A DNA stretch of 25,592 nt from a virus: the IMG/VR virus record IMGVR_UViG_3300025769_000749, positions 1-25,592 of that record. One strand, written 5' to 3'. The notes beneath the pieces were generated by a model that searched no databases, was not told where the DNA came from, and saw nothing but the letters and a program-made list of their open reading frames with translations. Shown here piece by piece: positions 1 to 25,592 of the stretch. How positions within the stretch are numbered: the first letter of the stretch is position 1; every line of letters starts with the position of its first letter. A program made the translations under genes and the position numbers.

Positions 1-82
1 AAACATCAACATAATCACCCACCATTTCATAAATAGTTTGATATCCATCTTTAGTAAGAATTTGAGTTTCTGGGGCAACACA
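1..82 (-). mobile_element. N-terminal end of an intein inserted at the radical cysteine of NrdA (partial)
   Basis: The frame continues from the NrdA motif MSNL into CVAPETQILTKDGYQTIYE. This is a typical intein block A: initial Cys, then T-x-I-x-x-x-x-G, followed by a helix that includes EMVGDYV. NrdA from other organisms reads SNLC followed by L/Q-E-I at this point. The intein therefore sits directly before the catalytic cysteine, which would be regenerated as the +1 residue of the C-extein. Only 27 intein residues are in the window, so whether it contains an endonuclease or is split cannot be seen. Confidence 0.85.
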
Positions 83-1384
83 TAAGTTGCTCATCTCAAC
101 TTTATCCATAAAGGATGAGTGAGAATTACAATGGTCAATGTTCATGATATAAATTCTACCAGTTTCGGCACGTTCTTTTAGAAGGTCGAAAAATAATTCT
201 TGTGCCCCGATAGTCTTTCTTGGAATAGACTGATCTGATTCATAGTCCACATAACAAGAGTCAAATGCATCAGTACCAAAAGCATCATAGAGACCTGGTA
301 CGTCATGCGGTGAGAATAAGCTAATCTGCTCATTCTTAATGAAACGTTCGTAAAAAAGTTTTGAAATTTGGATTGAGTAGTCAAGTTTCCTCACTCGGTT
401 GTCTTCTGTACCCTTATTGTTCTTAAGAACTAGGATGTCTTCGATTTCGATGTGCCAGATTGGGAAGTGGACAGTCGCTGATCCACCTCTGATGCCATTC
501 TGAGTGCAGCATCTGACAGTTGCTTCAAACTTTTTGAGGAAAGGGACAACACCTGTGTGTTGTACTTCACCACCTCTGATCTTACTGTTGATGCCACGGA
601 TTCGACCTGCGTTGATACCGATTCCCGCCCTTTGTGCAACATATTTGCCGATAGCCATATCAGAACTAAAGATGCTATCGAGGGTGTCATCAACATCAAC
701 AAGAACACAGCTAGCAAATTGTCGAAGTGGAGTTCGCACCCCTGCCATGATAGGTGTGGGAATGTTGATTTTGTGTCTTGAGATTGCATCGTAATATTTC
801 CTAACGTATTCTAATCTTGTCTCCTTTGGATATTTAGAGAATATGGTTGCGGCAATCAGAAGATACATGAACTGTGGAGTCTCATATACCTTACCATTAC
901 TTCTGTCTTGCACAAGATACTTATCACAGACTTGACGTAAACCTGCATAAGTAAACAAGTAGTCTCTATCATGATCAATAAAGGACTGAAGTTTATCAAA
1001 CTCTTCATCAGAATACAGGTCAAGTATTTCTGCATCATAAACTTCTTTAGCAACACATTGCTCAACTTGCTCCTTTACTGTTGGAGTTTCGTGCATACGA
1101 CCATACAATTGCTTACGAACGGCAAACAAAAGAAGTCGTGCGGCAACAAACTGATAGTTGGGATTATCCAAACTTACCAAATCTGATGCAGAACGAATTA
1201 GAATCTCCTGAATCTCATCTGTTGTAATACCGTCATAAAACTGAATACCAGATTGAATTTCAACCTGACTTGCAGATACACCGGCAAGATCTTTACATGC
1301 CTCTTCTACCATTACATGTAGTTTATTTAAATCAAGAGGTTCATTTTTTCCATTTCTTTTAGTTACCTTTGTCCCGTTAGTCAT
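1..1384 (-). CDS. nrdA: Class I ribonucleotide reductase large subunit NrdA, N-terminal part, interrupted by an intein (runs off the left edge)
   Basis: This enzyme reduces ribonucleotides to deoxyribonucleotides for phage DNA synthesis. Translating from the ATG at 1384 gives one uninterrupted frame to position 1. Residues show the class I order: N-terminal ATP-cone-like region, the redox cysteine context (QFASCVLVDVDDTLDSIF, about residues 223-240), an RGG-rich stretch near 295, LVLKNNKG, LFSPHDVPGLYDAF, and RIYIMNIDHCNSHS leading to MSNLC. In E. coli NrdA the cysteine of SNLC is the thiyl-radical residue C439; here it is residue 435. After that cysteine the sequence stops resembling NrdA and becomes an intein start (see separate entry). 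The start codon overlaps the gp61 stop as ATGA, so the two are translationally coupled. The C-terminal extein lies outside the window. Confidence 0.95.
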   Translation of the reverse strand, partial: MTNGTKVTKRNGKNEPLDLNKLHVMVEEACKDLAGVSASQVEIQSGIQFYDGITTDEIQEILIRSASDLVSLDNPNYQFVAARLLLFAVRKQLYGRMHETPTVKEQVEQCVAKEVYDAEILDLYSDEEFDKLQSFIDHDRDYLFTYAGLRQVCDKYLVQDRSNGKVYETPQFMYLLIAATIFSKYPKETRLEYVRKYYDAISRHKINIPTPIMAGVRTPLRQFASCVLVDVDDTLDSIFSSDMAIGKYVAQRAGIGINAGRIRGINSKIRGGEVQHTGVVPFLKKFEATVRCCTQNGIRGGSATVHFPIWHIEIEDILVLKNNKGTEDNRVRKLDYSIQISKLFYERFIKNEQISLFSPHDVPGLYDAFGTDAFDSCYVDYESDQSIPRKTIGAQELFFDLLKERAETGRIYIMNIDHCNSHSSFMDKVEMSNLCVAPETQILTKDGYQTIYEMVGDYVDV

Positions 1385-2352
1385 ATTTTTTTCCAGTTGT
1401 TAAATTTAATTTTTGCTTCTAATCCTGAATAGGTATTCAATTCTACCACAGACATAACATCATGTCCAGAAAGAACCATGTCATTGATATCTTTCTGTAT
1501 TATATTCGTCGGCCAAATCACTATGGAGTTGTCATTATCGATTGTTCTACCGATTCGATTGACGATTTCTCGATTGCGTGGTTCGTTATCATAGATCCAA
1601 ACAGGATTGCTAATGCCCCAGTTACTAATATCAACGTCAGCTCCGCACATCGCAATCGAGTTACAAATGAATGTTGAGTCGAAAGGTCCTTCTGTGATAT
1701 AAACAGCAATTGTTTTGTCAATAGTTTCAAGTCCATAAACCTTCGGTGCTTCCTCATCCAACATCACGGTGATGTATTTAGTGAATGATTTTCCCAGTGC
1801 TCTACCCTGAAATCCAATGAGATTTTTGTTCTCATCATACATTGGTATTACGATACGACTCTCATCCTTCTTGATAGTATCAAAGGTTTGTTTCTGAGTA
1901 TTCGTCCACTCCATGAACTTGTCAGCATAATAAAACCTATCCGGATCTATCTTGCGATTTACAAGATATTCATTGGCAAAAGAATTTGTAGATGCCTTTG
2001 GAAGATTGATCGATTTCTTGAATACTGGTTTCTTAAATTCAAACTTTGGTGCTTGAACAACAAAGTTTCTACCGGTATGTCCTTCCTTAAACTTCTCAAG
2101 AGTATATTGCTTATGAAGACTTACATCAATCTCTTTCAGTAAATTATTAAAAGACATACTCGCACCACAATTATGGCACTTGAAGTTTGTATTATTTTTG
2201 ACCTGGTAGATATATCCCCGTGTCTTATTTTTATTCTTCTGTGAGTCACCACAAATAGGGCAACGAAAGTTATAGAGGTTATCTTTAACTCTCTTAAATT
2301 TCTGGAGACGAGAAGATATCATCCCAATATACTTGGAGTCAACCAGATCCAT
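1381..2352 (-). CDS. 61: DNA primase gp61 (T4-type)
   Basis: gp61 makes RNA primers for the lagging strand together with helicase gp41. The 323-residue protein has an N-terminal zinc-binding module: CPIC at residues 31-34 and CHNC at 59-62, followed by a polar linker. A Toprim domain follows, with YITEGPFDS at about 218-226 (catalytic Glu 221) and IYDNEPRN at 253-260 (metal-binding Asp 255). The length is close to that of T4 gp61 (342 residues). It overlaps nrdA by ATGA, so primase and reductase are coexpressed. The helicase gene lies upstream on the same strand, separated by virion-type genes. Confidence 0.95.
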   Translation of the reverse strand: MDLVDSKYIGMISSRLQKFKRVKDNLYNFRCPICGDSQKNKNKTRGYIYQVKNNTNFKCHNCGASMSFNNLLKEIDVSLHKQYTLEKFKEGHTGRNFVVQAPKFEFKKPVFKKSINLPKASTNSFANEYLVNRKIDPDRFYYADKFMEWTNTQKQTFDTIKKDESRIVIPMYDENKNLIGFQGRALGKSFTKYITVMLDEEAPKVYGLETIDKTIAVYITEGPFDSTFICNSIAMCGADVDISNWGISNPVWIYDNEPRNREIVNRIGRTIDNDNSIVIWPTNIIQKDINDMVLSGHDVMSVVELNTYSGLEAKIKFNNWKKI

Positions 2353-2364
2353 TATGTATAGGTA

Positions 2365-2781
2365 CTACCTTACTGGGTCTATTATAACCTGCTGTGGGGT
2401 CTGAGTCAAGAAGAAAGGTGCGATTCGACTACCGGCACCTATGAGCAGTGCGGAGACCACTAGAACTCCTCCTACCTGCCATCTAAACTTTGAAAATGCT
2501 TTTATCTCTATCTGTATTTTATCTATTCTTTCGTGTAGAATTCTATTATTCTTTTCTTCTGTATCTTTTAATTCGTCAATCATCTTTATAATAAGACCAT
2601 CAGTCTTCATACTTTGCTCAATTCTTTCATCATGCTTCGTTAGGATTTGAGCAATACGATTATTTCCTTCAGATATTTTTTCTACTGCCGATTCCAATTT
2701 AGAAAGCATCTCCCTTGAGAGTTCCTCATACATATCAAGTTTTGATTCTAATACAGCAACCTTTGAGTTGTTGGATAGCAT
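2365..2781 (-). CDS. Coiled-coil protein with one C-terminal membrane segment, possible holin/XhlA-like
   Basis: The 138-residue protein starts with a long charged heptad-rich helix (about residues 5-95: VAVLESKLDMYEEL, then ERIEQ, DELKD and ERIDKIQ). One hydrophobic segment, about 101-117 (WQVGGVLVVSALLIGAG), follows, and then a short proline-containing tail. This architecture is that of XhlA-type haemolysin/holin-associated proteins and of small proteins that often sit near structural genes in T4-like cyanophages. The lysis role is inferred only from architecture; an anchor or scaffold role is equally possible. The start overlaps the preceding stop (TAATG), and the gene lies 12 nt before gp61. 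Confidence 0.75.
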   Translation of the reverse strand: MLSNNSKVAVLESKLDMYEELSREMLSKLESAVEKISEGNNRIAQILTKHDERIEQSMKTDGLIIKMIDELKDTEEKNNRILHERIDKIQIEIKAFSKFRWQVGGVLVVSALLIGAGSRIAPFFLTQTPQQVIIDPVR

Positions 2782-2993
2782 TATTTTACTCCACTATTCC
2801 ATCGTTTTCTTGCTCCAGGCATCAAACCTCTGGCGATAATAGTAGGTCTCTTTTTCTTTTTCTTTATTAAATTCACAGGAGGTTCTCCAGTCAATCCTGC
2901 AACACCACTACCATCTCCAACAGAATTAGCAATTGCTTCTTCTTTCAAAGATCTAATCATATTCCTTATGTGATTTAATCTTCTATCATTCAT
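2781..2993 (-). CDS. Small basic hypothetical protein
   Basis: The 70-residue product starts at the ATG at 2993, five bases after the upstream stop, rather than at an upstream non-ATG codon. It has an N-terminal amphipathic stretch (NDRRLNHIRNMIRSLKEE), a glycine-rich middle, a run of five lysines (IKKKKKRP) and a tail with PTIIARGLMPGARKRW. I recall that basic tail, without certainty, from small cyanophage proteins near structural genes. The charge suggests nucleic acid or capsid-core contact, but no function can be assigned. It is embedded in a co-oriented cluster with one-base overlap to the next gene. Confidence 0.65.
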   Translation of the reverse strand: MNDRRLNHIRNMIRSLKEEAIANSVGDGSGVAGLTGEPPVNLIKKKKKRPTIIARGLMPGARKRWNSGVK

Positions 2994-2998
2994 AACAC

Positions 2999-3370
2999 TC
3001 AGATTTCTTTTAATTGTTGTATACAATACTCATCTTCTTTCAATTCAGTAATTTTTGTTTTAGGGTATTCTGGTATCCTATTTAAAAATACAAAAAAACT
3101 TTTTATACAAGGCCAAAGTTCATCTTCAAGATTATAAAATAATAAGGGAATTGCTGCATCATCAAAGACGTTGAATAGTACAGTTAAATGATTAAGTATG
3201 AGATGAGTTTTAAGTTCCCCAGTATTCTTATATCTTTTCAATAATCTTTTAATGTACTTAATTCTTTTTAAGTCATCTTCAAAATCATCTTTTGTGACTG
3301 CTTGGGGATTATTATAGAATTTTATAGCAAAGAGTAAGTAATTACTCTCATTCAACTCTTCAAATCTCAT
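2999..3370 (-). CDS. Conserved-looking hypothetical protein of the cyanophage structural cluster
   Basis: The 123-residue protein is acidic and mostly helical: MRFEELNESNYLLFAIKFYN, then DDLKRIKYIKRLLKRY, then LILNHLTVLFNVFDDAAIPLLF and LEDELWPCIKSFFVFLNRIP. There is no signal peptide, and the hydrophobic patches look like a helical core rather than membrane segments. The pattern (E/D)DLKR-KYIKRLL-RY followed by LILNHL--L-NVF is, from memory, a recurrent small family of T4-like cyanophages with no known activity. It follows the probable structural gene by 9 nt and is probably co-transcribed with it from the late promoter at 3961-3968. Confidence 0.7.
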   Translation of the reverse strand: MRFEELNESNYLLFAIKFYNNPQAVTKDDFEDDLKRIKYIKRLLKRYKNTGELKTHLILNHLTVLFNVFDDAAIPLLFYNLEDELWPCIKSFFVFLNRIPEYPKTKITELKEDEYCIQQLKEI

Positions 3371-3379
3371 ACTACATTA

Positions 3380-3928
3380 TCAACTATCTGGGAAAACACT
3401 ATCGTCAGTAGCATCAGATGTAGTCAGAATACCACCAGCAACTAAAACTTCATTCTTAACTCTCAATTTTCCGTGCATATCAATATAAGTTGTAATTCCA
3501 ACCCAACCAGAATGTGTAACAGCATATGCCGTTGTTGCAGCAATTCCTGCTTCAATTTCATCTATTCCGTATACTACACGAGTTACAGGATTAGTTGAAA
3601 GTCCAGTCTGAACTTCAGGTGCAGCATATGCAGTATCCGCCATTGCATACAGAGGTTCCTGTGAAATAGCAAACGTAGTTGATGCAGGAACTGTCGTAAC
3701 ACCAGCAACAAAATAATCTGTGCTATAGATTGTTAGTGATCCATTATTTGTTACAGAATCAACTACAGCAAAACCATAAGTTGCACCGGTACCTACACTA
3801 ATAACATCACCTTGAGTGACACCATCATCGGTAAATGTTGTTCCAGCACCAGTAACAGTTTTACTAGCAAAGTCAATGGAAATAGTTCCCGTGCTTGTTA
3901 CTAAATCTTTATCGCCCCATAGAGACAT
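3380..3928 (-). CDS. Probable virion structural protein
   Basis: The 182-residue protein is rich in Thr, Val, Gly and Ala with almost no lysine after residue 30. It begins MSLWGDKDLVTSTGTISIDF, an opening shared by a family of cyanophage virion proteins. The first about 70 residues alternate short beta strands (TVTGAGTTF, GDVISVGTG, GSLTIYSTDYF); the last part (GWVGITTYIDMHGKLRVKNEVLVAGG) resembles a tail or neck decoration domain. A T4-type late promoter octamer 33 nt upstream and a good ribosome binding site (TAAGG) support late, high-level expression. The exact virion location cannot be told. Confidence 0.75.
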   Translation of the reverse strand: MSLWGDKDLVTSTGTISIDFASKTVTGAGTTFTDDGVTQGDVISVGTGATYGFAVVDSVTNNGSLTIYSTDYFVAGVTTVPASTTFAISQEPLYAMADTAYAAPEVQTGLSTNPVTRVVYGIDEIEAGIAATTAYAVTHSGWVGITTYIDMHGKLRVKNEVLVAGGILTTSDATDDSVFPDS

Positions 3929-3960
3929 GTTCTATTACCTTATAATTCTTTTTATAATGA

Positions 3961-3968
3961 TATTTATA
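3961..3968 (-). promoter_or_regulatory. T4-type late promoter for the structural gene at 3380-3928
   Basis: The minus strand reads TATAAATA, the full T4 late (gp55/gp33) octamer, overlapping the upstream stop region and lying 33 nt before the ATG at 3928. Position and downstream structural gene fit a late promoter. Confidence 0.7.
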
Positions 3969-4172
3969 TTATTCAGTTTCTCTTGCTTTAATAGCATTTG
4001 AAACTACTTCAAGAAGTTGATCATCCATATCAGTTTTAGTCAGTTTAACTGCCTTACTAAGAATAACTAAACAAATCTCTATAAGTCTCTCACCCAGTTC
4101 CTCATTATCAGGAACTTTAGAAACTGCATCACCAATAATTTTTGATGCGAGTGGAAGTAAAAATGCTAACAT
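3969..4172 (-). CDS. Small hypothetical protein with hydrophobic N-terminus
   Basis: The 67-residue product starts MLAFLLPLASKIIGDAVSKV, a short hydrophobic helix, and continues with a helical body ERLIEICLVILSKAVKL and an acidic end. The hydrophobic parts are short (about 14-16 residues), so peripheral membrane association or a helical bundle is possible. No motif was recognised. It lies between two small genes in the virion cluster; its stop is next to a late promoter. Confidence 0.55.
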   Translation of the reverse strand: MLAFLLPLASKIIGDAVSKVPDNEELGERLIEICLVILSKAVKLTKTDMDDQLLEVVSNAIKARETE

Positions 4173-4208
4173 AGTTTGAACCAGAAGTCTAAACTATATA
4201 GGAAATTT

Positions 4209-4439
4209 TTAATAATATGTAGTGTTTCTATGAACATTGAATGGGTTTTTATTATCTACTTCATATCCTTTCTTTGCTTTCTGAGCATTTTTATTGAATG
4301 TAGAAAAAGACTTTTTTACTTTAGGTTTTTGTTCTTCTTCTTCTTTGGCAATTCTCGCCATAAATTTTGGATCAGAAAGCAAAGAACTACGAAGTGCTTC
4401 TTTCACTTCAATCTTTTGATTTTGTGATACTGCAGGCAT
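4209..4439 (-). CDS. Small lysine/glutamate-rich hypothetical protein
   Basis: The 76-residue protein uses the ATG at 4439, which overlaps the stop of the large upstream gene (TGATG). It is highly charged (KEEEEQKPKVKKSF) with a polar C-terminal half (STFNKNAQKAKKGYEVDNKN) and probably a low-order structure. Coupling to the 691-residue gene suggests a shared role in the virion core or assembly. No domain was recognised. Confidence 0.55.
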   Translation of the reverse strand: MPAVSQNQKIEVKEALRSSLLSDPKFMARIAKEEEEQKPKVKKSFSTFNKNAQKAKKGYEVDNKNPFNVHRNTTYY

Positions 4440-6514
4440 CAATCACTCTCTCCTGGACGTGATCTGTATAGGTTTTGACTCACTGCCATCTGATCTTCAA
4501 CACTCGATCCTTCACCTACAGTTTTACGTGCAGATTGGAAGTTGCGATTTATTTGATCTGATACTCTCTTCTGTTTCTTTGCTCTCGGAGATTTTGGATC
4601 TTTCCTTTGAAGTTCATCGGATCTTTCCAGAGCACGACGACCAGGAGACATAGTTGCCTTTGGATCTCCACTCTTTAATCTATTATAAGTAGGAGCAGGG
4701 GACTGATACATTCCCTGATACTTCTCATCAACCATATCACCTTCCATATCATAAGACATCTTAAGACCCATTGCTCTCAACTTGTTCTTTGCAAGATTGA
4801 TTCTGGTAGGCATTGACCTTGGATCTTCTGCCTTTGTAGGTTGAGATCTTTCGTCCCAATTTTTTGTACCATACTTACATTCTTCTCTTGTCTCATCTTT
4901 CTCACAATCCGGACAATAACGCATATTTTCTATACTCTCAGGTATTCTTAGCATTTTTTTATCTCTCTCTATCATAGCAGATCTTAGATTTCTTTCTCTT
5001 TGTTTTCTTGCTTCTTCTTCTTTTGCTTTTGCTTTTGCTGCATCATCAGATTTTTTTTCCTCCTCAACTCTTTGTGCCTTCAGTGCATCAAGTTCTGCTT
5101 TAATTCCCTCACGGACAGTGGGTTCATAATTTTCTAAATGTCTTTTTCCTTTCTCAAAGAAAGATCTAACTGCTCTATCTGCACCAGAACCAATTTGGTT
5201 AGCAATTGATCCACCTTCCCTCTTCCTTTTCATTGCCGCTTGATGACCCTTCCAAGCAGAAAGTGCAACTCTTGCAGCAGTATTTGCAGCATCTTTAACT
5301 GCACCACCAACTTTTCTCTTTGCTTCTGGAGAAGTTGCTTTTTTTACTGCAGTCTGAATTCCCTGCTTAATTTTTTCCTGTCCTGGAGGGGATGTATTTG
5401 CAGCACCAACTTTTTTCTTTGCTTCTGGAGAAGTTGCTTTTTTTACTGCAGTCTGAATTCCCTGCTTAATTTTTTTCTGTCCTGGAGGGGATGGTTTCTT
5501 ATTGTAATTAATTGAAAGTTGTCCAGGAGAAGATTTCTTTTCATCAGATTTTTTAGTTTCTTTTGATTTGTTAGGTGGAATTTCACTTGCTGTTCCGGCA
5601 GATTTAGTAATCTTTGGATTCTTTCTTGCTTTACCTGCTTTTGTTAATAGTTCTCCTTGTACATCTTCATAAAGACATATCGTAGTTCCAACCTCATTAA
5701 CAAATTCAAGGAACATATCATAACCCATTCCCTCAGAGATTATTGCAATATCTTCTTCATTATATCCCTGATCATAAAAATATTGTGTTGCATTCTCTAA
5801 AACATTAGGATTAATTGTGACTTTATTTTTGCCTTTCATTACATCAAGTTTTTTACCTTGCTCATCTTCTGTTTCATAAATGACTTCTTCCTTATTAACT
5901 TTTCTTTTACCACCCATCTCATCTTTACCAGTTGCTCCGGCAATTACATCACCACGAGTTACTTTATCATAAGGTTTACGATTGTTGGCAAGATTACCAT
6001 CATTGGGTTTATCACCACCCTTATTATCATAAGTTCCTTTCTTCGCACTACTACTAGCAGTAACAAGTTCTACACGCAAACCTTCTTTTTGCCTAAGTTG
6101 ATTTGCCTTTGCTTCTGCAGCAGCATATGTACTATAAGACCTTGTATACTGTGAACCTGATTTAGGATCTTTTACCCTTAATACATATTCTCTAACACCT
6201 TCTACAAATACTTTATTAAAAATCTGAGGAAGTGAAGATTCGACCATAGCAAAATCATACTGTTCACCCATCAACATCTTTTGCGCTAGTGCTTTAACGG
6301 GACCAGGAGGATTTTTTGATGTCAACTTTTGCATATAAGCACGCTTCAATGCCGCAGGATCAGTTTTTTGACCGTCCTTAAACTGACCTTTTACTTCATA
6401 TCTAACATCATACGCAAGTTGTCTAGCCTGCTTTCGAACTTTGTCAACAATAGTGTTGGCAGGAGAACTACCCTTTATTCTTTGAGGAGCTTCTTCAAAT
6501 ACGTTATTACTCAT
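4439..6514 (-). CDS. Large low-complexity, lysine-rich probable virion or core protein with internal tandem repeat
   Basis: The 691-residue protein has an N-terminal helical and basic region, a segment with QYTRSYSTYAAAEAKANQLR at about 123-142, and an acidic region around DQGYNEEDIAIISEGMGYDM, about 250-269. After that come a disordered Lys/Pro/Ser region with two copies of a 33-residue unit (SPPGQ-KIKQGIQTAVKKATSPEAK), a long coiled-coil-like EEKKSDDAAKAKAKEEEARK stretch, a CPDC...C cluster that could bind metal, and a basic C-terminus. GYNEEDIAIISEGMGYD followed by FLEFVNEV looks like a short motif I recall from large cyanophage proteins of unknown function. A late promoter octamer 36 nt upstream supports late expression. 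No enzyme motif was found. Confidence 0.75.
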   Translation of the reverse strand: MSNNVFEEAPQRIKGSSPANTIVDKVRKQARQLAYDVRYEVKGQFKDGQKTDPAALKRAYMQKLTSKNPPGPVKALAQKMLMGEQYDFAMVESSLPQIFNKVFVEGVREYVLRVKDPKSGSQYTRSYSTYAAAEAKANQLRQKEGLRVELVTASSSAKKGTYDNKGGDKPNDGNLANNRKPYDKVTRGDVIAGATGKDEMGGKRKVNKEEVIYETEDEQGKKLDVMKGKNKVTINPNVLENATQYFYDQGYNEEDIAIISEGMGYDMFLEFVNEVGTTICLYEDVQGELLTKAGKARKNPKITKSAGTASEIPPNKSKETKKSDEKKSSPGQLSINYNKKPSPPGQKKIKQGIQTAVKKATSPEAKKKVGAANTSPPGQEKIKQGIQTAVKKATSPEAKRKVGGAVKDAANTAARVALSAWKGHQAAMKRKREGGSIANQIGSGADRAVRSFFEKGKRHLENYEPTVREGIKAELDALKAQRVEEEKKSDDAAKAKAKEEEARKQRERNLRSAMIERDKKMLRIPESIENMRYCPDCEKDETREECKYGTKNWDERSQPTKAEDPRSMPTRINLAKNKLRAMGLKMSYDMEGDMVDEKYQGMYQSPAPTYNRLKSGDPKATMSPGRRALERSDELQRKDPKSPRAKKQKRVSDQINRNFQSARKTVGEGSSVEDQMAVSQNLYRSRPGESD
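5306..5493 (-). repeat. 99-bp tandem in-frame duplication
   Basis: Two copies, 5306-5394 and 5405-5493, have a period of 99 bp (33 codons) and differ at only about two of 89 aligned positions. The repeat lies within the disordered region of the 691-residue protein, so it extends the protein without breaking the frame. The near identity indicates recent duplication. Confidence 0.9.
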
Positions 6515-6532
6515 TGGAAGTCTTAACTAATC

Positions 6533-7144
6533 TTACTTTTTCTTATATTTATTTATAAATTGTTTACCCCATTCACTTCCTGGAACCATTTTTTCCACAT
6601 ACTTTCTATGAGCATCAGTTCCTACAAGTCTCTGATCGGCAGGAACCCCAGAAGGTGCATTACTATTAGTTACTGATTCTAATACATCTTTAATCCAAGG
6701 TTTAAACATCTCACCATCTTCAGTTACACAGATTAGATAGTTTGTTCCTCTTCGGATAATCTTTCCAACACTTTCACTAATATCACATTTTACCCATTCA
6801 TCAATATTAAAAATTTCTTTATTAATATATTTTTCTCTCAATTCTTTTTCGTAGTCATCAGTTCCATACTCATATGATGCTGCTATTGGAGCATATGTTG
6901 TTGCTGATAATTTTTTTTCTCTTGGAGTTTGTCTACGATCTTGTCCTCCTACTTTTGTTCCTTTATTTGAATACTCAATTGTTGTTCTTCCTGTTTTTGG
7001 GTTAGTGAAGGTTTTACCCATAAACTCCCAAGTACCTCTAATGACTCTTCCCCAACCACCATGACCATCACTTTTAAATCCAAGTGCCTTTGCTTGAGTT
7101 ACGGCATCGGGTGCTTCGATAATAAATTGAGAGAAACTTTTCAT
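6533..7144 (-). CDS. Predicted internal capsid protein with capsid-targeting sequence
   Basis: The 203-residue protein begins MKSFSQFIIEAPDAV. This matches the T4 capsid-targeting sequence of internal proteins IPII/IPIII (MKTYQEFIAE followed by A), which directs proteins into the prohead and is removed by protease gp21 after (L/I)xE. The predicted cleavage here is after IIE-11/A, giving a roughly 192-residue mature protein. The middle contains GWGRVIRGTWEFMGKTF and a basic stretch. A C-terminal block, SVGKIIRRGTNYLICVTEDG to WIKDVLE, looks like a small beta-barrel. The overlap with the upstream stop is TAATG. The mature function, perhaps delivered into the host with DNA, is unknown. Confidence 0.75.
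   Translation of the reverse strand: MKSFSQFIIEAPDAVTQAKALGFKSDGHGGWGRVIRGTWEFMGKTFTNPKTGRTTIEYSNKGTKVGGQDRRQTPREKKLSATTYAPIAASYEYGTDDYEKELREKYINKEIFNIDEWVKCDISESVGKIIRRGTNYLICVTEDGEMFKPWIKDVLESVTNSNAPSGVPADQRLVGTDAHRKYVEKMVPGSEWGKQFINKYKKK
6550..6557 (-). promoter_or_regulatory. T4-type late promoter for the 691-residue protein
   Basis: The minus strand carries a perfect TATAAATA octamer within the 3' end of the preceding gene, 36 nt before the ATG at 6514. The spacing resembles that of the late promoter at 3961-3968. Confidence 0.55.
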
Positions 7145-7368
7145 TACTTACTTAATTGTTTTATTATCTGATTTTCATGTGCAACAATATAGTTGATCAC
7201 ATCTATTCTCATTTTCTTATATTTATTCATTTCCCGATCTACCTTAGATGATACTATCTTTTTATCAAAAGTCATATAGACATGTGTAAGAAAATCTTTA
7301 TATTTTTCTTTTTTATTTTTAGTTTTTGAATCAAAAGTTTTTATTAAACTAGTTATTTCTGGATGCAT
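7144..7368 (-). CDS. Small lysine-rich hypothetical protein
   Basis: The 74-residue protein is very lysine-rich and helical (TFDSKTKNKKEKYKDFLTHVYMTF, then REMNKYKKMRIDVINYIVAHENQIIKQL). The C-terminal half could be a coiled coil. It is the first gene of a minus-strand run and lies 27 bases from the divergent plus-strand gene. No clear ribosome binding site precedes the ATG, which follows a run of A. No family was recognised. Confidence 0.6.
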   Translation of the reverse strand: MHPEITSLIKTFDSKTKNKKEKYKDFLTHVYMTFDKKIVSSKVDREMNKYKKMRIDVINYIVAHENQIIKQLSK

Positions 7369-7395
7369 TTTTTTCTAAATATTTAAAAAGTAAAA

Positions 7396-7863
7396 ATGAA
7401 GACATATAGACAATTTATATTAGAAGCAAAATTGAGTTGGTGGAATGGTGGTAGACCAAAGGCAAAATCTAAAGAATCAGAACTACGTAGAGAAAGAGAT
7501 GGAAGTCCAGAAGAACAAGTAAAAAGATTCTCTCGATTAAAAAAAATAGAGTCTTCTATTGAAAAAACAGACTCTAGAGAATCTGACACAAAACCTAAAG
7601 AAACTGCAAAACAAAAAAGGCAAAGAACTAATGCAGTAAAAAATACTGGGTATGCTCAAACTGGAAAAAGAGGAAAAGGAACACCTACAAGTAGTGTTGG
7701 AACAGTTTCTGGTGTAAGAAGAAGAACTTTTACCAATATAAGAACAGGTGAAGTTCTTGGACCTGCAGAACCTTCAGATACAAGGACATCAGGAAGATAT
7801 GGCAAGGTTACTGGAGGTAGAGGAACTGGAAAATCTAGATCTTTTGGTGATATTGGAAGATAA
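7396..7863 (+). CDS. Predicted internal capsid protein with capsid-targeting sequence (only plus-strand gene)
   Basis: The 155-residue protein starts MKTYRQFILEAKLSWWNGG. The first ten residues differ from the T4 capsid-targeting sequence MKTYQEFIAE at only two positions, with the predicted gp21-type cut after ILE-10/A. The rest is basic and disordered, rich in Lys, Arg, Ser, Thr and Gly (KRQRTNAVKN, GKRGKGTP, GVRRRTFTNIRTGEVLG, GRYGKVTGGRGTGKSRSFG), which suits a DNA-bound internal protein. It is the only gene in the window on the plus strand and converges with the next gene, with eight bases between stops. A second family member lies nearby at 6533-7144. Confidence 0.75.
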   Translation: MKTYRQFILEAKLSWWNGGRPKAKSKESELRRERDGSPEEQVKRFSRLKKIESSIEKTDSRESDTKPKETAKQKRQRTNAVKNTGYAQTGKRGKGTPTSSVGTVSGVRRRTFTNIRTGEVLGPAEPSDTRTSGRYGKVTGGRGTGKSRSFGDIGR

Positions 7864-7871
7864 TAAATTGA

Positions 7872-8063
7872 TTATATTCTTTTGAGATAGTCCTTCTCTT
7901 TTTGATATGGAACTATCTCACCAGTATAATGTTTCCATCCTTCTTGAATATCTGGAACTAACCATTGGTCAATTCGATAACAATATTTCCAGTTCACAGG
8001 TTGTATACAATTCATCACAACTACCGTCCAGAATGATATAAGATAGTTGAGAATTGTATACAT
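7872..8063 (-). CDS. Small protein with hydrophobic N-terminus
   Basis: The 63-residue product has one hydrophobic N-terminal segment (YTILNYLISFWTVVVMNCI), either a membrane anchor or a signal-like sequence, and an aromatic soluble part (WKYCYRIDQWLVPDIQEGWKHY). The start overlaps the upstream stop as TAATG. This is the last gene of the mazG-linked run, and the convergent plus-strand gene ends eight bases away. No function was recognised. Confidence 0.6.
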   Translation of the reverse strand: MYTILNYLISFWTVVVMNCIQPVNWKYCYRIDQWLVPDIQEGWKHYTGEIVPYQKEKDYLKRI

Positions 8064-8251
8064 TATTCTTCCTTAAGTGCCTCTTCGATTTGTTCATCAA
8101 GACTTACAATTGCTTGACGAATATCAATCACACGTTGTGGAAAAATCGTAGGATCATAAGTATACCCTTTCGTATCAGTAAACAATGACTGACGAACTGC
8201 TGCTGCCTGATAGACAGATAGTTCTAATGTTACTTTTTTATCTTGACTCAT
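8063..8251 (-). CDS. Small acidic hypothetical protein
   Basis: The 62-residue protein consists of a beta-like start (KKVTLELSVYQAAAVRQSLF) and an acidic helix (RQAIVSLDEQIEEALKEE). A strong ribosome binding site (AAAAGGGG) stands 4-6 bases before the ATG. I recall small proteins of this make-up near mazG in T4-like cyanophages, without function. It forms a coupled group with its two neighbours. Confidence 0.65.
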   Translation of the reverse strand: MSQDKKVTLELSVYQAAAVRQSLFTDTKGYTYDPTIFPQRVIDIRQAIVSLDEQIEEALKEE

Positions 8252-8253
8252 AA

Positions 8254-8475
8254 TTACCCCTTTTGTTTTTCTATTTTATCGTAAATTTTTGATATTTCAG
8301 ATTCAAAAAATTTTCTATCTCTCTTTATTTGATCCTGAGTATTAGTTACATAATCGTAATTATGAATATTATTTTTTATAGCATACTCCAATTTATGAAT
8401 ACGAGATTGAAATTTAAGTATTTTAAAATACAATATACCAATTATGCCAATACAAACTCCTATTAAGTATCCCAT
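8254..8475 (-). CDS. Small membrane-anchored coiled-coil protein
   Basis: The 73-residue protein starts at the ATG at 8475, which overlaps the mazG stop (TGATG); the longer reading would need a TTG. It has one N-terminal membrane segment (GYLIGVCIGIIGILYFKIL) and then a charged helix (KFFESEISKIYDKIEKQKG). It is probably an N-in or N-out single-pass protein with a cytoplasmic coiled coil. Function is unknown. Confidence 0.6.
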   Translation of the reverse strand: MGYLIGVCIGIIGILYFKILKFQSRIHKLEYAIKNNIHNYDYVTNTQDQIKRDRKFFESEISKIYDKIEKQKG

Positions 8476-8879
8476 CAAATGTCTCCCTCCTTACGGATTT
8501 CGGAATGTTTTACGGAAAATTCTCCACCAGGATATCGTGATTTGAGTTTATCAACATTCATCTCAATGATATCATCAAGAGAAATATTGAGACCCATACA
8601 TGCCTGTGCAACATACCACATAATATCTCCAAGTTCACGTTTGAGATGAAACAAGTTTTCTTCATTGACAGGTTTACCCTGAAAGATAATCTTCTTTACG
8701 ACTTCAGTAAACTCACCTGCTTCGGCACACATACCAACAGAGGCAGTGAGAAGTCGATGTGTTTCAAATCCTTCTCCACGAAGTTCTTGAATACGATACT
8801 CAAAGGCATCGGCATCTTTACTTGGTTGAGATGTGACGGCATTCACAAACTCAAGATATGCATCAGTGTTTACGGTCAT
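8475..8879 (-). CDS. mazG: MazG-type nucleoside triphosphate pyrophosphohydrolase
   Basis: MazG enzymes hydrolyse (d)NTPs to monophosphates. In cyanophages they have been linked to nucleotide salvage and to lowering host alarmone levels, although their substrate preference is debated. The 134-residue protein holds the all-alpha NTP-PPase signature: E53-A-G-E56 and E82-L-G-D85, which together coordinate magnesium, followed by IMWYVAQACMGLNISL. Length fits the short phage form with one MazG domain. Its ATG overlaps the gp41 C-part stop (ATGA), linking it to the helicase operon. Confidence 0.93.
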   Translation of the reverse strand: MTVNTDAYLEFVNAVTSQPSKDADAFEYRIQELRGEGFETHRLLTASVGMCAEAGEFTEVVKKIIFQGKPVNEENLFHLKRELGDIMWYVAQACMGLNISLDDIIEMNVDKLKSRYPGGEFSVKHSEIRKEGDI

Positions 8880-9298
8880 GAAAATTTAAATCCCTCAAAT
8901 GATTTCTTAGGTCTGTCCTCGTTATTATACTCTTCTTCTTGTCCAGAGTCAAGTATATTATCTTGTGCTGACTGTTCGCAATCATAAAGACGCATCTTGG
9001 AACGATCAATTCCAATCACAAATCTCTTATTGACTACAGTATCATTATACCTATTCTTTAATTGCTTCACCATTATCTGTCCAATCTGTTCAAGTTCCTC
9101 AGTGCTAATAAGGGCAAACATAAGATCAGCAGTAGCAGGGAGACCAAAGGACTCAGAAGTGTCAGTAAGGTCAACATCACTGCTACTATTATGTGTGAGA
9201 ATAGCATTCGCATAGAACAAATGATTTCCAGATACTTCAATATCTATAAGTTCTCTTTCATCAAGTTCTTCAATTTTTAGAATTTTTTTCAGCATCAT
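8876..9298 (-). CDS. 41: DNA helicase gp41, C-terminal part made as a split-intein fusion
   Basis: This gene encodes 37 residues of C-intein followed by the last 103 residues of helicase gp41. The intein part ends in NHLFYANAILTHN, with the terminal His-Asn needed for Asn cyclisation. The extein begins SSSDVDLTDTSESFGLPATA, the conserved C-terminal helicase segment (DLTDTSESFGLPATADLM-AL). Serine is the +1 nucleophile. The start is ATG-ATG at 9298, three bases after the stop of the small ORF upstream, so reinitiation is likely. Joined with the N part and after loss of both inteins the helicase would be about 458 residues, close to T4 gp41 (475). Confidence 0.95.
   Translation of the reverse strand: MMLKKILKIEELDERELIDIEVSGNHLFYANAILTHNSSSDVDLTDTSESFGLPATADLMFALISTEELEQIGQIMVKQLKNRYNDTVVNKRFVIGIDRSKMRLYDCEQSAQDNILDSGQEEEYNNEDRPKKSFEGFKFS
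9188..9298 (-). mobile_element. C-terminal half of a naturally split intein (gp41-1 type)
   Basis: The 37 residues run from MMLKKILKIEELDEREL to FYANAILTHN, containing intein blocks F (LIDIEVSGNHLFYANA) and G (ILTHN, then S). From memory this differs from the gp41-1 C-intein at a single residue (A for D before ILTHN). Confidence 0.93.
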
Positions 9299-9300
9299 TT

Positions 9301-9528
9301 TCAATTCAAAATACCATAACGAAGTTTATAAAAAGCAACTGATTGAGGATAAGTTTCAGTATAATTTGTACTTCTGTGTTTCTTTCCAACAACTAATGTT
9401 TCTGTTCTTGGAGGAGTATAAGAAATCTCATAAAGAAGCATTGTTTTATTATTCTCTTTGAGTTCTTTTACAAATTTCACAATCTCATCAAAGTTCTCAC
9501 CACTAACTTTGAAGTATAACTTACACAT
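9301..9528 (-). CDS. Unknown 75-residue protein lying between the split intein halves
   Basis: This ORF sits exactly between the two fractured helicase genes: one base after the N-part stop and two bases before the C-part ATG. In described fractured genes this spot holds a homing endonuclease. The product here (MCKLYFKVSGENFDEIVKF, then KTMLLYEISYTPPRTETL, then QSVAFYKLRYGILN) has no LAGLIDADG, HNH, GIY-YIG or Vsr-like motif. Predicted strand-helix-strand order suggests a small alpha/beta fold. It could be an unrelated cargo gene, a replacement or the last relic of an endonuclease. Real translation is supported by the tight start/stop packing. Confidence 0.65.
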   Translation of the reverse strand: MCKLYFKVSGENFDEIVKFVKELKENNKTMLLYEISYTPPRTETLVVGKKHRSTNYTETYPQSVAFYKLRYGILN

Positions 9529-9529
9529 A

Positions 9530-11287
9530 CTATTCCTTCACATAAAGACACATACCTTCTTTCAAACCCCCTTTGATATTCACTTCACCATTTTGAGTTG
9601 GGAACAAGTGTTCTTCACTACAAATGATTTCTTTACCATCTTCCAAAGTAATTTTGTAAGATTTCTTTTTAGATTTTGGAAAAACATTTAAAACTTGATT
9701 ATAACCAGTGTTTGAAAGCACCAAATCTCCAACTTGAATATTTGAAAGTTCTTTCATACCTTGCGGTGTTTGAACTTGTGTTTTCAAGTCCAAGCAATAC
9801 CCTGAACGAGTAGTTTGTGTCGCACTAACAATCGGGACCTCGGCTTCTCCAGCCAACCCTCTAAGCTCCTCTGCAATAGATTTAATATAACTATATGAAT
9901 TGACAGACATGCCTGACTTATAACGGGAGGAAGCACATATATTAAGGTAATCAATGAAAATAATATCAGGTCTAAATGACTTCTTAAGTGCAAGCTCACT
10001 AAGAAGTGCTTTAAAATGTCCACTATGTGCAGATGCTGTAGGGTATTCTTTAATTATAAGTGTGCCTTGAGTTTTTGCTGCTAATTTAGTTACTTTATTT
10101 TCAAACGTTGACTTAGGCAAATCTACAATATTCTGAATAGCAACATCTAATAAGTTTGCGTCAATTCGTTCAGCAATTTTCTCTTCTGCCATCTCCATTG
10201 TAATATAGAGAACGTTTTTCCCTTGGAGCAACACGGAGCTAGCAACATGGCACATGAATAAAGACTTGCCGACACCAGTATTATGAGAGGAAACTCCATT
10301 AGTATAATACCTATGATTTGGATGATTTACATTAATATCAACAATAGGTATTTGATTTCCTGTTTTAGATACACTACCAAGTTTATAACCACTCTCGGTT
10401 AAAAAATGCATTATTTTATATTTTTTATAAAGATGCGATGCACTCATCCACCCCAAAGATGTCTGAAATAAATGATCGGCATTACATCTTATAAGTTCAT
10501 CAATGCCATTGATTCTCAAAACATATTCATCATACATTCCTTTGTTAATAAAGAAATTAACTGGAACATATCCATCAGGAGAATCAACTTCTATCTCATA
10601 TCCATTATCAAGTAATGTTTTGATTTCAGCAATTGTTGTTTCTTTTTCAATCCACCAAGAAATCTTCCTAAATCTAATTTTAACTTTGGTTTCTGGATGA
10701 ACACACCCAGCAAGCGCGATAGTAAGAGTTTTATTAGATATACCCCCGCTCGTAATCTTATTAAGGTATTCGAGATCAAATGAAACCTTCTCCTCCTTCC
10801 TGTGATAGTACTCATATCTTTCTTGATAGTTTTCTAAGTAGTCATGTCCAATGTTGTTGTCAAAAGAAACTGCCAGTGCATCAGAAAGAATAGAAGGAAT
10901 CGCATCTCTACTCTTCTTCTCATCATTTCCATCTGCAATATGAATCGATTCCATCAGTGCAAGATAAATCGCACGATCACGACACCACTTTTCGGTAGTG
11001 TCTAATAACCATTCATTATCTACTGGAAGATCCGTAAACGAATTGCAGATATCTCTAGTTTCTTTAATCTCACTCTCGTTTAGATCTGTCCGATTCTCAA
11101 CCTCAATATTTAGTGCTTCGATTGTAATGGCAGAACCATACTTCACAATGAATTGAGTAATCTCCTCAAAGATTACTTTTTCACCTCTTTGCTCAAAATA
11201 TGTTGGTTCTATAAATGGAATGACTTTACGAGAATAATTTTCGTTGCATATTAAGTTTCTGAGAATTGTAGTCTCAATCCGTTCCAT
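9530..11287 (-). CDS. 41: Replicative DNA helicase gp41, N-terminal part, with one internal mini-intein and a C-terminal N-intein
   Basis: gp41 is the hexameric helicase of the T4 replisome. From the ATG at 11287 (chosen because MERIETTILRNLICNENYSR aligns with the T4 gp41 start) the product has 585 residues. Residues 1-194 are the N-terminal domain, 195-336 a mini-intein, 337-497 the RecA-like core with TGVGKS (P-loop), DIIFIDYLN (Walker B) and SATQTTRSGY, and 498-585 an N-intein ending at the stop. The first intein interrupts the Walker A loop (ALAG, then TGVGKS). The second break follows TRSGY, the conserved segment after motif H3. The uvsX stop overlaps the start by 14 nt, so uvsX and gp41 are coupled. 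Confidence 0.95.
   Translation of the reverse strand: MERIETTILRNLICNENYSRKVIPFIEPTYFEQRGEKVIFEEITQFIVKYGSAITIEALNIEVENRTDLNESEIKETRDICNSFTDLPVDNEWLLDTTEKWCRDRAIYLALMESIHIADGNDEKKSRDAIPSILSDALAVSFDNNIGHDYLENYQERYEYYHRKEEKVSFDLEYLNKITSGGISNKTLTIALAGCVHPETKVKIRFRKISWWIEKETTIAEIKTLLDNGYEIEVDSPDGYVPVNFFINKGMYDEYVLRINGIDELIRCNADHLFQTSLGWMSASHLYKKYKIMHFLTESGYKLGSVSKTGNQIPIVDINVNHPNHRYYTNGVSSHNTGVGKSLFMCHVASSVLLQGKNVLYITMEMAEEKIAERIDANLLDVAIQNIVDLPKSTFENKVTKLAAKTQGTLIIKEYPTASAHSGHFKALLSELALKKSFRPDIIFIDYLNICASSRYKSGMSVNSYSYIKSIAEELRGLAGEAEVPIVSATQTTRSGYCLDLKTQVQTPQGMKELSNIQVGDLVLSNTGYNQVLNVFPKSKKKSYKITLEDGKEIICSEEHLFPTQNGEVNIKGGLKEGMCLYVKE
9533..9796 (-). mobile_element. N-terminal half of a naturally split intein (gp41-1 type)
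   Basis: Eighty-eight residues from CLDLKTQVQTPQGMKEL (block A) to GLKEGMCLYVKE and a stop, with block B at ICSEEHLFPTQ. The N-extein ends TRSGY. This matches, from memory, the fast gp41-1 intein first found in ocean metagenomes by Dassa and co-workers, with about five changes in 88 residues. Confidence 0.95.
10280..10705 (-). mobile_element. Continuous mini-intein in the P-loop of gp41
   Basis: A 142-residue insert starts CVHPETKVKIRF (block A) and contains ELIRCNADHLFQT (block B with CNADH). It ends IVDINVNHPNHRYYTNGVSSHN (blocks F and G), followed by Thr as the +1 residue. Between blocks B and F there are only about 45 residues, so no homing endonuclease domain remains. Removing it restores ALAG-TGVGKS, a standard Walker A motif. 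Confidence 0.93.
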
Positions 11288-12293
11288 AAGAGAATTCTTT
11301 TTTCGCGGCAGCATCAAGTTGCTGCATTACTTCTTCTGTAAAATAAACTTCTGGGTCTTTCAGAATTGCCTTAGCATATACTTTTTTAGTCTCACCATTG
11401 ACAGTCATCTCATAACGACCGGCAACGTTCTTCCACATTCCGGCAAGTTCACCTAACTCAAGTAAACCATAATACTTATCAAGACCCCGATGATCATAAA
11501 ATAAACGAATATTGACCTCCTTGTTCTCTTTACTTAGACGTGACTTAGCAGTCTTTGCCTTGATAAGATTTCCAATGACTTCTGTTCCATCTTTTTCTTT
11601 CTTCTTGCTAAGATGAATAATGGTACTGGCAGCATACTTAAGACCACTACCACCTCCCATCTCTTTAGTAGGAACATAAGATCCGATAACGTCATAAGTG
11701 TGGTTGGTAACTATCATTGGAATATTAGCCTGCCCCAACTTGAGTGTCAACATTCTGAAGGCACCCTTAATTAGTTGTGATTTTGTCATGTCACGAACCT
11801 GCTTTTCATTGAGTGCATCAGTAATCTCTTTCTCAGTCGAAAGCATTCCTAAAGAGTCTAGCACAAACATGCAGGGTTTGCGGTCTTCCTCAGGTGATTT
11901 TTGATACATATCCACTGCCTTGAGTGCCTTACTACGGAACTCCTCAACAGTTACTACATTAACCACGGCAAGACGCTTAAGGTCAATTCCTCTGCTTTCT
12001 AAGAGTGACTTATTGACAGCTGCCTCAGTATCAAAATAAAGGCAATATGCATCGGGATTAGTATCCAAGAAGTTCTTGACCACTGCGAGTGAGAAAAAAG
12101 TCTTTCCAGTAGAACTTTCCCCAGCAATTGCAGTGATTTTATTCCCAGAAACACCACCACGGATAGACCCAGATACAAGAGCATTAAAGATGAACGAACC
12201 AGTATCAACGTATGTTTCAGTTTCGTCAATCTCGCTTGCAAGTTTTGTGAAGTCATCTCCAATCTCTTTTACAATCTCGCGTAAGAAGTCCAT
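11274..12293 (-). CDS. uvsX: UvsX RecA-like recombinase
   Basis: UvsX drives strand exchange for recombination-dependent replication and repair. The 339-residue protein has a Walker A motif GESSTGKT (58-65), a Walker B segment CMFVLDSLGML (141-151), and a polar loop around EMGGGSGLKYAASTIIHLSK. The length is slightly below that of T4 UvsX (391 residues), as in cyanophages. It starts nine bases after the HNH gene and overlaps gp41, so it probably shares the promoters at 12761-12846. Confidence 0.95.
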   Translation of the reverse strand: MDFLREIVKEIGDDFTKLASEIDETETYVDTGSFIFNALVSGSIRGGVSGNKITAIAGESSTGKTFFSLAVVKNFLDTNPDAYCLYFDTEAAVNKSLLESRGIDLKRLAVVNVVTVEEFRSKALKAVDMYQKSPEEDRKPCMFVLDSLGMLSTEKEITDALNEKQVRDMTKSQLIKGAFRMLTLKLGQANIPMIVTNHTYDVIGSYVPTKEMGGGSGLKYAASTIIHLSKKKEKDGTEVIGNLIKAKTAKSRLSKENKEVNIRLFYDHRGLDKYYGLLELGELAGMWKNVAGRYEMTVNGETKKVYAKAILKDPEVYFTEEVMQQLDAAAKKEFSYGTD

Positions 12294-12301
12294 AGTCTAA
12301 T

Positions 12302-12733
12302 TTATCTCCTAGTATTATAACCATAAAGTTTGGGAGAAGTCAAGGCCTCCTCCATAGCCATTCTTCGTTTATTCAACCTATATCGTAAGGTTTGGTGCCC
12401 CATACCATATTCTTCTGCCCATTGAGAGATAGTCTTGGTCTGTCCATTATATTCTAGTTTTTTGTTGTTACTTCTATTATTCTCCTGCTCTTTCATAGTG
12501 GCCCATTTACAATTGTCTGGGTAATAACCTCGTTCATTATCTATTCGTTCTATTGTACCACCATCTGGTCTCTCTCCCATATCAGATAAGAAGGTAAGAT
12601 ATCCATTGTCACCCATCCAACCTTCATATATTCCTCTTTTATTATATTCAGGTCTCCACTTGTATCTAGCAACCATCGCAGTCCAACTTATCCAAGTAGG
12701 CGTGTTGGTCTGTCCGTGTTTTACTCTTGGCAT
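12302..12733 (-). CDS. Free-standing HNH homing endonuclease with C-terminal DNA-binding helix-turn-helix
   Basis: The 143-residue protein has the pattern WISWTAMVARYK, then FLSDMGERPDGGTIERIDN, then GYYPDNCKWATMKEQENNR (about residues 14-86). This is the His-Me finger/HNH subtype with D/N and GY-P-N-C-WAT, common in free-standing phage endonucleases. It continues with a NUMOD1-like helix-turn-helix, YNGQTKTISQWAEEYGMGHQ (95-114). It separates gp43 from uvsX. Because the first catalytic residue is Glu-62 rather than His, activity is uncertain. It has its own promoters, so it may have settled next to, or brought, the start of the uvsX/gp41 operon. Confidence 0.85.
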   Translation of the reverse strand: MPRVKHGQTNTPTWISWTAMVARYKWRPEYNKRGIYEGWMGDNGYLTFLSDMGERPDGGTIERIDNERGYYPDNCKWATMKEQENNRSNNKKLEYNGQTKTISQWAEEYGMGHQTLRYRLNKRRMAMEEALTSPKLYGYNTRR

Positions 12734-12755
12734 AATTCTATTGTCGGGGGTAATG

Positions 12756-12763
12756 TATTTATT
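12756..12763 (-). promoter_or_regulatory. Possible late promoter upstream of the HNH gene
   Basis: The minus strand reads AATAAATA, fitting the cyanophage late consensus NATAAATA. It is 23 nt before the ATG at 12733 and overlaps the -10 box of the sigma70-like promoter. Confidence 0.4.
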
Positions 12764-12789
12764 ATATCACAAAATGCGGTCTTACACAA
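12761..12789 (-). promoter_or_regulatory. Sigma70-type promoter P2 for HNH gene, uvsX and gp41
   Basis: On the minus strand the -35 box is TTGTGT (12784-12789) and the -10 box TATAAT (12761-12766), with exactly 17 nt between. The -10 is perfect; the -35 is weak (3/6). Confidence 0.55.
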
Positions 12790-12817
12790 CCCATCGCCCC
12801 CGACCAGTTGTTGCCGC

Positions 12818-12846
12818 ATTATACCACACCTTTAGTTATTTTTCAA
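12818..12846 (-). promoter_or_regulatory. Strong sigma70-type promoter P1 for HNH gene, uvsX and gp41
   Basis: On the minus strand TTGAAA (12841-12846, 5/6 match) and TATAAT (12818-12823, 6/6) are separated by 17 nt, a near-consensus host-type early promoter. It begins just after the gp43 stop. Together with P2 it lies in the 118-base gap, which holds no gene. Confidence 0.7.
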
Positions 12847-12851
12847 GTCCA

Positions 12852-14210
12852 TTATACAAAAAATGATTCAAGGTTTACTTTTTTTTCTGTGCTCCACCCA
12901 ATCGCATCAAGAATAGATTTGAGTGGGTCTAAAAAACTCTTTTCAAATTGTAATTCATAATCTATGTATTTGTCAAGACCGAGTTCATGTGGAAAATCTT
13001 GAATAAATGAAATGACATTCTCCTGAATAATATTTGGTTTCTTCAGATAAATGAACTTGATTTTCTCACCATTATTGATAAGAGAATACTTATTATCAAG
13101 TTTCTTCTCCTTAATATAATGATTGAATAGTAGTGCTCCACGACAATGAATGGGAGTACCTTTAGCATAAATGTCAGAATGAGATTTATACTTTACAACA
13201 TCCGATACTGAACGGGGAAATGCAATCTGCTCCGGAGGAAGTGCCTTGAATTCTTTACGGCAATTATCAATAAAGTCAATTACTTCTTCTTCAGTACCAC
13301 TCATCATTAACTTGAGTCCGTCCTTAATCATCTGACGACATGGTGCCGGTGTAGATGATTTCACTGCCTCAATACCCATCATCTTGAGTTTAGGTTCAGA
13401 ATACTGAACTCCTTCACTATTCCATACATTGAGAATATAACGTTTCTTTGCAGTCCAAATGCCACGTTCTGCAATGTTCTCACGTTTCATAATCATCTTC
13501 TGTTCATATGCCGAAACGTAATCCGCAAGTTCCGTATAAGATTGTTCGATGAATGGTTCCAACTTGTCTTGGCAGATCTTATCAAGTAACTGAACAATCT
13601 TTGTTTTATCGTCAGACTTATTACTAAGAAATTTATCAACAAGAGGTCCCATATTAAGATAGATTGAGTCAGTGTCAGATGCGATGACATAATCGACTTC
13701 CTCAGTTTGTAAAATCTTATTTAGAAATCCATTCATCTTGTTCTCAATCCAACGAATGGAAACCTGACCTGAGAGAGTAATTGCCTCAGCATTCTCAATT
13801 TTAAAATATCTAAAATATTGATTTCCCACGCTTCCGTAAGCAGAATTTAATTGAATCTTGCGAGCCATCTGAATGTTGTTACATCGTGCAATCTCTTTCT
13901 CCAATGCTTTAGTCGGAGTTTTTTCATAATCTTGTTTTGCAATAAGCATCTTCTTCTTATAGATGGTGCGATCCTTGTAAATCTTCTCCATCAATTCGGG
14001 CAGCATACCTTTTACTCTACGATAGAGTGCTCCATTTGCTGTTATAGTAAGATTAACCTTTCTCAAAGGTTCCAAATCTAGATCTTGATTAAGAAGTTTA
14101 TCTACATTAACTTTATTGGAAAGTTCTCTCACTCTCTTAAGTGCATCAAGTTCTTCTGCAATTTCCTCACGGGTCATTTTACGAACATCTTTCCACATAT
14201 CATTGCTCAT
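12852..14210 (-). CDS. 43: DNA polymerase gp43, C-terminal part (fingers, palm motifs B and C, thumb)
   Basis: The 452-residue protein has polymerase motif B KIQLNSAYGSVGNQYFRY (118-135) and motif C SDTDSIYL (178-185), both needed for catalysis. KKRY at the palm-thumb junction and a C-terminal LESFFV tail follow; the tail could be the clamp-binding peptide. The first about 30 residues (SNDMWKDVRKMTREEIAEEL) form a charged helix and belong to the insertion point. The ATG overlaps the HNH frame's stop as ATGA with only a weak ribosome binding site, so translation may depend on coupling. The polymerase must be assembled from this and the 427-residue N part. Confidence 0.95.
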   Translation of the reverse strand: MSNDMWKDVRKMTREEIAEELDALKRVRELSNKVNVDKLLNQDLDLEPLRKVNLTITANGALYRRVKGMLPELMEKIYKDRTIYKKKMLIAKQDYEKTPTKALEKEIARCNNIQMARKIQLNSAYGSVGNQYFRYFKIENAEAITLSGQVSIRWIENKMNGFLNKILQTEEVDYVIASDTDSIYLNMGPLVDKFLSNKSDDKTKIVQLLDKICQDKLEPFIEQSYTELADYVSAYEQKMIMKRENIAERGIWTAKKRYILNVWNSEGVQYSEPKLKMMGIEAVKSSTPAPCRQMIKDGLKLMMSGTEEEVIDFIDNCRKEFKALPPEQIAFPRSVSDVVKYKSHSDIYAKGTPIHCRGALLFNHYIKEKKLDNKYSLINNGEKIKFIYLKKPNIIQENVISFIQDFPHELGLDKYIDYELQFEKSFLDPLKSILDAIGWSTEKKVNLESFFV

Positions 14211-14422
14211 AGGATTTTATTATACTTTTTACGATTTTCAGTTGCTGTTAGTATTTGCAAATTATTTTCGTGATGTTTTCCTCCTTTGGAAATTGGAATG
14301 ATGTGGTACACTTCGTGGGGAATACCAGTTTCTTCTGTCAATTTAACTGCCTCTTCATAAGAGGATATCCTACAGCATTTTTTCCAATTCCGCAATACGA
14401 TTATTAAGTTGATGTTTTCCAA
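14207..14422 (-). CDS. HNH endonuclease frame inside split gene 43 (start uncertain)
   Basis: The frame reads TEETGIPHEVYHIIPISKGG, then KHHENNLQILTATENRKK. This is a compact HNH motif: H in YHIIP, N in NLQ and N in EN, of the HEVDHIIPL...NLQ class. The frame has no ATG; the furthest-upstream start is a TTG at 14422 that overlaps the end of the polymerase N part, and another TTG lies at 14341. The frame differs by +1 from the polymerase frame across the run GGAAAAAATG, so a frameshift fusion is conceivable. It may be functional, or an eroded homing gene. Aspartate common in HEVDH is Tyr here. Confidence 0.5.
   Translation of the reverse strand: MENINLIIVLRNWKKCCRISSYEEAVKLTEETGIPHEVYHIIPISKGGKHHENNLQILTATENRKKYNKIL
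14208..14375 (-). mobile_element. 168-nt in-frame insert that splits gene 43
   Basis: Removing 14208-14375 joins the ATG codon at 14376-14378 (end of the N part, AAAATG) to AGCAATGATATG of the C part. The joined frame would read RIAELEKM-SNDMWKD without a stop. The length is 56 codons exactly and both edges carry ATG. The insert encodes only the HNH frame and is too short to hold a group I intron core. Exact ends are an inference. Confidence 0.55.
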
Positions 14423-15653
14423 TTAATGTTTCAGGGCTTATGCTGTATTGCATAATTAAATGTGGATAAAGAGAATTTAAATCAAAACTTACAACATAAT
14501 CATACTTTCCCGGTACAGGTTCCTTGACATAGGCACCTGCATATTTTGCATCCTTGTCTGAACGTTCTTTGGGTGGAATTACAATGTTTTTCTTTTTGAG
14601 ATAATTGTAAATGATCGCATCCCACATACGAACTTGATAAAACACATCACTATAATTCACCTTAGCATCATATGCCATAGTGATTGCAAGTTCAATCAAT
14701 TTCATCTTGTCTTCCATACGGTCAACAAGTTCCACGTCAATGATATTATACTCTACAAATTTCTGCCACCCGTTAGTATAGAAATCTTTAAATGTATCAA
14801 ACTCAGAGTGATCAAGTTTCTTTTGTCCAAGTTCTACACTTGCAATATAGTCCAACCGATAAGACTCTTGTGCCTTATAAGTGAACTTCTTATATAGATT
14901 TAGGTAATCAAGTTGCGTAATACCCCCAACATCATAAGAGATCTGTTTACGACCCATTACAATAGTCTCACGTTCAGTCACCAATCCCCAAGGTGAGAGT
15001 CGTTTCATCAACTTCTCACCAAGAATACGGTCAATACGCCTCACCAAATAAGGCATATCATATAGTTCACTATTCCATCCAGTCACAACTTCAGGAGTAT
15101 TAGTCTCAATCATCCACCAGTTTATAAAGTCATTAAGTAACTCATATTCTGTTCTGAAACTTTTGTAGATAATATTCTCCTGCCTATTATCGAATGGTCC
15201 CTGACCCCAAGTGCGAATTTGTTTTGTAGTGTAATCCTGTACAGTAATAAGAAGAACTTCTTCTGCGGCAGACTCTACATCAGGGAATCCATTCTCAGAT
15301 TTTACCTCAATATCAATCGTAGATATTTTGATTTTTGTAGTGTCGAATTTAACTTCTTCTTCAGGATACATCTCGGAAATATACTGACAGATGTATCGGT
15401 CATTACCATAGACCTTAAAGTTTTTTACACCATCATATTTCTTGATGAACTCTCTACAATCACGAACAGTTCCTGGATCTATTGATTCAACATAATCTCC
15501 CTCAAGAGTTTTATATTCTGTTTCTTTATTGGAAGGAACAAATAATGTAGGATAAAACTTTTCTCTTGTGGCAAAGTGCCGTCCATTCTCATACCCACGT
15601 ACAAGAAAGTGGTCACCGACCATTTGAACGTTAGTGTAAAATCGATGAGACAT
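14370..15653 (-). CDS. 43: DNA polymerase gp43, N-terminal part (exonuclease and palm motif A)
   Basis: The 427-residue protein is a B-family polymerase N-terminal portion. It has the proofreading motifs Exo I DIEV (D114, E116), Exo II TGWNSELYDMPYL (191-203) and Exo III YNIIDVELV (302-310), followed by palm motif A SFDLNSLYPHLI (389-400). After ISPETLIG it runs into a short helix (NRIAELEKML) and stops. The break is between motif A and the fingers, so this half alone lacks motifs B and C and cannot polymerise. The full protein with the insert removed would be about 877 residues, near T4 gp43 (898). Confidence 0.95.
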   Translation of the reverse strand: MSHRFYTNVQMVGDHFLVRGYENGRHFATREKFYPTLFVPSNKETEYKTLEGDYVESIDPGTVRDCREFIKKYDGVKNFKVYGNDRYICQYISEMYPEEEVKFDTTKIKISTIDIEVKSENGFPDVESAAEEVLLITVQDYTTKQIRTWGQGPFDNRQENIIYKSFRTEYELLNDFINWWMIETNTPEVVTGWNSELYDMPYLVRRIDRILGEKLMKRLSPWGLVTERETIVMGRKQISYDVGGITQLDYLNLYKKFTYKAQESYRLDYIASVELGQKKLDHSEFDTFKDFYTNGWQKFVEYNIIDVELVDRMEDKMKLIELAITMAYDAKVNYSDVFYQVRMWDAIIYNYLKKKNIVIPPKERSDKDAKYAGAYVKEPVPGKYDYVVSFDLNSLYPHLIMQYSISPETLIGKHQLNNRIAELEKML

Positions 15654-15659
15654 AAATAA

Positions 15660-15911
15660 TCAGTTAATTAATTCCAAGTAGTTTTTAAGCAAGACTGAAT
15701 TTGGTTCAAAAGTTGTAAGAATCTTATCAGAAGAAATCGCAAACCATTCTTCATCAGTCAAATCAATAAACCATGGTGATAAAGTCATATCGGAAACATT
15801 TAACAAAAATGGTTTTGTTACTTTTACATCAGGATCTCCCAATACAGAAGATACTCTTTCAACTTGACTGATCAATATCTTGTTGTTCGTCAGTACTATT
15901 ATGTTAATCAT
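15660..15911 (-). CDS. Sm/LSM-like small protein, paralogue 1
   Basis: The 83-residue form starts at the second ATG (15911), preceded by GGACAAG and overlapping the upstream stop by eight bases; an ATG at 15920 is an alternative. The plan is a strand-rich start (INIIVLTNNKILISQVERV), a middle with VKVTKPFLLNV, then SPWFIDLTDEEWFAISSDKI and FEPNSVLLKNYLELI. The same plan occurs in its neighbour at 15904-16263 and in the gene at 22186-22479. From memory this is an uncharacterised T4-like cyanophage family with an Sm-like barrel. It lies immediately upstream of gp43. Confidence 0.6.
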   Translation of the reverse strand: MINIIVLTNNKILISQVERVSSVLGDPDVKVTKPFLLNVSDMTLSPWFIDLTDEEWFAISSDKILTTFEPNSVLLKNYLELIN

Positions 15912-16263
15912 CTTGTCCATTAATCATTTCCTCGTAAAGGTTTTCAATTTCTTTTACTGGTGTTACTATAGAAAATACCCAATCAGGTGCAACAATAATT
16001 TCCGAGTCTGATGTAATAGGAATCCATGGTATAAAATTTACACTGACATCTTTACCATCTTGTTGCTCTTTTCTATTGGGTTTGCTATTTTTTTCACCCT
16101 CTAAAAGAAGAACTTCTTCTTCATCATTATGAGAAATATCGACGATATATGGATTTTTGAACATGTATCCATGAATTTTTTCTTTAGATTCTTTAGAAAT
16201 TAATTCTTTGATATCAGAAATAACTGATTCTCCTGATTTTAATAGTGCAATTTTAATTGACAT
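15904..16263 (-). CDS. Sm/LSM-like small protein, paralogue 2
   Basis: The 119-residue protein starts MSIKIALLKSGESVISDIKE and has FKNPYIVDISH. A polar insert of about 25 residues (EGEKNSKPNRKEQQDGKDVS) follows, then FIPWIPITSDSEIIVAPDW and ENLYEEMI. The motif order GE-(V/I)-I...NP...PW...(E/D)(I/W)...P...Y is shared with two other genes of the window. A strong ribosome binding site (GGAGAGG) is present, and a TATAAT box lies 20-odd bases upstream. An RNA-binding role is a structural guess only. Confidence 0.6.
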   Translation of the reverse strand: MSIKIALLKSGESVISDIKELISKESKEKIHGYMFKNPYIVDISHNDEEEVLLLEGEKNSKPNRKEQQDGKDVSVNFIPWIPITSDSEIIVAPDWVFSIVTPVKEIENLYEEMINGQDD

Positions 16264-16284
16264 TTTTAGTTTACCTCTCCGATT

Positions 16285-16300
16285 ATTATAGCATAAAAAG
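16285..16300 (-). promoter_or_regulatory. TATAAT box behind a T-tract, promoter for the Sm-like genes and gp43
   Basis: The minus strand reads TTTTTATGCTATAAT, with TATAAT at 16285-16290. A short GGGT/ACCC hairpin and T-run precede it, overlapping the end of the Mom-like gene (16304-16314). The -35 region (GTAAAA at 17 nt) is poor. The same T-tract-ATGCTATAATA word occurs at 17547 and a variant at 18717. Confidence 0.5.
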
Positions 16301-16308
16301 GACGGGTT

Positions 16309-17022
16309 TTACCCCCCTACCTTTTTATTCAGATTCTTTACTTTCTTCAATCTAAAGACATAAATGTGTTTTCCTGGAGTATTGATGTATTTTGCACGAC
16401 CATCTTCAAGTGCATCTTTTACTCTCTGAGCAAATGGTTTTAGTTTTCTAACTACATTCTCAAATTTCGCAGAAAGAATAGATTCATTTTTTAATACGTT
16501 ATATGTACGAATACATTTATCATGATAAAGTTTACCTTCAAAATCAATCACTCTTCCTTTGGATGTTAATCCATGATATTCAAAATTGGTTGCTTTATAG
16601 ATAATTCCAGTATGATTGTAGTGTGCATCTGCATAAGAGACAACAACTTTATATTCAGAGTTTTTCTTCAACCAACGTAATGTTTTTCCAATAAAATAAC
16701 TTTCAGTACACTTTGGAGTATTATCAATACAACACAGTCTTCTAAGTTCAACTACGTCATTTTCAGAATCACCATATTTCTTCCAAGTATTTGCCATGCC
16801 TAATGGGCCATAAATCATTGCACCAATCAGATCTCCATTGTAAAAGAGACCAAAGACATGTGATATACGCAATCCATTTACATTAGAAGAGTAGTGCCAC
16901 CTTTCAATAAAATCTCTAACCTGCTGAATGGTTGTTGGTTTTACTTCAAAGTCAGTTACTTTAGCATTACGACAATCAATCTCTTCATAAAGTAGGTTTG
17001 CTAAAGGATTGAAATTTTTCAT
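16309..17022 (-). CDS. Mom-like DNA modification protein (GNAT-fold)
   Basis: Phage Mu Mom converts adenine in DNA to a carbamoylmethyl form and so protects it from many restriction enzymes. The 237-residue protein (Mu Mom is about 230-240) has the family order: RWHYSS (41-46), GDLIGAMIYGPLG (63-75), DVVELRRLCC (89-98), ESYFIGKTLRWLKK (107-120), and VVSYADAHYNHTGIIYKA (127-144) with FEYHG. Mu Mom, as I recall it, has FIGCVIFGRG, ECVELTRVAL and VVSFADPAQGHHGGIYQAGG at matching places. It overlaps the nuclease-like gene upstream by 38 nt, which links the two functionally. The exact chemical modification is unknown. Confidence 0.82.
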   Translation of the reverse strand: MKNFNPLANLLYEEIDCRNAKVTDFEVKPTTIQQVRDFIERWHYSSNVNGLRISHVFGLFYNGDLIGAMIYGPLGMANTWKKYGDSENDVVELRRLCCIDNTPKCTESYFIGKTLRWLKKNSEYKVVVSYADAHYNHTGIIYKATNFEYHGLTSKGRVIDFEGKLYHDKCIRTYNVLKNESILSAKFENVVRKLKPFAQRVKDALEDGRAKYINTPGKHIYVFRLKKVKNLNKKVGG

Positions 17023-17524
17023 CGAATTTATTAGTAAGGTCTTCTTTGATTATCAGTTTAACAACATTGATATGAGAAAGAAAGTTCTCCCACTGGTTTT
17101 CAATACCCAAAAACTTAAAGATTGCGATACCATGAAGGTGTCGGACACCATCCTTCATATAATCATTCTTTGGACGATCTTCCCAGTATGCATAGATAGG
17201 AGTTTTACCTTTCTCTTCTGCAGACTCTTTCAATTTAAGAAGATTTGATTTACGAGATGAACCATTATCAGTCTGGGGATTCTTTTTCTGTTCTACAACA
17301 ACCTTTGAGTTTTCCCAGTCAATTTTAAATCCAACACATAAGTGCTTTGCTTTTGGATCAGTATCCCACTCAGGGATAGATTCTTCAACATAATTACCCA
17401 TCGCTTGATCTATCAAACGAGTTAGACATGCTCCACGATTCTCTTCATATGTGAACATGGGATTGTACTCATAAGTAACTTTAAAATTTTCTAGACGAGT
17501 CTGTAGAGATTCTAAGGCAGTCAT
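16985..17524 (-). CDS. PD-(D/E)xK-type nuclease-like protein, possible restriction endonuclease partner
   Basis: The 179-residue protein has the strand pattern CVGFKIDWENSKVVVEQKKN (63-82), with Asp 69 and the E78-Q-K80 doublet in the spacing of a PD-(D/E)xK active site. NPQTDNGSSRKSNLLKLKES follows directly, close to the E-x-K-N---NT-n-SS segment of Eco47II/Sau96I-type restriction enzymes. The protein ends with a helical domain. The gene has its own terminator-embedded promoter and overlaps the Mom-like gene. Nuclease activity and specificity are inference from motif spacing; a non-catalytic DNA-binding or defence function is possible. Confidence 0.6.
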   Translation of the reverse strand: MTALESLQTRLENFKVTYEYNPMFTYEENRGACLTRLIDQAMGNYVEESIPEWDTDPKAKHLCVGFKIDWENSKVVVEQKKNPQTDNGSSRKSNLLKLKESAEEKGKTPIYAYWEDRPKNDYMKDGVRHLHGIAIFKFLGIENQWENFLSHINVVKLIIKEDLTNKFDEKFQSFSKPTL

Positions 17525-17546
17525 TGATATTAATTTTCTTACGTTT

Positions 17547-17575
17547 ATTATAGCATAAAAAAGGAGGGGTTACAA
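17547..17575 (-). promoter_or_regulatory. Sigma70-type promoter inside the hsp20 terminator
   Basis: The minus strand has TTGTAA (17570-17575, 4/6) within the terminator hairpin loop and TATAAT (17547-17552, 6/6) after the T-tract, spaced 17 nt. It would drive the nuclease-like and Mom-like pair. Confidence 0.6.
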
Positions 17576-17599
17576 CTGGATTTTGCCAGTTTCCCCTCC
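17557..17599 (-). terminator. Intrinsic terminator downstream of hsp20
   Basis: On the minus strand GGAGGGG (17593-17599) pairs with CCCCTCC (17563-17569), an inner AACTGG/CCAGTT stem extends it, and six Ts follow (17557-17562). The stem is GC-rich and the tract long, a clear rho-independent design. Confidence 0.85.
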
Positions 17600-17634
17600 G
17601 TCTGCGACGATATTTGGTGTTTACCCAAAAGTAT

Positions 17635-18069
17635 TTAGAACCAGACTTTCTTCTGATGATGTTCGGGCACAATTCTTCCCAGAACAATATTTAACAACCC
17701 ATCCTCAAATTCAACTGATCTAACTTCCGTGTCCTCTGCCAGTGTCCAAGATCTGGTGAAAGATCGTTGAGCCATTCCTCTGTGGACATAAGTGGTTTCT
17801 GATTCGGTATCCTCTTTCTGTCCTTCGACAAAGAGTTTTCCGTCTTGTGTGTAGACATTTACTTCTGCTTTTTTAAATCCTGCAAGTGCAAGTTCTAGTC
17901 TTGATTCTACGTTGCTGACCGTGACTAGATTAAATGGTGGATAATTCTTCGTTGTTTCGTGGAGATTAAACAACCTATCGAAGTATTCATCCATTCCTAT
18001 GCTATTCCTATTTATACGATCCATCAGCGCAGGCAGGTCCGCAGCAGTATACCGTGCAAGGTTTCCCAT
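17635..18069 (-). CDS. hsp20: Small heat-shock protein (Hsp20/alpha-crystallin family)
   Basis: Hsp20 proteins are ATP-independent chaperones that hold unfolded proteins. The 144-residue protein has an N-terminal arm (FDRLFNLHETTKNYPPFNLV) and the alpha-crystallin domain: LELALAGFKKAEVNVYTQDG, KLFVEGQKEDTE, RGMAQRSFTRSWTLAEDTEV, then VEFEDGLLNIVLGRIVPEHH. In cyanophages this gene is part of the T4-like core and is thought to aid virion assembly or host survival. A perfect late promoter octamer and a ribosome binding site (AAAGGAG) precede it. Confidence 0.95.
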   Translation of the reverse strand: MGNLARYTAADLPALMDRINRNSIGMDEYFDRLFNLHETTKNYPPFNLVTVSNVESRLELALAGFKKAEVNVYTQDGKLFVEGQKEDTESETTYVHRGMAQRSFTRSWTLAEDTEVRSVEFEDGLLNIVLGRIVPEHHQKKVWF

Positions 18070-18128
18070 GATTCTTAGCTCCTTTAAAAGCGAGTTTGTG
18101 TTTTGTGGACCCCGAAGGCATCCATACG

Positions 18129-18136
18129 TATTTATA
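18129..18136 (-). promoter_or_regulatory. T4-type late promoter of hsp20
   Basis: The minus strand carries a perfect TATAAATA octamer about 60 nt before the ATG at 18069, directly after an intrinsic terminator. Confidence 0.75.
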
Positions 18137-18144
18137 ACAAAGCA

Positions 18145-18169
18145 TAAAAAACGGAGTGTTGAACTCCGT
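18145..18169 (-). terminator. Intrinsic terminator upstream of hsp20
   Basis: Perfect seven-base stem ACGGAGT/ACTCCGT with a five-base loop (18151-18169) followed on the minus strand by six Ts (18145-18150). It ends transcription from the 18186-18641 gene. In the other direction the T-run is interrupted, so it is mainly a minus-strand terminator. Confidence 0.88.
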
Positions 18170-18185
18170 AGATTTTTATTCGGTT

Positions 18186-18641
18186 TTACTCATTAATCGT
18201 AATAGTATTTTTAGTACCATCAAATATTTCTAAAAATTTATCTTCAATATTGTACCAACGTACATCATATTTTCTTTCACATTCAAGAAAAAATTGACAG
18301 TTTTTGTTAATTGATTGACTAACAATATCATGAAGAAACTCAATTTCGGAGCAAGACATATCCATATAAGGATTAGATGAATTTATACTTCTTAGATTAT
18401 TTCTAATAGAAATTGCCTGCTCAGTTTCCTCTTTTTTCGACTCATGCCTAAATGCTACTTTTCTTTTTGCTTCTGGATCATTAGCTTGGAATTGAGCAAA
18501 TTCGACATAACCACTACCTCTACCTCTTTGCGGATCAGTTTCTCCACTCGCTTTTCTAAAGATTTTTTCTTTTTCCCCTTGAGAAAGATTTTTATTAATA
18601 GTAGCTAGTGCATACAGATATGCTTTTAATTTTTTTGGCAT
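18186..18641 (-). CDS. Unknown 151-residue protein downstream of regA
   Basis: The protein begins with a basic helix (PKKLKAYLYALATINKNLSQ), then RKASGETDPQRGRGSGYVEF. A Glu-rich middle (ESKKEETEQAISIRNNLRSI) and a C-terminal half with MDMSCSEIEFLHDIVSQSIN, ECERKYDVRWYN and EDKFLEIFDG follow. No enzyme motif was recognised. The gene is flanked on both sides by terminators and has a good ribosome binding site (AAAAGGA), so it forms a single-gene unit with its own promoter at 18717-18745. Possible roles include regulation or host interaction; neither can be shown. Confidence 0.7.
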   Translation of the reverse strand: MPKKLKAYLYALATINKNLSQGEKEKIFRKASGETDPQRGRGSGYVEFAQFQANDPEAKRKVAFRHESKKEETEQAISIRNNLRSINSSNPYMDMSCSEIEFLHDIVSQSINKNCQFFLECERKYDVRWYNIEDKFLEIFDGTKNTITINE

Positions 18642-18716
18642 TTTAGTCCTTTTAAAAAATGGATTTTTAATCTCCGATTAGAGAGACGAGTTTCGATGGT
18701 TTACCGAAGCACTTAT

Positions 18717-18745
18717 ATTATACCATAAAAAAAGAGGAGTCGCAA
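18717..18745 (-). promoter_or_regulatory. Sigma70-type promoter inside the regA terminator
   Basis: The minus strand has TTGCGA (18740-18745, 4/6) in the hairpin loop of the regA terminator and TATAAT (18717-18722, 6/6) with exactly 17 nt between them. It drives the gene at 18186-18641. Confidence 0.6.
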
Positions 18746-18752
18746 CCCCTCT
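18727..18752 (-). terminator. Intrinsic terminator downstream of regA
   Basis: On the minus strand AGAGGGGT pairs with ACTCCTCT (18733-18752; 7 of 8 pairs) around a TGCG loop, followed by six to seven Ts (18727-18733). Confidence 0.85.
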
Positions 18753-18759
18753 CAAAATC

Positions 18760-19200
18760 TTATTCGGTTTCCTCTGTCCTTTTCTTCTTCGACCCAATAT
18801 TATACTTGGTCTCAAGAATCCAGTCTTGCTTATCCCTAAATGCAAGAACCTTAATCTGATTGAGTGGTGCGATGTCCTGAATTTTATCGGCATCTACAAT
18901 ACTAACTAAACCCCAGTCGGCAAGTAGTTGTGCAATACGATTACGTCTCTGAACATCATTCAATGTCAGATTTGCATGTTTACCATCAAGGGCAAATAGT
19001 TCCTTAAAATGCACAAGGTAATATCTTCCTTGTTTGTGCAGAATGTGACAGGACTGATAGATTTTCCTTTCCTTTCTAGACGCAACTCCGATACGAGTCA
19101 AAGTCTCACGCACTTTCAGAAAGTCATCTGGTTCTCCTAGAACCACTTCCACCATTTGGTCTGGTGTCCACTTCACTTCAGCTTCTCTAACAACACTCAT
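18760..19200 (-). CDS. regA: RegA translational repressor
   Basis: RegA binds start regions of phage early mRNAs and lowers their translation. The 146-residue protein (T4 RegA 122) matches the family in VVLGEPDDFLKVRETLTRIG, LHKQGRYYLVHFKELFALDG, and LNDVQRRNRIAQLLADWGLV. The position directly downstream of gp62 and upstream of gp43 is as in T4. The ATG overlaps the gp62 stop (ATGA). A short charged tail (GSKKKRTEETE) exceeds the T4 protein. Confidence 0.95.
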   Translation of the reverse strand: MSVVREAEVKWTPDQMVEVVLGEPDDFLKVRETLTRIGVASRKERKIYQSCHILHKQGRYYLVHFKELFALDGKHANLTLNDVQRRNRIAQLLADWGLVSIVDADKIQDIAPLNQIKVLAFRDKQDWILETKYNIGSKKKRTEETE

Positions 19201-19577
19201 CCTTTTCCTCCAGTATCAAATTTTGATTTAATAAAATTAAGTTGTTCTTTTGTTAGAATTTTCAAAGCCTGTTTTGCCTTCTCATTACTATAACCATAAT
19301 AACTTTTGACATAATCTAGATCTTTGATCTTATCTTGTCGGAGCCAGGGAGAAAATCTCTTCTTTTTCCTCACAATATTTATAAAGAAATCATATTGTAA
19401 CTTCTTAGGGAGGAAATTATACTTATTCATTTCATTCGTAAACATCAAAGTATCGAGATGTCCAGAGAAACAACGATTGATAATATAAGGAGGATATTCT
19501 TTTTCGAGTGAAGGGTCTTCATCAATCAAATGCTTCTTAGTTTGATTGATAGAATTAAGCCAGTCTTTCAGTTCCAT
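19197..19577 (-). CDS. 62: Clamp loader small subunit gp62
   Basis: gp62 joins four gp44 subunits to load the gp45 clamp. The 126-residue protein (T4 gp62 187) keeps the N-terminal LKDWLNSINQTKKHLIDEDP, the central YPPYIINRCFSGHLDTLMFT, and LPKKLQYDFFINIVRKKKRF and FSPWLRQDKIKDLDYVKSYY typical of cyanophage gp62. It lies between the DruA-like protein (TAATG) and regA (ATGA). Confidence 0.9.
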   Translation of the reverse strand: MELKDWLNSINQTKKHLIDEDPSLEKEYPPYIINRCFSGHLDTLMFTNEMNKYNFLPKKLQYDFFINIVRKKKRFSPWLRQDKIKDLDYVKSYYGYSNEKAKQALKILTKEQLNFIKSKFDTGGKG

Positions 19578-20647
19578 TATCTAATAATTTCGATTTTTGA
19601 GTCAACTTTCCAAAGTTCTAATTCAGTTCTTAACTTTCCTTCATTTTTTAATTTTTCATAACGTTTAGACGCTTTCTTTTTCCACCATTCAATAACATCT
19701 TCAGGTTCATAACCAAACTTAGAAATATAGAAACGTTTCTTTTCTGTTAATTTTTTTGCATTTTCAATACAAAGATTAAACTCATCTAGTTTAGGATAAC
19801 CTTTAAGAGAGTTTCTAATGATAGAAATCATCTTAGTTTGAATCTTCAATTTCTTTGAAGACTTATCTGCAGATATTAAACGCTCACCATTATTTGCATT
19901 ATCATTAAACCACCAAAACATTTTTCTAAAATACTCATCATGAAATAATGGAAGAAAATTACTTTCAGTATCTCCAACATGTCTAAGAAAAGGTTTAAGA
20001 CCATCATACATTGAAACTCCTTTTGTAGTTCCATACAAAGAAGTTGTTTCAAAATACTTCAAATCAGTATCATACTTTTTATCAAACTGCCTTTTAAGTT
20101 CATTAGATGATGCAAGAAGAGCAAGTAATTTACCGCCCAAATAGTTAAACCCAAATGGTTGTACTGGAACAATATTAAATCCCATAACAAATTCTTGATT
20201 AATTTTAGATAGAGAAATCACTTCATTGAAATAATTATTCCTTGGTTTTGAATTTATAGTAGGAGATCCAAATCTAATGACACCAACAACTTTATTAGTT
20301 GTATTTTCAACTACAATCCATTTCAAAGTTCTTCCTGGAATTGCTTCTTCAATTGGATTTGAAGCAGTATCATGAAGTATTTCAGAATACAATTCTTGAT
20401 TATATTTGGTAGTAGGTTTTGAACTGGTATCCACAACATGAATACTAAAATTCATATCATTTGGATGAATATGAAAATCTGAAAAGATATCATCTTCAGG
20501 ACCAAATAACTTAGAAGATGATTTACTAATTCTACTTTCCTTTACAAACCTAAGGTAATCATCAATACGATTAAATTTAGAATAGTATTCTATAAATTGA
20601 TCTGCTGCCCATATTGCTTTTTCTTTAGATAGTTTAGGAGTAATCAT
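19577..20647 (-). CDS. DruA/DUF4338-like protein in the clamp-loader block
   Basis: The 356-residue protein starts at the ATG at 20647 (the longer reading needs GTG). A core of LKWIVVENTTNKVVGVIRFG (108-127), PFGFNYLGGKLLALLASS (164-181), KYFETTSLYG (197-206) and GVSMYDGLKPFLRHVGDTES (210-229) follows. This matches the DUF4338 pattern as I recall it: (V/L)-G-FG-P, NIxPxxxNLxxxxL-L, LLETFVD, GT-Y-A-NW--VG-T. DruA belongs to the Druantia anti-phage system. The lysine-rich C-terminal third may bind nucleic acid. A replication role is also possible, because it sits in the gp44-gp62 gap. Confidence 0.6.
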   Translation of the reverse strand: MITPKLSKEKAIWAADQFIEYYSKFNRIDDYLRFVKESRISKSSSKLFGPEDDIFSDFHIHPNDMNFSIHVVDTSSKPTTKYNQELYSEILHDTASNPIEEAIPGRTLKWIVVENTTNKVVGVIRFGSPTINSKPRNNYFNEVISLSKINQEFVMGFNIVPVQPFGFNYLGGKLLALLASSNELKRQFDKKYDTDLKYFETTSLYGTTKGVSMYDGLKPFLRHVGDTESNFLPLFHDEYFRKMFWWFNDNANNGERLISADKSSKKLKIQTKMISIIRNSLKGYPKLDEFNLCIENAKKLTEKKRFYISKFGYEPEDVIEWWKKKASKRYEKLKNEGKLRTELELWKVDSKIEIIR

Positions 20648-20843
20648 AATCACGAGGATGATATTTCAAATATTCCCAGAAGGTCAATTTCATTTCTTTC
20701 TGGGTCATACCACAATGTTTTGCGGCAGTAGGTAAATTCATTGTAGCACGAAAAAGTGCTTCATTTGCTTCATTTACATTCTGGGGAGTAGTTTTAACTT
20801 TCTCCTCCACCATTTTGCTTTTATCAATTTTTAGTAGTCCCAT
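20634..20843 (-). CDS. Small protein with helix-turn-helix-like segment
   Basis: The 69-residue protein has an extended basic start, then NEANEALFRATMNLPTAAKH and CGMTQKEMKLTFWEYLKY. The spacing TAAKHCGMTQKEMKLTFWEY resembles a helix-turn-helix, as in small DNA-binding regulators. The start overlaps the previous stop by one base (TGATG). It stands directly before the DruA-like gene with an overlap of 14 nt, hence a possible regulator or partner. Function is not established. Confidence 0.6.
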   Translation of the reverse strand: MGLLKIDKSKMVEEKVKTTPQNVNEANEALFRATMNLPTAAKHCGMTQKEMKLTFWEYLKYHPRDYDYS

Positions 20844-21025
20844 CAGAAGGTATTAGCAGTATCTAAAAGTTTTGTAAGGTAATTTTGAAAACTCAGTGTG
20901 CTTTCTGCCATTGTTCGATATCCAGTTCCGACATATAATTGCCCCAATAAAACTGATGCTGTAGCAGTTCCCCAAAAGATATAGTAGAACTTGGACTTAA
21001 CCTGACACTTTTTCGTTTGTTTCAT
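20843..21025 (-). CDS. Small single-pass membrane protein
   Basis: The 60-residue product uses the ATG at 21025, which overlaps the upstream gene by 29 nt; a longer frame exists but its first residues are the shadow of that gene. One hydrophobic helix (FYYIFWGTATASVLLGQLYVG) is followed by a polar tail (TLSFQNYLTKLLDTANTF). No function was recognised. Confidence 0.55.
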   Translation of the reverse strand: MKQTKKCQVKSKFYYIFWGTATASVLLGQLYVGTGYRTMAESTLSFQNYLTKLLDTANTF

Positions 21026-21200
21026 CGTAAGTAATAATAATTTTTTTAGTGATTTTACCATTGTTATCGTAAGTAGAGGCATACTCTAACTTACCATTTA
21101 AAAGTGAAACTACATTATCTAGTTGATATTGTGTTATATACCTTTTAAATCCATCATCCATCCAACTCTTATTTGATCCTGGTTCATTAAATCCTTCCAT
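20997..21200 (-). CDS. Small hypothetical protein
   Basis: The 67-residue protein begins at the ATG at 21200, which has a strong ribosome binding site (AAGGAG, seven bases upstream), rather than at an earlier TTG. The body has WMDDGFKRYITQYQLDNVVS and strands (KLEYASTYDNNGKITKKIII), perhaps a small alpha/beta protein. No family was recognised. It overlaps both neighbours. Confidence 0.6.
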   Translation of the reverse strand: MEGFNEPGSNKSWMDDGFKRYITQYQLDNVVSLLNGKLEYASTYDNNGKITKKIIITYDETNEKVSG

Positions 21201-21372
21201 TCTCAAACTCCTTTGCTAAACGTTCTGATTGTTTTTTATCAATACCACAAGGTGCATTTCTTAAACAAATTATAATACACTCAGTATCACTGATTGTGGG
21301 TTTGATTGTAAATCCCCACTTATCAAGTTTACCTTCGGTGGGTGCTTCGCATGGGTCGAATTCATGTGGCAT
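21187..21372 (-). CDS. Small hypothetical protein with conserved-looking cysteines
   Basis: The 61-residue product contains FDPCEAPTEGK, then SDTECIIICLRNAPCGIDKK. Four cysteines (C8, C32, C36, C42) could bind a metal, although the C-x3-C-x5-C spacing is not a named motif. It overlaps purS (TAATG). Its closeness to purine genes may be only co-transcription. Confidence 0.6.
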   Translation of the reverse strand: MPHEFDPCEAPTEGKLDKWGFTIKPTISDTECIIICLRNAPCGIDKKQSERLAKEFENGRI

Positions 21373-21650
21373 TATTCAATACCTTTAGGGAAAGTGTCAA
21401 TCTCAATCAATTCATAATCCCAGTCCTCCATAACTGTATTAGCAAAGAATCTATCTGATAGCATTTCAAGTTCCTTCTCAGCATACTCTCTGCTCTCTGC
21501 TTCCAACCAAATATCAATCACCTTACCAAGTCTAAGTTTCTTGATATTCAACTCAGACAATCGCTTACAGGCATCTCTCACGGCATTACCAGGAGAGTCA
21601 TCAACCTGTGATCGTAGACGAATGAATACTAGTGCTTTAAATTTTTTCAT
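21372..21650 (-). CDS. purS: PurS, small subunit of phosphoribosylformylglycinamidine synthase
   Basis: PurS bridges PurL and PurQ in the fourth step of de novo purine synthesis. The 92-residue protein has KFKALVFIRLRSQVDDSPGN, then KRLSELNIKKLRLGKVIDIW, the PurS plan (PGN-VRDACKRL----LRLGK-I-L). No purL or purQ is in this window, so it would act on the host complex if the missing genes are not elsewhere. It is translationally coupled with purN by ATGA. Confidence 0.85.
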   Translation of the reverse strand: MKKFKALVFIRLRSQVDDSPGNAVRDACKRLSELNIKKLRLGKVIDIWLEAESREYAEKELEMLSDRFFANTVMEDWDYELIEIDTFPKGIE

Positions 21651-22180
21651 ACCATATCTTGTAAATTATTGATTACCATAGGAAGTAAACGATGTTCTGC
21701 TCTCTGAACTCTATGATGTAAAGTCTCTTCTGTATCTCCTACACAAATAGGAACAGAAGAAGAATCAATACATCCCCCAGAATCTAACTCTTCAGTCACA
21801 TAATGAACTGTGCATCCAGTGATTTTATCCCCACTGTCTAATGCCTGCTTAACGGCATTAAGACCTTTATACTTTGGAAGTAATGATGGATGAATATTAA
21901 TTATCTTATTCGGAAAGGCATTAATCAATCCCGGTGTAACAATCCTCATCCAACCTGCAAGAACTACTAAATCAACTTTGTGCCTATTAAGTTTATCAAT
22001 GATTTTTTGTTCATCAATACTCTTAATACGACAGTTAGGAATACCCAATCGTTGAGCCCTTTCTTGAGCACCACATCCTTTAATATTGTAGATCATAACT
22101 ACAACTTCATGGTCTGGACAATTCTCAACGATGTTCTCAAAGTTAGTTCCGTTTCCAGAACACATGACTCCAATTCTCAT
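21647..22180 (-). CDS. purN: PurN, phosphoribosylglycinamide formyltransferase
   Basis: PurN transfers a formyl group from formyl-tetrahydrofolate to GAR, the third step of purine synthesis. The 177-residue enzyme has the phosphate-binding SGNGTN (8-13), folate-loop LAGWMRI (74-80), INIHPSLLP (94-102, catalytic N95 and H97) and TGCTVHYVTEELDSGG with D133. Length is about 20-30 residues below the bacterial enzyme but all catalytic residues remain. In cyanophages purN/purS are taken to feed purines to dNTP pools during infection. Confidence 0.93.
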   Translation of the reverse strand: MRIGVMCSGNGTNFENIVENCPDHEVVVMIYNIKGCGAQERAQRLGIPNCRIKSIDEQKIIDKLNRHKVDLVVLAGWMRIVTPGLINAFPNKIINIHPSLLPKYKGLNAVKQALDSGDKITGCTVHYVTEELDSGGCIDSSSVPICVGDTEETLHHRVQRAEHRLLPMVINNLQDMV

Positions 22181-22185
22181 TTAAG

Positions 22186-22479
22186 TCACAGGACCAGTTT
22201 TTTAGAGTTTGGAGTAATCAACTTACTACCAAACATTTCATTATACTTCTTACAGACATCTTCCTGAACCTCTGCGACATATACGACATGAGTTTTGGAA
22301 ATCGTAATCTCTGGGTCTTCTTTACTAATCACGGTTGCCCATGGAGCAAATCCAACACCATTATTAGTTGGAAGAACTACAAGACCATTTTGGACTGTGA
22401 TAGTTTCTTCTGTTTCAGATAGAAGTTCTGCGATAACTTCTTCACCAGTCACAATTCGTAGCAGTTTTACATCAATCAT
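22186..22479 (-). CDS. Sm/LSM-like small protein, paralogue 3
   Basis: The 97-residue protein starts IDVKLLRIVTGEEVIAELLS, has QNGLVVLPTNNGVGFAPWAT, EDPEITISKTHVVYVAEVQE and ends CKKYNEMFGSKLI. The fold plan (VTGEEVIAEL, central NG/NP, PW, E-I-I-K and a final Y in a helix) is that of the two genes at 15660-16263. It sits just downstream of gp44, twelve nt from its stop, while the others stand before gp43. An RNA-binding or replisome role is speculation. Confidence 0.65.
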   Translation of the reverse strand: MIDVKLLRIVTGEEVIAELLSETEETITVQNGLVVLPTNNGVGFAPWATVISKEDPEITISKTHVVYVAEVQEDVCKKYNEMFGSKLITPNSKKLVL

Positions 22480-22490
22480 TTTAATCTACC

Positions 22491-23450
22491 TCAACTAAAC
22501 TGACATTCTACCATTATTTCAGTCAAACAAGCAAGCAAGTTTATTTCCTGGTCCGCCACAAATGCCATTTGATACTGATACTTAGCAAGGACAAGCACAG
22601 CAGCAGGAATACTATTCGGAACCAAGGAAACATAACAAGCATCGTAAATACGACGCAGTAGGACAGTAGTATCATTGTCCAGGTTATTGACAACCCATTT
22701 ACGTACTTCGGGAAAATTTTTCTCTTTAAGGTTTTTAACCAGTTCATTGACTGCTACATCCGAAAAAGTTGCAAGAATACCAGAGTCGATTTTTCCACTC
22801 ACAGAGTATCGTTGAAGAGTATTAAGAAGTTGCCTTGTATCTGGAAAATAGTTTTTGATAAGTTCTGCTACAACTTTTTTATCATACTCAATATTTTCCT
22901 CGTCAAGAATATGAGACACTCTATTAAAAGTAGATACCATCAACTCAGGTTTTTCATTCTTTGGAATGGGAGTATATTTAAGAACAACACACCTTGATTG
23001 AATTGGTTCAATAATTTTATTAAGATTATTGCAAGTAAAAATGAAGCATACATTATTGTGAAGTTGTTCAATCACTCCACGAAGACAAAGCATCACATCA
23101 TTAGTTGTCCCATCAAACTCATCAAAGAATACTACCTTTTTCTTATCATTAAACATAGAAACAGTAGTTCCAAAATTAATGACTTGATTGCGAATAGTAT
23201 CCAAATATCTACCCTCAGAAGAACCATTCAAAAACAAAACATCCTGTTTTGTAATCTTACAGAGAGTTTTAATAGTTTGAGTTTTACCACAACCCTGAGA
23301 ACCTTGCAAGATAAGATTTTGATTCAGTTGCCCCTCACTTACTACATTAGTGAAAAACTCCTTTACACTTTTAGTAAGAATCAAATCATCAACAGATTCT
23401 GGTGCCCACTTTTCCACCCACAAGAATGGTTTAGTATCAGTAATTTCCAT
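22491..23450 (-). CDS. 44: Clamp loader ATPase subunit gp44
   Basis: gp44 is the AAA+ motor of the T4 clamp loader. The 319-residue protein (exactly as T4 gp44, 319) holds Walker A GSQGCGKT (50-57), Walker B KVVFFDEFDG (105-114) and the SRC motif (152-154), which supplies the arginine finger. The GIY-YIG gene is 15 nt upstream, so gp44 may be transcribed through that element. Confidence 0.95.
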   Translation of the reverse strand: MEITDTKPFLWVEKWAPESVDDLILTKSVKEFFTNVVSEGQLNQNLILQGSQGCGKTQTIKTLCKITKQDVLFLNGSSEGRYLDTIRNQVINFGTTVSMFNDKKKVVFFDEFDGTTNDVMLCLRGVIEQLHNNVCFIFTCNNLNKIIEPIQSRCVVLKYTPIPKNEKPELMVSTFNRVSHILDEENIEYDKKVVAELIKNYFPDTRQLLNTLQRYSVSGKIDSGILATFSDVAVNELVKNLKEKNFPEVRKWVVNNLDNDTTVLLRRIYDACYVSLVPNSIPAAVLVLAKYQYQMAFVADQEINLLACLTEIMVECQFS

Positions 23451-23465
23451 ATCAAAAAATAAAGA

Positions 23466-23999
23466 TCAAAGGTAATAGTAATTTGGAAATGATTTACTTC
23501 TCATCCTCCAACTTGCAGTATCCCTATGGATACCAAGTATTTTAGCACATTCTTTCACGGATTCATAAACTACCCCATCAACATAACACTTTTTACCCAT
23601 AGATTTTGAAAGATTATTTCTATGCTCCTCAGTAAAAGGAACACCTTTTCTTGGATGAGAATTTTTAGACCAGTATTCTCTCTGCGACTTACGCATTTTA
23701 TCAATAGAATCTTTGGTGTGTTTGGTTCCCCATAAAGAATTTAAAGAAGGGTTTAACCATTCACAATAATCTTGTTCTACTTTTTTGAGGTCTTCGTCTT
23801 CGTGTATCCACTTGACGACTTCAATAACAAAATTGTGATATCCATACTTTAAAAAATTTTCATAAAGTTTAGGGCAATCCATTTTATTACTGTTGCACAT
23901 AGTTATATGTTTAGCAAATCTAAGCATATAATTTTTTTCAGTAGAACCTATGTAGTTTTCCCCTGTTATTTTGTTCCTTATTTGATAAACGCAACTCAT
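23466..23999 (-). CDS. GIY-YIG homing endonuclease with NUMOD repeats
   Basis: The 177-residue protein starts CVYQIRN (3-9) and YIGST (16-20), the GIY and YIG halves, with R27 in LRFAKH, E75 in VEQDYCEWL and N83 in NPSLNS, all expected catalytic residues. The C-terminal DNA-binding part has two NUMOD3-like helices (GTKHTKDSIDKMRKSQREYW; GVPFTEEHRNNLSKSMGKK) and a NUMOD1-like end (YVDGVVYESVKECAKILGIH). This is the domain order of free-standing T4 Seg-type enzymes. It separates gp44 from the preceding genes; its translation seems to be controlled by a hairpin. Confidence 0.92.
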   Translation of the reverse strand: MSCVYQIRNKITGENYIGSTEKNYMLRFAKHITMCNSNKMDCPKLYENFLKYGYHNFVIEVVKWIHEDEDLKKVEQDYCEWLNPSLNSLWGTKHTKDSIDKMRKSQREYWSKNSHPRKGVPFTEEHRNNLSKSMGKKCYVDGVVYESVKECAKILGIHRDTASWRMRSKSFPNYYYL

Positions 24000-24039
24000 T
24001 TACTAAACCTCGTAGTATAATATTATTTAGTAAATGAGT
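23994..24039 (-). promoter_or_regulatory. Hairpin burying the start codon of the GIY-YIG gene
   Basis: A perfect 14-base inverted repeat: ACTCATTTACTAAA (23994-24007) and TTTAGTAAATGAGT (24026-24039), loop 18 nt. In the minus-strand transcript the 3' arm contains the ATG at 23997-23999, and GAGG of the ribosome binding site sits at the end of the loop. A transcript from upstream would fold and hide the start. Confidence 0.75.
24024..24030 (-). promoter_or_regulatory. Late-promoter-like element within the hairpin
   Basis: The minus strand reads CTAAATA at the 5' arm/loop border, one mismatch from the ATAAATA core. A start site some 6-7 nt downstream would fall in the loop, and the RNA would lack the 5' arm that hides the start codon. 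Confidence 0.4.
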
Positions 24040-24042
24040 TAT

Positions 24043-24405
24043 TTAAACCCATTCTGGTTTACGATGGGTCACCCATTCTGGTTTTTCAATTTTCATAAGA
24101 ATACTTTTTGGATTATCGTATATCCACTCTATCACAAATTTTTTTCTTTTTGCCGAAAAACTTGGGATATTATATACACCATTAGGTTTAACAACTTCTA
24201 CTTTTAATTTTTTCAAAATTGCATGTAACAACGCACAACTAATCGATGTCGATCCACCATAGAGACTTGTTGGATTATATTCTTTATTAATACAATCTCT
24301 AAGTGATTTTACAGTAATATATTTACCATCATCAACTTCTGATGGATAAGACTTCCAGTCACTCCATATAGACCCAATTTGTCTTTCTTCTTTATTTTTG
24401 CTCAT
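24043..24405 (-). CDS. Unknown protein with a C-terminal tail copied from its upstream neighbour
   Basis: The 120-residue protein starts at the ATG at 24405, two bases after the upstream stop. The body (SIWSDWKSYPSEVDDGKYIT, LRDCINKEYNPTSLYGGSTS, ALLHAILKKLKVEVVKPNGV) may be a winged-helix-like DNA-binding fold (VKPNGVYNI as wing), but no family was recognised. The end reads EKPEWVTHRKPEWV; the upstream protein ends PHRKPDWI, and the DNA of the last about 24 bases is nearly identical (CCCATCGTAAACC common). It is probably part of the mobile cassette with the GIY-YIG gene. Confidence 0.65.
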   Translation of the reverse strand: MSKNKEERQIGSIWSDWKSYPSEVDDGKYITVKSLRDCINKEYNPTSLYGGSTSISCALLHAILKKLKVEVVKPNGVYNIPSFSAKRKKFVIEWIYDNPKSILMKIEKPEWVTHRKPEWV

Positions 24406-24407
24406 AA

Positions 24408-24920
24408 TCAAATCCAATCAGGTTTACGATGGGGCAATCGAAGGTAATTATCGCATACCCAAGGTTTAGACGCAATATACATCTTATATTTGTCAAAGAT
24501 AGATATTGAAGTATCCAACTTAAATTCATCAGGTCCCGCAAAAACAAAAGATGTATGAGCATCCAATCTTGTCTTTGGAAAGATTTTATCTGCTTCTAGA
24601 AGAGTTTGGAAGCAGGTATGCACTTTACCATATCGTGCTGCATACTCCTCACACAATGCAAGACCGTGCCGGATTAACCATCTGGCATTTGCAGCAGTTT
24701 CATTTGCCCATACGGTGCAGGGGTGATTGCGAAAGGCACCCTTATCGGTCGCATACGGGGTTCCATCGGTCTTAGGAAGAGTTCCATACCCGTGCCCCCA
24801 TTTGTCTGAGGCAACGATAGAGAGCATCTGACAGGTCTCTAGGGGCATCTTGACGATGTGCTTATCAGGAAGCACTTGTGCCGACTTGACCGGACTTTCA
24901 TTTGTGATGAAAATGTTCAT
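24408..24920 (-). CDS. Endonuclease V/pyrimidine dimer DNA glycosylase-like protein
   Basis: The 170-residue protein belongs to a phage family starting MNIFITNESPVKSAQVL and continuing DKHIVKMPLETCQML, then FRNHPCTVWANETAANARWL and ALCEEYAARYGKVH. I recall such proteins being matched to T4 DenV-type pyrimidine dimer glycosylases; DenV has DQHLMAEYREL in place of DKHIVKMPLET, with a catalytic Glu here at 28. DenV's Thr2 nucleophile is absent (Asn2). Repair of UV damage would suit a surface-water phage, yet the catalytic difference leaves the activity open. Confidence 0.55.
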   Translation of the reverse strand: MNIFITNESPVKSAQVLPDKHIVKMPLETCQMLSIVASDKWGHGYGTLPKTDGTPYATDKGAFRNHPCTVWANETAANARWLIRHGLALCEEYAARYGKVHTCFQTLLEADKIFPKTRLDAHTSFVFAGPDEFKLDTSISIFDKYKMYIASKPWVCDNYLRLPHRKPDWI

Positions 24921-25129
24921 GTTAAAAGTTTACTAAAACTGATTGCCAATAGAAACCCTAACATTAAGACAATATCCCATGACTTTGTTTTGATGAAGTA
25001 TGGGATTGACATGGTATCTGCAATCGTGTTCATAATGACACCGAAAGTCAGATTTACATGAAGAACAACAAAGTAGGCAGCAATTACCATAACACTACCT
25101 ACAATTCTCATTGTCGTTAATGTTTTCAT
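24917..25129 (-). CDS. Small membrane protein next to gp45
   Basis: The 70-residue protein has two hydrophobic segments, RIVGSVMVIAAYFVVLHVNL (8-27) and DIVLMLGFLLAISFSKLL (52-69), with a polar link. It overlaps both neighbours by ATGA, so it is co-translated with the clamp. No function was recognised; it might be a membrane anchor or an inhibitor-type peptide. Confidence 0.65.
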   Translation of the reverse strand: MKTLTTMRIVGSVMVIAAYFVVLHVNLTFGVIMNTIADTMSIPYFIKTKSWDIVLMLGFLLAISFSKLLT

Positions 25130-25592
25130 CTGAATGATGAATCGGGTTCCAGAGCAATATAATACTTGAGATTGTGCTGCGTATTCGTGAATTGTGATAA
25201 AAGTTTAGAAGACACTACCACCTCATAAGCACCAGGAATAATCTTGATGTTTTCTACCTTAAAGTTAAACTCAAAATCATCACTAGTCTCACCAACAATA
25301 ATGGCATACTCATTGGAAGTATCGTTTTTCTTATCACGAACGACAAGTTTAATAACACCATTCTCACCAATTGCAGACATATCAGGAAGTTGATATACTG
25401 CTGCTGCCTTTACCAGTTTATCGAGTGTTACACTATCCAACTGGAAGCACACATCTTGAGATGGCAATGTAATTTCTTTCTCTGGAGGAGCAATAATTAC
25501 ATTCGGGTCAGCAAAGAAATACTTCACACGACGTTTACCTTCTTTGATGCTCAAGTAACTGCCCTGATTAAAGTCGAGGTCAGGATCCTGAT
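25126..25592 (-). CDS. 45: Sliding clamp gp45, C-terminal part (start outside the window)
   Basis: The clamp encircles DNA and holds gp43; in T4 it also activates late transcription with gp33/gp55. The frame is open to the right edge, reading QDPDLDFNQGSYLSIKEGKR, so the true start lies further right; the internal TTG at 25554 is not a start. The remainder (DVCFQLDSVTLDKLVKAAAV, DTSNEYAIIVGETSDDFEFN, AYEVVVSSKLLSQFTN, LKYYIALEPDSSFR) matches T4 gp45 domains. About 155 of 220-230 residues are present. Confidence 0.93.
   Translation of the reverse strand, partial: QDPDLDFNQGSYLSIKEGKRRVKYFFADPNVIIAPPEKEITLPSQDVCFQLDSVTLDKLVKAAAVYQLPDMSAIGENGVIKLVVRDKKNDTSNEYAIIVGETSDDFEFNFKVENIKIIPGAYEVVVSSKLLSQFTNTQHNLKYYIALEPDSSFR

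Follow-up and report, generated by a model that had tools for sequence, protein, structure and literature searches.

A two-cistron DNA polymerase gene carrying a homing endonuclease remnant in a T4-like marine cyanophage

Gene 43 and the segment between its halves

The window analyzed here is a 25,592-base virus record from a T4-like cyanophage, the host group of which is the marine cyanobacteria. At the DNA level, gene 43 shares 91% identity with its counterpart in Synechococcus phage S-SKS1, which carries a single intact gp43; in the same place, the window has two open reading frames (ORFs), 43A and 43B, both on the minus strand and, as the first-pass annotation had recognized, in the same reading frame (14370-15653, 427 aa; 12852-14210, 452 aa). 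The product of 43A matches Pfam DNA_pol_B_exo1 and DNA_pol_B, as well as PHROG phrog_262 (E 5e-171), and is 97% identical to intact S-SKS1 gp43 across residues 4-410. All catalytic motifs have been kept, with the exonuclease motifs and motif A in 43A and motifs B and C in 43B. These positions confirm that the break lies between motif A (SLYPH) and the fingers, as had been proposed, and the active site is therefore divided between two products. Relatives of the locus, designated here by L numbers, were gathered by scanning viral contigs for the 71-aa ORF named in the first-pass annotation, and the features discussed below are as follows.

14370..15653, minus strand: gene 43A, encoding the gp43 N-terminal half with the exonuclease domain and palm motif A (427 aa; ORF ending in NNRIAELEKML and a stop)
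12852..14198, minus strand: gene 43B, encoding the gp43 C-terminal half with the fingers, motifs B and C, the thumb and the C-terminal peptide, from Pfam and PHROG matches
14154..14381, minus strand: whole foreign segment (43A tail KML and stop, HNH remnant, 43B head extension), from alignment with L110, L083 and L082
14207..14422, minus strand: the 71-aa ORF of the first-pass annotation, with a TTG start and no ATG, from the ORF list
14207..14365, minus strand: remnant of an HNH homing endonuclease gene, its last ~52 codons (Pfam HNH; 96% identical to the full HNH gene in L014-L016)
14360..14365, minus strand: deletion junction, with TCCT common to both ends, from comparison with L014-L017
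13974..14453, minus strand: tract 87-100% identical to the divergent phage L014, against mostly 60-85% in the rest of the gene, from sliding identity

The ATG at 14210, which adds four residues to 43B, is not conserved; the conserved start is the MWKDV at 14198, used by most relatives and preceded in most of them by GAG or GGAG, which in many alleles sits within the last codons of the nuclease gene. Between 43A and 43B, Pfam detects HNH-type sequence in the window (E 5.6e-6), as it does in the whole L014 gene (E 7.8e-7), and the original proposals that gene 43 is split by an HNH element, and that this element lacks an ATG start, both hold. The TTG with which the ORF opens is not a genuine start, because the opening ~18 codons of this ORF correspond to the end of 43A in a different frame, and the HNH domain is confined to residues ~20-71. 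The full-length HNH gene of the relatives encodes ~188 aa (186-193 aa), starts at its own ATG ~45 nt past the 43A stop and has an N-terminal helix-turn-helix. The window keeps ~52 of the ~188 codons, having lost, with respect to L014, ~450 nt (a length measured against relatives, not a direct ancestor) that comprised the start, the helix-turn-helix and a Cys-rich region. Furthermore, the catalytic Asp of HEVDH, which we take to be a metal ligand, as in HNH enzymes such as I-HmuI, is present in 25 of 26 full-length relatives and is Tyr in the window (HEVYH); the sole full-length relative without it, L023, is close to the window in gp43. Given the deletion and the substitution, the window copy, which has neither a start of its own nor a DNA-binding part and thus fails as a complete free-standing gene, is by its sequence a dead remnant and not a working homing endonuclease. 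What had been described as a compact 168-nt HNH insert does contain the HNH motif, but is really what a deletion has left of a ~188-aa homing endonuclease gene. A sequence search for a solved structure of the HNH protein found none, and isolates searched for the whole HNH gene yielded partial relatives only.

The borders of the foreign segment can be traced through three intact, metagenomic alleles with a long loop (L110, L083, and L082). L110 reads NNRIAELE-SNGKNDE-ELEALKQVREL at this point, and the split alleles read NNRIAELE-(K/S)ML and a stop, followed after the spacer by MWKDVRKMSREEIVE-ELEALKQVREL. The foreign part hence extends over about 14154-14381, includes the 43A tail (KML and stop) and the 43B head (M..WKDVRKMTREEIAE), and replaces ~7 codons of the intact long-loop gene. 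The first-pass annotation had placed the insert at 14208-14375, with removal restoring the gene, and had called for alignment with uninterrupted gp43; such alignment upholds the element as foreign to intact alleles and moves its borders. An exact 168-nt insertion is ruled out by the intact alleles and by a frame relation that varies among split ones, and the use of S-SKS1 alone as the empty site is misleading, since its loop is short and the flanks in the window come from another allele.

Alleles at the split site and their mobility

With alleles counted as distinct when their 43A differs, 49 are split at the window's site, of which 32 carry an HNH gene, 10 a GIY-YIG gene, 5 nuclease remnants only, and 2 neither; the window allele itself recurs in six other contigs (L008-L013). 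The signature common to the split is NNRIAELE(K/S)ML and a stop, then MWKDVR(K/Q)M, with the HNH or GIY-YIG gene between. Where whole genes occupy the spacer, the halves are 0.56-1.1 kb apart, and some HNH genes are followed by small ORFs or by a Dam-type methyltransferase, a 151-aa adenine methyltransferase in L028, L031, L032, and L073 (Pfam Dam E 3e-30 in L028). The remnant alleles stem from no fewer than four distinct deletions (window type; L049/L050; L069/L115; and L080/L132/L133, which derives from a GIY-YIG gene). Measured as far as MWKDV, the spacers that they leave are 171 nt in the window type and 108, 103, and 96 nt in the others, and the split has been kept in all of them. Empty alleles, intact and with the long loop, are represented by L110, L083, L082, and the S-CAM7 type. 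A divergent clade split at the window's site includes L121-L124, whose clean split has a spacer of 20 nt free of nuclease remnants, and L131, whose spacer is 558 nt long. In the phage collection, no isolate has the window's split or the same 43B head, and all such alleles are metagenomic contigs.

The nuclease parts of the HNH and GIY-YIG proteins are unrelated, but the two share a 44-aa helix-turn-helix module (43% identity over 44 aa, E 3e-12), located N-terminally in one nuclease type and C-terminally in the other. The simplest reading of this arrangement is that one DNA-binding module would aim two nucleases at a single site. Most HNH alleles also have a late-promoter-like box (TATAAATA), set within an inverted repeat, in the spacer that follows 43A; the deletion has taken it from the window. 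The arrangement resembles the hairpin and late-promoter control of I-TevI and of Aeromonas phage Aeh1 mobE, where a hairpin with a late promoter precedes the nuclease gene (PMC2988022). In the HNH leader hairpin, 93% of cells pair, and the leader folds far more stably than its shuffles in one RNA (z -5.4) but reaches only z -2.4 in the window-like L014; no pair in the alignment changes on both sides, and the hairpin hence has no covariation support.

Several patterns in the alleles point to a mobile element. The 480-nt neighborhood listed above, in which the window matches the divergent L014, covers the whole foreign segment and its flanks. Among 22 HNH alleles, 43A and 43B core distances are well correlated (r = 0.88), and the correlation of HNH gene distances with those of the 43A and 43B cores is much lower (r 0.35 and 0.31), as is that of the 50-residue 43B head with its own 43B core (r 0.37). 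Mapped onto a 43A tree, allele state (HNH, GIY-YIG, remnant, intact, or other) has to change 21 times, and a single small clade brings together the window, the intact S-SKS1, and HNH, GIY-YIG, and remnant alleles. Judging from these comparisons, the endonuclease gene, along with its flanks, moves without being tied to the polymerase, and the identity tract and distance pattern have the form expected of a footprint of homing with co-conversion. A further patch of gp43, around motif B (NSAYGSVGNQYFRYFKIEN, 13780-13865), drops to 58-73% DNA identity with the divergent relatives compared, within sequence that is similar on the whole, and may be another conversion tract or confer immunity to another nuclease.

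Origin of the split and alternative explanations

In the model we propose, a free-standing HNH homing endonuclease gene would have inserted itself, in marine cyanophages, into the part of gene 43 that encodes a surface loop, located between motif A and the fingers, and so divided the gene into cistrons 43A and 43B. The element would provide the stop of 43A, together with a start and a leader for 43B, so that synthesis of the two halves continues and they most likely form one polymerase. It would then spread through homing, co-converting its flanks; in other phages, the position is occupied by a GIY-YIG gene, unrelated but equipped with the same helix-turn-helix module. In the lineage of the window, an S-SKS1-like gp43 would have acquired an L014-like element that subsequently underwent the deletion and lost the catalytic Asp, with the polymerase remaining split. 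The anatomy, the relatives, the mobility pattern, the deletion, and the selection on both halves can be read from the sequences themselves; the intact nucleases would cleave a target for which L110, L083, and L082 are candidates, and the order of events is one that we infer. From HNH entry through the two-cistron split, homing, and later deletion to a two-chain enzyme, we hold the proposal with considerable confidence. More tentatively, each invasion could leave a split that loss of the nuclease does not heal, and the elements could be driving a one-way fission of gp43 into a two-chain polymerase across marine cyanophages, with HNH and GIY-YIG genes bearing the same helix-turn-helix module competing for one site in the replicative polymerase; we consider this extension plausible, although the balance tips somewhat against it.

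The order of fission and invasion could also be reversed, with gene 43 first splitting around a short spacer that HNH and GIY-YIG genes later used as a safe site. The clean 20-nt splits of the divergent clade agree with such an order, as do the 43A tail and 43B head that HNH and GIY-YIG alleles have in common, which would suit two invasions of a single split state. Whether the split or the nuclease came first is the same question that arises for Aeromonas phages 25 and 44RR, for which this scenario has been discussed (PMC2988022). Nevertheless, the 43B head belongs to the mobile tract and not to the polymerase background, as its weak correlation with the 43B core indicates, intact long-loop alleles are interspersed among split ones on the 43A tree, and the clean splits may themselves be complete deletions. 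Fission before invasion is hence rather unlikely, though it deserves serious consideration.

The remaining alternatives concern how, or whether, a functional polymerase is obtained from the split gene. The split polymerase might be a decaying pseudogene in a phage replicated by another enzyme, and the window, as a 25.6-kb fragment, would leave room for a second copy elsewhere. Against this, both halves are intact in split alleles and retain the catalytic motifs, their dN/dS between split alleles is mostly 0.04-0.16 (~0.05-0.24 for whole HNH genes), and 12 larger records, of up to 140 kb, have one gp43 apiece and no second one. Decay is accordingly a very improbable explanation. Strong purifying selection on both halves and the sharing of one active site favor a two-chain polymerase well above any other reading; very probably, the working enzyme consists of two polypeptides, as had been suggested from the window alone. 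By analogy with the Aeromonas split polymerase and with Aeh1 NrdA, for both of which two-chain function is established (PMC2988022), the 43A and 43B chains would assemble with each other. The structure predicted for intact gp43 with the long loop is poor as a whole (mean pLDDT 48.6), and only a local helix-turn-helix hairpin at 409-441 reaches pLDDT ~75; the split falls in the turn of this hairpin.

The common frame of the window halves, with an ATG at each edge of the insert, would suit ribosome bypassing or frameshifting to a single full-length polymerase, as in T4 gene 60. However, the halves are in frame in just 18 of the 49 distinct split alleles and out of frame in the other 31, close to the chance expectation of ~1/3, and no conserved bypass or fixed frame relation was found among these 49. 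The shared frame in the window is thus due to chance and, with most relatives starting 43B at MWKDV, neither it nor the paired ATGs can serve as the signature that they had been taken for. In addition, relatives hold whole genes between the halves, and 43B has its own conserved start with GGAG or GAG upstream in most, so that bypassing has very little to recommend it. Removal of the insert from RNA as a group I or group II intron, or as what remains of one, is less probable still. A group I intron does occur in gene 43B of Aeromonas phage 25, and phage JSE has a putative group I intron with a truncated nuclease, but Rfam covariance models at the gathering threshold matched no intron in the window and 12 relatives (one tRNA, in L017 only) and no other RNA family in the window, and the element, where complete, is a free-standing gene that begins at an ATG of its own, with the stops and the 43B start conserved. 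The initial judgment against an intron is in this way borne out, and the RNA-level repair offered as an alternative has no support, given the same searches, the length of the gene-bearing spacers and the variable frame. Finally, post-translational joining by a split intein, as for gp41 3-5 kb away in the same window, can be practically discounted, given that Pfam detects neither intein nor Hint domains in the two halves, whose ends are polymerase helix, stop, and start.

Known split genes and other mobile elements

Split gene 43 was reportedly described in Aeromonas phages 44RR2.8t and 25 by Petrov, Ratnayaka and Karam in 2010. As in the window, gp43 is there divided into two cistrons, with or without a nuclease gene, but the split lies in the fingers (~476-480 in S-SKS1 numbering, against ~410 in the window), the phage 25 nuclease is seg-like and accompanied by a group I intron, and the host lineage is different. 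The two halves co-purify and are polymerase-active; phage 25 has a free-standing nuclease gene between 43A and 43B, and 44RR a short untranslated spacer with no nuclease (PMC2988022). Synechococcus phage ACG-2014f (KJ019101, from annotation only) likewise has gp43 in two pieces with small ORFs between, but its 43A ends at ~476 and its 43B starts at ~497, in the fingers, and no nuclease is recognized there. A split gp43 is also annotated in Acinetobacter phage Berthold, and the Aeromonas, Berthold, and ACG-2014f splits all lie in the fingers, ~65-85 residues further on than that of the window. Six relatives intact at the window's site (L105, L106, L108, L109, L082, and L138) have a gp43A ending at about 491-520 aa (for example, with EMKRRGIL and a stop), so that cyanophages have a second gp43 split site, in the fingers.

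Outside gene 43, the HNH gene mobE splits nrdA in Aeromonas phage Aeh1, where the two polypeptides work together, and insertion of the nuclease mobA is linked to the split essential gene 60/39 of T4 (PMC2988022). The former resembles the window's relatives in that an HNH homing endonuclease gene splits an essential enzyme, and differs in host gene and nuclease; the latter concerns a topoisomerase gene. Aeh1 mobE is not known to have given way to another type of nuclease or to have been removed by deletion. Genes fractured with split inteins, such as gp41-1, are said to have been reported by Dassa in 2009; these are similarly split marine-phage replication genes with extra ORFs between the halves, but there an intein rejoins the halves, and the window's gene 43 has none. 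No description of the window's gp43 split was found in the literature (open-licence papers). A split gp43 as such is known; what is new is the split site, the nuclease families, and the site shared by HNH and GIY-YIG genes.

The alleles form a natural series in a core replication gene, from intact through split with a live HNH or a live GIY-YIG gene to several independent nuclease deletions. This series allows tests of whether homing endonucleases cause permanent gene fission, whether split alleles are shielded from further cutting, and whether a single DNA-binding module is able to bring different nucleases to one site. It also supplies a second natural split point in a family B polymerase, of use for split-polymerase work, and implies that surveys using gp43 as a marker will miss or mis-call such phages.

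Several further features were noticed elsewhere in the window. Mobile protein elements interrupt the gp41 helicase gene (8876-11317): one intein-like insert follows ALAG/C, and a gp41-1-type split intein contributes its N half (E 5e-52 to PDB 6riz), after which come a 75-aa ORF (9301-9528) and then the C half together with the rest of the helicase. A further HNH nuclease gene (12302-12733; phrog_3377, E 8e-34) lies between 43B and uvsX and is missing in S-SKS1, where gp43 and uvsX overlap. A GIY-YIG nuclease gene with an I-TevI-like DNA-binding part (23466-23999) adjoins the clamp loader gene 44, and an ORF at 19577-20653 has a match to the DruA (Druantia) domain (E 1e-12), here in a phage genome.
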